Assembly (NCBI GenBank): GCA_024742735.1
Contig: JANSXV010000001.1
Coordinates: forward strand, 496,001 to 560,000
DNA from: Alphaproteobacteria bacterium
GTDB lineage: Bacteria > Pseudomonadota > Alphaproteobacteria > Caulobacterales > Maricaulaceae
Direction: 5' to 3'
Length of the DNA stretch: 64,000 nt
Shown: positions 1-64,000 of the stretch, one piece after another
Layout of the letters: each line of letters begins with the position of its first letter
Position numbering within the stretch: the first letter of the stretch is position 1
Program-made: the position numbers and the translations under genes
The notes under the pieces: generated by a model
What the model was told of the DNA's origin: nothing
Databases searched by the model: none
Seen by the model: only the letters and a program-made list of their open reading frames with translations

Positions 1-1
1 C

Positions 2-652
2 AACCGGCTGGCTCAGGCCTCGCGGGGGGCCTGGCTTCTGTTTCTCGACGCCGACATGGTCCCGGGCCCGGACTTTATCACCCGCTGGCTGCTCGCCATG
101 GAGAATACCGGCGCCGACGCCCTGTTCGGCGGCTACAAGCCTGGCGTTCCGACCTCTGATACCCGGGTCCATGCCTGCCTCGCTGCTGCAAGCGATCCGG
201 CGGATGCTGCAGAGCGGTCGCGCATCGGTGCGACAGCGGTGTGCTCATCCAATCTGGCCGCCCGGCGCGAGGTTCTTCACACGATCCCGTTTGAAGAAAG
301 CTACGCAGGATGGGGCTGGGAGGACGTGGACTGGGCGCTCAGCGCCGCGCAGCAATTCCGGCTCGGCCATATCGACAATCCCGCCAGCCATGCCGGGCTC
401 GAGACCGTCGATGAGCTCCTGTCGAAGTTCGCGCGCTCCGGCGAGAACTTTGCACGATTGCTGCAGCGCCATCCTGATTATGCTGCGCGCCCTGGCGCAA
501 AGCTCGCCCTCCTGCTGCAGAGATTCAGGCTCGGCTGGGCCGCCCGCCTCGCCGGGTCGACCGCCGCGCGCCTGCCCTTGCCGGCTCACCTGCGTGTGCT
601 GGGCCTGAAGCTCTACCGCGCCGGCGTCGGCGCGAAGGCGGTCAAAGCATGA
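2..652 (+). CDS. Family 2 glycosyltransferase (5' end outside window)
   Basis: The reading frame is open from the first base of the window, so only the last 216 residues are visible. A DxD metal/nucleotide-sugar site (LFLDADM) lies at visible residues 14-19, and a GWGWEDVDW segment near residue 103 matches the acceptor-side ED motif of galactosyltransferase-like GT2 enzymes. It probably adds a sugar to a lipid-linked repeat unit at the cytoplasmic face of the inner membrane. Its stop overlaps the next start (ATGA), so it is in an operon with the deacetylase. By position next to hfsH it could be hfsG, but the N-terminus is missing and I do not assign the name. Confidence 0.85.
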   Translation, partial: NRLAQASRGAWLLFLDADMVPGPDFITRWLLAMENTGADALFGGYKPGVPTSDTRVHACLAAASDPADAAERSRIGATAVCSSNLAARREVLHTIPFEESYAGWGWEDVDWALSAAQQFRLGHIDNPASHAGLETVDELLSKFARSGENFARLLQRHPDYAARPGAKLALLLQRFRLGWAARLAGSTAARLPLPAHLRVLGLKLYRAGVGAKAVKA

Positions 653-1419
653 GCGAGGCCGCCTACATCCCGGCCTCGGGCTTGTCCGGCAAGCTGCAGC
701 GCCTGTCCGCGCGCACCTTCGCGCGCGCGCCGCTGAGGATTAAGCTGGCGCGGCCCCTGGTCAGCTTCACGTTCGACGATTTCCCCAGGAGCGCCGCCAC
801 GACGGGCGCAGCGCTTCTGGAAGCCAGGGGGTGGGCGGGGACCTATTTTGCTGCAGGCGGGTTCAAGGACCAGACGACCCACCACGGAGCCATGTTCGAC
901 ATCGAAGACCTGAACCGCCTGACGGCGAACGGCCACGAGATCGCCTGTCACAGCTTCTCTCATCTCGATGCTTCATCCAGCCGGGACAGCCGCTTCCTGG
1001 AAGACGTCGAGCGCAACGCCGAATTCTTCACAGACGCCGGCCTGGATGCCGCGCAAACCTTCGCCTTTCCCTACGGCGAAGCGACGGCGGGCCTGAAGCG
1101 TGCGCTCATCAAACGCTACGGCGCTCTTCGCGGCGTGCGGCCTGGCGTCAATCGCGGAACTGCCGACCGGGCCCTGCTTAAAGCCGTTCCGCTGGATGGC
1201 GGGCTGGCGGGGCTTCAGCGCGCTGTCGACGCCGTGCGTGACGCCGCACGCGAGCCGGGCTGGCTCATCTTCTACGGCCATGATGTCCAGGACCTGCCAA
1301 CCACGTGGGGGTGCACGCCGGAATTCCTGGCCGCTGTTGTCGAGGCGGTCGAGGCGGTTAATGCCGACGTCCTGCCGATGAACCAGGCGCTCGCCCGCAT
1401 TGAGGGGGGCGCTGCATGA
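649..1419 (+). CDS. hfsH: Polysaccharide deacetylase, HfsH-like
   Basis: A 256-residue NodB-fold (CE4) deacetylase. The catalytic/metal Asp pair is in SFTFDDFP (D43-D44) and the metal His pair is HSFSH (H101, H105). AFPYGE and LIFYGHD supply the later NodB motifs. It has no signal peptide, which fits a cytoplasmic enzyme that removes N-acetyl groups from polysaccharide precursors. It is flanked by two glycosyltransferases with ATGA overlaps on both sides and lies beside hfsC-B-A and hfsD homologues, the arrangement of the Caulobacter holdfast locus. The family call is firm; the holdfast role is inferred from context. Confidence 0.85.
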   Translation: MSEAAYIPASGLSGKLQRLSARTFARAPLRIKLARPLVSFTFDDFPRSAATTGAALLEARGWAGTYFAAGGFKDQTTHHGAMFDIEDLNRLTANGHEIACHSFSHLDASSSRDSRFLEDVERNAEFFTDAGLDAAQTFAFPYGEATAGLKRALIKRYGALRGVRPGVNRGTADRALLKAVPLDGGLAGLQRAVDAVRDAAREPGWLIFYGHDVQDLPTTWGCTPEFLAAVVEAVEAVNADVLPMNQALARIEGGAA

Positions 1420-2336
1420 CGCTTGCAGTCCTCATCCCGACCTTCCGCCGCAACGCCTCGCTCGAGCGGGCGCTGAAAAGCGTGTTCTCGCAAACCCTGA
1501 CCCCTGACCGGATCGTGGTGGCTGACAACTCTCCGGAAGGCGGCGCGCGGGACGTAATCGCTGCTCTGGAGGCTGAAGCGCCCTGCCCGCTCGTCTATGT
1601 GCACGCCTGCCAGCCTGGCGTCGCGAACGCCCGCAACGCCGGTTTCGCCGCGTGCGCCAATATGGACCGGATCGCCCAGCTGGACGACGATGAAAGCGCT
1701 TACCCGGGCTGGCTTGCGGCGCTCGCGGCCGTCGCCGACGCCACAGGGGCGGCTGTCGTATTCGGGCCGGTTGATCCGGAGGCTGAGGGCGCCGGCATAG
1801 CGCGCACCGCCTGGCTGCGCCGGCTTTATGCTCGCCTGCCGGAGCTGCCGGACGGCGTGACCACGAAGCCCTGGGGCTGCGGAAATTCCCTCATCGACCA
1901 GCGCGCCGGGAAGCTGCCGTCGCCACCCTTTGATCCGGCGGCGAACGAAACCGGCGGTGAGGACGACCGCCTGTTTTCAATCCTCGCCCGTAGCCGCGCT
2001 CGCTTCGCATGGGCCAACGCGGCGCGTGTGACCGAGCATGTCGATCCCCGCCGTGGGAGCTGGAACGCGCTGGCCCGCAGAGCGTTCGCGTTTGGTCAGG
2101 GCCCCAGCCAGGACGCGGCCGAACGCAAAGCCTGGGCGGAGGTGGCGGTCTGGATGGGAATCGGTGCGCTTCAGGCGGTCCTGTTCGGCCTTCTGATCGC
2201 GCCTGCGCGGCTCGTTGGTCCGGATCCGTGTGCAGCCGCCATCGATAAGGCGGTGCAAGGCGCCGGAAAGCTGTTCTGGTTCGACCGTTTCGCGCCACGC
2301 TTCTACGGCGCAGCACTGGCGAAGACGTCGCGTTAG
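1416..2336 (+). CDS. Family 2 glycosyltransferase
   Basis: A 306-residue GT-A glycosyltransferase. The N-terminus (VLIPTFRR, then VVADNSP) is the nucleotide-binding start of GT2 enzymes. The acidic LDDDES at residues 89-94 is the DxD site, and GGEDDRLF near residue 190 supplies the later catalytic acid. A hydrophobic stretch near residue 245 may sit at the membrane. It overlaps hfsH by four bases and ends tail to tail with the hfsC-like gene, overlapping it by four bases. From memory, the Caulobacter hfs locus has no glycosyltransferase between hfsH and hfsC, so this looks like an extra sugar transferase or a rearranged hfsG/hfsL equivalent. Confidence 0.85.
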   Translation: MTLAVLIPTFRRNASLERALKSVFSQTLTPDRIVVADNSPEGGARDVIAALEAEAPCPLVYVHACQPGVANARNAGFAACANMDRIAQLDDDESAYPGWLAALAAVADATGAAVVFGPVDPEAEGAGIARTAWLRRLYARLPELPDGVTTKPWGCGNSLIDQRAGKLPSPPFDPAANETGGEDDRLFSILARSRARFAWANAARVTEHVDPRRGSWNALARRAFAFGQGPSQDAAERKAWAEVAVWMGIGALQAVLFGLLIAPARLVGPDPCAAAIDKAVQGAGKLFWFDRFAPRFYGAALAKTSR

Positions 2337-3589
2337 CGGGTACGCGCGGCAAGCTTGGCCAGCGTCGCGGCCAGCACCATCCAGATCATGCCGTTCTGAA
2401 CCAGAAGGTTGCTCTCGGACAGGCTGACGCCGATCCAGGCTGTGATGAAGGGCAGCGCCCAGTAGGTCTCAACGCCTGAGAACAGACGGCTCAGTGCGCG
2501 CAGCCATCCACCCAGCACGACGGCCATAGCCAGGGCCATGCCCGGCAATCCGATGGCCAGCGCGGTCTCAAGCCAGGCGTTATGCGCGGTCGGCACCGGC
2601 CAGACCGTCGCCTGACGCACCCAGAAGACCGGGCCGTCATCGATCTCCCAGAAAACCCCATAGCCATAGCCGGTCCAGGGCCGGGCCGCGATGGCGTCGC
2701 CGAGCGCCGCCCAGATATCCGTCCGCCCTGTCAGCGTGGGATCGCGGCCGAGCGCTTCAAGGATGACGCCCGGGCCGATGATCACCACACCGGCGAGCGC
2801 GCCAAGGCCGCAGACACCGGAGAAGATCGCCAGCACCGCAAACCCGAAGCCCCGGCGCGCCAGTGCGATGGCGGCTGGCCCGGCGGTGCAGATCAGCGTC
2901 GCCAGCAGCGCTGTTCTTGACGTCGAAAGAAGGACCAGGGCTACAGCCAGAAGAAGAAACCCCAGCCAGATCCGGCTTTCCGTCCGGTCCCGCGCCGCCA
3001 CGCTTGCGGCTGCAAATGCGCCGGCGCCGAACGCCATGTAGCCGCCCAGGGTGTTCTTCTCCCACCAAAGGCCTTTCCAGGCGCCCACGTGGATTTCATA
3101 CATCACGCCGAAACTCGGAAAGAGTGCGCCGGCGATGAAGCTGCCGATGGCAAGAATTGCGAACATCAGTGCAATCAGGCGGATCAGGTCCGGCCAGCTG
3201 TACCGGGCCGCCAGCCAGAGGGCGAAAACCAGGGTCATGAAGACCGCAAGCCCCCGGCGCATCGTCAGCCCCGGGTCGATCGACCAGGCGCCCGAAACAA
3301 GGGTCAGTGCGCCGAGCAGGACCAATGGCCAGGCGCGCAGCACGACTTGTAGAACCGGCGATGGATTGAGGGCGATCAAACCAAGGGCCAGAAGATAGAC
3401 CGGCGGCCAGATCAGGCGCAGCACGGCGCCGCCCTCAGGATCGGCAGGGTCGGCCAGAAGCGGCCCCAGCAAGGCCTGGGAGAAGAGCAACATGGCGATG
3501 AGCGCCAGCCCGGCCTCAATCGCAGGCCAGGTGGTCAGGCGCGGTGTCGACGCCCGCCAGTGCTCGGCCAGGGCCGCGGCCCGGGTCAC
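2333..3589 (-). CDS. hfsC: O-antigen ligase/polymerase family protein, HfsC-like
   Basis: A 418-residue polytopic membrane protein with about ten or more hydrophobic segments and the Wzy_C/O-antigen ligase signature: a periplasmic loop with EKNTLGGYMA near residue 180, SRTALLA, then GYGYGVFW and a conserved HNAWLE. These proteins polymerise or ligate lipid-linked oligosaccharide units at the periplasmic face. The start is a GTG overlapping the stop of the upstream hfsB-like gene (GTGA), so translation is probably coupled. Position just after hfsB and hfsA homologues suggests the HfsC holdfast polymerase; a general exopolysaccharide polymerase is the alternative. Confidence 0.8.
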   Translation of the reverse strand: MTRAAALAEHWRASTPRLTTWPAIEAGLALIAMLLFSQALLGPLLADPADPEGGAVLRLIWPPVYLLALGLIALNPSPVLQVVLRAWPLVLLGALTLVSGAWSIDPGLTMRRGLAVFMTLVFALWLAARYSWPDLIRLIALMFAILAIGSFIAGALFPSFGVMYEIHVGAWKGLWWEKNTLGGYMAFGAGAFAAASVAARDRTESRIWLGFLLLAVALVLLSTSRTALLATLICTAGPAAIALARRGFGFAVLAIFSGVCGLGALAGVVIIGPGVILEALGRDPTLTGRTDIWAALGDAIAARPWTGYGYGVFWEIDDGPVFWVRQATVWPVPTAHNAWLETALAIGLPGMALAMAVVLGGWLRALSRLFSGVETYWALPFITAWIGVSLSESNLLVQNGMIWMVLAATLAKLAARTR

Positions 3590-4194
3590 CTCGCCCCGCC
3601 GCTGCGGTTCACGATCACACCCAGTACGCGCCCGCCCGCCTCCTCTATCCGATCCGCCAGCGCCTCAGCCTCGGACCAGCGCGATCGGGCTGCGTCCGCG
3701 ACCAGGATCACGCCATCCAGATCGCCCGCCAGCGCCGGCGCCGCCGAACTGCCGAATGGGGCGTCGACGATCGCCAGCCCGCAGGCCCGGCGGACCTGCC
3801 GCCAATACTCTGCGCAGGGATGGAAAGTCAGGCGGCGCACCGCGCCGGGGGCGCGCTCGAACTGGCTGACGTAAACCGGTGCGTTCTCCAGCTTGCGCAG
3901 GGCAAGACGCCCGGCATTGTCCGGCTCGGCGCGCCAGAAGCGGAGCCCGGACAGTTCGCCGGCGAAGGCCTGACCGTTAAGCCGGGCGCCGGACGCCTGC
4001 GGGTTCGCCGCGAAATCGAGATCGTAGAGCCAGCTGGGACGGCCAGACAGCTGCGCCGTCAAAGCAGCCAGGCGCGCGCTTAGCGCGCTCGCCCCGGCCC
4101 CTTTCGAGACGGGCGCAAGCATCACCGCCCGGCCGCGATCAGCGCGGCCGGCCAATCGCCGGGCGAGACTTTCCAGATCCGCGTGATCAACCAT
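3586..4194 (-). CDS. hfsB: CpsD/BY-kinase-like P-loop protein with degenerate Walker A, HfsB-like
   Basis: About 202 residues with the fold order of the cytoplasmic domain of Wzc/CpsD: a P-loop-like segment (APVSKGAGASAL), WLYDLDFAANPQ in place of the Walker A' motif, VDAPFGSS (Walker B-like), then VADAARSRWSE. The expected GEGKS/T lysine-serine core is absent and there is no tyrosine-rich tail, so autokinase activity is doubtful. This matches HfsB, the partner of the Wzc-like HfsA in holdfast export. Start is uncertain: ATG at 4194 is preferred, but a TTG at 4206 adds four residues. AAGGAG lies 14 bases before the ATG and two before the TTG. Confidence 0.7.
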   Translation of the reverse strand: MVDHADLESLARRLAGRADRGRAVMLAPVSKGAGASALSARLAALTAQLSGRPSWLYDLDFAANPQASGARLNGQAFAGELSGLRFWRAEPDNAGRLALRKLENAPVYVSQFERAPGAVRRLTFHPCAEYWRQVRRACGLAIVDAPFGSSAAPALAGDLDGVILVADAARSRWSEAEALADRIEEAGGRVLGVIVNRSGGAR

Positions 4195-4237
4195 GGACGG
4201 ACACAAGGCTCCTTGAGCCTTTGAGCTTTAGGTCGAT

Positions 4238-4259
4238 CTGGTTAACGAGCTGGTTAACG
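4238..4259. repeat. Tandem 10-bp direct repeat CTGGTTAACG
   Basis: Two identical copies of CTGGTTAACG at 4238-4247 and 4250-4259, two bases apart (12-bp period), each containing the palindrome GTTAAC. They lie between the hfsA stop and the hfsB start. The two TTAA cores are eight bases apart, not the seven of a CtrA box. They could be a binding site for a regulator of hfsB-hfsC; no function is shown. Confidence 0.4.
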
Positions 4260-4268
4260 CCTGCCGGA

Positions 4269-5756
4269 CTAAGACCAGTCTGGAACCCGCGCAAGCACCG
4301 GCAGATTGCGCCGGGGCCGGGAGCTGGATTGCGGTGCAGGCTCGCCCTCCTGAGCGGGCGCAGGTCTCCGGCGCGGCTGCGGCGCCGGATCCGGGGTCGG
4401 GGCGATCGGTCGCGACCGGGCATGATCAAGATAGCCCGTGAACAGCGCCACGACGACACCGACGCCGCATGCCAGCATGAATACGGCTGCGAGCGCCGGC
4501 TTAAGCAGCGAGCTGGCCTCGGCCGGGGGCGTGGCGCGCTCCACGACGCGAACCGCATCCGCAGCGCCAGACGGCGCGTTGCGGCGGGCCGATGCATCTG
4601 CGGCCTGAATTGAGAGGCGCTGCGCAGCGTCGGCGCGGGCTTCCACCGCGCGGCTTAGCCGGTCATGCTCCGGGGCGAGCGCACGCAGGCGGTCGGCTTC
4701 ATCACGGGCCGCGGCCAGCTGACGCTCGAGCGCAGCAGCGAGCTGGGCCTGGGAGTTGGCGTAGGATTCCTGTTGGAGCCTTTCGCTCTCGAGAGCCTGC
4801 CAGATCGGATTGGCGCCGGTGCGCCGCTGGCCCTGACCCTCTGCACCGCCATTGTTGATGAAGCGCTCCAGCGCTGCGATCTCTCGGTCAACGGCCTGAA
4901 CCGGCGGCGCGCCAGGCTGATATCGGGCAAGCAATTCTTCCCGGCGCACCTGCAGGTCCAGCAGCTGGCCGGTCACGGAGTTTTCGACATAGAGCTCGAT
5001 CGTTTCCGGAATATTCGCGAGGCGACTCGCCAGTGACCGCGCGAAGCCTCGCGCTGACTGGCTGTCGGCTTGAGCTGACAGAACACGCGCCTGAAGGTCT
5101 GAGATCCGTGACAGCACGGCGTCGCGTTCGGTCGTGTAGTCGGAGATGTTGTGGGTGTTCAGGAATGCGCGAAGCTCGGCCTCGGCGCGGGCCGCTTCGG
5201 TCTCGGCGGCGGCCAGCCTGTCATCCAGCGCTCCCTCCGGTCCGCCGATGAGAAGCTCGACCCGATAGCTGAGATAGGCGTCGATGATCGCGTTGAGCGT
5301 ATTGGCCGCGACATCCGGCTCTGCGCCCTCAAAGCTCGCAACCAGAATGGACGAGTTCGGCGCTCGGCTGACGGAGAATCCGTCGCGGAGCGCTGACAGC
5401 TGGGCCGAGCTGACCAGGCCGCTGCGGCCTTCCAGAGCCAGACGGCGCACCGCGTCCGAGTTCAGGATCTCGGCTTCTGATTCCATGACCTGATCGAGCG
5501 TAAACGCTCCGCCAGAGCCTGCAGCGCCCGGTGTGAGATCATTTTCGTCCTGAATGACGAGCAGGCGGCTGGTCGCCTCATAGCTCGGCTTGATGGCGAT
5601 GAAGGCCAGAAAAGCCAATGGAATGAAAACGATGATCGCGATAAGGAGCGCAAGAACCTTGCGCGTCCAGACAAACGCCGCCAGGTCGAAAAGGTCCAGC
5701 TCGCGCGGGCGGGCGCGCGCGTCAGTCTGAGCAGCGTAGGAAGACCTGTTATCCAT
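4269..5756 (-). CDS. hfsA: Wzz/GumC chain-length determinant, HfsA-like
   Basis: A 495-residue polysaccharide co-polymerase. A short cytoplasmic N-terminus leads into a transmembrane helix at about 33-55, followed by the Wzz domain (KPSYEATSRLLV), a long periplasmic coiled-coil region rich in Ala/Glu/Arg (about 170-380), a second transmembrane helix at about 417-443, and a proline-rich cytoplasmic tail. There is no fused kinase; that part is the separate hfsB gene downstream. It bridges inner-membrane synthesis and the outer-membrane Wza-like exporter. It is divergent from hfsD across an 88-bp promoter region. The family call is firm; the holdfast name rests on gene order. Confidence 0.85.
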   Translation of the reverse strand: MDNRSSYAAQTDARARPRELDLFDLAAFVWTRKVLALLIAIIVFIPLAFLAFIAIKPSYEATSRLLVIQDENDLTPGAAGSGGAFTLDQVMESEAEILNSDAVRRLALEGRSGLVSSAQLSALRDGFSVSRAPNSSILVASFEGAEPDVAANTLNAIIDAYLSYRVELLIGGPEGALDDRLAAAETEAARAEAELRAFLNTHNISDYTTERDAVLSRISDLQARVLSAQADSQSARGFARSLASRLANIPETIELYVENSVTGQLLDLQVRREELLARYQPGAPPVQAVDREIAALERFINNGGAEGQGQRRTGANPIWQALESERLQQESYANSQAQLAAALERQLAAARDEADRLRALAPEHDRLSRAVEARADAAQRLSIQAADASARRNAPSGAADAVRVVERATPPAEASSLLKPALAAVFMLACGVGVVVALFTGYLDHARSRPIAPTPDPAPQPRRRPAPAQEGEPAPQSSSRPRRNLPVLARVPDWS

Positions 5757-5779
5757 GCCTGCATGGGGCCCTAACGCGC

Positions 5780-5794
5780 TTAATTTTTCCTTAG
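5780..5794. promoter_or_regulatory. CtrA-like box, TTAA-N7-TTAG
   Basis: TTAA-N7-TTAG in the short divergent region between the hfsA-like and hfsD-like starts, matching seven of eight bases of the CtrA consensus TTAA-N7-TTAA. A GANTC site (GAGTC, 5814-5818) lies 20 bp away. Matches this good are expected a few times by chance in 64 kb, so the support comes only from the position. Confidence 0.3.
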
Positions 5795-5844
5795 CTCAAA
5801 CACGGTGATGTCAGAGTCCGTTCAACAAGCCCGGACCAACCGAC

Positions 5845-6573
5845 ATGCCCATGACGACGCGACGCGCCCTGCTTCTGGCCCTCACCGGGCTCGCGGCGGC
5901 CGGCTGCACATCGTCTGGAGGGCCGGCGCCTTCGAACGGTTTCGAGCCGTCGCGCTTCCAGCCCTGGGACGACAGCGCAGCGCCTTACCGGGTCTACCCG
6001 GGCGACGCAGTCGAAGTCACGGTCCACACCGCTGATGAATTATCGGGAGAATACCCGGTCGGACCGGACGGGCGCATCAATCTGCCTCTGGCCGGCGCGG
6101 TGATGGTGTCAGAAATGACCGCGCCTGAGGCCGCCCGCACGGTGGCGCAGCGCTATTCAAACGTGCTGCGAGATCCGATCGTTGAAGTGCGCCCGGCGAG
6201 CTTCGGCTCACAGCGGATCCTGGTCGGCGGCGAGGTGCGAGACCCCGGCCTCTACGACATGCCATCGGCCCGCATCGGCGTGCTGGAAGCGGTCATGCTG
6301 GCCGGCGGACCGACCATTCGCGCCCAGCGCCGAGAGGTCGCCGTCATGCGCCGCGCGGCGGATGGCGGCGTCATGCTGCGCCGGGTCGATCTGGCACGAA
6401 CGCTGAGTGGCGGCGGAGCCGATACGATACCGCTGGACCGTCACGACATCGTCTTCGTGCCGCGTTCGGGCATCGCTGAAGTCAATGACTTCATCGAGCT
6501 TTACGTGCGCAACATCATCCCGATCGACAACGCGTTCGCCTACGCGCTCGCGGACAACCTGTTCAACGGTTAG
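5845..6573 (+). CDS. hfsD: Polysaccharide export lipoprotein (Wza-like), HfsD-like
   Basis: A 242-residue outer-membrane export protein. A lipoprotein signal peptide ends in the lipobox LAAAGC, with Cys21 as the modified residue. The Poly_export domain follows (YRVYPGDAVEVTV, then GPDGRINLPLAG), then an SLBB domain (ILVGGEVRDPGLYDMP). The C-terminus ends in a predicted helix as in Wza. It forms the outer-membrane channel for the polysaccharide made by the neighbouring genes. A second ATG two codons downstream (5851) is an equally possible start. It is divergent from hfsA as in holdfast clusters. Confidence 0.85.
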   Translation: MPMTTRRALLLALTGLAAAGCTSSGGPAPSNGFEPSRFQPWDDSAAPYRVYPGDAVEVTVHTADELSGEYPVGPDGRINLPLAGAVMVSEMTAPEAARTVAQRYSNVLRDPIVEVRPASFGSQRILVGGEVRDPGLYDMPSARIGVLEAVMLAGGPTIRAQRREVAVMRRAADGGVMLRRVDLARTLSGGGADTIPLDRHDIVFVPRSGIAEVNDFIELYVRNIIPIDNAFAYALADNLFNG

Positions 6574-6591
6574 CGCAGGCTGGCGTGCGTC

Positions 6592-6864
6592 CTAGTGACG
6601 GGTCGCCAGCCATTCGCGGGCCGCTGACAGGGCGGCGGAAATTTCCTCGCCGTCCATCTCGCCAGCCACTTCGGTGCGATAGTGCTTGGCCGGTTCAGAG
6701 CCCATCAGAGCGGCCAGATTGAACCACTTGTGCGCCTCGATGTAGTCGACTTCGCCGCACTGGCCGGTCGAGTACAGAAGGCCCAGCTTGCACAGATCCT
6801 CACCGGTCGGATCGGTGTTGATGGCGTTGTGGACCTCAGCGGTCTCTACGTCGGTGAAAGCCAT
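6592..6864 (-). CDS. Small single-repeat Sel1 protein
   Basis: A 90-residue protein with one clear Sel1-type helical repeat: LGLLYSTGQCGEVDYIEAHKWFNLAA. Sel1 repeats are protein-interaction modules. It has no signal peptide, so it should be cytoplasmic. The ATG at 6864 is chosen because GGGAAG precedes it at a good distance and the protein then starts at the conserved-looking MAFTDVETA; an upstream in-frame start at 6924 lacks support. It is transcribed alone, with an AT-rich upstream region (6990-7040). The partner and role are unknown. Confidence 0.75.
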   Translation of the reverse strand: MAFTDVETAEVHNAINTDPTGEDLCKLGLLYSTGQCGEVDYIEAHKWFNLAALMGSEPAKHYRTEVAGEMDGEEISAALSAAREWLATRH

Positions 6865-7043
6865 GATCGTCTTCCCTGCTTGTTGGAGGAACGGACCAGT
6901 GTTTTCACCGTGTCCGATCCCCACATCCCACCATGCACGCCATGCCTTTTCGGTCTTGCAGCGTACGAGTTGAGAATGTCGCGGGAGGGTAAGCGCAGGG
7001 TTAAGGCCGACTAAGAATAATCTGTTTTAACCCTTTAATTCCG

Positions 7044-8549
7044 TTAGGAGTTCTTTCCGAGCATTAACCGGGTGACGGTGCGGTCGAGCCGCTCGAGCCA
7101 TCCAGGCCGCCCGCCTCTGGCCCTCAGGAATCCAGCGATCAGGCTTGAAAACAGGACAAGCCAGGCCGCCAGGACAAGGCCTGCACCCGCCAGCGCTTCC
7201 ATGCGGGCGCGCTCAGGCCAGCGCGACCAACGCCACGCGTCGGCGCGTTGCGGCCCGACCAATAGCGCGCTCAACGCCGTCGGGGACAGATCGGAAAGCG
7301 CCAAGAGTTGCGGCCCTGCCCTTTCTGCGAGCAGGGCCAGCCTCGCGCTGTCCTGCGGCCCCGTCAGCGCCGAGCTCAGTCTCAAAGCGGCCAAGGCTCC
7401 GGCCTGCCGGCGCACCACGCCCATAGCCTCCAACACCTCTGAGCGTCCCTCCGCATCGATCCTTGCCGCCTCGGCCGCCTCCTGAGCCCCACGAAGCAGG
7501 GCGTCTTCAAAACGGACCGGCTGGGTCCAGGCTTCTCCGGCGTCGACCAGCACCGGCATGACCGACGCGAGCAGCGCCTCACGCCCCAGAACTGGGTCCG
7601 GCCCAAGGGCGATGCGTTCAGCGACCGGCGCTGGCAGGTGTCCTGCCGCATAGGCCGCCTTTACGATCCGGGCCCCGGTTCGATCTCGGTCATCCGCCCA
7701 GAGGACCGCCAGCGAGAGGCCGGCGAGGATCGGATCGGCGTCAGGCTTGGGCAGGAAACCGACGCGGCACTGGCCGACCTGACGGCCTGACGCCTGAGCC
7801 AGGGCGCAGCCCTGTACGACCACGTCACGCACATCGCCATAAAGGGCGGGAGCATCGCGCCGCGCGCCGGGCAGACTCGCCACCGTCAGGGCGCGCCCTT
7901 GCGGATCAACGAACCAGCGTCCGGCCTCATCAAGCGCCAGACCGTAAAGATTTCTGGCCCTGGAAAGCCGGTCCCGAAGGCTCGGCGGCGCGAGGATCAG
8001 CGTCGGCGGTTCGAAGCCAGCGTCCCGCCCGCTATCGACAAGGTCTTCAATCGCCGCCGCAAGCCGCGCGCTGCGCTCGCCGGCCGGACGCCCTCTCAGA
8101 TCCGCTTCGATGATGGCGCCCCTGCGCCCCGCACCGAGCAGGGCTAAAGCCAGTGCCTCATGGCCCTCGATCGCGATGGCTGCTTGCAGATAGCTCTCCG
8201 CGAGGGGCAGGTCCGGCATGGCGCGAGGACGCGATTGCAGGGCCCCCTCCACTGCATCAAGCCACAATCCGCGACGGTCGGAATGATCCGGAACAGCGCT
8301 GGCGAACGCCAGGCTGATCTGCTCATCAAGGCTCAGCTGTGGTCCAGCTGGACCCGGCGCGCGCTGAATTGCCGAGAGGAGCAGTGCGGCCCCGACGATC
8401 AGAAGCAGAAGGAACACCCCGGGACGCACGATGGCGATGACGGTGCGCCAGATGAGGTATGCCAGAAGCCGCGGCCAGGACGCGAGCATGGGATCACGCG
8501 CGCCATAGCGCGTGCTGTAAGCACGGTTCTGTCCGTCCCGGACCACCAC
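7044..8549 (-). CDS. Uncharacterised protein with N- and C-terminal membrane helices
   Basis: About 501 residues that I do not recognise. One transmembrane helix lies near residues 38-58 (RPGVFLLLLIVGAALLL) and one near the C-terminus (ALAGAGLVLAAWLVLFSSLI). The large region between is Ala/Leu/Arg-rich with a repeat-like helical look and would lie on one side of the membrane. The GTG at 8549 gives 501 residues; an ATG at 8489 gives 481 and starts just before the first helix, with no clear ribosome site for either. It is monocistronic on present evidence. Codon use is like its neighbours, so it looks native. Confidence 0.7.
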   Translation of the reverse strand: MVVRDGQNRAYSTRYGARDPMLASWPRLLAYLIWRTVIAIVRPGVFLLLLIVGAALLLSAIQRAPGPAGPQLSLDEQISLAFASAVPDHSDRRGLWLDAVEGALQSRPRAMPDLPLAESYLQAAIAIEGHEALALALLGAGRRGAIIEADLRGRPAGERSARLAAAIEDLVDSGRDAGFEPPTLILAPPSLRDRLSRARNLYGLALDEAGRWFVDPQGRALTVASLPGARRDAPALYGDVRDVVVQGCALAQASGRQVGQCRVGFLPKPDADPILAGLSLAVLWADDRDRTGARIVKAAYAAGHLPAPVAERIALGPDPVLGREALLASVMPVLVDAGEAWTQPVRFEDALLRGAQEAAEAARIDAEGRSEVLEAMGVVRRQAGALAALRLSSALTGPQDSARLALLAERAGPQLLALSDLSPTALSALLVGPQRADAWRWSRWPERARMEALAGAGLVLAAWLVLFSSLIAGFLRARGGRPGWLERLDRTVTRLMLGKNS

Positions 8550-8733
8550 GGCGCCCCTCGCCCCCTCTTTGCGTCAGGAACATAAGCACGGACCATGCGG
8601 GTTCTGAAGCCGCGCCGACGCAAAGGCCGGCGGACGTGACCGAAAAGCTGCAGCCCGCGACATGACGGCCCATCAGGTGCGACCGCCGAATTGCCCGCTT
8701 CACTCCGCTCGGTCAGGCGGCTAAACACGGCCC

Positions 8734-9684
8734 ATGACCGACACCCTCTCACCCGATATCCTTGAGCCTGTGTCCTTCGCCCGCGCCACGTCCGATCCGG
8801 ACGGGTTCGCGCGCGACCTGGGACGCTCCTTCCGCGAGATCGGATTCGCTGTGGTGTCCGATCACGGCATCGATCAGAGTGTGATCGACCGTGCGCTGAG
8901 CGACACCAAGGCCTTCTTCGCGCTGCCCGATGAGGCCAAGCGCGCCTATTTCGATCCCAAAGGCGGCGGCCAGCGCGGCTACACGCCTTTCGCGACCGAG
9001 AACGCCAAGGGGCAGAGCGCCAAGGACCTCAAGGAATTCTGGCACCGCGGCCGTGACCTGCCGGAGGGCTCGCCCTGGACGGACGCCATGCCGCCGAATG
9101 TCGCGGTTTCCGAGGTCGAGGGGTTCGATGCGTCCACCAAAGCGCTCTATGACGCGCTGGACGAGATGGGCCGGGTCCTGCTCCAGGCCATCGCGCGCGA
9201 TCTGGGGCTTGCACACGACTGGTTCGACCGGACCGTCGATCACGGCAACTCGGTCCTGCGTCTCCTGCACTATCCGCCCATCGACGGCGACCCGGCAGGC
9301 GTTCGGGCCGGCGCCCATGAGGACATCAATGTCATCACTCTGCTGCTGGGAGCCGAAGAGGCCGGGCTGCAGGCGAAGACCCGCACCGGGGAATGGCTGT
9401 CCATCCAGCCGCCTGAAGGCGCGCTGGTGATCAATGTGGGAGACATGCTGCAGCGCCTGACCAACAACGTGCTGCCTTCAACGACGCACCGGGTCGTCAA
9501 TCCCAGCAAGGAGCGCATGGCCTACTCGCGCTACTCGACGCCCTTCTTCCTGCATTTCAATCCCGATTTCCTGATCGAAACCCTGCCGGGCTGCATCAGC
9601 ACCGATAATCCCGACCGGTATCCGAACCCGATCACGGCCAACGACTATCTGCTGGAGCGCCTGCGCGAGATCGGCTTGCTGTAG
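8734..9684 (+). CDS. 2-oxoglutarate/Fe(II) oxygenase, isopenicillin-N-synthase family
   Basis: A 316-residue non-haem iron oxygenase of the IPNS/DIOX superfamily. The DIOX_N domain is residues 10-110 (FARDLGRSFREIGFAVVSDHG). The iron triad is H195-x-D197 (AHEDINV) and H252 (THRVVNP), and the 2-oxoglutarate-binding RxS is R266-x-S268 in SRYSTPFF. The substrate cannot be told from sequence; bacterial members act on small molecules. It stands alone on the plus strand, followed within 100 bp by the membrane protein/XRE unit, which has its own promoter. Confidence 0.85.
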   Translation: MTDTLSPDILEPVSFARATSDPDGFARDLGRSFREIGFAVVSDHGIDQSVIDRALSDTKAFFALPDEAKRAYFDPKGGGQRGYTPFATENAKGQSAKDLKEFWHRGRDLPEGSPWTDAMPPNVAVSEVEGFDASTKALYDALDEMGRVLLQAIARDLGLAHDWFDRTVDHGNSVLRLLHYPPIDGDPAGVRAGAHEDINVITLLLGAEEAGLQAKTRTGEWLSIQPPEGALVINVGDMLQRLTNNVLPSTTHRVVNPSKERMAYSRYSTPFFLHFNPDFLIETLPGCISTDNPDRYPNPITANDYLLERLREIGLL

Positions 9685-9693
9685 TCTGAAGGC

Positions 9694-9745
9694 GTCACCT
9701 TGACGTTACATCGCCCCACGTCTAGATGTCACCTTCGCGTTACGT
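9694..9745 (+). promoter_or_regulatory. Promoter with paired direct-repeat operator for the membrane protein/XRE unit
   Basis: A good sigma70-type promoter is visible: -35 TTGACG (9700-9705), 17-bp spacer, -10 TAGATG (9723-9728). Two copies of GTCACCTTnnCGTTACrT lie at 9694-9711 and 9728-9745, 34 bp apart. The first covers the -35 box and the second the start-site region. Each copy is a loose dyad (GTCAC-N6-GTTAC). This is the expected arrangement for autorepression by the XRE protein encoded second in the unit. Confidence 0.55.
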
Positions 9746-9761
9746 GAGCAGGGAGCCCAAG

Positions 9762-10202
9762 ATGGACGTCGCAGAAAAGCTGAACGCGCAGATGCGCATC
9801 TTCTTCGCGCTGAACGCTGCAGGTTTCTTCACCTGGCAGGCTGGAGACGGCTTTGCAGCCTCCGCCCAGATTCCCGGCGCCTTCACTGGCCCATCGCTGC
9901 TGCTGTCCGGCATAGGGTTCGGCTTGTGGCTTGTGACCCTGATCATCATTTTCGGGCAGGCCTGGCGCGCCAAGAAGCTCGGCGTCTACGACCTCCTCAG
10001 CGATGAATGGAGCCTTCGGGTCCGCGCACAGGCTGCCGAGGCGGCGTTCTGGATCACTACGGCCGGCGTCGTGATCTCCATGACGCTCACCAATTTCGGC
10101 GTGGATGGCCAGCTCCTCCTCAAGCTCCTGACCGGCCTCGCCGTGGCCAGCTTCCTGGGTTCCTATGTCTGGTATGACAGCCGCCACGAGGACGGGGAAT
10201 GA
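9762..10202 (+). CDS. Four-helix integral membrane protein paired with XRE regulator
   Basis: A 146-residue membrane protein with four hydrophobic segments: about 12-32, 45-68 (LLLSGIGFGLWLVTLIIIFG), 95-115 and 120-140. A short soluble loop follows the second. The ATG at 9762 is preferred because GGGAG precedes it; the longer in-frame start at 9726 would fall inside the promoter. The stop overlaps the start of the XRE gene (ATGA), so the two are translationally coupled. Small membrane protein plus Cro-like regulator pairs are common, but I know of no function for this one. Confidence 0.8.
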   Translation: MDVAEKLNAQMRIFFALNAAGFFTWQAGDGFAASAQIPGAFTGPSLLLSGIGFGLWLVTLIIIFGQAWRAKKLGVYDLLSDEWSLRVRAQAAEAAFWITTAGVVISMTLTNFGVDGQLLLKLLTGLAVASFLGSYVWYDSRHEDGE

Positions 10203-10408
10203 GCGCGCAGACGCTCGGCAATCATATGAAGGCTCTGCGCGCCGAGGCCGGTCTCACCCAGGCCGAACTCGCCGCCGCTGTGGGCGTCACCCGAAAGACC
10301 ATCAACACGGTGGAGAACGGCGTGTTCACACCGTCGGCGCTTCTGGCGCTGAAAATCGCGCGGGCGCTGGGCCAGCCGGTGGAAGAGGTGTTCTTCATTT
10401 CGAACTGA
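10199..10408 (+). CDS. Short XRE/Cro-type DNA-binding regulator
   Basis: A 69-residue protein that is essentially one helix-turn-helix domain: LTQAELAAAVGVTRKTINTV is helix 2-turn-recognition helix 3, followed by NGVFTPSALLALKIARAL. This is the YozG-like class of XRE regulators, usually found behind small membrane proteins. It is cotranscribed and translationally coupled with the upstream membrane protein. The paired direct repeats over the shared promoter are the obvious candidate operator. Family identity is clear; autoregulation is inferred. Confidence 0.9.
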   Translation: MSAQTLGNHMKALRAEAGLTQAELAAAVGVTRKTINTVENGVFTPSALLALKIARALGQPVEEVFFISN

Positions 10409-10412
10409 AATC

Positions 10413-10496
10413 CCGGCCAAGCCGCGAAGCGGCGCTGAGCCGTGACCTGGTTCATCCGTCTGCACGAGGCCCCGGCTCTGCGCTGCGCTTGGCCGG
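10413..10496. terminator. Long palindromic element between convergent genes
   Basis: Outer arms CCGGCCAAGC (10413-10422) and GCTTGGCCGG (10487-10496) are perfectly complementary. Inside are GCCGC-GAA-GCGGC (10421-10433) and a GCGCTGAGCC/GGCTCTGCGC pair. It fills the space between the xre stop and the mscS stop, so it may act as a two-way transcription barrier or be a REP-like extragenic palindrome. There is no U-run, so a classical terminator is not certain. Confidence 0.45.
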
Positions 10497-10514
10497 AGTT
10501 TCAACGGGTGGGGG

Positions 10515-11858
10515 TTAGACCTCGCCCTTCCCCGGCATCTCCTTGATGTAGATGTCGCGCTGCGGGAAAGGAATCTCGATCCCTGCTTCGTGCAGCGCCT
10601 CCCATACCGCCAGGTAGACATCGCTGCGCACATTCGCGAGCCCGTTCTGGGGGTCGGTGATCCAGAAGCGCAGATCGAAATTCACCGAATTGTCGCCGAA
10701 CTCCATGACATTGCAGACAGGGTCCTTGTCGGGCACCACACGCTCCACGGTCTTCGCCGCTTCCTGGGCCAGGCGCTGCACCTTCTTCAGGTCCCGCGTG
10801 GCGTAGGACACGCCGAACGGGGCGTGCAGGCGGACCACCTTGTCGGAGCGCGACCAGTTGATGACCCCGTTCATGATGAACTGGTCGTTCGGGATCAGCA
10901 TCTCGGTGCCGTCGCGGGTTCGGATCGAGACGTAGCGGGACTTCATTTCGGTGACCCAGCCGAACGTGCCGTCGATCTCGATCCCGTCGCCCGGCTTGAT
11001 CGACTTGTCCGCCAGCAGGGTGAAGCCTGCCGCGAAGTTCGATACGGTCCCCTGCAGACCCAGCCCGATGCCCAGGCCGATGGCGCCGGAGAAGATCGCC
11101 AGCGTCGCCAGATTGAAGCCGGTCATCTGCAAAGCGATCAGCAGGGCTATGACCGGCAGCAGCACGCCGAGCGTCTTGGAGATCAGCGCCTTGAAGGCGG
11201 GGGACAGCTCATCGGACTTCTCAAGCTGCTGGTCGATGGCCCGGCCGGCCATGGACGCCGCCCAGAACAGCGCGGCGAAGTAGAGAATGGTCCGCAGAAT
11301 ATCCAGGAAGGTCAGCCGGACCGGTTCACCGTCCGCGGTCTCACCCAGCGGGATGGCCAGCGCCTGCAGCTGCATGACGACGTCATCAAGCAACCCGAAG
11401 ACATCGAGCGCGGCCACCGGCCACGCGATGTAGAACGCCACGTTTGACCAGAACTTCGAACGGATGACGAGCGTCACAGCCCGGATGATCAGCCAGGCCG
11501 TCAGGAGGGACAGCGCGGCGTCAAGAAGGGCGACAGGCCGGTCGATCGCGCCGAGGCCCACCTTCATCAGGGTAATGACCGCGTAGAGCGCGAGCGGCGT
11601 CATCAGCGCGATGGCCGCATTGATCAGCCGGCGCACCGGCCCGATCTCGAAATACTTCCTGGTCGCCGCGCGAACGAGCGCGGCCAGGCGCGGTCCGAAA
11701 ATCAGCGCCGGGATGAAGGCGGTCAGGACCAGACCCAGCTGGAGCGCCACGTCGAGATTGAGGATATCGGCTTCGACCCAGGCCAGCAGCGCCTGCAGGC
11801 GCTGGGTCAGCTCCTGGACCGGGATGATGTCGTCAAGGGCGGTCTGGGATTGGGACAT
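10515..11858 (-). CDS. MscS-family mechanosensitive ion channel
   Basis: A 447-residue channel. Several N-terminal membrane helices are followed by the pore-lining TM3 and beta domain: IFSGAIGLGIGLGLQGTVSNFAAGF is the Gly/Ala-rich TM3, then DGIEIDGTFGWVTEM and the RDGTEMLIPN motif of the MscS core. The C-terminal domain ends with FPQRDIYIKE. It releases solutes across the inner membrane on osmotic downshock. It is longer than E. coli MscS because of extra N-terminal helices, as in YbdG/YnaI-type members. No operon partner. Confidence 0.9.
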   Translation of the reverse strand: MSQSQTALDDIIPVQELTQRLQALLAWVEADILNLDVALQLGLVLTAFIPALIFGPRLAALVRAATRKYFEIGPVRRLINAAIALMTPLALYAVITLMKVGLGAIDRPVALLDAALSLLTAWLIIRAVTLVIRSKFWSNVAFYIAWPVAALDVFGLLDDVVMQLQALAIPLGETADGEPVRLTFLDILRTILYFAALFWAASMAGRAIDQQLEKSDELSPAFKALISKTLGVLLPVIALLIALQMTGFNLATLAIFSGAIGLGIGLGLQGTVSNFAAGFTLLADKSIKPGDGIEIDGTFGWVTEMKSRYVSIRTRDGTEMLIPNDQFIMNGVINWSRSDKVVRLHAPFGVSYATRDLKKVQRLAQEAAKTVERVVPDKDPVCNVMEFGDNSVNFDLRFWITDPQNGLANVRSDVYLAVWEALHEAGIEIPFPQRDIYIKEMPGKGEV

Positions 11859-11905
11859 GCGCCAAGCCTAGGCGGCTTTGAGCATCGCCGGAAGAGGCCG
11901 CCGGC

Positions 11906-12292
11906 TCAAAGGTCTTCAATGATCTGGGTGAGGTCGCCCGCCTCGGCGTCGCCGGTATTGACGACCCCCGCGCGCTCGAAAAGCAGAATATGGACTGGTC
12001 CCGCCTCGACCACAGGCCGGTGACGCAGGCCCTTGGGGATCACTGTCAGATCACCGGGCCCGAGGATGACCGGCTCTTCATCTTCCAGCTCGATCTGCAG
12101 ACGCCCTGACGTCACGTAGAACAGCTCATCCTCTTCTGCGTGAGCATGCCAGGCGAAGCTGCCCTCCCCCTTTGCGAGCTTCACCTCGTAACCATCCACG
12201 CGGGCAATGCGTTTGGGCGACCACGGCGCATCAAAGCGTTGATGGGCCTGATCGAGATTGACCACGCGAGGCCGGCTCACGATTGAGCTCAC
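11906..12292 (-). CDS. Cupin-domain protein
   Basis: A 128-residue single-domain cupin. Cupin motif 1 is [18 protein letters not shown] (metal ligands HxH...E) and motif 2 is [17 protein letters not shown]. The start is a GTG overlapping the pdhC stop (GTGA), so it is the last gene of the pdh operon and probably translated by coupling. Such small cupins bind a metal and often a small carboxylate or sugar. No substrate can be named from the sequence. Its place behind pdhC may be lineage-specific. Confidence 0.85.
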
Positions 12293-13647
12293 ATCAACAT
12301 CGTCATGGGGTCTTCGATGAAGCCCTTGAAGGCCTGCAGCCAGCGTGCGCCCGTCGCGCCGTCAACCACGCGGTGATCGCAGGTGAGCGTGACGGTCATG
12401 ACGGTGGCTTTCGCCAGCGCCCCGTCCGTGATCACCGGGCGCTCCTCGCCGGCGCCGACCGACAGGATCATGCCCTGGGGCGGGTTGAGGATGGAGCTGA
12501 ACGAGGTCACGCCGAACATGCCGAGATTGGAGAGCGAGAACGTGCCGCCCTGGTATTCCTCCGGCTTCAGCTTGCGCTCACGGGCCCGGGTCGCAAGATC
12601 CTTCATCTCCTTGGAGATTTGAGCCAGGCCCTTCTGGTCGGCGTCGAAGATAATCGGCGTGATCAGGCCACCCTCGATAGCCACGGCTACCGACACATCG
12701 GCATGCTTGTGCCAGGCGACACGCCCATCCTCGATCCAGCTGGTGTTGGCCTCGGGCACGCGTTTCAGCGCCAGGCCGGACGCCTTGATCAGGATGTCGT
12801 TGACGGAGACCTTCACACCTTCGGGCGCCTTGTCGTTGACCTGTTTGCGGAATTTCAGCAGCGCGTCGAGGCGGCAATCCACGTTGAGCGGGAAGTGCGG
12901 CACGTCGCGGAAGCTCTCCGACAGGCGCTTGGCGGAGATCTTCTGGATGCCGTCAGCCTTCTTGATCTCATAGCGCGAGGCTTCGATGCCGTAGCGGGCC
13001 AGCGGCTCGGCTTCGTCGACCCTGGGCGCCTCCTGAGACGCCGGGGCGCTCTGGGGTTTGCTTTCGCCTGTGGCCGGTTTCGCTGATTTCGAGGCGCCTT
13101 GCTCTTTCGCCGTCTCAACATCGCGCTTCACAATCCGGCCATAGGGCCCTGAGCCCTCAAGATCGGCCAGATCCAGCCCCGCATCGGCGGCCAGGCGCCG
13201 GGCCAGCGGGCTCGCCTTGATGCGGTCGCCGCTGTTGTCCGCAGGCGCGGGCGGAGCCTTGGCGGAGTCGCGGCTTCCCCCACCCTGCCCCTCCCCCGAG
13301 GGGGAGGGAGAAGCGGTCGCGCCGGCAGCGCTCTTATTGTCTGACGGCTGCTCGCCGGACGACGCGCCCCCCGCCTCAACGCCCTCAAGCGCGCTTTCAT
13401 CCTCGCCGTCTTCCAGCAGCAACGCGATGGGTGCGTTGACCTTCACGCCTTCGCTGCCGGCCTCGACCAGGATCTTGCCGATCACGCCTTCATCAACGGC
13501 TTCCACTTCCATGGTCGCCTTGTCGGTTTCGATCTCGGCGATGACGTCGCCGGATTTGACCGTATCGCCTTCCTTCACGAGCCATGAGGACAGCGTGCCT
13601 TCCTCCATGGTCGGCGACAGGGCGGGCATCAGGACTTCGATGGGCAT
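12289..13647 (-). CDS. pdhC: Dihydrolipoamide acetyltransferase (PDH E2)
   Basis: The 452-residue E2 core of pyruvate dehydrogenase; it moves the acetyl group from lipoamide to CoA. Lipoyl domain at 1-80 with the modified Lys43 in ETDKATME; linker; peripheral-subunit-binding domain at about 150-185 ([16 protein letters not shown]); second linker; catalytic domain ending with DHRVVDG (H425, D429). The first linker contains a palindromic C/G-rich insert (13289-13308). The lipoyl coding region shares 62 identical bases with pdhB. It is downstream of pdhA and pdhB in the same operon. No E3 (lpd) gene is in the window. Confidence 0.95.
13289..13308. repeat. Palindromic element inside the pdhC linker
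   Basis: Perfect 9-bp arms CCCTCCCCC (13289-13297) and GGGGGAGGG (13300-13308) with a 2-base loop, within a longer C-rich tract (13274-13310). It is read in frame as the Ser/Pro/Gly-rich linker at about residues 114-120. Sequences of this form are familiar as extragenic palindromes in alphaproteobacteria, so it looks like one that landed in a tolerant linker. Confidence 0.5.
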
Positions 13648-13669
13648 GGAGAGGGCTCCGGATGGAAGG

Positions 13670-14080
13670 TCAGGCGTCCTTCAGCGTCGTGCGCGCGAAG
13701 AACGTCAGGAAGAACAGGGCGATGTAGACGACGATGATGGCGATGAACATGGAGTTCTGGATCATGGCGTTGGCGCCGGAGGCCGCGTTGCCGAGCGCGG
13801 CGAGACCCGCGGGCGACAAGCCGTCGGTCTGCGCGATCTGGCGCAGGGTCTCCACCAGGCCGTCATGGATGAGCGCCGAGCCGTAACCCAGCCGGCCGAG
13901 AAACGCGATGACCAGCGAGAGGAAGAAGAAGCTGAACGCGCGCATGTTGAGGCTGGCCCGGCGCAGGAACGCCCAGATCGCAACCAGATAGGCCGAGATG
14001 ATCGTGAAGAAGACCGACACCCCCATGAGGAGGATGTTCTGGTATTCCACCATCTGGGTGATCACATCAGCCTCCGTCAC
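13670..14080 (-). CDS. Small integral membrane protein of the pdh operon
   Basis: A 136-residue protein with three hydrophobic segments: about 12-38 ([21 protein letters not shown]), 46-65 ([15 protein letters not shown]) and 108-132 ([19 protein letters not shown]), with a soluble loop between the second and third. No family that I can name. It sits between pdhC and the DUF5076 gene, spaced 22 and 18 bp, so it should be cotranscribed. Location suggests, but does not show, a link to pyruvate metabolism. Confidence 0.7.
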
Positions 14081-14098
14081 GGCAGCGGCGCTCCCCGG

Positions 14099-14365
14099 CT
14101 AGTTCGCGATCCCGCCCGTGGGCGTATCGGTGGGATTGTTCAGCTCCGCTTCGAACAGGTCCAGCATAGTGTCCAGCGCCGCGTCCGGGCTTTCCGCCTT
14201 GCCGGTCTGGGCAAGAGCCATGGCCATGTGCCGGGCGAAATCGGCCAACAGAATGCCTGCGTGCTCCGGACCGGGCAGCGCCTCGGGGTCGATCTGGACC
14301 ATGACGTCATCGTCAGCGGTTTTCAGGGCGACGAGGAAGGGCTGGGCGTCCGCGTTGTCCATCAC
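14099..14365 (-). CDS. DUF5076-like small protein
   Basis: An 88-residue acidic, soluble protein with no signal peptide or membrane segment. The look (FLVALKTADDDVMVQIDPE, then LLADFARHMAMAL) resembles the DUF5076 proteins of Caulobacter-related bacteria; I make that match from memory, at moderate confidence. The first two codons are both usable starts (MM). It lies 3 bp after the pdhB stop, so it is part of the pdh operon. Function unknown. Confidence 0.7.
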   Translation of the reverse strand: MMDNADAQPFLVALKTADDDVMVQIDPEALPGPEHAGILLADFARHMAMALAQTGKAESPDAALDTMLDLFEAELNNPTDTPTGGIAN

Positions 14366-14368
14366 CCC

Positions 14369-15823
14369 CTACTCCACGTAACAGACCTGCTTCACCGCCG
14401 CGACGACGTCTTCGACGCTGGGCAGGGACAGCTTTTCCAGATTGTCGGCGTAGGGCAGCGGCACGTCCTTCTGGTGGACGCGCAGCGGCGGGGCGTCGAG
14501 ATAGTCGAAGGCCTCCTCCGTCACGCGCGCGGCGATTTCCCCGCCGACGCCGTGCTGGCCCCAGCCTTCCTCGACACAGACGATGCGATTGGTCTTCTTG
14601 ACCGAGTTGATCACCGTCTCGCTGTCGAGCGGGCGCAGCGTGCGCAGATCGACCACCTCGGCCTCAATGCCGTACTCGGCCGAAAGCTGTTCGGCCGCCT
14701 TCAGGGCGAAGCCGACCATGCGCGAATGGGCGCTGATGGTGACGTCGGAACCCTCGCGGCGGATCTTGGCCTTGCCGATGGGCACGACCCAGTCCTCCAC
14801 GTCAGGGATCTCGAACGTCTCCCCGTAGATCAGCTCGTTTTCCAGGAAGACCACCGGGTTGGGATCGCGGATCGCCGCCTTCAAAAGGCCTTTGGCGTCG
14901 GCCGCGTCATAGGGCGCGACGACCTTCAGGCCGGGCACGTTGGCGTACCAGGCTGAATAGTCCTGGCTGTGCTGGGCGCCGACCCGGCTCGCCGCGCCGT
15001 TGGGGCCGCGGAACACCATGGGGCAGCCCATCTGGCCGCCGGACATGTACAGCGTCTTGGCCGCCGAGTTGATGATGTGGTCGATGGCCTGCATGGCGAA
15101 GTTGAAGGTCATGAACTCCACGACCGGCTTCAGCCCACCGAACGCCGCGCCGACACCCAGGCCGGCGAAGCCATACTCGGTGATCGGCGTGTCGATGACC
15201 CGCTTGCCGCCGAACTCCTCCAGCAGACCCCGCGTCACCTTGTAGGCGCCCTGATACTCCGCAACCTCTTCGCCCATGACGAAGACCTTCTCGTCCCGGC
15301 GCATCTCTTCGGCCATGGCGTCCCGCAGGGCGTCGCGCACGGTGATCTCGACCATCTTCGTGCCTTCCGGGATCTCGGGATCGGAGGCGTCGGGACGGGC
15401 GAACTGAGGTTTGGCGGGCGCCGTTTCGGCGGAGGAATTGGAAGGCTTCGAAGACGCCTCTTGGTCGTTGTTCTCCGACTTTGATGTCTTCTCGTCCGTG
15501 TCGGAGGCCGCCTTTTCCCCGCTGGAAGACTCAGAGGAGCCCTCGCCCGGCGTGTAATTCTCAAGCGCGCTCTCGTCCTCGCCCTCTTCCAGCAGGAGCG
15601 CGATGGGCGAATTGACCTTCACCCCTTCCGCGCCTTCCTCCACGAGGAGCTTGCCGATCGTGCCCTCCTCAACGGCTTCCACTTCCATGGTCGCCTTGTC
15701 GGTTTCGATCTCGGCGATGACGTCGCCGGAGGAGACGGTGTCGCCCGGCTTCACCAGCCAGCTCGACAGCGTGCCCTCTTCCATGGTGGGCGACAGGGCG
15801 GGCATGAGCACTTCGATGGGCAT
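14369..15823 (-). CDS. pdhB: Pyruvate dehydrogenase E1 beta with N-terminal lipoyl domain
   Basis: A 484-residue protein: lipoyl domain at 1-80 (Lys43 in ETDKATME), a Ser/Glu/Lys-rich flexible linker at about 85-150, then the transketolase-like E1 beta domain ([15 protein letters not shown]... equivalent, [17 protein letters not shown]) and C-terminal domain. The fused lipoyl domain is typical of alphaproteobacterial PDH. With PdhA it decarboxylates pyruvate using ThDP. ATG 15823 is chosen because [12 protein letters not shown] is the true lipoyl start; it shares one base with the MAPEG stop (TGATG). A longer in-frame start at 15892 lies inside the MAPEG gene. Confidence 0.95.
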
Positions 15824-16227
15824 CAGGCGGCTCCGGAAAACGGAAGAACTTGAAGAAGGATGATGACCGTGCCGGCGAGGCCTGCGACCCACGCGAAGGT
15901 GCGCAGAACAGGAACGCCCAGCCAGTAGAGCGGCGCGTAGAGGGCACGCCCCGCGACGAACAGCCAGCCGCCAAGCACGGTCATGTCGTTGGCGCGGTCC
16001 ACGCTGAGAACCACGAGGACCAGCGGCGCATGCATCACCAGCGCCTCGATCATGTTCTGATTGGCCCGCTTGGCGCGCTGAACCAGCACGCTTGTGTCGG
16101 TCATCTCATCGCGCGCGCCGAGCATGACCTTGGGCGGATGCTCGATATTGGAGAACACACCCTGCACAACGATCTGCACGACGAAGATCAGAACGGCGAG
16201 GACGAGAAGGCTGGCGTCGATCGGCAT
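15823..16227 (-). CDS. MAPEG-family membrane protein
   Basis: A 134-residue four-helix membrane protein of the MAPEG family: [19 protein letters not shown] is the family signature helix with the ARANQN-like start, and [18 protein letters not shown] is the fourth-helix region. Eukaryotic members are glutathione-dependent; the role of bacterial ones is mostly unknown. It lies between pdhA and pdhB, sharing the base A of TGATG with pdhB, so it is translated as part of the pdh operon. Confidence 0.85.
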
Positions 16228-16231
16228 CGCC

Positions 16232-17269
16232 CTACCCCTCGATCAGCACGTCGGTGTAGAGCTCCGACGGATCAGGCTCGGGGCTTTCCTTGGCGAAGTC
16301 GGCGGACTTGTTGACGATCGCCTTGACGTCCTTGTCCATGGCCTTCAGCGCGTCTTCGTCCGCCCAGCCTGAATCGATCAGCTTCTTGCCGCACAGATCG
16401 ATCGGATCCTTGGTGTCGCGATAGGTGTTGACCTCATCGCGGGTGCGGTACTTGGCCGGGTCGGACATGGAGTGGCCGCGATAGCGGTAGGTCTTCAGCT
16501 CCAGAATGTATGGTCCCTTGCCGTCCCGCGCGTGCTTGGCGGCTTTCTTGGCCGCCTCATAGACGGCGATCACATCCATGCCGTCGACCTCGTCTCCGGG
16601 GATGCCGAAGCTGGCGCCGCGCTTGTACAGGTGGGTTTCCGAGCTCGCGCGCGTCACACTGGTGCCCATGGCATACTGATTGTTCTCGATCAGGAACAGG
16701 ACTGGCAGATTCCACAGCTTGGCCATGTTGAAGGCCTCATAGACCTGGCCCTGGTTCGCCGCACCGTCGCCGAAATAGGTCGCGCAGACCTTGCCGTTCT
16801 CATTGTACTTGTTGGCGAAGGCCAGCCCGGCGCCGATCGGCACCTGGGCTCCGACGATGCCGTGACCACCGAAGAACTGCTTCTCGCGGGAGAACATGTG
16901 CATACTCCCGCCCTTGCCTCTGGAATAGCCGCCTTCGCGCCCGGTCAGTTCAGCCATGACGCCGTCCGGGTCCATGCCGGTCGCCAGCATGTGGCCATGG
17001 TCGCGGTATCCGGTGATGACCTGGTCGCCCTCTTCCAGAGCGCCCTGAACACCGACGACGACGGCTTCCTGGCCTATATAGAGGTGGCAGAAGCCGGCGA
17101 TCAGCCCCATGCCATAGAGCTGACCGGCCTTTTCTTCGAACCGGCGGATCACCAGCATATCCCTGTACCAGGAGGTCAGCTGATCCTTAGTGACCGGAAG
17201 CTTGGGCTTGTAGCCAGACTTGGTCTCATCTGAGGATGATGAGCTGGAGGTGGACTTGCGCGCCGCCAT
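16232..17269 (-). CDS. pdhA: Pyruvate dehydrogenase E1 alpha
   Basis: A 345-residue ThDP-binding E1 alpha subunit. A Ser-rich N-terminal tail (residues 6-13) precedes the dehydrogenase domain. The ThDP/Mg motif is GDGAANQGQVYEAFNMA... ending in LIENNQYAMG, and the active-site loop is YRYRGHSMSDPAKYR. It forms the E1 heterotetramer with PdhB and feeds acetyl-CoA into the TCA cycle. First gene of the pdh operon. Immediately before its ATG is an 8-codon upstream ORF with a stronger ribosome site than its own. Confidence 0.95.
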   Translation of the reverse strand: MAARKSTSSSSSSDETKSGYKPKLPVTKDQLTSWYRDMLVIRRFEEKAGQLYGMGLIAGFCHLYIGQEAVVVGVQGALEEGDQVITGYRDHGHMLATGMDPDGVMAELTGREGGYSRGKGGSMHMFSREKQFFGGHGIVGAQVPIGAGLAFANKYNENGKVCATYFGDGAANQGQVYEAFNMAKLWNLPVLFLIENNQYAMGTSVTRASSETHLYKRGASFGIPGDEVDGMDVIAVYEAAKKAAKHARDGKGPYILELKTYRYRGHSMSDPAKYRTRDEVNTYRDTKDPIDLCGKKLIDSGWADEDALKAMDKDVKAIVNKSADFAKESPEPDPSELYTDVLIEG

Positions 17270-17293
17270 TTACTTCACACACGAACAAGTCAT
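17270..17293 (-). CDS. Possible upstream ORF before pdhA
   Basis: ATG at 17293, then Thr-Cys-Ser-Cys-Val-Lys and TAA at 17270-17272, directly abutting the pdhA ATG at 17269. A strong ribosome site, GGGAG (17302-17306), lies eight bases upstream of this ATG, whereas pdhA itself has only a weak GTGAAG. Two of seven codons are Cys. This could set pdhA translation by coupling, or be chance. Confidence 0.4.
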   Translation of the reverse strand: MTCSCVK

Positions 17294-17389
17294 TGTCCGC
17301 GCTCCCTGTTTCGCGTTATCCAGCGTTTAACAGGGCGTGAGGGTATGCGTAAAGCACGTTATTTTGTGCGCTTGCGAAGTACTGCGCGC

Positions 17390-17707
17390 TCAGCGAGACG
17401 GAACACTGTCGACATCCACGACGATCTCGTCGGGATGAGCGAAGCGCAGCACGGCCCGCGCGCGTTCTTCAAGATAGTCGACGTCGACGCCAGGCGCGCC
17501 CGGCCGGTCATCCAGCCGGGCCACCCGATCTTCCATGGCCATGCGACGAGCCTGCACGGCGGCGAGCTCCGCGCGCGTCTCGGTGATCTCGGCCTTGATG
17601 ATCATGTGATTGCGCAGACCCTGCTCGCCCGTCCAGGCGTGATAGCCCAGATAGACGCTCGCCAGAACCAGCCCGCCTAACAGCATGACGCGCTTTAGCG
17701 CATTCAT
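17390..17707 (-). CDS. ftsB: FtsB/DivIC septum-formation protein
   Basis: A 105-residue bitopic divisome protein. A short cytoplasmic N-terminus leads to a transmembrane helix at about 7-25 (VMLLGGLVLASVYLGYHAW), then a periplasmic coiled coil with heptads (AEITETRAELAAVQARRMAM) and the DYLEERARAVLRFAHPDE segment typical of FtsB/DivIC. It links FtsL and FtsQ during cell division. It ends 120 bp before the pdhA start and shares its strand. The upstream region has three GANTC methylation sites in 28 bp. Confidence 0.85.
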   Translation of the reverse strand: MNALKRVMLLGGLVLASVYLGYHAWTGEQGLRNHMIIKAEITETRAELAAVQARRMAMEDRVARLDDRPGAPGVDVDYLEERARAVLRFAHPDEIVVDVDSVPSR

Positions 17708-17788
17708 GTGCTGCTCCCATCCACCGTCCGCCTTTTGCGGATCGAACGCCCGAAAGGATGCCGGCCTTGAGTAAAGGAAGCGTTAGGC

Positions 17789-17818
17789 GAATCAGAAATT
17801 TCGGCTGATTCGAATCAG
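17789..17818. promoter_or_regulatory. Cluster of three GANTC sites in a palindrome upstream of ftsB
   Basis: GAATCAG (17789-17795), then CTGATTCGAATCAG (17805-17818), a perfect 14-bp palindrome. Together they hold three CcrM-type GANTC sites at 17789-17793, 17807-17811 and 17812-17816. The last overlaps the stop of the DUF1467 gene. The cluster is 82-111 bp upstream of the ftsB start. Adenine methylation at GANTC controls several cell-division genes in Caulobacter with GcrA; that role here is inferred. Confidence 0.45.
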
Positions 17819-18177
17819 TATTCGGCCGGCGGGCGCACCGGGCTGATCGCGTCCAGGCTCACCAGCCCGAATTCGAAACCAACGAAATACACAAGCCAGA
17901 TCACTGCCGTGACCGAGGCGGCCAGCCACATCTTTTCCTTGATGCGCGGATCAGTCGGCGCGCCGGGTTCAGAGCCCGGCACCACGTCGCCGTCTTCATA
18001 CTGGCCGCGCACTTTCAGTGGCAGGACCGAGAAGAAAACCATCCACCACACGATGAGATAGACGACGATCCCGGTCACGAAGCCCACGCCCTGATCAGGC
18101 AGAAACAGCTGAGCGATCCACAGGATCGCACACACCGCGATCAGACCGTGGCCCCAATAACGCCGGAAGGTATCCAT
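17815..18177 (-). CDS. DUF1467 membrane protein
   Basis: A 120-residue protein with three transmembrane segments (about 10-25, 33-53, 84-108) and the DUF1467 core VYLIVWWMVFFSVLPLKVRGQ, followed by the charged DPRIKEKMWLA loop. The family is restricted to alphaproteobacteria and often follows mce in the nuo-birA-coaX-rnj cluster, as here. Function unknown. ATG 18177 shares its A with the mce stop (TGATG); a TTG one codon upstream is less likely. Confidence 0.85.
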   Translation of the reverse strand: MDTFRRYWGHGLIAVCAILWIAQLFLPDQGVGFVTGIVVYLIVWWMVFFSVLPLKVRGQYEDGDVVPGSEPGAPTDPRIKEKMWLAASVTAVIWLVYFVGFEFGLVSLDAISPVRPPAEY

Positions 18178-18617
18178 CAATGCGCGCCCTCGCCGGCATA
18201 TAGAGCCGGGTCCTGCATCAGCTCGACCAGAACGCCGCCGGTATTCTTGGGGTGCACGAAGATGACCGGCACGCCATGGGCGCCGATATAGGGCTCGCCG
18301 GTCCCCAGCACCGTCGCGCCGCGCTCGACCATGGCGTCGCGCGCCGCGATGATGTCGGGCACTTCAAAGCACATGTGGTGCTGGCCGCCCTTGGGGTTCC
18401 TCTCCAGGAACTTATGGATCGGAGAGTCCGCGCCGGCCGGTTCGATCAGCTCGATCTGCATGTTGGGCAGCGTCACGAAAATCACCTTTACGCCCAGATG
18501 CTCGAACGCCTTCGCCGGGGTCGCTTCGGTCGCGCCGTAAAGCTCGGCGTAGACCTTCGCGGCGGCTTCGACGTCGGGCGTGGCGACGCCCACATGGTTC
18601 AGTCGGCCGATCTTCAT
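18177..18617 (-). CDS. mce: Methylmalonyl-CoA epimerase
   Basis: A 146-residue vicinal-oxygen-chelate enzyme that interconverts (S)- and (R)-methylmalonyl-CoA in propionate degradation. It starts NHVGVATPDVEAA (first metal His), has IELIEP, then GGQHHMCFEVPDI and a C-terminal VLVELMQDP that supplies the last Glu ligand. ATG 18617 is chosen because GGGGAGGGTGAG directly precedes it; an in-frame GTG at 18635 would overlap rnj. It follows rnj in the nuo-linked operon. No mutase genes are in the window. Confidence 0.9.
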   Translation of the reverse strand: MKIGRLNHVGVATPDVEAAAKVYAELYGATEATPAKAFEHLGVKVIFVTLPNMQIELIEPAGADSPIHKFLERNPKGGQHHMCFEVPDIIAARDAMVERGATVLGTGEPYIGAHGVPVIFVHPKNTGGVLVELMQDPALYAGEGAH

Positions 18618-18631
18618 CTCACCCTCCCCGT

Positions 18632-20299
18632 TCACGCGCTCAGCACGATGGCTTCCACATGGGGCTTCTTGCCCCAGATGCGAGAGGCTTCCCGCCGCAC
18701 GGCCCGCCGGATCGCCTCTTCCACGGCGGCTTCGTCCTGGCGCTCCTTGCGGCCCATCCGCTTGAAGCCTTCTTCGGCGGCCTCAGCGAGCGCGTCGAGC
18801 ATGTCGTCCAGATCGAACTCATCAGTTTCCGGAACGCCCATGGCCCGCACATCCACAGCACCGAGCCGGTCGCCGCCCGCCAGCACGGTGGCGACCGTGA
18901 CGTGGCCTGCGAACGACAGACGCTTGCGCTCTTTCAGGCTCTCGGCCTCGGCGGAAACCAGGAAGTTGCCGTCCACATGGAGCCGGCCCGACGGCGCTTC
19001 ATCCACAATGCGCGCGCCATCCGGCGTGATGGCGATCACCGCCCCGTTATGCGGTGCCAGCGACTGGGGCACCTGCAATGACTTGGCGAACTCGGCATGC
19101 TCTTTCAGGTGACGCAGCTCGCCATGGACCGGAATGGCGATCTTCGGCTTCGCCCAGGCGTACATCTGGCGCAGCTCGTCCCGGCAAGGGTGGCCGGAGA
19201 CGTGAATATGCATGTCCTTCTCGGTGATGATCTTCACGCCGCGCCCGGCCAGCCGGTTCATCAGATCGAAGATGCCGCGCTCATTGCCCGGGATGATTCT
19301 GGAGGAGAAGATGACCGCATCCCCTTCGCCCAGAGTCACATTGCGATGATTGCCCTCGGCGATGCGCGACAGCGCCGCGCGCGGCTCGCCCTGGGAGCCG
19401 GTGCACAGGTAAAGGATCTTGTCCGGCGGGAAGTAGCCCGCCTCCTCTTCGTCAACGAAATCCTGCAAGTCCGCCAGCAGACCGACCGATTTCGCCGCCT
19501 GGGTCATGCGATGCATGGACCGGCCGACAAGGCAGACCCGCCGTCCATTGGCTTCAGCGGCCTTCACCGCCGTTTCCAGGCGGGCGACGTTGGACGCGAA
19601 GGCGGCGATGGCGACCTTGCCGTCATACCGGCTGACCAGCTCGGTCAGGTTTTCGCGCACGCCCGCTTCAGAGCCGGATTCGCCCTCGGTGAAGACATTG
19701 GTGCTGTCGCAGACCATGGCGAGGACGCCGTCCTGGCCGATCTGCTCGATCGTTGCGATATCCGTCGAGGCCCCGATCAGCGGCTCGGGATCGATCTTCC
19801 AGTCGCCCGTATGCAGTACGGTCCCGACCGGGGTGCGCACGATCAGGCCGTTGGGCTCGGGGATAGAGTGGGTCAGCGTGACCATCTGCAAATCGAAGGG
19901 TCCGATCTCGAAGCGGGAGTTCAGGCCGATCTCATGCAGCGGCGCTTCTCCCAGCAGGCCGTGCTCGGCCAGCCGGTCGCGCATCAGCCAGGCGGTGAAG
20001 GGCGTGGCGTAGATCGGGCAACGCAGCGTGCGCCACAGATGAGCCACCGCGCCCATATGGTCTTCATGGGCGTGGGTCAGGACGATGGCGGCGAGCTGGT
20101 GGCGGCGTTCCTCGATGAAGCGTGGGTCGGGTGTGATGATGTCCACGCCCGGCGTCGTCAGATCACCGAAGGTGACGCCGCAATCCACGATGATCCAGGT
20201 GCGGTCCTCCTCCGGCCCGTAGCCGTAGAGGTTCAGATTCATCCCGATTTCGCCGGAGCCGCCGAGCGGCACGAAGTAGAGCGGTTCGTCCTGACTCAT
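18632..20299 (-). CDS. rnj: Ribonuclease J
   Basis: A 555-residue beta-CASP metallo-beta-lactamase nuclease with 5'-3' exonuclease and endonuclease activity on RNA. The zinc motif HAHEDH is at residues 76-81. [10 protein letters not shown] and the beta-CASP motifs ([22 protein letters not shown]) follow in order, then a C-terminal domain. It is typical of alphaproteobacterial RNase J in length and in its place after coaX; its ATG overlaps the coaX stop (ATGA). It matures 16S rRNA and turns over mRNA. Confidence 0.95.
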
Positions 20300-21078
20300 G
20301 ACGCCGCCTCCGGCGCGTTGCGGCGCCAGACTTCCAGCAGGCCTCGTATGGTCACGTCGGAATCGAAATGGTCGATGGTGCGGGTCGCGCCCTCAAACAG
20401 TGAGGTGACCCCGCCGGTTGCGATGACGGTCATGGGCTGGCCGTACTCGGCTTTCAGCCGCTCCACAAGGCCATCGATCAGGTCGATATAGCCCCAGAAT
20501 ACGCCCGACTGCATGGCCCCGACCGTATCCTTGCCCAGCACGCGTTGCGGCTTTTCAATCGCGATGCGCGGCAGACGGGCTGCGGCCTGGTGGAGCGCCT
20601 GCATGGAAAGGTTGATTCCCGGCGCGATGACCCCGCCCTCGAACGCACCGTCGGCGCTGACGACGTCGAAGGTCGTCGCCGTGCCGGAATCCACGATGAT
20701 CATGGCGCCGGAATACTTCACCCGGCATCCGAGCGCATTCACCAATCGGTCCGCGCCGGCGTCCTGGGGACGGGCGAGATTGACCGTCACGCCGATATCC
20801 ACGCTCGGCTCACCCACGACCAGCGGCTCTGATCCGATATAGCGCCGTCCAAGATTGCGCAGATTGAACAGGGATTGCGGCACGACCGAGCTGATCACGC
20901 AGGCGGTCAGATCCTTCAGCGACAGGTCATGAAGCGAGAGCAGCTGGTTGAGCCAGACTGCATACTCATCGGCCGTGCGCGCCGAATAGGTCGCCGTGCG
21001 CCACTGGGCGCGCCAGTCGGTTCCGTCGTGTACGGCGAAGAGCGTATTGGTGTTGCCGCAGTCGATGGCCAGAAGCAT
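20296..21078 (-). CDS. coaX: Type III pantothenate kinase
   Basis: A 260-residue ASKHA-fold kinase catalysing the first step of CoA synthesis. The N-terminal phosphate motif is [15 protein letters not shown], followed by [25 protein letters not shown] and GGVIAPG, all characteristic of CoaX. Type III enzymes need a monovalent cation and are not feedback-inhibited by CoA. It lies between birA and rnj and is translationally coupled to rnj through an ATGA overlap. Confidence 0.95.
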
Positions 21079-21104
21079 GGAGGTCTGTCCTGTCAGGCCC
21101 GGCT

Positions 21105-21830
21105 TCAGCGGCCGGGGAAGAATACGTCGCCGGCAGACACTAGCCGGCGGCGGCCGTCATTCAAATCAAGCCTGAGCGATCCGTCATCAGCGAGGTCGGC
21201 GAAAACGCCCTCGACCGTTTCGCCCTCAAGCCGGGCCGTGCAGCATTCACCCAGGCCCCAGGCGCGCGACAGCCAGGCTTCCCGGACCGGGGCGAACCCC
21301 TGTCCGGCCCAGACCATACGCCAATACTCGAAACGTGCTGACAGCCGCTCGACAGCATCCTCCGGCTTCAGCACGCCTCCATGAACGGAAAGATCTGTCG
21401 CAGGCCGCTCGGCGTCGTCGGGATGGTGGGCGAGATTGATTCCAATCCCGACCGCCAGCCACAATCCGCCATCCCGATGGCCTCCGGATTCCAATAGAAT
21501 GCCAGCGAGTTTTCGCCCCTCGACCAGGACATCGTTCGGCCATTTCAGCTTCACCGCGTCGTGACCGATCACACTCGCGGCGACGTCGCCGACAGAAAGC
21601 GCGGCGGCGAAGGAGAGCTGGGCCGCACGCGCCGGCGATGCGTCCAGCTGGAACAGACCTGTCGTGAAGAGATTGCCTTCAGCGCTGGTCCAGGCCCGCC
21701 CTCTACGCCCGCGCCCGGCGGTCTGGGCGCGCGCGACGATCCAGAGAGGGCCCGTCTCGCCCTGTTGCGCGCGCCGTTTGGCTTCCTCGTTTGTGGAATC
21801 CAGTGCGTCGAAGACCTCGAAGCGCACCAA
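21105..21830 (-). CDS. birA: Biotin--[acetyl-CoA-carboxylase] ligase
   Basis: A 241-residue monofunctional biotin protein ligase without the N-terminal repressor HTH of E. coli BirA. The core begins with [16 protein letters not shown]. The biotinyl-AMP loop is [10 protein letters not shown], and [17 protein letters not shown] is the conserved catalytic strand; a small C-terminal SH3-like domain follows ([15 protein letters not shown]). It biotinylates carboxylases. It starts 6 bp after nuoN stops, a neighbourhood common in alphaproteobacteria. Confidence 0.93.
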
Positions 21831-21836
21831 TCCGTC

Positions 21837-23294
21837 CTATCCGCCGATAGAGCCGCCAGCGCTCACCACCAGGCCGATGATGATCACCATGAAGGGCAGC
21901 AGCGCGACTGTGGCGAGACCCGCAGCCCGGCTGACGAAGGCGACGCCGGCCGGAGCAGGCAGGAATTCCCCGCCGGCCGGCTCGTCGAACCAGATCACCT
22001 TCACCACGCGCAGATAGTAGGCGATGGAGACGGTTGAGAAGAGGACGGCCAGAACGACAAGCCAGGTCAGACCGGCTTCGACCGCGGCGTAGAAGACGAA
22101 GAACTTGCCGAAGAAACCGACCAGGAAGGGCATGCCGCCGATGGAGAACATCAGCGCCGTCATGGCCAGCGCCAGACCCTGGCGGCTCTGGGACAGGCCA
22201 GCGAGATCCTCGATCCGCTCCACCATGCCTTCAGAGCGCCGCATGGACAGGATGACCGCAAAAGCCCCCGCCACGCCGATGATGTAGAGCGTGAAATATA
22301 GAAGCACCGCCCACACGCCGAGCTGGGTTCCCGAGGACAGGCCGACAAGCGCGTAGCCCACATTGCCGATGGAGGAATAGCCCATCAGGCGCTTGATATT
22401 GGTCTGCATCAAAGCCCCGAAGGAGCCGATCGCCATGGACAGGATGGCGAGCACGATGATGACCTGGCGCCAGTCGTCGATCATGGGACCGAAGGGCTCG
22501 GTCAGGACCCGGGCGAGCAGCGCCATGGCGGCGAGCTTCGGCGCGGTGGCGAAGAAGGCGGCCACCGGCGTGGGCGCGCCTTCATAGACGTCCGGCGTCC
22601 ACATGTGGAACGGAGCGGCGGAGATCTTGAACGCCAGTCCGGAGATCACGAACACGAGGCCGAACAGCAGGCCCACATTCGTGCCGTCCTGGGCTGCAGC
22701 AATGGCGATGCCCTCGAACCCGGTCGTACCGGCGAACCCGTAGATGAGCGAGGCGCCGTAGAGCAGGAGGCCGGACGACAGCGCGCCGAGCAGGAAGTAT
22801 TTCAGCCCGGCTTCCGACGAGCGCAGAGAATCCCGGTTGAAGGCGGCAAGGATGTAGAGCGACAGCGACTGCAGCTCGAGTCCCAGATAGAGCGTGATCA
22901 TGTCGTTGGCGCTGACCATGATCGCCATGCCGAGCGCGGCGAGCAGGATAAGGACCGGATACTCGAACCGGGCGAGATTTTCCGTCTCCAGATACCGTGA
23001 GGCCAGCAACAGCGCGACCGCGGCCGCAAGGAACACAGCCGTCTTGGCGTAAAGCGAGAACGGGTCGGCGATGAAGGCGGCGAAGAAGGCCGTGCCGCCC
23101 TGCCCCTGGGCCAGCCAGATCGCGCCTGCGCCGCCGGCGATGAGCAGGCCGAAGGCGATGCGCATGGCCATGCGCGCGCCGCCAAGCTCTGACTTCCAGT
23201 AGACCCCGATCAGAAGCGCCGCCATGGCGCCGATCGCAAGGATCAGCTCCGGCGTCATCAGGACGAGATCGGCGATGAGCTGGGACGACGTCAT
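21837..23294 (-). CDS. nuoN: NADH-quinone oxidoreductase subunit N
   Basis: A 485-residue antiporter-like membrane subunit of Complex I with about 14 transmembrane helices. Proton-channel motifs of the Nuo L/M/N family are present: YLGLELQSLSLYILAAF with the key Glu, KYFLLGALSSGLLLYG with the channel Lys, and FKISAAPFHMWTPDVYEGAPTP. It is the last nuo gene and lies 5 bp after nuoM. No unusual features. Confidence 0.97.
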   Translation of the reverse strand: MTSSQLIADLVLMTPELILAIGAMAALLIGVYWKSELGGARMAMRIAFGLLIAGGAGAIWLAQGQGGTAFFAAFIADPFSLYAKTAVFLAAAVALLLASRYLETENLARFEYPVLILLAALGMAIMVSANDMITLYLGLELQSLSLYILAAFNRDSLRSSEAGLKYFLLGALSSGLLLYGASLIYGFAGTTGFEGIAIAAAQDGTNVGLLFGLVFVISGLAFKISAAPFHMWTPDVYEGAPTPVAAFFATAPKLAAMALLARVLTEPFGPMIDDWRQVIIVLAILSMAIGSFGALMQTNIKRLMGYSSIGNVGYALVGLSSGTQLGVWAVLLYFTLYIIGVAGAFAVILSMRRSEGMVERIEDLAGLSQSRQGLALAMTALMFSIGGMPFLVGFFGKFFVFYAAVEAGLTWLVVLAVLFSTVSIAYYLRVVKVIWFDEPAGGEFLPAPAGVAFVSRAAGLATVALLPFMVIIIGLVVSAGGSIGG

Positions 23295-23299
23295 GACGA

Positions 23300-24838
23300 T
23301 CAGCCTTCGGTCATGGATTCAGCGGACGCGTCGACGGTCTCGACAAGCGCGGCCTGGTACTGGGCGATGAGCGCTTCCACAGAAGCGCGGGTGGTTTCGG
23401 TGATCGGGGTGGTGACGAAGCCGAAATAGATCGTCAGGGCGGCGAGAACCGACAGGTTGATCCATTCGCGGCCATTGAGGTCCGTCGCGCTTTCGAGCTT
23501 GGGATTCGTCATCTCGCCGAACACGACCTTCTTGTAGAGCGTCAGCATGTAGACCGCCGAGAAGATCACGCCGAGCGCGGCGCCGAAGGCGACACGCGGA
23601 TCGACCTCGAACGCGCCCATCATGGTCAGGATTTCGCCGACGAAGCCGGACGTGCCGGGGAGGCCGACATTGGCCATGGCGAACAGCGCAAAGAAGGCGG
23701 CGTAGACCGGCATCTTGTGCACAAGGCCGCCATAGAAAGCGATCTCGCGGGTGTGGAAACGGTCATAGATCACGCCGACGCACAGGAAGAGCGCGCCGGA
23801 GATGAAACCGTGGGAGATCATCTGGAAGATCGCGCCCTGCACGCCAAGCTCGGTCATGGTGAACAGGCCGAGCGTCACGAAACCCATGTGGGCGACGGAC
23901 GAATAGGCGATGAGCTTCTTTATGTCGGTCTGCCGGAAGGCGACCAGCGAGGTGTAGACGATGGCGATGATCGACAGCACGAAGACCAGCGGCGCGAAGT
24001 AGGCGCTCGCGTCCGGGAACATGGGCAGCGAAAACCGCAGGAAGCCGTAGCCGCCCAGCTTCAGCAGGATGCCCGCCAGGATCACCGAGCCTGCCGTGGG
24101 CGCCTCCACGTGGGCGTCCGGCAGCCAGGTGTGCACCGGCCACATAGGCATCTTCACCGCAAAGCTGGCGAAGAAGGCCAGCCACAGCCAGGTCTGGGCC
24201 TCGCGGGCGAAGTCGAAGCCCTGCAGCGCCTCGATGTCGGTCGTGCCGGCCTGGACGAACATGTAGATCATGGCCGCCAGCATCAGCACCGAGCCGAGGA
24301 AGGTGTAGAGGAAGAACTTGATCGCCGCGTAGACCCGGTTGGCGCCGCCCCAGACCCCGATGATCAGGAACATCGGGATCAGCGAGCCTTCGAAGAAGAT
24401 GTAGAACAGCACCAGATCGAGCGCGCAGAACACGCCGATGACCAGCGTCTGCAGGATCAGGAAGGCGGCCATGTAGTCGGCCACGCGCTTCTTCATCGCC
24501 CAGCTCGCCAGGATGCAGATCGGCATCAGGAAAGCCGTCAGCAGGACGAACAGCACCGAGAGCCCGTCGACGCCCATCTTGTAGGAGACGCCGAGCGCTT
24601 CGAGCCAGGGCGCGTTCTCCACGAACTGGTAGCCGGCCTGGTCGGGATCGAACTCCAGCACCAGAAGGCAGGCCAGGACGAACACGAAGCTCGTCACGAA
24701 CATCGCTACGCCCTTGGCGTTCTTGTCCAGAGCGTCAGCGTCCTCCCCGCGCATGAGCGCGCGCAGGATCAGGATCGCCACGGCGCCAAGCGTGGGCAGG
24801 AAGGTGATGGCGGAAAGGATGGGAAGCTGGTCAAGCAT
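23300..24838 (-). CDS. nuoM: NADH-quinone oxidoreductase subunit M
   Basis: A 512-residue antiporter-like subunit that forms a proton channel in the membrane arm of Complex I. Family motifs are seen: [20 protein letters not shown] with the essential Glu, [14 protein letters not shown], and [22 protein letters not shown] with the broken-helix Pro. It ends with a short acidic cytoplasmic tail ([10 protein letters not shown]). Eleven bases separate it from nuoL and five from nuoN. Confidence 0.97.
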
Positions 24839-24849
24839 GGCTTTTTACG

Positions 24850-26946
24850 TCAGACCCCCGCGCCGGCGATGAGCCAGAGAGCCAGGCCCAGCACCCCGAT
24901 CAGCATCACGAAGGCGTAGTGATACACATATCCGCTCTGCAAGCGGGCGATGCGCCTTGCTCCGGCCATGACCGTTCCGGCCACGCCGTTCGGGCCGAGG
25001 CCGTCAATGGCGCGCTTGTCGCCGACTTTCCAGAAGAAGTCGCCCAGAAGCGCCGTGCCGCGCACGAAGGTCGCCTGGTAGAGCTCGTCGAAATACCACT
25101 TGTTGATGAGGAAGCGGTGCAGCGGCCCCGGGTTTTCGCCCATGCGGCGCGGAATCTCCGGCTTCATCATGTAGAAGTACCAGGAGAGCAGGAAGCCCAG
25201 CAGGGTCACGCCCACCGGCAGTATGAGGACCCAGGTCGGCGGATGGTGCCCGGCGTGCTCGCCAACATGGTCGTCGCCATAAGACGCCTCCCCGCCATGG
25301 CTGTCGGCCGCAACCGCATCCGCGCCGTGGGTGTCGGCCGCCGCTCCGCCATGATCATCCGCGCCATAACCCTCGACCAGATGGCCGTAATTGCCTTCCG
25401 CGTAGGGTCCGGCCGGCAGGGATTCGCCCCAGAAGGTCAGCGCGCCCTTGGCCACAAAGTCCGACTTGAACACGCCGCCGGCGAACAGCGCGCCGACCGC
25501 CAGGAGGACCAGAGGCACCAGCATGACCGCCGGGCTTTCATGGGCGTGCTTGAGCGTCTCCTTGTCGCCGCGATGTTCGCCATGGAAGGTCATGAAAATC
25601 AGGCGCCAGGAATAGAAGCTGGTCAGGAAGGCCGCGAAGACGCCGACCCAGAAGGCGAACATGCCGAAGCTCACCCCGTCCTGGCCCATCATGAAGGCTT
25701 CCTCGATGATCATGTCCTTCGAGTAGAAGCCCGCGAAGCCCAGCCCGCCAAGAATAATCGGGATGCCCACGCCGGTCAGGGCCAGAGTGCCGATGATCAT
25801 CAGGATCCAGGTGGCCGGCAGCAGCTTGTAGATGCCGCCCATCTTGCGCATGTCCTGCTCGTGATGGAGGCCGAGGATCACCGATCCGGCGCCCAGGAAG
25901 AGCAGCGCCTTGAAGAAGGCGTGCGTGAACAGGTGGAACATGGCGGCCGAGTACAGGCCCAGGCCCGCCGCGAAGAACATGTAGCCGAGCTGGGAACAGG
26001 TCGAGTAGGCGATCACCCGCTTGATGTCGTTCTGCGCCATGCCGACCGTGGCGGCGAACAGCGCCGTGACCGCGCCCAGGAAGGTGATGAAGGCGCTGGT
26101 GTCCGGCGCCATCTCGTAGATCGGATGGGCGCGGCAGATCAGGAACACGCCGGCGGTCACCATGGTGGCTGCGTGGATCAGCGCGGAGACGGGCGTCGGA
26201 CCTTCCATGGCGTCAGGCAGCCAGACGTGGAGGAAGAACTGGGCCGACTTGCCCATGGCGCCGATGAACAGCAGGAAGGCGATCAGCTCCAGCGCCTGGA
26301 AGTTCATGCCGAAGACGGTGAGGATCGCATCGGCCTTGTCGGGGACCTGGGCGAAGACTTCCTCAAACTGGACCGAGCCGAACACCGCGTAGACCGCCAT
26401 GACGCCGAGGGCGAGACCGAAATCGCCCACGCGGTTGGTCACGAACGCCTTGATGGCGGCGGAGTTGGCGCTCTCTTTCCTGTAGTAAAATCCGATCAGC
26501 AGGTAGGAGGCGAGGCCGACGCCTTCCCAACCGAAGAACATCTGGATGAAGTTGTCCGCCGTCACCAGAGAGATCATCGCGAAGGTGAACAGCGACAGGT
26601 AGGCGAAAAAGCGCGCGCGGTGCGGGTCGTCGTGCATGTACCCCCAGGAGTAGACATGCACGAGGCTGGAAACGCTGGTGATCACGACCAGCATGACGAC
26701 GGACAGCGTATCCAGCTTGATCGCCCAGCTGACGTCGAAATCGCCGATGGCGATCCACTGCAGCACCTCATAGGTGCGCGCGTTGCCGCCGACCGCCACG
26801 TCGAAGAACAGCATCACCGAGCCGAGCGCAGCCAGGATCGTGCCGCCAGTGGTCAGCAGCTGGGCGGCGCGGTCGCCGATCTGCTTCTGGAACAGCCCGG
26901 CGATGATCGCTGCGAGGATCGGAGCGAAAACGACGATATAGGCCAT
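24850..26946 (-). CDS. nuoL: NADH-quinone oxidoreductase subunit L
   Basis: The 698-residue distal proton-pumping subunit with the long C-terminal lateral helix. Motifs: FFGWEGVGLASYLLIGFYY, RVGDFGLALG, QFFLHVWLPDAMEGPTPVSA. Near residue 525-570 an insertion rich in His, Asp and Gly (ADDHGG, ADTHGAD, ADSHGGE, GEHAGHH) precedes the last helices. The rest aligns with ordinary NuoL. It follows nuoK by 9 bp. The His-rich loop would face the membrane surface and its role is unknown. Confidence 0.97.
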   Translation of the reverse strand: MAYIVVFAPILAAIIAGLFQKQIGDRAAQLLTTGGTILAALGSVMLFFDVAVGGNARTYEVLQWIAIGDFDVSWAIKLDTLSVVMLVVITSVSSLVHVYSWGYMHDDPHRARFFAYLSLFTFAMISLVTADNFIQMFFGWEGVGLASYLLIGFYYRKESANSAAIKAFVTNRVGDFGLALGVMAVYAVFGSVQFEEVFAQVPDKADAILTVFGMNFQALELIAFLLFIGAMGKSAQFFLHVWLPDAMEGPTPVSALIHAATMVTAGVFLICRAHPIYEMAPDTSAFITFLGAVTALFAATVGMAQNDIKRVIAYSTCSQLGYMFFAAGLGLYSAAMFHLFTHAFFKALLFLGAGSVILGLHHEQDMRKMGGIYKLLPATWILMIIGTLALTGVGIPIILGGLGFAGFYSKDMIIEEAFMMGQDGVSFGMFAFWVGVFAAFLTSFYSWRLIFMTFHGEHRGDKETLKHAHESPAVMLVPLVLLAVGALFAGGVFKSDFVAKGALTFWGESLPAGPYAEGNYGHLVEGYGADDHGGAAADTHGADAVAADSHGGEASYGDDHVGEHAGHHPPTWVLILPVGVTLLGFLLSWYFYMMKPEIPRRMGENPGPLHRFLINKWYFDELYQATFVRGTALLGDFFWKVGDKRAIDGLGPNGVAGTVMAGARRIARLQSGYVYHYAFVMLIGVLGLALWLIAGAGV

Positions 26947-26955
26947 GAACCCGCC

Positions 26956-27267
26956 CTAGCCTTTCATCATGTTGGCGCCTTCGACCGCGATATCACCGCG
27001 GTTACGGAAGAAGACGACCAGAATGGCGAGACCGACGGCGGCTTCTGCCGCGGCGACGGTGAGAATGAACAGGGCGAACACCTGACCGGCCAGATCGCCC
27101 AGATGAGCGGAGAAGGCGACCAGGTTGATGTTCACCGCAAGCAGCATCAGCTCCACGCACATCAGGAGGATGATCACGTTCTTGCGGTTCACGAAGATGC
27201 CGAACACCCCGATGGTGAACAGGATCGCCGCCAGCGTCAGATAATGGCCCAGACCGATCTCGATCAT
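26956..27267 (-). CDS. nuoK: NADH-quinone oxidoreductase subunit K
   Basis: A 103-residue three-helix membrane subunit. [21 protein letters not shown] is the first helix, [19 protein letters not shown] carries the conserved Glu of the proton path, and [20 protein letters not shown] carries the second. The ATG at 27267 shares its A with the nuoJ stop (TGATG), so it is translationally coupled. A preceding GTG would add one residue and is less likely. Confidence 0.96.
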
Positions 27268-27875
27268 CACCCGATCCCCTCGCCCGATTTGACGTCCACG
27301 ACCTCAACCGCCTCTTCGCGGGTCCGGTTGACCTGACGATGCATGTCCTGACGCTTCACGCCCTCGCGGTGGCGCAGGGTCAGCACGATGGCGCCGATCA
27401 TGGCGACCAGAAGCACGAGGCCGGCCAGCTGGAAGAACAGCACGTAGCGCTCGTAGATGATGTCCCCGAGGGCCGCGACATTGGTCATGTCGGCCGGCGT
27501 CGGCGATTGCAGATTGGCCGCCGCCGTCTCGGATTCGATCCAGGCGAAGCCGGTCAGCGCCAGCATGGCGGCCAGCACCAGAGCCACCAGACCGCCGATC
27601 GGCGCATTCGCCGTCACGCCGGCTTTCAGGACGGCGAAGTCGATGTCCAGCATCATCACTACGAACAGGAACAGCACCGCGACCGCGCCCACATAGACGA
27701 TCACCAGGATCATCGCGAGGAACTCAGCCCCTTGCAGCACGAAGAGGCCGGCCGCTGCGAAAAAGGCCAGGATCAGGAACAGCACCGCGCGCACCGGGTT
27801 CCTGGCGAACACCACCATGAGCGCGGACAGGACCGCGACGGCTGCGGTGATGTAGAAGGCCGCTGCTTCCAGCAC
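27267..27875 (-). CDS. nuoJ: NADH-quinone oxidoreductase subunit J
   Basis: A 202-residue membrane subunit with five helices: [17 protein letters not shown], then [26 protein letters not shown], which carries the pi-bulge helix important for coupling. The C-terminal cytoplasmic tail is charged ([16 protein letters not shown]). It overlaps nuoK. A 109-bp gap separates it from nuoI, the largest gap inside the nuo genes; I see no separate gene in that gap. Confidence 0.96.
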
Positions 27876-27984
27876 GTTCGCCCCCCTTGGAACGATCAGC
27901 GAGAGGACCTCGCCGCAGAATAAACAGACCGGAGCGTGAGAAGAATCTCCCCAGCTCCCCTAGGTGTTCGGCGCCGTCTTAACG

Positions 27985-28473
27985 CTACCGGTAGCGCGCG
28001 TCGAGTTCGAGATTCCGTGCGATTTCACGTTCCCACCGATCGCCGTTGTCGAGGAGCTTTTCCTTGTCGTAGTAGAGCTCTTCGCGGGTCTCGACGGCGA
28101 ACTCGAAATTCGGGCCTTCCACGATGGCGTCGACCGGGCACGCCTCTGCGCAGAAGCCGCAATAGATGCACTTCACCATGTCGATGTCGTAGCGCGTCGT
28201 GCGGCGCGAGCCGTCCTCGCGCGGTTCGGCCTCAATGGTGATGGCCTGGGCCGGGCACACCGCTTCGCACAGCTTGCAGGCGATGCAGCGCTCTTCTCCG
28301 TTGGCGTAGCGGCGCAGCGCATGCTGGCCGCGGAAGCGCGGGGACAGACGGCCCTTTTCGAAGGGATAGTTGATGGTCGGCTTCTTCTTGAAGAAGTAGC
28401 GCATGCCCAGCGCAAAGGCGCCCCAGAAGTCCAGGAGCGCGGCGCCGCGCAGGGTTTGAGCGATCCGGTTCAT
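27985..28473 (-). CDS. nuoI: NADH-quinone oxidoreductase subunit I (2x4Fe-4S)
   Basis: A 162-residue ferredoxin-like subunit carrying clusters N6a and N6b through [12 protein letters not shown] and [12 protein letters not shown]. The N-terminal amphipathic part ([20 protein letters not shown]) sits on the membrane. It passes electrons from NuoG to NuoB. ATG 28473 gives the normal family length; the frame stays open upstream inside nuoH, but that extension is not homologous to anything expected. Confidence 0.97.
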
Positions 28474-28484
28474 CGTCAAAGGTC

Positions 28485-29546
28485 CTAAATGGCCTGGCCG
28501 GCGTTGGTGTAGACCACGATCCCGGCCATCACGAAGACGGCGGCGAGCGAGGTCGGCAGGAAGATTTTCCAGCCCAGACGCATGAGCTGGTCGTAGCGGT
28601 AACGCGGCACGAGCGCCTTCACCATGGCGAACATGAAGAAGAAAAACACCACCTTGATCGCGAACCAGAACACCGGCGGGATCCAGGTGAAGGGCGCGAT
28701 ATCGAAGGGCGCGTGCCAGCCGCCGAAGAAGAGCACCGTCATTAGCGCGCACATGAGCACGATGTTGAGGTACTCCCCGATCATGAACAGGAGGTAGGGC
28801 GTGGAGGAGTACTCCACCTGATAACCCGCCACGAGTTCGGATTCCGCTTCGGGCAGGTCGAAGGGCGGGCGGTTGGTTTCAGCCAGCGCGGAGATGAAGA
28901 AAATCACGAACATGGGGATCGTGATCAGGAAGGCTGGCCAAGGCAGCATGTCGAACGACAGCACATGCCAGTTCCAGAACCCACCCGCCTGGGCGTCCAC
29001 CAGCGTTGTCAGGTTCATGGTCCCGGCCATCACAAGGATCGTCACCAGCACGAAACCGATGGAGACCTCGTAGGACACCATCTGCGCGGCCGACCGGAGC
29101 GAGCCCAGGAACGGGTATTTCGAGTTCGACGCCCAGCCCCCGATGATGATCCCGTACACGCCCAGCGAGGAAATCGCGAAGATGTAAAGGATGCCGACAT
29201 TCAGATCGGAGATGACCCAGCCCGGCGCCACCGGGATCACCGCCCAGGTGATGAAGGCGAAGATGAAGGTCAGAAGCGGCGCCAGCAAAAACAGCGGCCG
29301 GTCCGCCCCGGCGGGCACCACGATCTCCTTGACCACGAACTTGATGAAGTCCGCGAAGGACTGCAGCAGGCCGAAGGCGCCGACCGTGTTGGGCCCCTTG
29401 CGCAGCTGCACCGCCGCCCAGACCTTGCGGTCCATGAGCAGCAGATAGGCCAGCGAGAGCAGCAGCACGACGATGAAGCCGAGGATCTGCCCCACCGAGG
29501 CGAGCGCGCCCCAGAGCGGTCCGAACTGGGTGACGAAATCGTACAT
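28485..29546 (-). CDS. nuoH: NADH-quinone oxidoreductase subunit H
   Basis: A 353-residue membrane subunit that forms the quinone entry site. Family signatures: [43 protein letters not shown], and [20 protein letters not shown] with its cluster of conserved acids. About eight helices. It starts 4 bp after nuoG ends, and nuoI follows 11 bp later. Nothing unusual. Confidence 0.97.
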
Positions 29547-29549
29547 GGC

Positions 29550-31661
29550 CTACTCCGCCGCCTGCAGTTCCGCCCGCGCGCCGGCGGCCATGGCGGAGCA
29601 TTCCGCCAGGGTTTTCGAAGCCCGCGCGATGGCGTTGGTCAGATAGAAGTCCGTGATGGGACTTTCGAACGGCGCATCGGAGACATCGCCGTCTGCGCCC
29701 AGCTGCGCCGGATCAAAGTCCGCAGCGCTCGCCGCGCCCGGTGCATGGTCGATCTCGCCGAACGTCGGGTGATCCTCGATCAGCTTCATGCGCAGCGTAT
29801 TGAGATCATCGTAAGGCAGCGTCTTGTTCAGACGCGCGGACAGGGCGCGGAAGATCGCCCAGTCTTCTTTCGCCTCACCCTTCGGGAACACCGCCCGCGC
29901 GCCCATCTGGACCCGGCCTTCGGTGTTCACGTAGAGCCCATTCTTCTCGGTGTAGGCCGCGCTCGGCAGGATGAGATCCGCGCGCATGGCGCCGGCGTCG
30001 CCGTGATGGCCCACATAGATGACGAAGGCCTGCCCCAGTCTGGACGTGTCGATCTCGTCCGCGCCGAGCAGAACCACCGTCTCCACATCGCCGCTCGACG
30101 CGCCGTCGAGCATGCCGGCGACGTCGCGGCCGCCCTCGCCCGGCAAGAAGCCGAGGTCCAGCGCGCCGACGCGGCTCGCCGCCGTGTGCAGGACGTTGAA
30201 GCCGTTCCAGCCCTCTTTCACCGCGCCGATCTTGGCGGCCAGATCGCCCGCTGCGCGCAGCACCTGAGCGCCGTCTTCACGCGCAAGAGCGCCTTGCCCC
30301 ACGATGATCATCGGACGCTCAGCGTCCTTCAGGGCCTTGATGAAGCCGGTGCGCTTCTTGGAAAGGCCCGCAAGATCCGCCGGACCGGTTCCGATATGGT
30401 CGTACTCGTAGGTCAGGTCGGCGGCTTCGCCGATCAGGCCGACCTCGCACTTGCCGGTCAGCCAGCGCTGGCGGATGCGGGCGTTCAGAACCGGCGATTC
30501 CAGGCGAGGGTTGGAACCGACGATCAGAATGGCGTCGGCCTTGTCGATGCCGGCGATGGTGGAGTTGAACAGATAGCCCTCGCGGCCCTGCCCGCCGATC
30601 TTCGCGCCGTCCTGACGGCAGTCGAGGCTGGTCACGCCGAGCGCATCAAACAGGTCCTTGGCGGCCTTCAGGCCTTCCACGTCATTGAGGTCGCCCGCGA
30701 TCACGCCGATCTTCGACGCGTCGCCGGAGAGCTTCTCCGCCGCGATGCCGAGCGCTTCTTCCCAGGCCACCGGGGCCAGCTTGCCGTCGCGGCGCGCATA
30801 GGGCCGGTCCAGACGCTGGCGGCTGAGCCCGTCCCAGACGAAGCGGGTCTTGTCGGAGATCCACTCCTCGTTCACGTCGTCATGGATGCGCGGCATGATG
30901 CGCAGCACGCCGCCCATGCGCGCGTCAACGCGGATATTGGCGCCCAGCGCGTCCATCACGTCGATGGTCTCGGTCTTGTTCAGCTCCCAGGGCCGCGCAT
31001 TGAAGGCGTAGGGCTTGGAGGTGAGCGCGCCGACCGGGCACAGATCGATGACGTTGCCGGAGAGTTCCGACGTCATGGACTGCTCCAGATAGGTGGTGAT
31101 CTCCATGTCCTCGCCGCGCCCCGTCGCGCCGAGCTCCGGAACGCCCGCGATCTCGGTGGAGAAACGCACGCAGCGCGTGCACTGGATGCAGCGGGTCATG
31201 ATCGTCTTGATCAGCGGGCCCATATTCTTGTCTTCGACCGCGCGCTTGTTCTCCGCGAAACGCGAGCCGGAGCGGCCATAGGCCATGGACTGGTCCTGCA
31301 GGTCGCATTCCCCGCCCTGGTCGCAGATCGGGCAGTCGAGCGGGTGATTGATGAGCAGGAACTCCATCACCCCTTCGCGCGCCTTCTTCACCAGCGGTGA
31401 CAACGTGCGCATCTGCGGCGGCTCGCCATTGGGCCCGCCGCGCATGTCCTTCACCAGAAAGGCGCACGACGCCACGGGCTTGGGCGCGCCGACCAGCTCC
31501 ACCAAGCACATGCGGCAATTGCCCGCGACCGAAAGCCGCTCGTGATAGCAGAAGCGCGGGATCTCACGGCCCGCAGCCTCGGAGGCCTGCAGGAGATTAT
31601 ACTCCTGCGGAACGGTGACTTCCTCGCCGTCGATGACGATGGTGCGCATATTCTCAGACAT
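29550..31661 (-). CDS. nuoG: NADH-quinone oxidoreductase subunit G
   Basis: A 703-residue peripheral-arm subunit. The N-terminal 2Fe-2S domain (EIPRFCYHERLSVAGNCRMC), the HxxxCxxC...C segment (NHPLDCPICDQGGECDLQD) and the CIQCTRCVRF 4Fe-4S site are all present, followed by a molybdopterin-oxidoreductase-like domain that has lost its cofactor in this family. It begins inside the last codons of the 71-residue membrane protein gene (8-bp overlap). Length is normal for alphaproteobacteria. Confidence 0.97.
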   Translation of the reverse strand: MSENMRTIVIDGEEVTVPQEYNLLQASEAAGREIPRFCYHERLSVAGNCRMCLVELVGAPKPVASCAFLVKDMRGGPNGEPPQMRTLSPLVKKAREGVMEFLLINHPLDCPICDQGGECDLQDQSMAYGRSGSRFAENKRAVEDKNMGPLIKTIMTRCIQCTRCVRFSTEIAGVPELGATGRGEDMEITTYLEQSMTSELSGNVIDLCPVGALTSKPYAFNARPWELNKTETIDVMDALGANIRVDARMGGVLRIMPRIHDDVNEEWISDKTRFVWDGLSRQRLDRPYARRDGKLAPVAWEEALGIAAEKLSGDASKIGVIAGDLNDVEGLKAAKDLFDALGVTSLDCRQDGAKIGGQGREGYLFNSTIAGIDKADAILIVGSNPRLESPVLNARIRQRWLTGKCEVGLIGEAADLTYEYDHIGTGPADLAGLSKKRTGFIKALKDAERPMIIVGQGALAREDGAQVLRAAGDLAAKIGAVKEGWNGFNVLHTAASRVGALDLGFLPGEGGRDVAGMLDGASSGDVETVVLLGADEIDTSRLGQAFVIYVGHHGDAGAMRADLILPSAAYTEKNGLYVNTEGRVQMGARAVFPKGEAKEDWAIFRALSARLNKTLPYDDLNTLRMKLIEDHPTFGEIDHAPGAASAADFDPAQLGADGDVSDAPFESPITDFYLTNAIARASKTLAECSAMAAGARAELQAAE

Positions 31662-31869
31662 TGTCCGATCCAGCTTTCTTGAGGGCGGGCCAGTCGATGA
31701 ATGCGAGAACCCAGAGCAAAATCAGGTTCACGAGCGGAACAATCGCCAAAATACCAAGCGCTCCGGGCAAGCCCGTGCGTGCGATAATCCGCCAGCACGG
31801 GAACACGACAACGATCGCGTATAAAACAAGCAGTAACAGAACAGTAAGATTTGGCGTCGATGCACCCAT
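31654..31869 (-). CDS. 71-residue two-helix membrane protein between nuoF and nuoG
   Basis: A small membrane protein: helix 1 at about 8-28 (LTVLLLLVLYAIVVVFP), then WRIIARTGLPGALGILAIVP and helix 2 with the PLVNLILLWVLAFIDWP pattern seen in many short bacterial inner-membrane proteins of unknown function. It starts 5 bp after nuoF and overlaps nuoG by 8 bp, so it must be cotranslated with Complex I. It is not a standard Nuo subunit. A supernumerary subunit or assembly helper is possible; there is no direct evidence. Confidence 0.75.
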   Translation of the reverse strand: MGASTPNLTVLLLLVLYAIVVVFPCWRIIARTGLPGALGILAIVPLVNLILLWVLAFIDWPALKKAGSDNV

Positions 31870-31874
31870 GTGCC

Positions 31875-33185
31875 CTACTCCGCCGCCACCGCGCCAGTGA
31901 ACACCGGCCGGCCGGCGCGGTAGTTCTCGATGCGCTCTTCGATCTCGTGGCGGAAATGGCGGATGAGGCCCTGGACCGGCCAGGCCGCCGCATCGCCGAG
32001 CGCGCAGATGGTGTGGCCTTCCACCTGACCGGCCACGTCCAGCAGATCATCGATCTCGCTGGTTTCCGCCTCGCCGCGCGCCATGCGCTCCAGCACGCGC
32101 CACATCCAGCCGGTGCCTTCCCGGCACGGCGTGCACTGGCCGCAGCTTTCGTGCTTGTAGAAATAGGAGATGCGCGCGATCGCCTTCACCACGTCGGTGG
32201 ACTTGTCCATGACGATGACGGCGGCGGTGCCCAGGCCCGACTTGTGCTCCTTGAGCGCGTCGAAATCCATCAGCACGTCGTCGCAGATATCCTTGGGGAT
32301 CAGCGGCACGGATGACCCGCCCGGAATCACCGCCTTCAGATTGTCCCAGCCGCCGCGAACGCCGCCGCAATACTGATCGATCAGCGTGCGCAGCGGGATG
32401 GACATGGCCTCCTCCACATTGCACGGCGCATTCACATGGCCGGAGATGGAGAAGACTTTCGTGCCGGTGTTACCGTCGCGGCCAAAGCCCGCGAACCAGT
32501 CCGCGCCCCGGCGCAGGATGGTCGGCACCACGGCGATGGATTCCACGTTGTTGACCGTCGTCGGCGCGCCGTAGAGGCCGGCATTGGCCGGAAACGGCGG
32601 CTTCATGCGCGGCTGACCCTTCTTGCCTTCCAGGCTTTCCAGAAGCGCGGTCTCTTCCCCGCAGATATAGGCGCCCGCGCCATGGTGGACATAGAGATGA
32701 AAGTCCCAGCCATGGATGTTGTCGTCGCCGATCAGCTTCGCGTCGTAGGCCTCTTTGATGGCCTGCTCCAGTACCGACAGCTCGTACTGGTACTCGCCGC
32801 GGATATAGATGTAGCAGGCATGGGCCTGCATGGCGTAGCTGGCGATCAGGCAGCCTTCGATGAGGTGATGCGGATCATTGCGCATCATCTCCCGGTCCTT
32901 GCAGGTGCCGGGTTCGGATTCGTCGGCGTTGACGACCAGGTAGTGCGGGCGCGCGCCGACCTCCTTGGGCATGAAGGACCATTTCAGGCCGGTCGGGAAA
33001 CCCGCCCCGCCCCGGCCGCGCAGGCCGGACTTCTTCACCTCGCCGATGATCCAGTCCCGGCCCTGTTCCAGCATTTCGCGCGTGCCGTTCCAGCACCCGC
33101 GCTGCTTCGCCGCCTCCAGGCGCCAGTCATGGCGGCCGTAGAGATTGGTGAAGATCCGGTCTTTATCCTGCAGAAGCTGGGTCAT
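31875..33185 (-). CDS. nuoF: NADH-quinone oxidoreductase subunit F
   Basis: The 436-residue NADH dehydrogenase flavoprotein. The FMN/NADH site is [17 protein letters not shown] and [16 protein letters not shown], then [19 protein letters not shown]. The N3 4Fe-4S cluster is held by [11 protein letters not shown] and a later Cys ([10 protein letters not shown]). It accepts hydride from NADH. Its ATG overlaps the stop of the 61-residue membrane protein gene (ATGA). Confidence 0.97.
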
Positions 33186-33367
33186 TCGCCCTTCTCTCCG
33201 CTCTTTTTCAACCCGCCGACCGCGGAGAGCACCGCCAGGCCGACGCCGACGACCAGGAGCCCCATGGCTACAAGCATGCTGGGCTCTCCGGTCTGAATGA
33301 AATCATGGGCCCAATAGGCCGCGAGCGCGGTCGCCACGATCAGAAGGATGATGCGCACGGCCGCCAT
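33182..33367 (-). CDS. 61-residue two-helix membrane protein between nuoE and nuoF
   Basis: A very small membrane protein: helix 1 at about 3-20 ([20 protein letters not shown]) and helix 2 at about 30-50 ([21 protein letters not shown]), with a basic then acidic tail (KKSGEKGE). It starts 3 bp after nuoE and overlaps nuoF by 4 bp. No family recognised. The tight coupling to two core subunits on both sides argues that it is a real gene and is made with Complex I. Function unknown. Confidence 0.7.
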
Positions 33368-33370
33368 GGG

Positions 33371-34204
33371 TCAGTCGTCCTTGTTCTTTGGCGCCTTGGG
33401 ACGCGCGGCCTTGGGCTTTTCAGCCTCGGCCTTGTCCTTGGGCGCAGGCTTGGCCGTCGCCGGACCGGTCTTCGCCTTGCTCTTCGCGCGCGCACTGCTG
33501 GGCCGCTTCGTGCTCGGCTCCGGGTCGGACTTGCGCTCATCGGTGTTGGGCAGAAGGTCGATGGCCGCCGCGCGCGAGCCGTCATAGAGCGTCGCGTCTT
33601 CCAGCACCTTCACCTTGGCCTGCGTCGGTTCTGAACAGGCCCGCCCGGAGATCGGCCCGGCCTTTACGGCCTTGCCGGCGGCGAGATCATCGAGCATCTG
33701 CTCCAGCGCTTCGGCTGTGAGGTCCTCGTAGTACAGATCGCCCTCGGTGTTTGAGATCTGGACCATGGGCGCGTTGGCGCAGGCGCCCAGACACTCCACC
33801 TCTTCCCAGGCGAGCTTGCCGTCAGCGCTGACATGGTCGCGGCCCTTGGGTCCGATCTTCTTCTCGCACACCGCCTTCAGCGTATCGGCGCCGCGCAGCC
33901 AGCACGGCGTCGTGCCGCACACCTGAATCAGGTGCGTGCCCGTCGGGCCGAGATTGAACATGGTGTAGAAGGTCGCGACCTCGAGTACGCGGATGTACGG
34001 CATGCCGCAGGCTTCCGCGATCACGCGCATGGCCGGCTCGCTGACCCAGTTCTCCTGCTTCTGGGCGATCCAGAGCAGCGGGATGACGGCCGAGGCCTTG
34101 CGGTCCTCAGGATATTTGGCCAGCCAGAAATCCACCTTCGCCTGGCTCTCCTTTGAGAAGGCGAAGCTGTCGGGCTGCTCCTTTGCGATACGGCGCACGC
34201 TCAT
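33371..34204 (-). CDS. nuoE: NADH-quinone oxidoreductase subunit E with basic C-terminal tail
   Basis: A 277-residue thioredoxin-like subunit carrying the N1a 2Fe-2S cluster through VCGTTPCWLRGA and ECLGACANAPMVQ. After about residue 224 there is a long low-complexity tail rich in Lys, Ala, Pro and Ser (SARAKSKAKTGPATAK). Alphaproteobacterial NuoE proteins often carry a C-terminal extension, but this one is long and likely disordered. Its ATG overlaps the NTF2-like gene (ATGA). Confidence 0.95.
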   Translation of the reverse strand: MSVRRIAKEQPDSFAFSKESQAKVDFWLAKYPEDRKASAVIPLLWIAQKQENWVSEPAMRVIAEACGMPYIRVLEVATFYTMFNLGPTGTHLIQVCGTTPCWLRGADTLKAVCEKKIGPKGRDHVSADGKLAWEEVECLGACANAPMVQISNTEGDLYYEDLTAEALEQMLDDLAAGKAVKAGPISGRACSEPTQAKVKVLEDATLYDGSRAAAIDLLPNTDERKSDPEPSTKRPSSARAKSKAKTGPATAKPAPKDKAEAEKPKAARPKAPKNKDD

Positions 34205-34584
34205 GAGGGCCGCCCCTCCTTGATGAAGTCCACGCGCGCGATGAGCCCATCGCGCACGGTGTAGATGACGACGAGATCGGTCGGCTCGCTCGCAGCGCGC
34301 CCGTTCAGCCAGACGCGCTCATGGTCGATCACGCGATCGCCGATGACGGCGCGGTGTACGGCGATCGCCTCAAGCCCCTCGGACTTGAACCGCTCGGCAT
34401 AGCGCGTGCGGAATGCGTCCTGTCCCTTGATCGCCAGGACGCCGGGAAACTCATAGACTTCCACATCCGGCGCGAAGCACGCCGCAAAGGCGTCCAGATC
34501 GCGCGCATTGTAGGCGGCGAGCTGGCGCTCGGCGGCCATGGCCGGGCTCCGGGCTTCGGTCGCTATGGCTGCAGCGGCGAGCAT
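34201..34584 (-). CDS. NTF2/SnoaL-like protein between nuoD and nuoE
   Basis: A 127-residue protein with the cone-fold pattern of SnoaL/NTF2-like domains: LAAYNARDLDAFAACFAPDVEVYEFPG, then IKGQDAFRTRYAERF and DHERVWLNGR... with LVVIYTVRDGLIARVDFI at the end. Such domains bind small hydrophobic molecules, either as enzymes or as scaffolds. The first 15 residues are hydrophobic but no clear signal peptide is present. It shares one base with the nuoD stop and four with the nuoE start, so it is fully embedded in the nuo operon. Confidence 0.8.
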   Translation of the reverse strand: MLAAAAIATEARSPAMAAERQLAAYNARDLDAFAACFAPDVEVYEFPGVLAIKGQDAFRTRYAERFKSEGLEAIAVHRAVIGDRVIDHERVWLNGRAASEPTDLVVIYTVRDGLIARVDFIKEGRPS

Positions 34585-35774
34585 CAGCGGTCGATCTCCC
34601 CGAACACGATGTCCAGCGAGCCCAGGATCGCGGAGACGTCCGCGAGCATGTGACCCTTGTTCAGGTGGTCCATGGCGGCCAGGTGCGGGAAGCCCGGCGC
34701 GCGGATCTTCAGGCGATAGGGCTTGTTGCCGCCATCGGCGATCATGTAGACGCCGAACTCGCCCTTGGGCGCTTCGACGGCCGCGTAGGCCTGCCCTTCA
34801 GGTACGTGGACGCCCTCGGTATAGAGCTTGAAGTGATGGATGAGCGCTTCCATGGAGCGTTTCATCTCGGCCCGGCGCGGCGGGGCAAACTTGGTGTCCG
34901 TGGGCAGCACCTCGCCCTGATTGGCGTCTTTGCTCAGCCACTCGCAGCATTGCTGCATAATCTTCACGCTCTCGCGCATCTCTTCCATGCGGCAGAGATA
35001 GCGGTCGTAATTATCGCCGTTCTTGCCGAGCGGAATCTTGAATTCCAGCTCGTCATAGACCTCATAGGGCTGGGACTTGCGCAGGTCCCAGGCCATGCCG
35101 GAGCCGCGCACCATCACGCCGGAGAACCCCCAGGCGAGCGCGTCTTCCTTGCTCACCACGCCGATATCGACATTGCGCGCCTTGAAGATGCGGTTGCCGG
35201 TCAGCAGGGTCTCGAGGTCATCGATGTGCTGACCGAATTGCTCGGTCCACGCAAAGATGTCGTCGATCAGCTCCTGGGGCAGGTCCTGGTGAACCCCGCC
35301 GGGGCGGAAATAATGGGCGTGAAGGCGTGCGCCGGACGCGCGCTCGTAGAAGCCCATGAGCTTCTCACGCTCCTCAAAGCCCCACAGCGGCGGCGTCAGC
35401 GCGCCCACATCCATGGCCTGCGTCGTGATGTTCAGCAGGTGATTGAGAATCCGGCCGATCTCGCAATACAAGACGCGTACATAGGAGCCTCGCTTGGGCA
35501 CCGGGATGCCCGCCAGGCGCTCAGCGGCCAGGCAGAAGGCGTGCTCCTGGTTCATGGGCGCGACGTAATCGAGGCGGTCGAAATAGCCGATGCCCTGAAG
35601 GTAGGTCTTGTGCTCCAGCAGCTTTTCGGTGCCGCGGTGCAGAAGGCCGATATGGGGATCGACGCGCTCGACCACCTCCCCGTCCAGCTCCAGCACAAGG
35701 CGCAGCACGCCGTGCGCGGCCGGGTGAACCGGGCCGAAATTGATCGTGAAATTGCGAAGGTCTGTTTCAGCCAT
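34584..35774 (-). CDS. nuoD: NADH-quinone oxidoreductase subunit D
   Basis: A 396-residue 49-kDa-type subunit lining the quinone pocket. It begins with [19 protein letters not shown] (the HxxH loop for quinone) and contains [24 protein letters not shown] 35774 is chosen because MAETDLRN matches the family start; an in-frame start at 35840 would run into nuoC. It is separate from NuoC here, unlike the fused NuoCD of enterobacteria. Five bases separate the two. Confidence 0.97.
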
Positions 35775-35779
35775 GGGTC

Positions 35780-36397
35780 TTACGCCTTGCCCTCTTCGGC
35801 CTTTTCGTCGCCCGGCAGGACGTATTTCGCGCCCTCCCACGGGGAGAGGAAATCAAAGTCGCGATATTCCTGGACCAGCTCGACCGGCTCATAGACGACC
35901 CGCTTTTCTTCCTCGTCATAAACGACCTGGGTGAAACCGGAGAGCGGGAAGTCCTTGCGGAGCGGATAACCGTGGAAGCCGTAATCGGTCAGGATCCGGC
36001 GCAGATCCGGGTGGTTGTCGAACAGAATGCCGTACATGTCGAAGGCTTCGCGCTCGAACCAGTTGGCGGCCGGGAAGATCTCGACGATGGACTCCACCGC
36101 CGTGTCTTCATCGGTCGCGGCGATCACCCGCACGCGATGGTTCAGGTGCATGGACAGCAGGTGATAGACCACGTCGAAGCGGTCGGCGCGGCTCGGCCAG
36201 TCGACACCGCAAATATCGATCAGCGTCGTAAAGCGGCACTGGGCATCGTCGCGCAGGAAACGGATCACTTTCGCCACCCGATCGCGATGGATCGTCACCG
36301 TCAGCTCGCCATGGGCGACCTCGAACCCCGTGACGTCTTCATCCAGCGCAGCGGCGATATGTTCGCCGAGGGCCTGGAGGGCTTCTGTCGTGCTCAT
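35780..36397 (-). CDS. nuoC: NADH-quinone oxidoreductase subunit C
   Basis: A 205-residue 30-kDa-type subunit of the peripheral arm. The signature [20 protein letters not shown] and the following [19 protein letters not shown], then [11 protein letters not shown]-like [13 protein letters not shown], are all present. The C-terminal 30 residues are charged. It lies 20 bp downstream of nuoB and 5 bp upstream of nuoD. Confidence 0.97.
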
Positions 36398-36417
36398 CTC
36401 AGCGTCCTCTCGCCGGC

Positions 36418-36981
36418 TTAGCGCTCAATGGAGCCTTCGCGGCGGATTTTCTTCTGCAGCTGCAGGATCCCGTAAACCAGCGCCTCGGCGGTCGGCGGGC
36501 AGCCTGGCACGTAAATGTCCACCGGCACGATGCGGTCACAGCCGCGCACGACCGAGTAGGAATAGTGGTAATACCCGCCGCCATTGGCGCAGCTGCCCAT
36601 GGAGATGACGTACCGCGGCTCGGGCATCTGGTCGTAGACCTTGCGCAGAGCCGGAGCCATCTTGTTGGTCAGCGTTCCCGCCACGATCATCACATCGGAC
36701 TGGCGCGGCGACCCTCGCGGCGCAGCGCCCAGACGCTCGAGGTCATAGCGCGGCATGGAGGCCTGCATCATCTCCACCGCGCAGCACGCCAGGCCGAACG
36801 TCATCCACATCAGCGAGCCGGTGCGCGCCCACGTGATGAGGTCGTCGGCCCGCGCGACCAGAAAGCCCTTGTCGGCCAGCTGATCGGAGACGCCGTCAAA
36901 GAACGGATCGTGCTTCTTGGGATCGTACAGCGGGGTCTTGGCGGTCGCCGCGCCGCCCGCAGGGACTGTCGCGTCTGCCAT
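36418..36981 (-). CDS. nuoB: NADH-quinone oxidoreductase subunit B
   Basis: A 187-residue subunit with the terminal 4Fe-4S cluster N2. Its ligands are the tandem cysteines in [12 protein letters not shown], the Cys of [18 protein letters not shown] and the Cys of [12 protein letters not shown]. Residues after [20 protein letters not shown] form the quinone-facing surface. It follows nuoA by 3 bp. Normal in every respect. Confidence 0.97.
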
Positions 36982-36984
36982 GAT

Positions 36985-37350
36985 CTACTCCCAGTCCAGC
37001 GCGCCTTTGCGCCATTCGTAGAGGAACCCGACCGTCAACACGGCAAGGAATACAGCCATGGACCAGAAGGCGAAGATGTTTCCGTCGAAGATCGGGAATA
37101 TCCACGGGAACAGGAACGCCACCTCCAGGTCGAAGATGATGAACAGGATGGCCACCAGATAGAAGCGCACGTCGAACTTCATGCGCGCATCGTCGAATGC
37201 GTTGAAGCCGCATTCGTATGTCGACACCTTCTCCGGGTCCGGATCGGACGGGGCCAGGATGTAAGCGCCCAGGATGAACGCCACGCCCATCACCGCAGCG
37301 ATCGCCAGGAAGATCAGGATCGGAAGGTATTCCAGAAGAAGCGCGTTCAT
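36985..37350 (-). CDS. nuoA: NADH-quinone oxidoreductase subunit A
   Basis: A 121-residue three-helix membrane subunit; [23 protein letters not shown] is the conserved Cys-containing loop at the quinone cavity, followed by [16 protein letters not shown]. First gene of the nuo operon. Upstream on the same strand is a plausible promoter (37476-37504), giving a leader of roughly 120 bases, and a perfect 16-bp palindrome further upstream. Confidence 0.97.
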
Positions 37351-37475
37351 GTCGCCGTCGCACCTGGGCCGTTGTCATCGGATATGGACCGGTGGGCGGA
37401 GCACGGCGACGCGGCGCGCGGTCGCGCCCCACCTCGTCGCATGCCGCTGGACAAGCCCGGCCGCGATTTGGCCGG

Positions 37476-37504
37476 AAGCTAGTCGGATGCGTTTCGAGCC
37501 GCAA
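37476..37504 (-). promoter_or_regulatory. Candidate nuoA promoter
   Basis: On the minus strand, TTGCGG (37504-37499), a 17-base spacer, then TAGCTT (37481-37476). The start site would be near 37469, about 120 bases before the nuoA ATG. The -35 box is the form common in Caulobacter-type housekeeping promoters; the -10 box is only a partial match. Confidence 0.4.
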
Positions 37505-37519
37505 GGCGAAAGCGCGCCC

Positions 37520-37535
37520 GTTTCAGGCCTGAAAC
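37520..37535. promoter_or_regulatory. Perfect 16-bp palindrome GTTTCAGGCCTGAAAC
   Basis: GTTTCAGG-CCTGAAAC with no loop. Its centre lies about 58 bp upstream of the predicted nuoA start site, where class I activators usually bind. It could equally serve macA on the other strand. No regulator gene for it is recognised in the window. Confidence 0.45.
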
Positions 37536-37688
37536 AGCCGGTTTGGCGGGTTTGTCTGCAACTGATTTGCAAATGCGCTTCAGCGCGCTTCGGGGCCATT
37601 GCCAAACGCGGCGCATGGCTCATTTTAGCGGCATGAATTGAAGGCTCGCCGGGCGCCAGCGCGGCGCTGATCCAAGGACCATTTTGCT

Positions 37689-39155
37689 TTGCCCCGTATA
37701 CTCCTCATCGTGCTCGTCGCCGCCTTCGGAGCCGCTGGCGTCTGGTGGTTCGGATTTCGTGATTCGTCGCCAGCTGGCGCCGGCGAGCTTGAAATCGAAA
37801 CTGCGGAGATCGTCGAACGCGACATTGAGCGGGTCGTAGCCTCATCGGGGCGTATCGCCCCTCTGATCACAGTAGAGGTGGGATCCCAGCTATCCGGCCA
37901 GATTCTCGAGCTTGCCGCCGACTTCAACGACGCGGTCTCCGCCGGCGATATCCTCGCCCGAATCGATCCGCAGACTTTTGAGACCCGCGTGCGCGAGGCC
38001 GAGGCCGCCCTGGAAGTCGCGCGTGCCCAGGTTTCCGTCGCACAGGCGAATGTCCAGCGCGCGCGGGCCGAACTCGCCGCCGCCGGCCGCGCCTTCGAGC
38101 GCGCTGAATCCTTGCGCGAGCGGGGCACCTTCTCAGAGGCCCAGTACGACACCGCGCAGACCGCATACGAGAATGCGCGCGCGGGCGTCGCAGTCGCCAA
38201 CGCCAATCTGCGCAACGCCCAGGCTTCGCTTCAGCAGCGCGAGGCGGCGCTGAACAGCGCCAATGTGGATCTGGAACGCACCTTCATCCGGGCGCCCATA
38301 GACGGGGTTGTGATCGATCGCCAGATCGATGAGGGCCAGACCGTCGCCGCGTCCTTCAACGCCCCCGTCCTGTTTCTTATCGCCCAGGACCTCGCGCGTG
38401 TTCAGATCGAGGCACAGATCGACGAAGCCGATATCGGCCAGATTGATGAGGGGCAGGCCGTCACTTTCGATGTCGACGCCTTTCCCGATCAGGAGTTCTC
38501 AGGCGAGGTGGTTCAGGTCCGCCTCGCTGCGCTCGCCGAACAGAACGTGGTCACCTACACAGTCGTCATCGAAGCCGATAATCGCGGCGGCCGCCTGCTG
38601 CCGGGCATGACCGCCAACGTCACCATTGTCACCGGACAGGTGGAAGGGGCGCTCGCCGCGCCGAACGCCGCCCTGAGATTCGCGCCGCGAGGGGCGGCGG
38701 AGGCGCTGGTCGTCGAGGCCGAGCAATCCGGTGGCCGGCGCGGGGGGAACGGTCAGGGCTCCGAGATGATGGACCGTCTGGCCGAGCAGCTGGAGATGAC
38801 CGAAGAGCAGCGCGAAGACGTCCAGACCGCCATGCGAGAAGCCTTCGCCAACATGCGCCGGCAGATGCAGGCCGACGCAGGCGGGCCTCCCCCGGACTTC
38901 CAGGCCGTGATCCGGCGCACGCTGGCCGGGATCCTCACCGCCGAACAGATGGCCCGTTACGACGCGCTGGCCGCCGAGCGTGCGAACCAGCGCCAGGACG
39001 TGCGGCGCGGTCAGGTCTGGATCGAAACTGAGGAAGGCCGCCTGCAGGCCCGTCCGGTCGGCCTTGGGCTTACTGACGGACAGTACACCCAGATCCTTGG
39101 CCAGGGCCTGTCGGCCGGCGACCGGGTCGTCACCCGCGTGCGCGAGGCAGGCTGA
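37689..39155 (+). CDS. macA: MacA-type efflux periplasmic adaptor with LTxxQ helical insertion
   Basis: A 488-residue membrane-fusion protein with an N-terminal anchor helix (about 3-21), half-lipoyl (VGSQLSGQILEL), a long alpha-hairpin at about 95-195, the second half-lipoyl (RAPIDGVVIDRQIDEGQTV) and the beta-barrel (FDVDAFPDQEFSGEV). Between the barrel and the membrane-proximal domain, residues 346-440 form a Gly/Arg-rich linker and helices with MTEEQ and LTAEQ motifs, like Spy/CpxP proteins. The start is TTG at 37689 with AAGGA ten bases upstream. It works with the ABC genes that follow. Substrate unknown. Confidence 0.85.
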   Translation: MPRILLIVLVAAFGAAGVWWFGFRDSSPAGAGELEIETAEIVERDIERVVASSGRIAPLITVEVGSQLSGQILELAADFNDAVSAGDILARIDPQTFETRVREAEAALEVARAQVSVAQANVQRARAELAAAGRAFERAESLRERGTFSEAQYDTAQTAYENARAGVAVANANLRNAQASLQQREAALNSANVDLERTFIRAPIDGVVIDRQIDEGQTVAASFNAPVLFLIAQDLARVQIEAQIDEADIGQIDEGQAVTFDVDAFPDQEFSGEVVQVRLAALAEQNVVTYTVVIEADNRGGRLLPGMTANVTIVTGQVEGALAAPNAALRFAPRGAAEALVVEAEQSGGRRGGNGQGSEMMDRLAEQLEMTEEQREDVQTAMREAFANMRRQMQADAGGPPPDFQAVIRRTLAGILTAEQMARYDALAAERANQRQDVRRGQVWIETEEGRLQARPVGLGLTDGQYTQILGQGLSAGDRVVTRVREAG

Positions 39156-39158
39156 CCC

Positions 39159-39842
39159 ATGACCATGCCCCTGATTCGAGCGCGGGGCCTGACCCGGATC
39201 TACTCGCTCGGAGGCTCGGAGATTCGCGCCCTGAACGGGGTCGATGTCGATATCGCTGCGGGCGAGTACGTCGCCATCATGGGGGCGTCCGGCTCGGGCA
39301 AGTCGACTTTCATGAACATGGTCGGCGCCCTGGACCGGCCCAGCGGCGGCTCGCTTGTGGTCGACGGGGCCGAGCTGTCGAAACGCTCCCCCGATCAACT
39401 GGCGGCCTTCCGCAACAAGTCGGTCGGTTTCGTCTTCCAGCAGTTCAACCTGCTCGCCCGCACCAGCGCCCTCGATAACGTCGCCCTGCCCCTGATCTAT
39501 CGCGGGTGGAGCGCGGGCAAGCGGCGCACGCGGGCTGAAGCATGCCTTGAGATGGTCGGCCTGTCCGATCGCATGCAGAACCACCCCTCCCAACTCTCCG
39601 GCGGCCAGCAGCAGCGCGTCGCCATCGCCCGCGCTCTCGCAGGTGAGCCGTCCCTGCTGCTGGCTGACGAGCCAACGGGGGCGCTGGACAGCAAGACGTC
39701 GGACGACGTCATGGACATCTTCGATCAGCTCAACGCCCAGGGCATCACGGTCATTCTGGTTACCCACGAAGAGGATGTCGGCGCGCGCGCACGGCGGCGG
39801 ATCGTGTTCAGGGACGGAAACATCGTGGAGGATTCGCAATGA
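39159..39842 (+). CDS. MacB-type ABC transporter ATP-binding protein
   Basis: A 227-residue ATPase of the MacB/LolD group: Walker [11 protein letters not shown]-loop [11 protein letters not shown], signature [15 protein letters not shown], Walker [13 protein letters not shown], and H-loop VTHEED. Unlike E. coli MacB, ATPase and permease are separate genes here. It lies 3 bp after macA and overlaps the permease by 4 bp. It powers extrusion through the MacA-type adaptor and an outer-membrane channel not encoded nearby. Confidence 0.93.
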
Positions 39843-41092
39843 ATCTCGCCGCCGCCCTCGCCGTCGCGCTCACCGCCCTGAGGGTCAACGCGCTACGCAG
39901 CTTTCTGGCGATCCTCGGCGTGATCATCGGCGTCGCCGCCGTGATTGCGACCGTCTCGCTGGCCCAAGGGGCGGCTCAGGCGGTTGAGGACAGCATCGCC
40001 AGCCTTGGGGCGAACTCGCTCAACATCCGCGCCGGGTCTGACCAGCGAGGCGGAAGGCGCGGCGGTGCGGGCAGTGCGACCCCGTTCTCCTCCGACGATG
40101 TGGACGCCATGCGCCGGGACGTGCCGGTCATCGTCGCCGCCTCCGGGACGGTTCAGGGCAATACGCGTGCGGTCGTCGACGGGGTCAACTGGCCCACCCA
40201 GATCCTGGGCGCTCATCCTGACTATATCGAAGTGCGCGACTGGGAGATCGCCGAGGGCCGGCTGTTCACGGCGTCTGAGAATCAGCGCTCGGCCCGGGTC
40301 GCAATCCTTGGCCAGACCGTGATCGACGAGCTATTCCCCACCGGCGGCTGGCTCGGCGCGACGGTGCGCCTGAACAACCAGCCGTTCGAGATCATCGGCC
40401 GTCTCGCGCCGCGCGGTCAGGGCTCGTTTGGCCAGGATCAGGACGACATCATCCTCGCGCCCATATCCACGGTGCGCGACCGCGTGGTCGGGTTCGAGCG
40501 CCCCGGCGTGCGCGACCCGGTTCAGACCATCTGGGTCGAGATCGCGCCGGGCGAGGACATAGATGTCGCCATCGCCGAGATTGAGGACTATCTGCGGGTC
40601 CGGCGCGGCATCGAACCTGGCGCGGAGGATGATTTCTCCGTGCGCAATTTCGCCGAATTCATCCGCGCCTTCAACGAGACCGAGAACGTCCTCGGCCTGC
40701 TGCTGGCGGCCGCCGGGATCATCACGCTGCTCGTGGGCGGGATCGGCATCATGAATGTCATGCTGGTTTCAGTCACCGAGCGCACGCGCGAAATCGGGCT
40801 GCGCCTGGCCGTCGGCGCGCGGCGGGCCGACATCCGCAACCAGTTCCTGATCGAATCGGTGGTGCTGTGCTTCCTGGGCGGCGCCATAGGCCTGCTCGTG
40901 GGCGTCGGCGCGGCTCTGGGTCTGGAGAACTTCGGATCGGTGATCGGGGTGAGTGATTTCGAGGTTCAGGTGGACCTGACCATCGCCGGAGTGGCGATCA
41001 TCGCGTCTTCGGCGGTCGGCGTCGTGTTCGGCTTCTACCCTGCCCTGCGCGCCAGCCGGCTTGACCCGATCGAGGCCCTTCGCCACGAGTAG
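39839..41092 (+). CDS. macB: MacB-type ABC transporter permease
   Basis: A 417-residue permease. The MacB_PCD periplasmic domain (residues about 40-250) is framed by the first helix (FLAILGVIIGVAAVIATVSL) and three C-terminal helices of the FtsX/MacB permease domain: LLLAAAGIITLLVGGIGIMNVML, SVTERTREIGLRLAVGARR, and a last pair near the end. It transmits mechanical motion to the adaptor. Ends 8 bp before a two-way terminator. Confidence 0.93.
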   Translation: MNLAAALAVALTALRVNALRSFLAILGVIIGVAAVIATVSLAQGAAQAVEDSIASLGANSLNIRAGSDQRGGRRGGAGSATPFSSDDVDAMRRDVPVIVAASGTVQGNTRAVVDGVNWPTQILGAHPDYIEVRDWEIAEGRLFTASENQRSARVAILGQTVIDELFPTGGWLGATVRLNNQPFEIIGRLAPRGQGSFGQDQDDIILAPISTVRDRVVGFERPGVRDPVQTIWVEIAPGEDIDVAIAEIEDYLRVRRGIEPGAEDDFSVRNFAEFIRAFNETENVLGLLLAAAGIITLLVGGIGIMNVMLVSVTERTREIGLRLAVGARRADIRNQFLIESVVLCFLGGAIGLLVGVGAALGLENFGSVIGVSDFEVQVDLTIAGVAIIASSAVGVVFGFYPALRASRLDPIEALRHE

Positions 41093-41100
41093 GCGGAAAC

Positions 41101-41131
41101 AAAAAGGCCGCCCGGACGGGGCGGCCTTTTT
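41101..41131. terminator. Bidirectional Rho-independent terminator
   Basis: AAAAAGGCCGCCC (41101-41113), 5-base loop, GGGCGGCCTTTTT (41119-41131). The GC stem is flanked by A-runs on one side and T-runs on the other, so it can end macB transcripts on the plus strand and tRNA-Asp transcripts on the minus strand. Confidence 0.9.
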
Positions 41132-41141
41132 CGATCTGAAC

Positions 41142-41218
<77 letters not shown>

Positions 41219-41260
41219 CCAGATCAAGGCCTGACGGGCGTCGCCGCGTCAGGAGGCGCT

Positions 41261-41289
41261 TGTCTAAATGCGGGGCGCGGACCGGTCAA
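41261..41289 (-). promoter_or_regulatory. Promoter of tRNA-Asp
   Basis: Minus strand TTGACC (41289-41284), 17-base spacer, TAGACA (41266-41261), about 43 bases before the tRNA 5' end. A strong -35 with a partial -10 box. Confidence 0.5.
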
Positions 41290-41384
41290 GCGCCTTTGCG
41301 CGCCTGATGCAGCCCGCCGCGCACTGACATTCACCTGCTCAGATGTGACTTACGCGCCAGCCGGCGGGACGATAGGGTTTGCTC

Positions 41385-42680
41385 ATGATTTCCAGGCGGC
41401 TCTTTCGGCGTATCGCCCTCCTTCTTGCGCTGTCGCTGGCCATGCTGACCGGCTTCGCCAGCGCATGCACGCCCGTGCGCCACGTGCTGGTCACCGCCGA
41501 TCCGCTCGCCCTCGGTCCGCCGGCCCGGCCGGACCTGTTCGCGTCCCTGCCCGAGCCCCCTCAAGCGCGCCTTCAGGCGTGGCGCGAGCGGCGCCCAGAC
41601 CTGCTGGCGCAGCTTTCGACCCACATCTATGGCGCATCTCCACCTGATCCCGGGCCGGTGACGCTTTCGGCATGGTCCGAGGTCTCCGCCTCGACCGAGC
41701 CGGGCGACCGCTTCATCGCTGACGCCACCATACCGGTCGACGGCGCCGGACCGCTCACGCTGCAGCTTGCACTGGTCATGCCGGCGCCGGACCGGCCGGT
41801 GCGCGGCGTCCTCCTCGTTCCCAGCGAATGCGGGCTCCAGGCCGCGCTCCATGACCCGGCCATGCCCGCACCGGACGGCTTCACGCCGAGCTATTGCGAC
41901 GCGGACGGCTGGCTCGCCGATCTGATCGGACCCCTGTTCGGCGAATGGATTTCCGGACCGCCGGCGGCCCGGGTTCTGGACCATGGCTACGCCATCGCCG
42001 CCTGGCATGAGAGCGACATCGCACCGGATAGCGCCGCCCTCCACGACACCGCCCTCGGCGCCTTCGGGCTTGATCCCCGAGCCGAAGACCGGCCCGGCGT
42101 GATTTCCCTGTGGGCGTGGACGATCTCGCGCGTGATCGATGCGATCGAGGAAGACCCGCGCTTCGTCGATGCGCCCTTGATCGCCTATGGCCATTCAAGG
42201 CGGGGCAAGGCGGTTCTGCTGGCCGCCGCCCGTGACGAGCGCATCGCCGTCACCCTTTCCCACCAGTCCGGGACCGGGGGCGCAGCCCTGCAGAATGACC
42301 GCGTCGGCGAGCCCGTCGCCTCCATAGTGGAGACCTATCCGCACTGGTTCGCGCCCCGCTATGGCGACTATGCCGATGGCAGGGCCGAGCTTCCGATCGA
42401 TCAGCATGTCCTGCTGGCCCTAATCGCCCCGCGCGCGGTGCTGATCGGGGCGGCCTGGCGCGATGTCTGGGCTGACCCCGCCGGCGCTTTCCGGGCAGCG
42501 GAGGCGGCGAGCCCCGCCTGGGCGATCTTCAACAGGCCTGGCCTTATCCAGAACCGCATGGCGGAGTTCGATCCGTCAGGCGGCGTCGCCAGCCACATCC
42601 GGCCTGGAACCCACGGCGTCACAGACACCGACTGGGACGCTTTCCTGGCGTTCATGGATGCCCATACGGTCGCGCCGTAA
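41385..42680 (+). CDS. CE15-like (glucuronoyl esterase family) secreted alpha/beta hydrolase
   Basis: A 431-residue secreted hydrolase. The N-terminal signal peptide (RIALLLALSLAMLTGFASA) is followed by Cys, but the residue at -3 is not typical of a lipobox. The nucleophile motif is AYGHSRRGKAVLLAAARDER (Ser271), followed by LSHQSGTGGAAL and HWFAPRYGDY, then DQHVLLALIAPRAVLIG, and the catalytic His410 in THGVTDTDWDAF. This order is that of bacterial CE15 glucuronoyl esterases, which cleave lignin-glucuronoyl esters; the true substrate in this organism is not known. A TTG two codons upstream is a less likely start. Monocistronic. Confidence 0.8.
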   Translation: MISRRLFRRIALLLALSLAMLTGFASACTPVRHVLVTADPLALGPPARPDLFASLPEPPQARLQAWRERRPDLLAQLSTHIYGASPPDPGPVTLSAWSEVSASTEPGDRFIADATIPVDGAGPLTLQLALVMPAPDRPVRGVLLVPSECGLQAALHDPAMPAPDGFTPSYCDADGWLADLIGPLFGEWISGPPAARVLDHGYAIAAWHESDIAPDSAALHDTALGAFGLDPRAEDRPGVISLWAWTISRVIDAIEEDPRFVDAPLIAYGHSRRGKAVLLAAARDERIAVTLSHQSGTGGAALQNDRVGEPVASIVETYPHWFAPRYGDYADGRAELPIDQHVLLALIAPRAVLIGAAWRDVWADPAGAFRAAEAASPAWAIFNRPGLIQNRMAEFDPSGGVASHIRPGTHGVTDTDWDAFLAFMDAHTVAP

Positions 42681-42755
42681 GCCGGCGCCCCCCGGATCGA
42701 TTTCTTAGCCTGGCGGCGAACCGGTTCCTTGGCCCCTGCCGGGGCATTCTCACCT

Positions 42756-42780
42756 CGAAACAGTCCCCCGGACTGTTTCG
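42756..42780. repeat. REP-like extragenic palindrome downstream of tRNA-Val
   Basis: Perfect 11-bp arms CGAAACAGTCC (42756-42766) and GGACTGTTTCG (42770-42780) around CCC. It is followed by a second GC palindrome (GCCGG-CTTCG-CCGG, about 42781-42794). It has no T-run, so it may be an extragenic repeat that also ends pheA/tRNA-Val transcripts rather than a standard terminator. Confidence 0.5.
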
Positions 42781-42805
42781 GCCGGCTTCGCCGGACCGGC
42801 TCGAA

Positions 42806-42881
42806 TGGTGGGCGGTGACGGGGTCGAACCGCCGACCTACTGGGTGTAAACCAGTTGCTCTACCAGCTGAGCTAACCGCCC
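42806..42881 (-). tRNA. tRNA-Val (TAC)
   Basis: A 76-base cloverleaf on the minus strand with encoded CCA. Acceptor GGGCGGT pairs with ACCGCCC, anticodon stem ACTGG/CCAGT, loop TTTACAC giving anticodon TAC, T arm GGCGG-TTCGACC-CCGTC. The 5' end is only 11 bases downstream of the pheA stop codon with no room for a promoter, so it is either read through from pheA or transcribed from a promoter inside pheA. Confidence 0.97.
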
Positions 42882-42892
42882 TTCCCGTCCGT

Positions 42893-44056
42893 TTAAGCCT
42901 CTCGCGCCGCCGGCTTCAAGCGGTCTGAACCGTAGGAGCCGAGACGCCGGACGGATTTCGCCGTGCCTTCCAGATGCTTCAGCGCTCGGGCGATACCGTC
43001 GTCTTCCTCGTGGCCTTCAAGGTCGAGGAAGAAGAGCTGCTCCCACGGCGCACCGGGCACAGGACGGCTTTCAAGCTTGGTGAGGTTCACGCCCTCATTG
43101 CGGAAGCCGTCGAGCGCCGTCATCAGCGAGCCGGCCTCATCCGCCGTAACGAAGACCAGCGAGGTCTTGCACGGGAGAAGCGGGCTGGCCGGCGCCGGAT
43201 CCATGGCCAGCGCGACGAAGCGCGTTTCGTTGCCGACCAGGTCTGAAATGCTCGGCTCGATGATGTTCAGACCAAACAGACCGCCAGCTTCCGGACCGGC
43301 CACCGCGGCGGCCGTCGGGCCTTCGTCCAGCGCGCGCTCGAGCGCGCGCGTGGTCGAGGAAACCGGAACCTTGCGGATGTCGGATCGGCCGCCGAGCCAG
43401 TTCTGCGCCTGGCGCAGGGCCTGGGCGTGGCCGTAGATTGTGCGCACCGCGCCGATATCGGTCGCCTTGCCCAGCAGCGCGTGCTCGATGCGCTGATGGT
43501 GTTCCCCGGCGATCTTCAGCCGGGTTTCGCGCAGCAGGTCATAGACCTCCACGATGCCGCCGGTCGCTGTGTTCTCGATGGGCAGAAAGCCGTAATCGGC
43601 GGAGCCGGCCTCGACGGCCCGGAAGACCGAGGCGTAATCGCGCTCGATGACCGGAACGACCCCGGAATAGCGGCCGGAAAAGTGATTATGGGCGGCGAAG
43701 TGGGAGTAGCTGCCCGGCCCGCCCAGGTACGCCACGCGCGCCTCGGTCAGCATGCGGTCGCCAGCGCGGGCGTCCAGGCCGGCGCGCTGGCGCCGCAGGG
43801 AATCATCGATGATCAGCTGAAACAGGCCTTCCACGAACTTCGCGTCCAGACCCAGCGTTTCACCGGCCGCGATGGCGCGGTCGATGACGGCGCGTTCGCG
43901 TTCCACATCGCGCACGGGGCTGACTTCGCCGGCCTTCAGCGCGCCAAGCGCTTCGCCGAGGCGTCGGCGGTCTGCAAGCAGGCGAAGGATCTCCCGGTCC
44001 ACCGTATCGATGGAAGCGCGTAGCGCGGCGCGGTCATTGCGGTCTGTAGCGGTCAT
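42893..44056 (-). CDS. pheA: Chorismate mutase/prephenate dehydratase
   Basis: A 387-residue bifunctional P-protein for Phe synthesis: chorismate to prephenate to phenylpyruvate. Chorismate mutase (AroQ) domain at 1-95 (LRASIDTVDREILRLLADRR), prephenate dehydratase at about 105-290 (AYLGGPGSYSHFAA, LPIENTATGGIVE, and the catalytic TRF in VGNETRFVAL near 277), then an ACT domain whose ESRP motif binds Phe for feedback inhibition. An attenuator with a Phe-rich leader peptide lies directly upstream; tRNA-Val follows 11 bases after the stop. Confidence 0.96.
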   Translation of the reverse strand: MTATDRNDRAALRASIDTVDREILRLLADRRRLGEALGALKAGEVSPVRDVERERAVIDRAIAAGETLGLDAKFVEGLFQLIIDDSLRRQRAGLDARAGDRMLTEARVAYLGGPGSYSHFAAHNHFSGRYSGVVPVIERDYASVFRAVEAGSADYGFLPIENTATGGIVEVYDLLRETRLKIAGEHHQRIEHALLGKATDIGAVRTIYGHAQALRQAQNWLGGRSDIRKVPVSSTTRALERALDEGPTAAAVAGPEAGGLFGLNIIEPSISDLVGNETRFVALAMDPAPASPLLPCKTSLVFVTADEAGSLMTALDGFRNEGVNLTKLESRPVPGAPWEQLFFLDLEGHEEDDGIARALKHLEGTAKSVRRLGSYGSDRLKPAAREA

Positions 44057-44080
44057 GGGCCTGCCTTAAAACCATCCTCA

Positions 44081-44112
44081 AAAACGAAAACCCCCGCCGG
44101 TCAGGGCGGGGG
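44081..44112 (-). terminator. Intrinsic terminator of the pheA attenuator
   Basis: Minus-strand stem CCCCCGCC (44112-44105), 6-base loop, GGCGGGGG (44098-44091), then TTTTCGTTTT. It ends 25 bases before the pheA ATG. Confidence 0.85.
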
Positions 44113-44141
44113 CGGACTGAAACGCGCTGGCGCACGCCGGT

Positions 44142-44198
44142 TCAGCCGGACCCCCGCGGGCCGGTGAAATAGAAGCTGAACTGATAGCGCGTTTCCAT
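44142..44198 (-). CDS. pheL: Putative Phe-rich leader peptide (PheL-like), apparently leaderless
   Basis: ATG at 44198, stop TGA at 44144-44142, 18 residues: METRYQFSFYFTGPRGSG. Phe at 7, 9, 11 and Tyr at 5, 10. No ribosome-binding site precedes the ATG, but a promoter (TTGACC, 18 bases, CATGCT) places the start of transcription at or within a base or two of the ATG, so the message is probably leaderless, as described for trpL of Sinorhizobium. An in-frame ATG at 44210 falls inside the -10 box. Confidence 0.6.
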   Translation of the reverse strand: METRYQFSFYFTGPRGSG

Positions 44199-44205
44199 GC
44201 GCAGG

Positions 44206-44235
44206 AGCATGGCCGCATCGAACTTGTCCGGTCAA
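44206..44235 (-). promoter_or_regulatory. Promoter of pheL-pheA
   Basis: Minus strand TTGACC (44235-44230), 18-base spacer, CATGCT (44211-44206); predicted start 44199-44198, coinciding with the leader-peptide ATG. The -35 box is strong and the -10 box weak. Confidence 0.5.
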
Positions 44236-44302
44236 GCGCTGGATTGACGCGATGGCTGCGGCGCTGTCCGATATCGTTGCCAATCATCACGAAGGTCCGG
44301 CC

Positions 44303-44926
44303 ATGATCCGTTTCACCGCTCTCTCGCTGACCGCAACCCTGCTCGTCGCCTGCTCCGCCACCAGCGATGCGCCGGACGCACCGCCACGGGCGATCATCGA
44401 AACCAGCGCCGGGTCAATTACGGTGGAGCTGGCCGAAGACGCGGCCCCGATCACGGTCGCGAACTTCATCGCCCACGCTGAAGCCGGCCATTTCAATGGC
44501 GGGTCCTTCTACCGCTCGGTCCGCGACGACAATGAGCGTGAGGGTGTGGACCCCATGAACCTCATTCAGGGCGGCTATGGCTTTGACGGCCTGCCTGGGG
44601 CTGAAGGCATCGAACATGAGCCCACGACCGCGACCGGGCTTACCCACCGGCGCGGCGCGATCTCCATGGGCCGATTTGAGGTCGGCACGGCCGCCACCGA
44701 ATTCTTCATCATGGTCAATGACTATCCCGGCCTGGACGCCGGCCCCGGCACGCGCAATCCCGACGAGGCCGGCTACGCCGTCTTCGGTCAGGTGATCGAA
44801 GGCATGGACGTGGTCGAGGACATCTGGATGCGCGAGACGAGCCCGGAACCGGCGCCGGACGATTTCCAGTATCCCCAGTTCATGGTCGAGCCGGTGACCA
44901 TCGTGTCGGTGCGGATCGAGGATTAG
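44303..44926 (+). CDS. Cyclophilin-type peptidyl-prolyl isomerase, lipoprotein
   Basis: A 207-residue protein. Lipoprotein signal peptide ending LLVACS, then a cyclophilin domain: IIETSAGSITVELAEDAAPITVANF, FYRSV, LIQGGYGFDG, GAISMGR, EFFIMVND and YAVFGQVIEGMDVVE. It speeds up proline isomerisation of exported proteins, probably anchored to an envelope membrane. The ATG at 44303 is chosen because it starts a proper signal peptide; the in-frame start at 44252 does not. It is divergent from the pheL-pheA unit. Confidence 0.88.
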   Translation: MIRFTALSLTATLLVACSATSDAPDAPPRAIIETSAGSITVELAEDAAPITVANFIAHAEAGHFNGGSFYRSVRDDNEREGVDPMNLIQGGYGFDGLPGAEGIEHEPTTATGLTHRRGAISMGRFEVGTAATEFFIMVNDYPGLDAGPGTRNPDEAGYAVFGQVIEGMDVVEDIWMRETSPEPAPDDFQYPQFMVEPVTIVSVRIED

Positions 44927-45684
44927 AGCGCGCCAAAGACGTCCCGCGTCAGGCGCGGATCGAAATGCTGGCCGCCGTCCACACAGACGATCTGGCCGGA
45001 GACCGGCGCGGAATCCCTGAAGAAGCGCAAGGCCCGCACCAGATCATCCGTGGTCGGTCCTGCGCCCAGCGGATTGTCATGGTGCAGCCGCTCAAACTCC
45101 TCCTTGGAGTGATAGGGGCTCGGCAGCGTCAGACCTGGCGCAATGCCGCAGACTCGGACCCTGGGGGCGAGGTCACGGGCCAGCATCTCGGTCATGGCCT
45201 TCAGCCCCGCCTTGGACAGGGTGTAGGAGAAATAGTCCGCGTTGATGTTGAAAAGCTTGTAGTCCAGCAGGTTCACGATCAGCGATCCCTGCGGCGCCTG
45301 GGCGGCGAACGCCTTGGACAGAAGCGCCGGCGCCAACAGGTTGGCGCCCATGTGACGGTGGAAGCTGTCGGCCGTGATAGTGTCCGGGCGGTCGTCTTCA
45401 AAGATCGAGGCTGAGTTCACCAGCAGCGATATCGGGCCGAGGGTCTGCGCTGCGCGCCCGATCAACGCTTCAGCCGCCGCCGGGTCCGACAGGTCCGCGC
45501 CGACCGCGCAGGCTGCGCCGCCCGCGGTGATGATCTGCTCAACGAGCGCATCCGCCTCTTTTGAGGAGGTGTTGTAGTGCACAGCGCACGGGTGACCGTC
45601 TTCGGCCAACGCCTCGATGAAGGCCCGGCCCACGCGTTTGGCGCCGCCGGTCACCAGAACCGCTCCACGCTCCGATTCAGACAT
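44923..45684 (-). CDS. SDR oxidoreductase, pteridine-reductase (FolM/PTR1) type
   Basis: A 253-residue short-chain dehydrogenase. The cofactor motif is TGGAKRVG, the TGX3RXG form that marks pteridine reductases and FolM rather than the usual TGxxxGxG. The catalytic YTLSK is present, as is NSASIFEDD (the NNAS-like motif). Divergent from folB with 97 bases between. FolM-like enzymes reduce dihydromonapterin or dihydrofolate using NADPH. ATG 45684 is preferred over an in-frame start at 45705. It overlaps the cyclophilin gene tail to tail by 4 bp. Confidence 0.8.
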   Translation of the reverse strand: MSESERGAVLVTGGAKRVGRAFIEALAEDGHPCAVHYNTSSKEADALVEQIITAGGAACAVGADLSDPAAAEALIGRAAQTLGPISLLVNSASIFEDDRPDTITADSFHRHMGANLLAPALLSKAFAAQAPQGSLIVNLLDYKLFNINADYFSYTLSKAGLKAMTEMLARDLAPRVRVCGIAPGLTLPSPYHSKEEFERLHHDNPLGAGPTTDDLVRALRFFRDSAPVSGQIVCVDGGQHFDPRLTRDVFGAL

Positions 45685-45781
45685 AAGTCGCTCTCCTGTC
45701 TGCACCGGCGGCGCCGCGTGCGGTTCTCTAACGGCTCATTCCAGCTTATAGCTGCGCGTCGCTCCATATAGAGGCCCCGAC

Positions 45782-46189
45782 ATGAAACTCGACGCCGTGC
45801 GTGCACAAACCGCCGCCCGCCCCGACTTCGCCGGTGAGCGGATGCGCGTGCGCGTGAAGGGGCTGAAGCTGGAGGCCGAAGTCGGCGTATATGATTCCGA
45901 GCGCGGCCGCACCCAGCCCATCGTTGTCGATCTGGACGCCGACGTCGCCGCCGACGCCGCCCATCCCGGCGGCGCGCTCGGCGAAGCGGTGAACTACGCG
46001 GCGCTGGCAGAAACCGTGCGCCGCATCGCGGCCTCGCGCCACCATGACCTTCTGGAGGATCTGGCCCAGGCGATCGCCGATGCGATGTTCGCCGATGCAC
46101 GGATCACGCGCCTTTCGCTGTCCATCGACAAGACCACCGCACTCAACGACGCAGAGAGCGTCGGGGTCAGCCTGGAGCGCTGGCGCTAG
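45782..46189 (+). CDS. folB: Dihydroneopterin aldolase
   Basis: A 135-residue tunnelling-fold enzyme that splits dihydroneopterin to 6-hydroxymethyl-dihydropterin in folate synthesis. RVRVKGLKLEAEVGVYDSER is the conserved first strand, VNYAALAETVRRIA carries the active-site Tyr, LLEDLAQAIADAMF the pterin-recognition Glu, and LSIDKTTAL the Lys. The N-terminal 20 residues are an extension. It is divergent from an SDR of pteridine-reductase type, consistent with a shared pterin pathway. Confidence 0.88.
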   Translation: MKLDAVRAQTAARPDFAGERMRVRVKGLKLEAEVGVYDSERGRTQPIVVDLDADVAADAAHPGGALGEAVNYAALAETVRRIAASRHHDLLEDLAQAIADAMFADARITRLSLSIDKTTALNDAESVGVSLERWR

Positions 46190-46198
46190 GATCCAGCC

Positions 46199-46672
46199 TC
46201 AGCCGAACGTTTTGAGGATGCGCTGCTTCTGCCGGTTCCAGTCGCGCTCCTTCTTGGTCTCGCGCTTGTCGACGGTCTTCTTGCCCTTGGCCAGCGCGAT
46301 CTGAAGCTTCACCAGCCCGCGATCATTGAAGTACAGCCGCAACGGCACGACCGTGCGCCCGTCGCGCGCCACGGCGCCGAAGAGCTGGTTCACTTCCTTC
46401 TTGCGCAGCAGCAGCTTGCGGGGCCGGCGCGGTTCATGGTTGAACCGGTTGCCGTGGCTGAAGGGGGGGATGTCTGAATTGATCAGCCAGATCTCGCCCT
46501 TCTCCGGACTGACATAAGCCTCCGCGATATTGGCCTTGCCGTCGCGCAGGGACTTCACCTCGGTCCCCACCAGCTGCAGGCCGGCCTCGAAGGTGTCGCC
46601 CAGCTCATAGTCGAAGCGCGCCCTGCGATTAACCGCTACCAGGCCGTCGCCCTTTGACTTGTCCTTGCTCAT
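46199..46672 (-). CDS. smpB: SsrA-binding protein SmpB
   Basis: A 157-residue tmRNA partner in ribosome rescue. Core motifs: [47 protein letters not shown], and the basic C-terminal tail [17 protein letters not shown], which inserts into the decoding site. ATG 46672 is chosen because it begins the family-typical MSKDKSKG and overlaps the dapA stop (ATGA). The tmRNA gene itself is not in this window. Confidence 0.96.
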
Positions 46673-47541
46673 AACAGACCGCACCCCTGCATGGCGGCGC
46701 GGACCTGCGTCTTGACCGGTTCGGGACACTCAACCAGCGGCAGGCGCAGCTCGGCTTCGCACAGGCCCAGCAGAGACAGCGCATACTTCGACGCCGCCGG
46801 GCTCGGCGCTGCGAACAGGGCCTCGTGCAGCGGCTGCAGCCTGTCGTTCAGCGCGCGGGCGTCATCCCAGCGCCCTTCCAGGCAGGCGGTCTGGAACTGG
46901 GCGCAGAGCGCGGGCGCGACGTTGGAGGTCACGGAAATCGCGCCATGGCCGCCATGGGCGTTATATCCCAGCGCGCTGGCGTCCTCACCGGAGAACTGGA
47001 TGAAGTCCTCCCCACAGGCCAGGCGCTGCCGGGTGACGCGGGCGATATCGCCGGTCGCATCCTTCACGCCGATGATGTTGGGATGAGCGGCCAGGCGCGC
47101 CATGGTGGCCACCGAGATGTCGACGATGGACCGGCCCGGAATATTGTAGACGAAGATGGGCAGCTCGACCGCGTTCGCGACCGCCTCGAAATGGGCGATG
47201 ATCCCATCCTGGGACGGCTTGTTGTAATACGGCGCGACCACAAGGCCGGCGTCTGCGCCGACGGTCTTGGCGTGACGCTGCAGCTCGATCGTGGAGGCCG
47301 TGTCGTTGGTGCCGGTCCCGGCGATGACCGGAACCCGGCCGGCGCTGACTTCGATGCACATCTCGACGACGCGCAAGCGCTCCTCGCGCGTCAACGTGGG
47401 GTTCTCGCCGGTCGTGCCGACGGGCACCAGGCCATGCGTCCCGGCCTTGATCTGATGCTCGATCAGATTGGCGAACGCCGCCTCGTCCACGGCGCCGTTC
47501 TTGAATGGCGTGACCAGAGCTGTGAGGGAACCGCGAAACAT
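46669..47541 (-). CDS. dapA: 4-Hydroxy-tetrahydrodipicolinate synthase
   Basis: A 290-residue TIM-barrel lyase that condenses pyruvate and aspartate semialdehyde in the lysine/meso-DAP pathway. GTTGENPTL (residues 43-51), Tyr132 in VYNIPGRS and the Schiff-base Lys160 in [10 protein letters not shown] are all present. ATG 47541 ([13 protein letters not shown]) is the family start; longer in-frame starts upstream collide with the transglycosylase gene on the other strand. It is followed directly by smpB, a common alphaproteobacterial order. Confidence 0.96.
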
Positions 47542-47680
47542 GAGCGTGTCCAGAGGTGTGCTGCAAAGGGCGCGGACCATACGCGCGGCTTGGGCGCCCG
47601 CCAAGAGCCGCATGGCGTCATTGCCAGCGCGTTCACCGTGTTCCACAGTCCAGTCCCAAGGGGCTGGGCCAGCTGGAGGC

Positions 47681-49873
47681 ATGACCATCGTGAAGCGTCT
47701 CGGCATCACCCTGACCGCGGCTCTCGCCGCTGTGATCGGCGCATCCGCTCACGCTCAGGCGCCATCGCCGCGGTTGAAGCCGGCAGTGCCCAATCACTCA
47801 GAAATTCTCAGCGACAGCGATTTTTTCGCCTTCCGCCAAGCCATGCGCGCCGCCGATGACGATGACTGGTCAGAGGTGCGCGATCTGATGATCGAGATCG
47901 AGCATCCCGTCGCCGACCAGATCCTGCTCTGGCGGCTCGCGGTCAGCGATGCGCGCGCACCCTTCTCCGACCTGGACCGGGCTCTCGACGAGCTTCAGGG
48001 CTGGCCGCGCGAGTGGTCGATCCGCCGCGAAGCGGAGTGGAAGATCGAGGACTCCGGTCTCAGCGCCGCGTTGATCGTGGACTGGTTCGAGGACCGCACG
48101 CCGATCACCGGGGAAGGCCGCGTCGCCTTGGGCGCAGCGCTTCTGGAGCTGGGCCGTATCGAAGAAGGCGAGGAGCAGATCCGAACCGCCTGGCGCGAAC
48201 AGACCATGCGCCTGTCTTTCCAGAGTGAAGTCTACCAGGCCCATGGCGATCTGTTCACGCGCGAAGACCATGCCGCCCGCACCGACTTCCTGCTCTGGTC
48301 CGGCCAGCGCACGGCGGCGAGCCGTGTAATGCCGTTGCTGTCTGACGGAGAACGGCGGCTGGCCGAGGCGCGCCTGCGCCTGGCCGCCCGAAGCGCGGGC
48401 GTGGACCGGGCGGTGGACGCGGTTCCGGCGAGCCTGCAGGCTCACCCAGGCCTGGTGTATGAACGCGCCCGCTGGCGGCGCCGGTCGGGCATGGACGCCG
48501 CCGCCCTGCCCCTGCTTCTGGAACTGCCGGACAGCTATGAGAACACCGGCGCGCTTGAGGCCATGTGGACCGAGCGCAAGCTGATGATCCTGGACCTTGT
48601 CCGGGACGGAGAGTTCCAGACCGCTTATCGCCTGGCCGCCGATAACGGGATGAGTTCGGGCGTGGAATTCGCTGATGCGGAGTTCCTGGCCGGCTGGCTC
48701 GCCCTGACCCGGCTCGAGGAACCTGGCGCGGCCCTCGAGCACTTCATCCGCCTCGAAGAAGGCGTGCGCACCGCGGTCTCGACCGCGCGCGCCCTGTATT
48801 GGCAGGGCCGTGCGGCCGAAGCGGCGGGCGAGCTGGAGCTGGCGCGCGAGCGGTTCATGGCGGCCGCAGAATACCCCACCGTCTATTACGGCCAGCTGGC
48901 GATCCTGGCGCTTGGGCCCGATGCGGCCCAACTGGATCTGCCGCCGGATCCTGTGCCCAGCGAGGCCGAACGCGCGGCATTCAATGCCCGTGAGGAGATT
49001 CAGGCTATCCGCCTGCTCGCCGAGATGAATTCGGACTATCTGTTCCGGGTCTTCATCTATCACTACGACGACGAGATGGCCTCGCCGCTCGATCAGGCCA
49101 TGCTCGCCGACCTCGCGCTTGGATACCTGCGCCTTCGCCAGGCGGTGCGGGCGGCCAAGGCCGGACGCCTGCAGGGCATGATCCTGGCTGAACGCGCCTA
49201 TCCCATGATCGACCTGCCCGAGAACGCCCCGTACTTTCCCGAAGCTGCGCTGACCCTGTCGGTGATCCGCCAGGAAACCGAGTTCGACACGCGCGCAGTC
49301 AGCAGCGCCGGGGCGCGCGGGCTGATGCAGATGATGCCGCATGTGGCCCGCGCCACCGCCGCCCAGCTCGACCTGCCTTATGACTTCCAGTGGCTGACCG
49401 ATGATCCGGACTACAATCTGACCCTCGGCATGGCGCACCTGGAAGAAGTGGTCGACCAGTATGACGGTGCGCTGGTCATGGCGCTGGCCGCCTATAATGC
49501 GGGCGGCCACCGCGTGCGCCGCTGGGTGGAGAATTATGGCGATCCGCGCACCGGCGTGATCGACCCCATCGACTGGGTGGAGAGCATTCCGTTCTCGGAA
49601 ACCCGCAACTACGTCCAGCGCGTGGTTGAAAACCTTCAGGTCTATAGGGCGCGCCAGTCAGAGGGCGGCCCCTCACCTCTTCTGATCGAGAATGACCTCG
49701 TCGGCGTGCGCTTCGCACAGGATCTGCCCGCCCTTCCGTCGGACTTCGTGGATGCCGTGATCGAGGCCGAGCGCCTGGCGGCGGAGGCGGCTGCGGTTGA
49801 GCAAGCCGCCGAAACAGAGGCTGACAGCGCGCCAGAACCCCTGCCGGACGAAGAACCTGAGAGCGAGCGCTAG
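47681..49873 (+). CDS. Soluble lytic murein transglycosylase
   Basis: A 730-residue periplasmic enzyme that cleaves peptidoglycan to 1,6-anhydro-muropeptides. Signal peptide ([15 protein letters not shown]), a long alpha-superhelical U domain (about 30-500), then the SLT catalytic domain: [24 protein letters not shown] with catalytic Glu532, and [14 protein letters not shown]. The C-terminal 40 residues are acidic and low-complexity ([16 protein letters not shown]). CTGGAGG directly before the ATG supports this start. Divergent from dapA-smpB. Confidence 0.93.
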
Positions 49874-50865
49874 GCGCCGATCGCTCGGGCGAACACGCCC
49901 GGATCGACATTCCCGCCGGTCAGCACGATGACGGTCACGCCGCTGGCGGCCGGTTCCACGCGGCCGCTGAGCACCGCCGCCAGAGCAGCTGCGCCGCCGG
50001 GTTCCACGACGATTTTCAAATGCTCGAACGCGAAGCGTACGGCGTCCATGGCCTCGTCATCACTGACTACGCCGACACCGGATAGCCGCCGCTTGTTGAT
50101 GGCGAAGGTGAGCTCGCCCGGCGCCGGCGAAAGCAGCGCATCACAGACCGAGCCGCCCTTGCGCTCATTGGTTTCCAGCTCGCCAGAAGCGAGCGAGCGG
50201 GCATGATCGTCAAAGCCTTCAGGCTCCGCGCCGAAGGTTTCAGTTTCGGGTGACAGCGCTTCGGCCGCAAGATTGATCCCGCCGATCAGCCCGCCGCCCC
50301 CGACGCAGCAAACGAGCCGCCCCGCCTTGAGCCCGCGCCCGGACAGCTCCTGGAACACCTCAAGCCCGCACGTGCCCTGCCCGGCGATGATGTGAGGGTG
50401 GTCGAAGGATGGAATCAGCGTGCGGCCGCTTTCCTCGCAGAGCTGCCAGGCGAGCGCTTCGCGGCTTTCGGTTTCCCGGTCATAGAGCTTCAGTTCGGCG
50501 CCGCGGGCGATGACGCCGGCCTTTTTGATCTCGGGCGCATCGCTGGGCATCACGATGGTCGCAGGGATGTCGAGCAGCTTTGCGGCCTCGGCGACGCCCT
50601 GGGCGTGATTGCCGGAGGAGAACGCGACGACGCCGCGTCGGCGCGCCTCATCCCCCAGCCGCGACAGGGCGTTATAGGCGCCGCGAAACTTGAACGACCC
50701 GGTGCGCTGGAGCGGCTCGGCCTTCAGCAGAACCTGCGCGCCGATGCGCGCGTCCAATGTGGGACTGGAGATCAACGGCGTGCGCACCGCCAGACCGTCA
50801 AGGCGATCGGCGGCGGACAGGACGTCATCAAAGGTGGGCGCGTCTGCGGCGGTGAAGAGGCTCAT
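49870..50865 (-). CDS. Threonine/serine dehydratase (PLP fold type II)
   Basis: A 331-residue PLP enzyme. The Schiff-base Lys59 is in TGSFKFRGAYNAL, the phosphate-binding loop in CVGGGGLIGG, and FSSGNHAQGVAEAA is the substrate loop. There is no C-terminal ACT regulatory domain, so it resembles catabolic threonine ammonia-lyase or a serine racemase-like enzyme rather than biosynthetic IlvA. ATG 50865 is preferred over one five codons upstream. It lies tail to tail with the transglycosylase gene. With tdh and kbl in the same region it hints at threonine turnover. Confidence 0.85.
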   Translation of the reverse strand: MSLFTAADAPTFDDVLSAADRLDGLAVRTPLISSPTLDARIGAQVLLKAEPLQRTGSFKFRGAYNALSRLGDEARRRGVVAFSSGNHAQGVAEAAKLLDIPATIVMPSDAPEIKKAGVIARGAELKLYDRETESREALAWQLCEESGRTLIPSFDHPHIIAGQGTCGLEVFQELSGRGLKAGRLVCCVGGGGLIGGINLAAEALSPETETFGAEPEGFDDHARSLASGELETNERKGGSVCDALLSPAPGELTFAINKRRLSGVGVVSDDEAMDAVRFAFEHLKIVVEPGGAAALAAVLSGRVEPAASGVTVIVLTGGNVDPGVFARAIGA

Positions 50866-50923
50866 GAATGGTATCCACAAGGATTTTGGCGGTTTTTCAA
50901 GCGCGATTTTCGCCGCTGCGGGA

Positions 50924-50952
50924 TTGCGAAACCGGCCGCAGCCGCGTTTGAT
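50924..50952 (+). promoter_or_regulatory. Candidate promoter of the acyl-CoA ligase gene
   Basis: TTGCGA (50924-50929), 17-base spacer, TTTGAT (50947-50952), 70 bases before the ATG. Four of six bases match in each box. Confidence 0.35.
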
Positions 50953-51022
50953 GCGCGCTGAATTTCACGCTGGCGAGCGCTGCGGAACGACGGCGCCGTC
51001 CGGCCTTGAGGGAGGAAAGCCT

Positions 51023-52690
51023 ATGCTGCGCGGTCAGATGATGGACCGTCCGCTGATGATTGCGGACCTGTTGCGCCATGCCGCCTTGAACCACGGTAAG
51101 CAGGAGATCGTCTCCCGCCTGCCCGACACCGGTGAACTCCACCGCTATGGCTGGGCGGACTGTCATGCCCGCTCGCAGCGCCTCGCCAACGCGCTGACCG
51201 GCCCGCTGAAGATCAAGCCGGGCGACCGGGTGACCACCATCGCCTGGAACACGCACCGGCACATGGAGCTGTACTATGCGGTGTCAGGCGTCGGCGCCGT
51301 CATCCACACGGCGAACCCGCGCCTCGATCCGATGCAGATCGTGTGGATCATCAACCACGCCAAGTCCAAGGCCGTCTTCTACGACGTGACCTTCGCCCCG
51401 CTGGTCGACGCGATCGCCAAGCACTGCAAGACCGTGAAGAACTGGGTCGCCATGACCGGCGAAGCGACCAAGCCGGACATCAAGACCAAGCAAAGCGTCT
51501 ATGAGACGCTGCTGTCGAACGCGGGCGAGCATTATGACTGGCCGGAGTTCGACGAGAACTCCGCCGCCGGGCTTTGCTACACCTCCGGCACGACCGGCGA
51601 GCCCAAAGGCGCGCTCTATTCCCACCGCTCCACCGTGCTGCACGCCATGATGTCGGCGACTGCTGACGCCGTCGGCGTGGGCGCGGACGGCATCATCATG
51701 CCGGTGGTTCCCATGTTCCACGTCAACGCCTGGGGCGTGCCCTACGCGGCGGCGCTGGCCGGATCCAAGCTGGTCATGCCGGGCGCCCAGCTGGACGGCA
51801 AATCCATTCAGGAGCTGGTCGAAGGCGAGAAGGTCAATCTCGTGCTCGGCGTCCCGACGGTCTGGCTGGGGCTGCTCCAGTATCTGCGCGAGAGCGGCAA
51901 ACGCATCGACACGGTCCACAAGGTGCTCATGGGCGGTTCGGCGATGCCGGAATCGCTGCTGCGCGCCTATCAGGACGAGTACGGCGTGGAGATGCAGCAA
52001 GGCTGGGGCATGACCGAGATGAGCCCGCTGGGCACGGTCGGCAAGCTGCTGCCCAAGCACGAGGACCTCTCCGGCGACGAGAAGGTCAAGATCAAGCTCA
52101 AACAGGGCCGGCTCCTGTTCGGCGTGGACATGCGCGCCGTCGACGATGACGGCAATGTCCTGCCCCGCGACGGCCAGTCAGCCGGCCACATCCATGTGCG
52201 CGGCCCCTGGATCATCTCCAGCTATTATCGCGGCGCCGGGCCGGAGAGCTTCACCGATGACGGCTGGTTCCGCACCGGCGATGTCGGCCATATCGATGAA
52301 GACGGCTACATGACCATCACTGACCGGTCCAAGGACGTGATCAAGTCCGGCGGGGAATGGATCAGCTCCATCGATCTGGAGAACGCCGCCATGGGCCACC
52401 CGGATGTGGCCATGGCCGCGGCCTTCGGTCACCCGCACCCCAAATGGCAGGAGCGTCCTTTGCTGGTCGTTCAGCCCAAGCCCAACACCAATCCCACGGC
52501 GGATTCGATCCGCGAGTATCTCGCCGGTCAGGTGCCGAAATGGTGGCTGCCCGACGGAATCGAGTTCATCGACGAGATGCCCCTGGGCGCCACGGGCAAG
52601 ATCCTGAAGACCAAGCTGCGCGAGATCTACAAGGACTACAAATTCCCCGACGCCGACTATGAAGGCGGGGCCATGCCCACCAAGGGCTGA
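51023..52690 (+). CDS. Acyl-CoA ligase (AMP-forming), DmdB/FadD-like
   Basis: A 555-residue ANL-superfamily enzyme that activates a carboxylic acid to its CoA thioester through an acyl-AMP. Motifs: [20 protein letters not shown] (ATP-binding), [27 protein letters not shown], and [14 protein letters not shown] with the C-terminal catalytic Lys. The N-terminus ([19 protein letters not shown]) resembles the 3-methylmercaptopropionyl-CoA ligase/medium-chain group, so the substrate may be a short or medium acid rather than long-chain. GGGAGG before the ATG fixes the start; longer in-frame starts are antisense to the dehydratase. A terminator follows. Confidence 0.88.
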
Positions 52691-52710
52691 CCTTCCGCAA
52701 TTACCTGACA

Positions 52711-52743
52711 GAAGCCCCGGCGCTTGCGCCGGGGCTTCTTGTT
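52711..52743 (+). terminator. Rho-independent terminator
   Basis: GAAGCCCCGGCG (52711-52722), loop CTTG, CGCCGGGGCTTC (52727-52738), then TTGTT. It ends the acyl-CoA ligase transcript. Confidence 0.85.
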
Positions 52744-52765
52744 GCGTGCATTACAAGCCTGTCAC

Positions 52766-52794
52766 TTGAACCGCGAGCCGACGTTCTCCATATT
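52766..52794 (+). promoter_or_regulatory. Promoter of the Imm-like gene
   Basis: TTGAAC (52766-52771), 17-base spacer, CATATT (52789-52794). The start site would fall near 52801, in the loop of the palindrome that follows. Confidence 0.5.
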
Positions 52795-52810
52795 TATCGA
52801 AAGTCGATAA
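52794..52810. promoter_or_regulatory. Palindromic operator TTATCGA-AAG-TCGATAA
   Basis: Perfect 7-bp arms with a 3-base spacer, beginning in the -10 box and ending in the ribosome site (AAGGAG, 52809-52814) of the next gene. Placement is ideal for a repressor, or for a small hairpin acting on translation. No regulator is encoded next to it. Confidence 0.55.
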
Positions 52811-52822
52811 AGGAGACGTGAC

Positions 52823-53005
52823 GTGGAAATCCTGGTCCTGGCCGCCCTGGTCTATTTCCTGCCCACAGTGATCGCGCTGGCGCGCGGCCATCACAATGGT
52901 TTCGCCATTTTCCTGACGAACCTGCTGCTGGGCTGGACGATGATCGGCTGGCTCATCGCCCTGATCTGGTCGGTGACGGCCGTGGCGCGCCGCGTCAGCG
53001 CCTAG
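52823..53005 (+). CDS. Small membrane protein of the superinfection-immunity (Imm) family
   Basis: A 60-residue protein with two transmembrane segments: ILVLAALVYFLPTVIALARG and IFLTNLLLGWTMIGWLIALIW. The YFLPTVIALARGHHN and NLLLGWTMIGW motifs match the Imm_superinfect family, named after phage T4 Imm, though most chromosomal members have no tested role. The start is GTG with AAGGAG at a normal distance. It is a single gene under a promoter overlapped by a palindrome, and overlaps the SRPBCC gene tail to tail. Not flanked by phage genes. Confidence 0.8.
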   Translation: MEILVLAALVYFLPTVIALARGHHNGFAIFLTNLLLGWTMIGWLIALIWSVTAVARRVSA

Positions 53006-53448
53006 ACTTCCCCTCGAAGCCTCAAACGGTCGGCGTGGCGGCGCGTATACATGCGCTTCGCCATGCCCGCGTAGAAGCCAGTGAGCCATCCGGCATCGAT
53101 TTCCAGGGCGTCACGGTGCACGCACCCGCCCTCAACGTGCGGTGTCACCGTGATGGTGTGACGCCAGCTCTTCACCGCGCCGCCGGACTCAAAGCTGCGC
53201 AAGATTCGGCGCCCATCGTCTCGCTCCAGCACCTCAATGCGCCAGCGTCCGATGGGCAGCCAGCCCATGAGCTTGATCTTCACCTCGAACACCTGACCCG
53301 GCTGCGCCTCGCCGGACGGCAGACCGTCATACGAGGCCTGCCCCTCCATCGCCTCGCTCAGCTCGTCATAGCGCACGATCGCGGCGAAGTGACGGTCCGG
53401 GTCCCAGGCATAGGCCTGCTCAATGATGAATGTCGCCGGCTCGCCCAT
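53002..53448 (-). CDS. SRPBCC-like protein of unknown function
   Basis: A 148-residue soluble protein with the strand-rich pattern of START/SRPBCC domains: FIIEQAYAWDPDRHFAAIVRYDEL, FEVKIKLMGWLPIGRWRIEVLERD, SWRHTITVTPHVEGGCVHRD and a long final helix (WLTGFYAGMAKRMYTRRH). Such domains bind hydrophobic ligands. ATG 53448 shares its A with the nitroreductase stop (TGATG), so they form an operon. I cannot name a ligand, and the family call is tentative. Confidence 0.7.
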   Translation of the reverse strand: MGEPATFIIEQAYAWDPDRHFAAIVRYDELSEAMEGQASYDGLPSGEAQPGQVFEVKIKLMGWLPIGRWRIEVLERDDGRRILRSFESGGAVKSWRHTITVTPHVEGGCVHRDALEIDAGWLTGFYAGMAKRMYTRRHADRLRLRGEV

Positions 53449-54119
53449 CACCGAAAATCGCTAATCCTGTCCAGCGGCTTCTTCTCGGCGGCGTGGGCGG
53501 GATAGGTCGCACCGTCAGCCGGGTAGCCGGTCACGATCAGCATGACCGGCTTCTCATCGGAGGGCCGCTCGCAGATCTCGGTCAGGAAGCTCATGGGGTT
53601 GGGCGTGTGGGTCAGGGTGGCGAGCCCGGCCTGGTGCAGGCTGGCGATCAGCAGGCCGCAGGCGATGCCGACGCTTTCCGAGACATAGTAATTCTTCTTC
53701 CGGTCGCCCGGGTTCGGCCCGCCGCGGCGCTGGGCGAACACCGCGATGATCCAGGGCGCGGTCTCCAGGAACGGCTTGTTCGCGTCGGTGCCCAGCGGGG
53801 CCAGCGCGTCGAGCCATTCCTCGCCCGCCTTGCCGGCGTAGAAAGCGCGCTCCTCAGCTTCAGCCGCCTCGCGCAGCCGCGTGCGCAACGGCCCCTGCCC
53901 CAGCACGGAAAACCACCAGGGCTGATGGTTCGCGCCATTGGGCGCCGTGCCCGCCGTCAGGATCGCCGTTTCGATGATCTCGCGTGGCACGGCCCGATCA
54001 GAGAAATCCCGGATCGTGCGCCGCGCCTTCATCGCCTCGTAAAAGGCGAGCGCCCGGGCGCGCATTTCGGGCTCGGGGAGTTCAGTGAAGTAGAGAGGGA
54101 GCGTGTCGTGCCCGCTCAC
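53448..54119 (-). CDS. Nitroreductase-family FMN oxidoreductase
   Basis: A 223-residue FMN-binding oxidoreductase. It opens the domain with RRTIRDFSDRAVPREIIE (FMN phosphate site), has TAGTAPNGANHQPWWFSV, and ESVGIACGLLIASLHQAGLATLTHTPNP before the closing EKPVMLIVTGYPADGA. It resembles the BluB/iodotyrosine-deiodinase-like branch in the PNGANHQPW motif, but the substrate is open. It is one base after tdh and overlaps the SRPBCC gene, so tdh, this gene and the SRPBCC gene form one operon. Confidence 0.85.
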   Translation of the reverse strand: MSGHDTLPLYFTELPEPEMRARALAFYEAMKARRTIRDFSDRAVPREIIETAILTAGTAPNGANHQPWWFSVLGQGPLRTRLREAAEAEERAFYAGKAGEEWLDALAPLGTDANKPFLETAPWIIAVFAQRRGGPNPGDRKKNYYVSESVGIACGLLIASLHQAGLATLTHTPNPMSFLTEICERPSDEKPVMLIVTGYPADGATYPAHAAEKKPLDRISDFR

Positions 54120-54120
54120 C

Positions 54121-55155
54121 TCACACCTCCCGCCAGTCCAGGATCACCTTGCCGGCCTTGCCTGAGCGCATGGCGTCGAAGCCGGTCTGGAATTCCTTGG
54201 CCGGAAGGCGGTGGGTGATGAGCTTCGACACGTCGAGGCCGGACTGCAGCATCGCCAGCATCTTGTGCCAGGTCTCGAACATCTGGCGGCCATAGATCCC
54301 CTTGAAGGTGATGCCGCGCATGATCAGCGAGCCCATGTCCAGATTGAAGGGCTTGGCCGGCAGGCCGAGCATGGCGATTTTTCCGCCCATGACCAGATGC
54401 TCGACCATCTGGTTGAAGGCCGGTTCCGCGCCGGACATCTCCAGTCCCACATCAAAGCCCTCGCGCATGCCCAGACGGTTCATCACCTCACGCAGGTTTT
54501 CCTGCACCGTGTTGACCGGCACGGCGGTGGGGCAGACCTGCACCAGCAGCTTCAGGCGGTCCGGGTTGATGTCGGTGACCACCACATGGCGCGCCCCGCA
54601 ATGGCGCGCCACGGCGGCGGCCATGATGCCGATCGGTCCCGCGCCGGTGATCAGCACGTCCTCGCCCACCAGATCGTAGGCGGTCGCGGTGTGCACGGCA
54701 TTGCCCAGGGGATCGAGGAAGGCGGCCTGCTCCATCTCCACATCATCGGGCAGCGGCACCACGTTGAAGGCGGGGATGCGCAGATATTCGGCGAAGGCGC
54801 CAGGCATGTTCACCCCGATGCCCTTGGTGTCGGGGTCCAGATGGAAGCGCCCCGCACGGACCGCGCGGGACTTCTCGCCCACCACATGGCCTTCGCCGGA
54901 GACGCGCTGGCCGGGCTTCACGCGGGTCACGTCCGAGCCGACGGCCTCCACGACGCCGCCAAATTCATGGCCGACGACCATGGGCGTCGGCACGTTCTTC
55001 TGCGCCCAGTCATCCCAGTTGTAGATGTGCACGTCGGTGCCGCAGATGGCGGTCATGTGCACGCGGATCAGGACATCGTCCGGGCCGATCTCCGGCTTCG
55101 GGACGTCCTGCATCCACAGGCCTTCCTTGGCTTCGGCTTTGACGAGGGCTTTCAT
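54121..55155 (-). CDS. tdh: L-threonine 3-dehydrogenase lacking the structural zinc site
   Basis: A 344-residue MDR-family enzyme that oxidises threonine to 2-amino-3-oxobutyrate. Catalytic zinc ligands are present: Cys38 in [13 protein letters not shown], His63-Glu64 in VVGHEFGG. The Rossmann motif is [12 protein letters not shown]. The four cysteines of the structural zinc lobe (E. coli positions 93, 96, 99, 107) are replaced by Gly, Ser, Val and Asp in the segment [20 protein letters not shown], so only the catalytic zinc is expected. Its product is the substrate of Kbl, encoded 1.4 kb upstream on the same strand. Confidence 0.92.
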
Positions 55156-55330
55156 GACGGCGGCTCCATGGCGGCGCGGATAACACCCCTATTGATCATG
55201 TCCGCGGGCCGCAGAGAAGGCCCTTCCCTCAGCGACCCGAGGGGTTCCTCGCCGACGGCTCAGTCAAAGATGGCATGAACCAGCCGGGCCGAAACGCCCA
55301 CCCCCACTGCCCCGTTCGCCGCCCCAGGGG

Positions 55331-55960
55331 TCAGGCGACCATGAAGGCCAGCACAGGATAGCTGATCGCATTGCCGAAGCCATGGATCAGCCAGCCTGGG
55401 GCGATCGAGCCGTTGCCAAGCCTCTCATTGGCGAATCCCATGACCCAGCCGGCCATGCCGGGCACGAGCAGGACCAGCGCGCCCAGCGTCCAGGTGAACT
55501 CCGACCCGCCGGGAATGAGGAAGATCGCCAGATGGATCGCGCCGAAGACCAAGGCCTGCGCGGTGTTGCCGATCCAGAACCCGAAGGCGTTGATCAGGCG
55601 TTTTCCGATCAGGCCGCGAAACACGATTTCTTCGGCCAGGCCGGTCTTTATCAGCGCCAGAATGGCGATGAGCACGAGGGTCTCGATCGAAAACCCGTTC
55701 TCGCGCACGGTTCCCGCCACCGTGCCCTCGCCGGCCGCCAGCTCGGTGAACGCGGGCAGGAAGTACACGGCGATCGTGACCACCTGCCATACCGCGCACA
55801 GAGCCAAAGCCCAGACCATCGATGTGGCCGTGGGCGCGATCAGGCCGATCCACTGACGGAACCCGCTGCGCTTTCGCGCGAAGATCAGCCAGGGCAGCCA
55901 GGCGATCAGCAGCGCGACCGCCAGCTGGATGAGCGCATTGATCAAGGCGGAGATGAGCAT
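55331..55960 (-). CDS. CPBP-family intramembrane metalloprotease
   Basis: A 209-residue membrane protein with about seven helices. CPBP/Abi motifs: EEIVFRGLIGKRL (motif 1, EExxxRG) and FGAIHLAIFL (motif 2, FxxxH), then the later conserved segment LANPM-like MGFANERLGNGSIAPGWLIHGFGNAI with the third motif's His. Members cleave or bind membrane substrates, and some give bacteriocin self-immunity. It is divergent from a marR gene, with two operators between. No bacteriocin gene is nearby. Confidence 0.85.
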   Translation of the reverse strand: MLISALINALIQLAVALLIAWLPWLIFARKRSGFRQWIGLIAPTATSMVWALALCAVWQVVTIAVYFLPAFTELAAGEGTVAGTVRENGFSIETLVLIAILALIKTGLAEEIVFRGLIGKRLINAFGFWIGNTAQALVFGAIHLAIFLIPGGSEFTWTLGALVLLVPGMAGWVMGFANERLGNGSIAPGWLIHGFGNAISYPVLAFMVA

Positions 55961-55974
55961 GGGCGAGGCCTTTC

Positions 55975-56018
55975 TCTTGATATAAAGATATTGGCCGAGG
56001 ATTATCTTGATGGCAAGA
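55975..56018. promoter_or_regulatory. Twin MarR-type operators and promoter between CPBP gene and marR
   Basis: Operator 1 is TCTTGATATAAAGA (55975-55988) and operator 2 is TCTTGATGGCAAGA (56005-56018). Both fit TCTT(g)-N-AAGA dyads and their centres are exactly 30 bp apart, so they lie on the same DNA face. A plus-strand promoter, TTGATA (55977-55982), 17 bases, GATTAT (56000-56005), has its -35 inside operator 1 and its -10 touching operator 2. Autorepression with control of both genes is inferred. Confidence 0.6.
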
Positions 56019-56026
56019 GACCGTCC

Positions 56027-56551
56027 ATGACAAAATCAGACACTGAGCCCGCCCGCCCAGACCTCGTCGATGAGGTCGTCCGGCGTTTCAGCCGCGAGCG
56101 GCCCGATATCGACCCGGTCCTGCTGGAGACGGTGAGCCGCCTGATCGTGGCCGGACGGCGCATGCAGGCGCGCGGGGCGCGCATCGTGGAGGCCATGGGC
56201 GGGCACTTCACCGATTACGACGTGCTGGGCATGCTGCGCACCGCCGGGCCGCCCCATGAGCTGACGCCGGCTGAATTGATGGAGCTGGTCATGATCAGCT
56301 CCGGCGCCATGACGGCCTGCCTGAACCGGCTGGAAAGCGCCGGTCTCGTCACACGGCGCGTGGACGAGAGCGACCGCCGCGTACGCCGGATCGCGCTGAC
56401 GCCCATGGGTCTAGAGCGGGCCGACCAGGCGCTGACCGAACGCTACGCTGACGCCGGCCGCATTCTGAGCACGTTCGACGCGAAAACGCTGCGTGATCTC
56501 AACGTGGTGCTACGGGCGATCGCGGGCCGGGCGGCGTCAGACGACGCCTAG
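56027..56551 (+). CDS. MarR-family transcriptional regulator
   Basis: A 174-residue winged-helix regulator. The HTH is [31 protein letters not shown] and the wing is [20 protein letters not shown], the classic DxRxxxxxLT motif. Helical N- and C-termini form the dimer. MarR proteins usually sense small aromatic or hydrophobic ligands. ATG 56027 is chosen from the domain boundary and the promoter; the long upstream open frame runs antisense through the CPBP gene and is not coding. It probably binds the twin operators just upstream. Confidence 0.88.
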
Positions 56552-57742
56552 ATCCTTGCCGACCTTGGTGAACGCCGCCACGGCTCGGTCGATCATCTCG
56601 GGCGTATGCGCTGCGCTCATCTGGGTGCGGATGCGCGCCGTGCCCTTGGGCACGACCGGATAGAAGAAGCCGATCACGTAGACGCCTTCCTCCATCAGCG
56701 CGTCAGCCATCTTCTGGCTCAGCGCCGCATCGCCCAGCATGACCGGAATGATCGGATGTTCGCCGGGCAGCAGCTCGAACCCGGCGTCGGTCATGCCGGT
56801 CCGGAAGCGCCGGGCGTTGTCGAAAAGCCGCGCGCGCAGGTCATCGCCCTGCTCCACCATGTCCAGCGCCTTCAGGGACGCCCCGGCGATGGCTGGAGCC
56901 AGGGAGTTGGAGAACAGGTAGGGGCGCGAGCGCTGACGGAGCATGTCGATCACAGGCTTCTTCGCCGCCGTGAACCCGCCCATGGCGCCGCCCAGCGCCT
57001 TGCCGAGCGTGCCGGTGATGATGTCGATCCGGCCCAGCACGCCGCAATGCTCCGGCGTGCCGCGGCCTTTCGCGCCCATGAAACCGTGGGCGTGACAGTC
57101 ATCAACCATGGTCAAAGCGTCATATTTTTCAGCGAGATCGGCGACAGACTTCAAGTCGGCGATATAGCCGTCCATGGAGAACACGCCGTCTGTGACGATC
57201 AGGATGGTGCGCGCGCCGTCGGCCCGCGCCTGCTTCAGCTGCGCCTCCAGATCATTCATGTCGGAATTGGCGTAGCGATAGCGCTTGGCCTTGCACAGAC
57301 GCACGCCGTCGATGATCGAGGCGTGGTTCAGAGCGTCGGAGATGATGGCGTCCTCCGGCCCCAGAAGCGGCTCGAACACGCCCCCATTGGCGTCGAAGGC
57401 GGCTGCGTAGAGGATCGCGTCCTCCTGGCCGGTGAAAGCCGCGATGCGCGCCTCCAGCTCCTTGTGCACGTCCTGGGCCCCGCAGATGAAGCGCACCGAG
57501 GCGACGCCGTATCCGTACCGGTCCAGCGCGGTCTTCGCCGCGTCGATCAGCTCGGGCCGGTTGGCGAGGCCCAGATAATTGTTGGCGCAGAAATTCAGGA
57601 CATTGCGCTCCGCGCCGTCTGTTCCGCGCACATCAATCTCGGAGAATTGCTGCGAGGTGATGGTCCGCTCGCGCTTGTACAGCCCCTCCGCCTCGATCTC
57701 TTCAAGAGTTTCGGTCATGCGATTGTAGAAGGTCTGGGACAT
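56537..57742 (-). CDS. kbl: Glycine C-acetyltransferase (2-amino-3-ketobutyrate CoA ligase)
   Basis: A 401-residue PLP enzyme of the alpha-oxoamine synthase family that splits 2-amino-3-ketobutyrate with CoA to glycine and acetyl-CoA, completing the Tdh route. [16 protein letters not shown] is the conserved start, [19 protein letters not shown] the PLP-Asp region, and [16 protein letters not shown] carries the Schiff-base Lys. ATG 57742 (MSQTFYNRM) is the family start; the longer frame runs into the ThDP gene. It follows that gene by 55 bp and overlaps the end of marR tail to tail. Confidence 0.94.
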
Positions 57743-57797
57743 GGAAAGGCTCCGGTTACTGGCTGTACGGGCGGAGATAGCGCGGATCGCCCGGCGT

Positions 57798-59441
57798 CTA
57801 AACCGCCATACGCTTTCCCGGCGCAATGTCGGCCAGGCTCTGCTTGACGTGAATGACCGCCGGGCGGCCGACATTCAGCGCGGCGTCCAGCGCGGGCATG
57901 AAATCTTCCGTTCGATCCACAAAAAATCCCGCAGCGCCAAAGCTTTCCGCCATCCTCTTGAAGTCTGGATTTGAAAGCTGCGTCCCGCTCACCCGGCCAG
58001 GATAGGCGCGCTCCTGGTGCATGCGGATCGTGCCGTAAGCCCCATTGTCGAACACCGCGACGACGATGTTGGCCCGATGCTGCACAGCGGTCGCCAGTTC
58101 CGGCAGGCTCATGAGGAAGTCCCCGTCTCCGGCCGCGCAGATCACCGGACGATCGGGATGGTGCAGTTTTGCGGCGATAGCCGCCGGCAGGCCATAGCCC
58201 ATGGCGCCGGAGGTGGGAGCGAGCTGGCTGGGATAGCACCGATGCTGGTGGAAGCGATGCAGCCAGGCGGCGAAATTGCCGGCCCCGTTGGTCAGGATCG
58301 CCGTGTCGCCGTAACGCTCCGCCACCTCAGACCAGATCTGAGACGGGTTCACGGCGCCGGAGACCTCGACCGGCGTGCTCCAGGCCTCGTACGCGACCCG
58401 GCGTTCGGCGACCCAGCTTTTCCGGGACGCCGCGCGCGACGGTGTTGCTGCAGCTGCGATGGCGGACATGGCCGAACCCGCAATCGCCGTTACGGCCAGG
58501 TGCGGGCGATAGACCCGGCCCAGCTCTTCGCCGCCGGAATGGATGTGGATCAGCCGGTCTGCGATCCCGTCCGGCGTGTCGAACAGGTCGTAGCTCTGGG
58601 TGGTCATTTCCCCCAGGCGCGGACCGATCGCCAGGATCAGGTCGGACTCGCGAAGCGCGGCCACCAGGGCCGGGTTCGCGCCGATGCCCGCCTCGCCGGC
58701 GTAATGGGAATGGTGATTTTCAATCAGATGCTTGGCGCGAAAACTTGTCACGACAGGGCAGGACGCCGCCTCCGCGAACGCCGCGATATCAGCCCGGCTC
58801 GCCGCATCCCAGCCCGGCCCGCCGACCAGCAGGATCGGACGCTCCGCACCGTCGACCGCCTCGGCGATCTCGGCGGCGGTTCCGGCTGAAAGTTCGCAGC
58901 GCGCCGCCTGAAGCGTGCGCGCGGCTGGCGCTTCGGCCACTTCGGTCAGCATGTCTTCGGGCAGCCCCACCACGACAGGCCCCGGACGACCGTTCATGGC
59001 CAGCGCATAGGCGCGCATGATCTGCTCAGGAACACGCGCCGGATCGCGGATTTCGAACGCCGCCTTGGCGATCCCTGCAAAGGCGTGGGCGTAATCAAGC
59101 TCCTGAAACGCCTCGCGCCCCTCATCCTCCCGGCGGACCTGGCCGACCAGGAGCAGCATGGGCGTGGAATCCTGCTGGGCGGTATGGACGCCCACCGCCG
59201 CCTGCGTGGCGCCCGGCCCCCGGGTGACGAAGCACACCCCGGGACGGCCTGTCAGCTTGCCATGGGCTTCGGCCATGTTCGCTGCGCCCGCCTCGTGGCG
59301 GCACTGAATGAAGGGGATATCCACTTCAACCAATGCATCAAGTGCAGCGAGGTAACTTTCTCCAGGAACACCAAAAATGCGTTCCACGCCATTGGCTGAC
59401 AGAGCGTCGATCAGATGCTGGGCGCCGGTGCGGGCTGGCAT
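57798..59441 (-). CDS. ThDP-dependent enzyme, acetolactate-synthase-like
   Basis: A 547-residue ThDP enzyme of the IlvB/POX group. The N-terminal PYR domain has the catalytic Glu50 in [16 protein letters not shown]. The central domain (about 190-320) is followed by the PP domain with [16 protein letters not shown] and the metal Asn in FDNGAYGT. No small regulatory subunit is nearby, so it is probably not the housekeeping IlvB; a catabolic acetolactate synthase or 2-oxoacid decarboxylase are options. It has GGGGAG before its ATG, and kbl follows on the same strand. Confidence 0.85.
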
Positions 59442-59507
59442 GGCGGCTGTCTCCCCGAAAGCAGGCCTACGCGTCGAGCTACCCCGCTTTCAGGGGCCGC
59501 GGCAAGC

Positions 59508-61514
59508 TCAGCCGCTGATGCGAACGCCCAGGGAGATGCTTCGCGGCTCGCCGGGAAAGTAGCGATAGCCGCCGAAGGCGAAGTCGGCCCGCTCGGCGTA
59601 GCGAACATCGAACGCATTGCGGATCGCGGTGAAGACCGAGACCTGACGGGTCAGCTTATAGCGCGCCCGCAGATTGGTGACGTCATGGCCTGCATAGGGC
59701 GCGGTGTTGCCCGCGTCAGCGAAGTACTCGCCCACATGCACCCATTCCGCCTCCAGCTCCAGCGCATCGACCGGCGTCCAGAGCAGCTGGGCGGTCCAAA
59801 GCCATTCCGGCGCGGTGTCGAGGCGCGCGCCGTCGACGATCGCTTCCGAGCTGCGGCTGACCTGACGGTCGAAGGCGTATTCATGGATAGCCCAGCTGCC
59901 GGAGGCGGAGGCGGTCAGGCTGTCGGTCAGGGCGAGCGAACCGGCGAACTCGACGCCGTGGTGCCGGGTTTGACCGTCAGTCACGTTGAAGCCGTCCGCG
60001 TCTCGGAAGAACACGTTGCGCTTCTCCATGGCGAACACGGTCACCTCTGTCTCAAAGCGGCCGGAGTTGACCCGGACACCGGCTTCGACCGTGTCGAGCT
60101 CTTCCGGTTCGATACCTTCGATGACCTGACCGGGCTGCAGGCGGTAGAGTTCGTCGGCCTGGGGCGCCCTCACCCCGCGCGCGGCCCGCGCGTAGAGTTG
60201 AGTGGCGTCGGTGATCTGCCAGGTCAGCCCGAGATTGGGCGTGACCGTCGTAAAGTCGTCGGTACGATCGGACGGACGCAGATAGCGGCCCGTCGCACCG
60301 GCTGGTGCAGCGGTGTCGTAGTCATACCGCGTGGTCTCGACCCGGAGCCCGCCTTCCAGGGTCACGCCCGCAGTCAGCTCATGACGGCCTTGTGCGAAGC
60401 CAGCCAGAACCGCCGCGTCGGCAGTATAGTCGTAATGGAGCCCCTGCACGAACGGACCGAGAGTCGGACGCTCCTGAAACTCATAGAGAAAGCCCTGTGT
60501 CAGATCGGCGTCGACCCCGGCGGCCAGCCGTGTCGCCTCGCCCTCCCAGACCAGCGCCGACTGCAGGCCGAGGCTGTCATGGCCGGTGCGCTCCAGCGCT
60601 TCGGACGGCAGGAAGTGCAGGCGGAAGTCCATGGTATTGCTACGCCCATAGCCCACCAACTCCAGTCGCGCCTGATCGGTGAGTCCATAGGTCAGATGAA
60701 GGCTCGCCCGGGCGGCGCGCACATTGCGGAACGCTTCAGGGTCTGCGTTGAGGCGGGACAACGCCTCGTCCTCATAGGCCCTGAAGCCGTTCACGAAGGT
60801 CGCGGTCTCCTGATCGATATCGATCAGAGCCGCGCGCAGCGACCAGTCCGTGGCGCCCACCCGGCCGTCGGCCCGCGCCAGAAAGGACGAGCGCAGGAGC
60901 GACGCGTCCTCACGCCAGCCGTCTTCGCGGCGGACTGACAGCCCGGCATAGCCTGCGCCGAAACCCGTCTCGCCGCCTGTGTACGCCTCCAGCCGGGACC
61001 GGCCGAAAGACCCGGCTTCCAGCGTCACCGCGCGTCCAGCCTCGGCCGGCTCCGGCGTGATCACATTGACCAGCCCGTGCAGGGCGTTGGACCCATAGGC
61101 GGCGCCGCCCGGTCCGCGGATCACTTCCAGGCGCGCAGCGAGCGCATCGCTGGCTTCCATCAGGCCGTTGATGTTGGCGAAGCCCGGCGCGCGCAAGGCG
61201 ATCCCGTCCTGCAGATAGAGAAAGCTTCCTGCCCCCGCCCCGCCGGTCAGGACCGCCGAGCGAACGGCGGTGAGATGTTCGACCCCGTTTCCGCGGTGGA
61301 TGAACACGCCGGGCAGCCGGTTCAGCGCCTCGGCTGCATGGTGCGCGCCGATACGCTCCAGCGCCGCCTCGTCCAGCACCGCGACGGGAACGGCGCTCTC
61401 ACCCTGGGGCTCAGTCAGGCGCGAGGCGGTCACGACGATGACATCGCCGGATTGCGATTCCTGAGACCAGGCCGGAGCGGCGATCAGCAGGCAAGCCAGG
61501 ACGGTGCGAAACAC
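59508..61514 (-). CDS. TonB-dependent outer-membrane receptor
   Basis: About 668 residues. Signal peptide (FRTVLACLLIAAPAWSQ), TonB box-like DVIVVTASRL, plug domain (LNRLPGVFIHRGNG, LEVIRGPGGAAYGSNALHGLVNVIT), then a 22-stranded barrel ending ISLGVRISG without a C-terminal Phe. It takes up an unknown ligand, perhaps iron, cobalamin or an oligomer. The start is chosen as GTG at 61514 because GGAG lies seven bases upstream (61522-61525); an ATG at 61547 adds 11 residues. I looked for a cobalamin riboswitch upstream and saw none. Divergent from an M14 peptidase. Confidence 0.88.
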   Translation of the reverse strand: MFRTVLACLLIAAPAWSQESQSGDVIVVTASRLTEPQGESAVPVAVLDEAALERIGAHHAAEALNRLPGVFIHRGNGVEHLTAVRSAVLTGGAGAGSFLYLQDGIALRAPGFANINGLMEASDALAARLEVIRGPGGAAYGSNALHGLVNVITPEPAEAGRAVTLEAGSFGRSRLEAYTGGETGFGAGYAGLSVRREDGWREDASLLRSSFLARADGRVGATDWSLRAALIDIDQETATFVNGFRAYEDEALSRLNADPEAFRNVRAARASLHLTYGLTDQARLELVGYGRSNTMDFRLHFLPSEALERTGHDSLGLQSALVWEGEATRLAAGVDADLTQGFLYEFQERPTLGPFVQGLHYDYTADAAVLAGFAQGRHELTAGVTLEGGLRVETTRYDYDTAAPAGATGRYLRPSDRTDDFTTVTPNLGLTWQITDATQLYARAARGVRAPQADELYRLQPGQVIEGIEPEELDTVEAGVRVNSGRFETEVTVFAMEKRNVFFRDADGFNVTDGQTRHHGVEFAGSLALTDSLTASASGSWAIHEYAFDRQVSRSSEAIVDGARLDTAPEWLWTAQLLWTPVDALELEAEWVHVGEYFADAGNTAPYAGHDVTNLRARYKLTRQVSVFTAIRNAFDVRYAERADFAFGGYRYFPGEPRSISLGVRISG

Positions 61515-61581
61515 AACAGATCTCCAAAGGCGGTTCGCAGGGCACATAAGCCTTCTGTCGCGAAAACAAAGTGCTGCCTGC

Positions 61582-61609
61582 TTGACGGCCCCGGCCCCGC
61601 GCGTACGGT
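61582..61609 (+). promoter_or_regulatory. Candidate promoter of the M14 peptidase gene
   Basis: TTGACG (61582-61587), 16-base spacer, TACGGT (61604-61609), about 40 bases before the ATG. Confidence 0.35.
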
Positions 61610-61648
61610 CGCCGCATTCGCCAGACAATCCGGGAACTGATCACGCCC

Positions 61649-64000
61649 ATGCTGCACCGCTTCGCCGCCCTCATCGCCGCCGCCGTCCTTGTCTCCGCAC
61701 CAGCTCACGCCTACGAGCCGCAATCGGTGGAAACACTGCTTGATCAGGGCGTCAGCTACGACGCCGCGATCCCGAAGCCTGAAGACATCACGGGCTTTCA
61801 GATCGGCGAGATCATCTACACTCCTGAGATGCACACGGCCTATATCCGTGCGGTCGCTGCCGCGTCGGACCGGGTGAGCGTCGAGGAGATCGGCCGCAGC
61901 CATTTCGGACGACCGATCCTGCGGGTCACAACCACCTCCGCCGCCAATCAGGCACGCCTCGAGGATATCCGGCAGACGCAACTTGGCCTCAGCCGCGCCG
62001 GGGCCGGCGCACCTCCGGCCGATCATCCCGCCATCGTTCAACTGACCCATGGCGTTCATGGCTCTGAGGCGTCCGGCTATGACAGCGCCGCGCTCATTCT
62101 CTACTTCCTCGCCGCCGCCCAAGGGCCCGAGGTCGAGGCGCTGCTGGACGAAGTCGTGATCAACCAGATCGTGATGATCAACCCGGACGGCGCGAACCGG
62201 TTCGCGCAATGGACAAACCAGCATCGCGCGCGCGTTCCGGTCGCGGATTCCCAGCATCGCGAACATTTCAACGAATGGCCCTGGGGCCGGACCAATCACT
62301 ACTGGTTCGACATCAACCGCCAATGGCTCCCCGTAACCCAGCCCGAAGCTGTGGCGCTGGTCTCAGCCACCCATGACTGGCTGCCGAACATCGCCGCCGA
62401 CCTGCACGAGATGGGCAGCGATTCCACCTACTTTTTCTCTCCCGGTCCGCGTGGAGGCCTGCACCCGCTCCTGAGCCAGGACGCCTTTGATCTGAACATC
62501 GAGATGAACGCGTTTCTCGCCGAGCAACTCGACAGCGAAGGCGCGCTTTATGTGACCGAGGAAGTCTTTGATGACTTCTACCTGGGCTATGGCTCCAGCT
62601 ATCCCGGTCTTCTGGGCTCGGTGCCCTACCTGTTCGAGCAGAGCTCCACGCGGGGCATCCTGCGCGAGACCGAGTTCGGCGTGCTGCGCTATGACGACAA
62701 GGTCGGCCAGCAGGCCCGCGTCGGCCTGGCGCTGATCCGCGCCGGCCAGGCCCGCCGCAGCGACCTGCACGCACACATGCGCGCGTTCTTTAACGAAAGC
62801 CGGCGCATGGCCGGCGCTGATCCTCTGACCGGCTATGTCTTCACCTCCACCGACCGCGGACGCCTCGCGGACTTCCTGGAAATCCTGGACGTGCACCGGG
62901 TCGATGTCCGCACTCTGACGCAGGATCTGCGCGCTGACGGGCGGACCTACCCGGCCGGGGAGAGCTTCTTCGTGCCCATGGCCCAGGACCAGTACCGGAT
63001 CGTGCGCGGCCTGTTCGAAACCCGGATCATCGAGGACAAGTCGGAATTCTACGACGTCTCCGGCTGGACCCAGCCGCTGGCATGGGATCTCGACTATTCC
63101 GAAATCCGCTCCGGACTGTTCGGCTCCAGCGCGCCCTCCGCCGGGGCCTCCGAGTTTGACCGCGCCGCGCCGGATCCGGACCGGACCCCATACGTCTATG
63201 TGATGGAGTGGGACAGCTATTACGCGCCGCGCGCCCTGTATCGTCTGCTCGACGCCGGCGTGCGCGCCCGCGTCGTGCCCGATGAAACCGAGGTGGAAAC
63301 AACGCGCGGGACCGTCGAGCCGGGGCGCGGCGCCATCGTCGTGCCGGTCGCAGGGCAAGCGGTTTCGGCTGATGAAATCCATGCCCTGATGGTCCGCGCG
63401 GCGCGCGAGGACAGCGTTACAGTCCACGCAGCGACCACCGCGTTGACAGCGACAGGCTCTGATCTCGGCGGGTTCGCGCTGTCCAACATCGAGAAGCCGG
63501 AAATCCTGCTGGTCACGGGCCGGGACGTGGATTCCAACGGCGCCGGCGAGCTATGGCACATGCTTGATCACCAGCAGGCCATGCCCGTGACCATGATCGA
63601 CGGCAGCGAGCTGTCGCGCGCTGACCTGTCGCGCTACACCCACATCCTCCTGCCCCATGGCTGGTATTCCAGCGTGGATAGTGATGTCGCTGAATCGATG
63701 GGCGAATGGGTCCGCGACGGCGGCGTTCTGATCGGGGTGCGCGGCGGGGCGCGCTGGGCCATCAACAACGAGCTGAGCTCGGCCACCTGGCTGGACGACG
63801 ACAATGCCGACGGCGACGCCGAGCCGGCGTCCTATGAGACGATTTCGGCCTGGGATGCGGAAGTCTCCATTTCCGGCGCCCTGTTCGAAACTGAGATCGA
63901 CATCACCCACCCGCTCGGCTTCGGCTATCGCGATACGACACTGCCGACGCACCGCATCGGAACCGACGTCTTCGCTGGCTCCGACAATCCGTTCGCCCTT
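61649..64000 (+). CDS. M14-family zinc carboxypeptidase (3' end outside window)
   Basis: At least 784 residues, still open at the window end. Signal peptide (MLHRFAALIAAAVLVSAPAHA). Zinc ligands are His137 and Glu140 in THGVHGSEASGYD and His253 in ADLHEMGSDSTYFF; INPDGANRF and WFDINRQW are typical substrate-site segments. After the peptidase domain (about 60-390) comes a glutamine-amidotransferase-like region with EILLVTGRD and YTHILLPHGW, a layout found in large exported M14 proteins. It is divergent from a TonB receptor, which may import its products; that link is inferred. Confidence 0.88.
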   Translation, partial: MLHRFAALIAAAVLVSAPAHAYEPQSVETLLDQGVSYDAAIPKPEDITGFQIGEIIYTPEMHTAYIRAVAAASDRVSVEEIGRSHFGRPILRVTTTSAANQARLEDIRQTQLGLSRAGAGAPPADHPAIVQLTHGVHGSEASGYDSAALILYFLAAAQGPEVEALLDEVVINQIVMINPDGANRFAQWTNQHRARVPVADSQHREHFNEWPWGRTNHYWFDINRQWLPVTQPEAVALVSATHDWLPNIAADLHEMGSDSTYFFSPGPRGGLHPLLSQDAFDLNIEMNAFLAEQLDSEGALYVTEEVFDDFYLGYGSSYPGLLGSVPYLFEQSSTRGILRETEFGVLRYDDKVGQQARVGLALIRAGQARRSDLHAHMRAFFNESRRMAGADPLTGYVFTSTDRGRLADFLEILDVHRVDVRTLTQDLRADGRTYPAGESFFVPMAQDQYRIVRGLFETRIIEDKSEFYDVSGWTQPLAWDLDYSEIRSGLFGSSAPSAGASEFDRAAPDPDRTPYVYVMEWDSYYAPRALYRLLDAGVRARVVPDETEVETTRGTVEPGRGAIVVPVAGQAVSADEIHALMVRAAREDSVTVHAATTALTATGSDLGGFALSNIEKPEILLVTGRDVDSNGAGELWHMLDHQQAMPVTMIDGSELSRADLSRYTHILLPHGWYSSVDSDVAESMGEWVRDGGVLIGVRGGARWAINNELSSATWLDDDNADGDAEPASYETISAWDAEVSISGALFETEIDITHPLGFGYRDTTLPTHRIGTDVFAGSDNPFAL

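What the first reader, a model, noticed from the sequence alone, without database searches (positions are those of the whole stretch)
44078..44235. A Phe attenuator with an apparently leaderless leader peptide in front of pheA
The sequence shows, in order on the minus strand: a promoter whose predicted start falls on an ATG; an 18-residue ORF with Phe at 7, 9, 11 and Tyr at 5, 10; a GCGGGGG segment that can pair with the 5' arm of the next stem; and a perfect terminator with T-runs 25 bases before pheA. The known precedents are enteric pheL attenuators and the leaderless trpL of Sinorhizobium. The inference is ribosome-stalling control of pheA by Phe-tRNA. Because the ORF is leaderless, initiation would be by 70S ribosomes.
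Basis: partly seen in the sequence, partly recalled or inferred. Interest (0 to 1): 0.8.

Follow-up and report, generated by a model that had tools for sequence, protein, structure and literature searches.

The report
Leaderless Phe/Tyr attenuator before pheA
In front of a gene for making phenylalanine sits a tiny reading frame rich in phenylalanine and tyrosine codons, apparently starting at the very first base of the RNA and followed by two competing RNA folds, which probably lets this marine bacterium switch the gene on only when these amino acids run short.

Summary
Minus strand: TTGACC (44235-44230), 18 nt, CATGCT, 7 nt, ATG (44198), an 18-codon ORF (3 Phe, 2 Tyr), a terminator (44113-44090, T-rich tail), then bifunctional pheA (44056). 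It is not chance: 46 of 51 family genomes with bifunctional pheA have the unit, each with an ATG 35-37 nt after the first T of TTGAC[CG]; 45 of 46 fit TTGAC[CG]-N17/18-CANNNT-N6/7-ATG. None of 48 monofunctional pheA loci tested has an F/Y-rich leader. So the leaderless call is strong, though no 5' end was mapped. Nascent-chain folding shows the expected switch, as for E. coli pheL, trpL and hisL; full-length equilibrium folding favours the terminator, and formal covariation is weak.

New point: Tyr codons occur in 45 of 46 leaders, with the same shift to U-ending codons as Phe. The window genome and 28 other leader genomes lack a convincing TyrA but have phenylalanine hydroxylase, so PheA would feed both amino acids. 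The only Tyr-free leader (G004) is in a genome with a TyrA-like protein and no hydroxylase found; 16 of 16 pheA leaders outside the class, all with TyrA, lack Tyr. But 16 genomes with a TyrA-like protein keep Tyr codons. Dual Phe/Tyr sensing is plausible, unproven.

The parts
44230..44235 (-). -35 element TTGACC
   Evidence: TTGAC[CG] 35-37 nt before an ATG in 46 of 46 leader genomes
44206..44211 (-). -10 element CATGCT, spacer 18, 7 nt before the ATG
   Evidence: CANNNT with spacer 17/18 and 6/7 nt to the ATG in 45 of 46 leader genomes; not found by the strict sigma-70 scan
44142..44198 (-). Leader ORF METRYQFSFYFTGPRGSG*, predicted leaderless; putative control codons Y5 F7 F9 Y10 F11
   Evidence: F/Y-rich short ORF in 46 of 51 bifunctional-pheA genomes
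44150..44157 (-). Region 2: GCGGGGGT inside the last leader codons, 5' arm of the antiterminator
   Evidence: Fold
44141..44147 (-). GGCTGAA over the stop codon, pairs with TTCAGTC (44121-44115) inside the antiterminator hairpin
   Evidence: Fold (-35.8 kcal/mol for the whole antiterminator stretch)
44105..44113 (-). Region 3: GCCCCCGCC, shared by antiterminator and terminator
44090..44098 (-). Region 4: GGCGGGGGT, 3' arm of the intrinsic terminator
44080..44089 (-). T-rich tail TTTCGTTTTT
42893..44056 (-). pheA, bifunctional chorismate mutase-prephenate dehydratase, 387 aa
   Evidence: Pfam PF01817 and PF00800 over cut-off, ACT (PF01842) below it; best NCBIfam model NF007910, bifunctional chorismate mutase/prephenate dehydratase, 300.6 bits, below its cut-off of 577

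Best explanation
This is a ribosome-mediated transcription attenuator of pheA in an Oceanicaulis-group alphaproteobacterium. Transcription starts at or next to the A of the leader ATG, so the leader ORF is leaderless and a ribosome loads on the bare 5' end (inferred from promoter geometry). When charged Phe-tRNA (and probably Tyr-tRNA) is scarce, the ribosome stalls on the F/Y codons; region 2, in the last codons, is then free to pair with region 3 in a long hairpin that spans the stop codon, and RNA polymerase reads on into pheA. When both are plentiful the ribosome reaches the stop codon, covers region 2, and region 3 pairs with region 4 as an intrinsic terminator. Shown: anatomy, its conservation, and nascent-chain folding that behaves like E. 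coli leaders. Inferred: start site, translation, stalling and regulation. More tentative: the Tyr codons are true control codons, because where no TyrA is found the only evident route to Tyr is PheA plus phenylalanine hydroxylase.
For: 46 of 51 bifunctional-pheA genomes, in 8 genera, carry promoter, F/Y-rich ORF, terminator and pheA in this order. 45 of 46 fit TTGAC[CG]-N17/18-CANNNT-N6/7-ATG. A short ATG ORF with at least 4 F+Y lies within 450 nt upstream in 40 of 51 bifunctional loci, 0 of 19 monofunctional loci of the family and 0 of 29 from the class. Mean F+Y fraction is 0.25 in leaders against 0.03 in 289 window ORFs of like length. Region 3 pairs with the end of the ORF, enclosing the stop codon, in 45 of 46 minimum-energy folds. 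With region 4 not yet made, region 3 is more sequestered with the ribosome at its best F/Y codon than at the stop in 46 of 46 (median +0.30; window 0.96-0.66 over its five F/Y codons against 0.23; E. coli pheL 0.88/0.22, trpL 0.62/0.10, hisL 0.60/0.07). Phe and Tyr codons shift to TTT and TAT compared with pheA of the same 26 genomes (odds 3.7 and 5.5) although other leader codons have GC3 0.86. TyrA/hydroxylase pattern.
Against: No 5' end, ribosome profile or expression data. Equilibrium folding of the full leader favours the terminator even with a stalled ribosome; the change exceeds 0.5 in 8 of 46. In the nascent-chain model the best codon of several is compared with one stop position, which leans towards an increase; the gain exceeds 0.3 in 22 of 46 and 0.5 in 7. 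Region 2 swapped between genera: self pairing beats the cross-genus mean in 23 of 46 and clearly in only one g13 genome, G077. Antiterminator z-scores average -1.42, range -4.22 to 0.92, 22 of 46 below -2, window -2.62. Formal covariation in g1 is weak. G024, G026, G027 and G087 lack the unit; G025 is cut by its contig end. Four g1 leaders have a single Phe codon. Against dual sensing: 16 g13 genomes have a TyrA-like protein and keep Tyr codons.
Confidence: 0.85

Rival explanations
1. A leaderless attenuator that senses Phe alone; Tyr codons are incidental neighbours or serve only to keep the 5' region AU-rich and unstructured.
For: Phe outnumbers Tyr (3.11 against 2.09 per leader). 16 g13 genomes with a TyrA-like protein keep Tyr codons. 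TTT to TAT is one substitution.
Against: Tyr in 45 of 46 leaders against 13% of 289 background ORFs; Tyr codons show the same U-ending shift as Phe; the only Tyr-free leader (G004) is in a genome with a TyrA-like protein and no hydroxylase found, while its congener G003 (no TyrA, hydroxylase) has three Tyr; 16 of 16 pheA leaders outside the class, all with TyrA, have no Tyr, 7 of them with hydroxylase. Independent contrasts are few.
Confidence: 0.45
2. The attenuator is real but not leaderless: transcription starts further upstream and the ORF has a short 5' UTR, possibly using the in-frame ATG at 44210.
For: The strict promoter scan finds no sigma-70 promoter here; the window has an in-frame ATG 12 nt upstream.
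Against: That ATG lies in the -10 hexamer and is not in that hexamer in genera g4, g6, g13, g14, g15 and g19. The spacing from TTGAC to the ATG is held at 35-37 nt in 46 of 46 and the -10 fit in 45 of 46. In the window the ORF upstream (44252-44926) runs the other way.
Confidence: 0.1
3. Besides or instead of cis control, the terminated leader RNA or its peptide acts in trans, as reported for rnTrpL/peTrpL of Sinorhizobium meliloti.
For: Same architecture (leaderless ORF plus terminator would give a small leaderless mRNA); trans roles are described in PMC7298713 (passages). 15 of 19 g13 peptides end in GAVAG, beyond the F/Y codons.
Against: The nucleotides of that tail are region 2, which can explain its conservation; tails differ between genera. 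No target was sought.
Confidence: 0.1
4. A constitutive early terminator with a non-functional ORF.
For: Full-length equilibrium folds favour the terminator in nearly all states and genomes.
Against: Codon content, codon bias, fixed promoter-ATG spacing and restriction to bifunctional pheA among the loci tested.
Confidence: 0.04

Closest known systems
Enterobacterial pheL attenuator (Rfam Phe_leader, RF01859)
   Same: Phe-rich leader ORF, antiterminator/terminator switch, same target (chorismate mutase-prephenate dehydratase gene); nascent-chain folding behaves alike
   Different: No match in window 42500-45500 at E up to 5 or in the window genome at E up to 0.01; Tyr codons present; predicted leaderless; in the window region 3 is sequestered 0.95 without a ribosome, against 0.22 for E. 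coli pheL
Leaderless trpL / rnTrpL attenuator of Sinorhizobium meliloti
   Same: Alphaproteobacterial attenuator whose leader RNA starts with the ATG of the leader ORF (PMC7298713 and PMC10117765, passages)
   Different: Trp codon and trpE target; there start and translation are reported from experiment, here only predicted
Leaderless polycysteine short ORFs of mycobacteria
   Same: Leaderless short ORFs acting as amino-acid-responsive attenuators (title seen in a reference list; paper not read)
   Different: Other amino acid and phylum
ilvBNC attenuator of Corynebacterium glutamicum
   Same: Leader peptide attenuator discussed in terms of leaderless initiation (PMC11857589, passages)
   Different: Branched-chain amino acids, other phylum
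ilv leader attenuation in Caulobacter crescentus
   Same: Leader ORF attenuation in an alphaproteobacterium (PMC4117421, passages)
   Different: Ile/Val codons; 'pheA' does not occur in that main text
Other predicted pheA-linked leaders in print
   Same: A candidate RNA motif named pheA in Actinobacteria (a table row in PMC2864571) and a predicted attenuator before a Bordetella parapertussis operon with aroQ-pheA and tyrA (a table row in PMC1173090)
   Different: Other taxa; only those rows were seen, no structures compared

Membership tests
Ribosome-mediated amino acid attenuator | Short leader ORF rich in codons of the pathway's product | tested here: met
   46 of 51 bifunctional-pheA genomes; mean F+Y fraction 0.25
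Ribosome-mediated amino acid attenuator | Intrinsic terminator between leader ORF and structural gene | tested here: met
   46 of 46 leader genomes, hairpin plus at least 4 T in 8
Ribosome-mediated amino acid attenuator | Mutually exclusive antiterminator that a stalled ribosome permits and a ribosome at the stop blocks | tested here: met
   Nascent-chain model: some increase in 46 of 46, at least 0.15 on the best Phe stall in 40 of 46, above 0.3 in 22 of 46; not seen in most genomes at full-length equilibrium
Ribosome-mediated amino acid attenuator | Covarying antiterminator pairs | tested here: inconclusive
   Weak in g1; swap test fails in g13
Ribosome-mediated amino acid attenuator | Readthrough rises on limitation of the amino acid | not testable with these tools
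   Needs a reporter assay
Rfam Phe_leader RF01859 | Covariance model score over the gathering threshold | tested here: not met
   No match
Leaderless mRNA | 5' end at the start codon | not testable with these tools
   Geometry predicts it; no RNA data
Leaderless mRNA | -10 element 6-7 nt before the ATG, leaving no room for a Shine-Dalgarno site | tested here: met
   45 of 46 leader genomes; not G004
Dual Phe/Tyr attenuator (proposed) | Tyr codons present where PheA supplies Tyr and absent where it does not | tested here: inconclusive
   Fits G003/G004, the TyrA-less genomes and 16 leaders outside the class; 16 g13 genomes with a TyrA-like protein keep Tyr

The most novel reading that the evidence does not exclude
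In relatives of the window that lost prephenate dehydrogenase, tyrosine is made from phenylalanine by hydroxylation, and the pheA attenuator became a leaderless sensor of both Phe-tRNA and Tyr-tRNA. In the window it lacks an effective protector hairpin, so a leader without a ribosome defaults to readthrough, unlike the three E. coli leaders tested.
Probability: 0.4. Interest if true: 0.68.

Novelty: new variant of a known kind. Interest (0 to 1): 0.55.

Why it matters
It gives a predicted leaderless attenuator whose promoter-to-start-codon spacing is held fixed across 46 genomes, a natural series for asking how initiation at a bare 5' end is coupled to attenuation. The Tyr codons suggest that a leader peptide can record how a pathway is wired: where Phe is the precursor of Tyr, the leader reads both. 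The G003/G004 pair and the TyrA-less genomes make that directly testable.

Tried and rejected
Rfam matches in the region: the CRISPR-DR9 match on the plus strand (44087-44123, 29.2 bits against a gathering score of 45) lies on the terminator hairpin and was rejected; anti-hemB (16.1 bits) likewise; no Phe_leader match.

Equilibrium folding of the complete leader with ribosome masks: terminator favoured almost everywhere; I then used a nascent-chain model with E. coli controls. The first result stands as evidence against a purely thermodynamic switch.

Region 2/region 3 swap between genera as a coevolution test: supportive in most genomes outside g13, fails in g13; not used as proof. Formal pair counts: antiterminator in g1 weak; terminator in g1 97.2% of cells paired, one pair with changes on both sides; the upstream hairpin in g13 78.5% paired, three such pairs.

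Other leaders in the genus: within 450 nt of 14 trpE loci the best short ORFs have two Trp, and within 450 nt of 24 acetolactate-synthase-type loci some short ORFs are rich in Ile/Leu/Val, but none has TTGAC 30-40 nt before its ATG. The recurring MAWLQPGAN ORF upstream of ilvB reads like the end of ilvC (my reading). I saw no leader before phhA in the three loci printed (by eye).

Wider distribution: no bifunctional PheA in one open frame was seen outside the window's family in the order search (299 genomes, 293 with a match) or the class sample (385 genomes, 300 with a match), judged by query coverage in the listed rows; both lists are cut. Five listed rows reach further upstream than query residue 60 (G167, G182, G492, G593, G708) but cross stop codons.

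Literature: searches of the open-access library listed no paper on a pheA attenuator in this order or on Tyr codons in a pheA leader; long lists were cut at 20 rows, and most subscription papers are not held. PMC2965389 (passages) does not mention phenylalanine. Vitreschak et al. 2004, a proteobacterial survey of attenuators, was seen only as a reference.

Full report
What is there. Reading the minus strand: TTGACC at 44235-44230, 18 nt, CATGCT at 44211-44206, 7 nt, ATG at 44198. The ORF METRYQFSFYFTGPRGSG ends with TGA at 44144-44142. GCGGGGG (44157-44151), inside the last codons, is complementary to the 5' arm of a 9-pair terminator (44113-44090) with a T-rich tail. pheA starts at 44056. Its product has chorismate mutase and prephenate dehydratase domains over the Pfam cut-offs and a weak ACT match; the best NCBIfam model is the bifunctional enzyme, below that model's cut-off. 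The taxon comes from one record: the pheA contig of G087, listed in the same genus as the window, agrees in length and position with a record titled Oceanicaulis sp. BBD 1991-10; NCBI places Oceanicaulis in Maricaulaceae.

Is it more than chance? In the 64-kb window, both strands, TTGAC[CG] with an ATG at 35-37 nt occurs twice; only this site opens a short ORF. Of 289 ATG ORFs of 15-26 aa in the window, 3 hold at least five F+Y and two of these are this ORF from its two in-frame ATGs. In the family search of 137 genomes, 130 matched PheA; 51 have the bifunctional form by query coverage (weak or fragment hits such as those of G029, G030 and G088 were not counted). I took the upstream DNA of all 51. 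46 have an F/Y-rich short ORF placed after TTGAC, and all 46 then have a hairpin with a T-run 20-36 nt after the stop codon. G024, G026, G027 and G087 lack the unit; G025's contig ends inside what looks like the ORF, so it counts among the five without. The script chose the ORF with most F+Y downstream of TTGAC, so 8 printed peptides start at a second in-frame ATG; an ATG at 35-37 nt exists in all 46. A relaxed test that ignores the promoter (a short ATG ORF with at least 4 F+Y within 450 nt) gives 40 of 51 bifunctional loci, 0 of 19 monofunctional loci of the same family and 0 of 29 from the rest of the class; the 19 and 29 are those fetched, not all that exist.

Leaderless. In 45 of 46 the ATG follows CANNNT by 6 or 7 nt with a 17- or 18-nt spacer after TTGAC[CG]; G004 has no such hexamer. 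A start at or beside the A of the ATG follows from usual sigma-70 geometry (established knowledge), and there is no room for a Shine-Dalgarno site. The in-frame ATG at 44210 lies in the -10 hexamer. The strict promoter scan found none here. No transcript was mapped.

Switch. From the last F/Y codon to the end of region 3, the minimum-energy fold pairs region 3 with the end of the ORF around the stop codon in 45 of 46 genomes; in G028 the last Phe lies in the tail, so region 2 is cut off and the test does not apply. With the chain ended just after region 3, region 3 is more sequestered with the ribosome at its best F/Y codon than at the stop in 46 of 46, median gain 0.30; the gain is at least 0.15 for the best Phe stall in 40 of 46 and the best Tyr stall in 39 of 45 (10-nt downstream footprint), and above 0.3 in 22 of 46. 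Taking the best codon leans towards a gain. In the window the values are 0.96, 0.95, 0.89, 0.89 and 0.66 for codons 5, 7, 9, 10 and 11, and 0.23 at the stop. E. coli pheL, trpL and hisL under the same code give 0.88/0.22, 0.62/0.10 and 0.60/0.07 (sequences). Without a ribosome the E. coli leaders leave region 3 mostly free (0.22, 0.30, 0.07), whereas the window gives 0.95 and the family median is 0.73: a possible difference in default state. In g13 a hairpin upstream of region 2, overlapping the last control codons, is predicted, closer to a classic protector.

Evidence that falls short. The full-length leader at equilibrium prefers the terminator with or without stalling; a change above 0.5 appears in 8 of 46. 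Antiterminator z-scores against shuffles average -1.42 (range -4.22 to 0.92), window -2.62, 22 of 46 below -2; swapping region 2 between genera leaves self pairing better than the cross-genus mean in 23 of 46. Formal covariation of the g1 antiterminator is weak, 59.8% of cells paired against 58.1% in shuffles; the g1 terminator is 97.2% paired. G-runs and C-runs pair generically, so these tests have little power.

Phe and Tyr. Leaders carry 3.11 Phe and 2.09 Tyr on average; Tyr is in 45 of 46. In the 26 leader genomes for which the script held pheA, Phe codons are TTT 44, TTC 34 in leaders against 90, 255 in pheA, and Tyr codons TAT 45, TAC 9 against 101, 112 (odds 3.7 and 5.5), while other leader codons have GC3 0.86 against 0.81. 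Related genomes are not independent, so the p-values there should not be taken at face value. Prephenate dehydrogenase (PF02153) has no match in the window genome, nor does the G004 TyrA-like protein. Of the 46 leader genomes, 17 have a strong PF02153 match (16 of g13 and G004), 28 have none over the cut-off, and G090 has one borderline match (26.6 bits, cut-off 26.5) not seen with the G004 protein. Some of the 28 are incomplete (G028 is 69% complete). Phenylalanine hydroxylase (PF00351) is found in 43 of 46, including all 29 without a strong TyrA; it was not found in G004 (100% complete) or in G068 and G080 (65% and 69% complete). The window genome's hydroxylase passes the NCBIfam cut-off for phenylalanine 4-monooxygenase. 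G004 has the only leader without Tyr (F3 Y0); its congener G003, without TyrA and with hydroxylase, has F2 Y3. As an outside control, Phe_leader matches over the cut-off were found in 18 of 329 phylum genomes, presumably Gammaproteobacteria (no names given). I took the best locus of each: by the downstream ORF (my reading), 16 precede pheA and 2 pheS. All 16 pheA leaders have 4-8 Phe and no Tyr; all 16 genomes have TyrA and 7 have hydroxylase. Against dual sensing, 16 g13 genomes have a TyrA-like protein, hydroxylase in 14 of them, and keep Tyr codons. The TyrA-like proteins tested fall below the NCBIfam cut-offs, so their function is not certain.

Place among known systems. It works like enteric pheL but is not a member of Rfam Phe_leader. 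Leaderless attenuators exist: trpL of S. meliloti, whose leader RNA begins with the ATG (PMC7298713 and PMC10117765, passages), and polycysteine ORFs of mycobacteria (title in a reference list). Caulobacter has ilv leader attenuation (PMC4117421, passages). So the kind is known; the pheA target with a leaderless start, the conserved Tyr codons and their link to the Tyr route are the variant. I found no paper describing this in the library searched (long lists were cut).

Noticed in passing
Window genome G000:C19:574162-574710 (L083); similar weak second matches in other genus g1 genomes: A second, shorter prephenate-dehydratase-like ORF, beside an ORF that reads like an aspartate aminotransferase; NF008865 E 2.7e-26 but below cut-off.
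   Followed up: partly
L001 / L007 (G087, Oceanicaulis sp. BBD 1991-10): A close relative whose pheA has no leader of this type upstream; three genomes of genus g8 (G024, G026, G027) lack it too.
   Followed up: partly
Family f1, genera g1 and g6 among others: No convincing prephenate dehydrogenase found but phenylalanine hydroxylase present, suggesting that tyrosine is made only from phenylalanine.
   Followed up: partly
L082, L087 and other genus g1 hydroxylases: The genus g1 hydroxylases match Biopterin_H in two separate stretches of one frame, unlike most other genera.
   Followed up: no
G004:C48:11685-12428, 16 g13 genomes and many g18 genomes: A short TyrA-like protein of about 250 aa, distinct from the longer TyrA of other genera, with a patchy distribution.
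   Followed up: partly
42809-42881 minus strand: A tRNA gene directly after pheA (Rfam tRNA).
   Followed up: no
44087-44123 plus strand: Sub-threshold Rfam CRISPR-DR9 match that lies on the terminator hairpin.
   Followed up: yes
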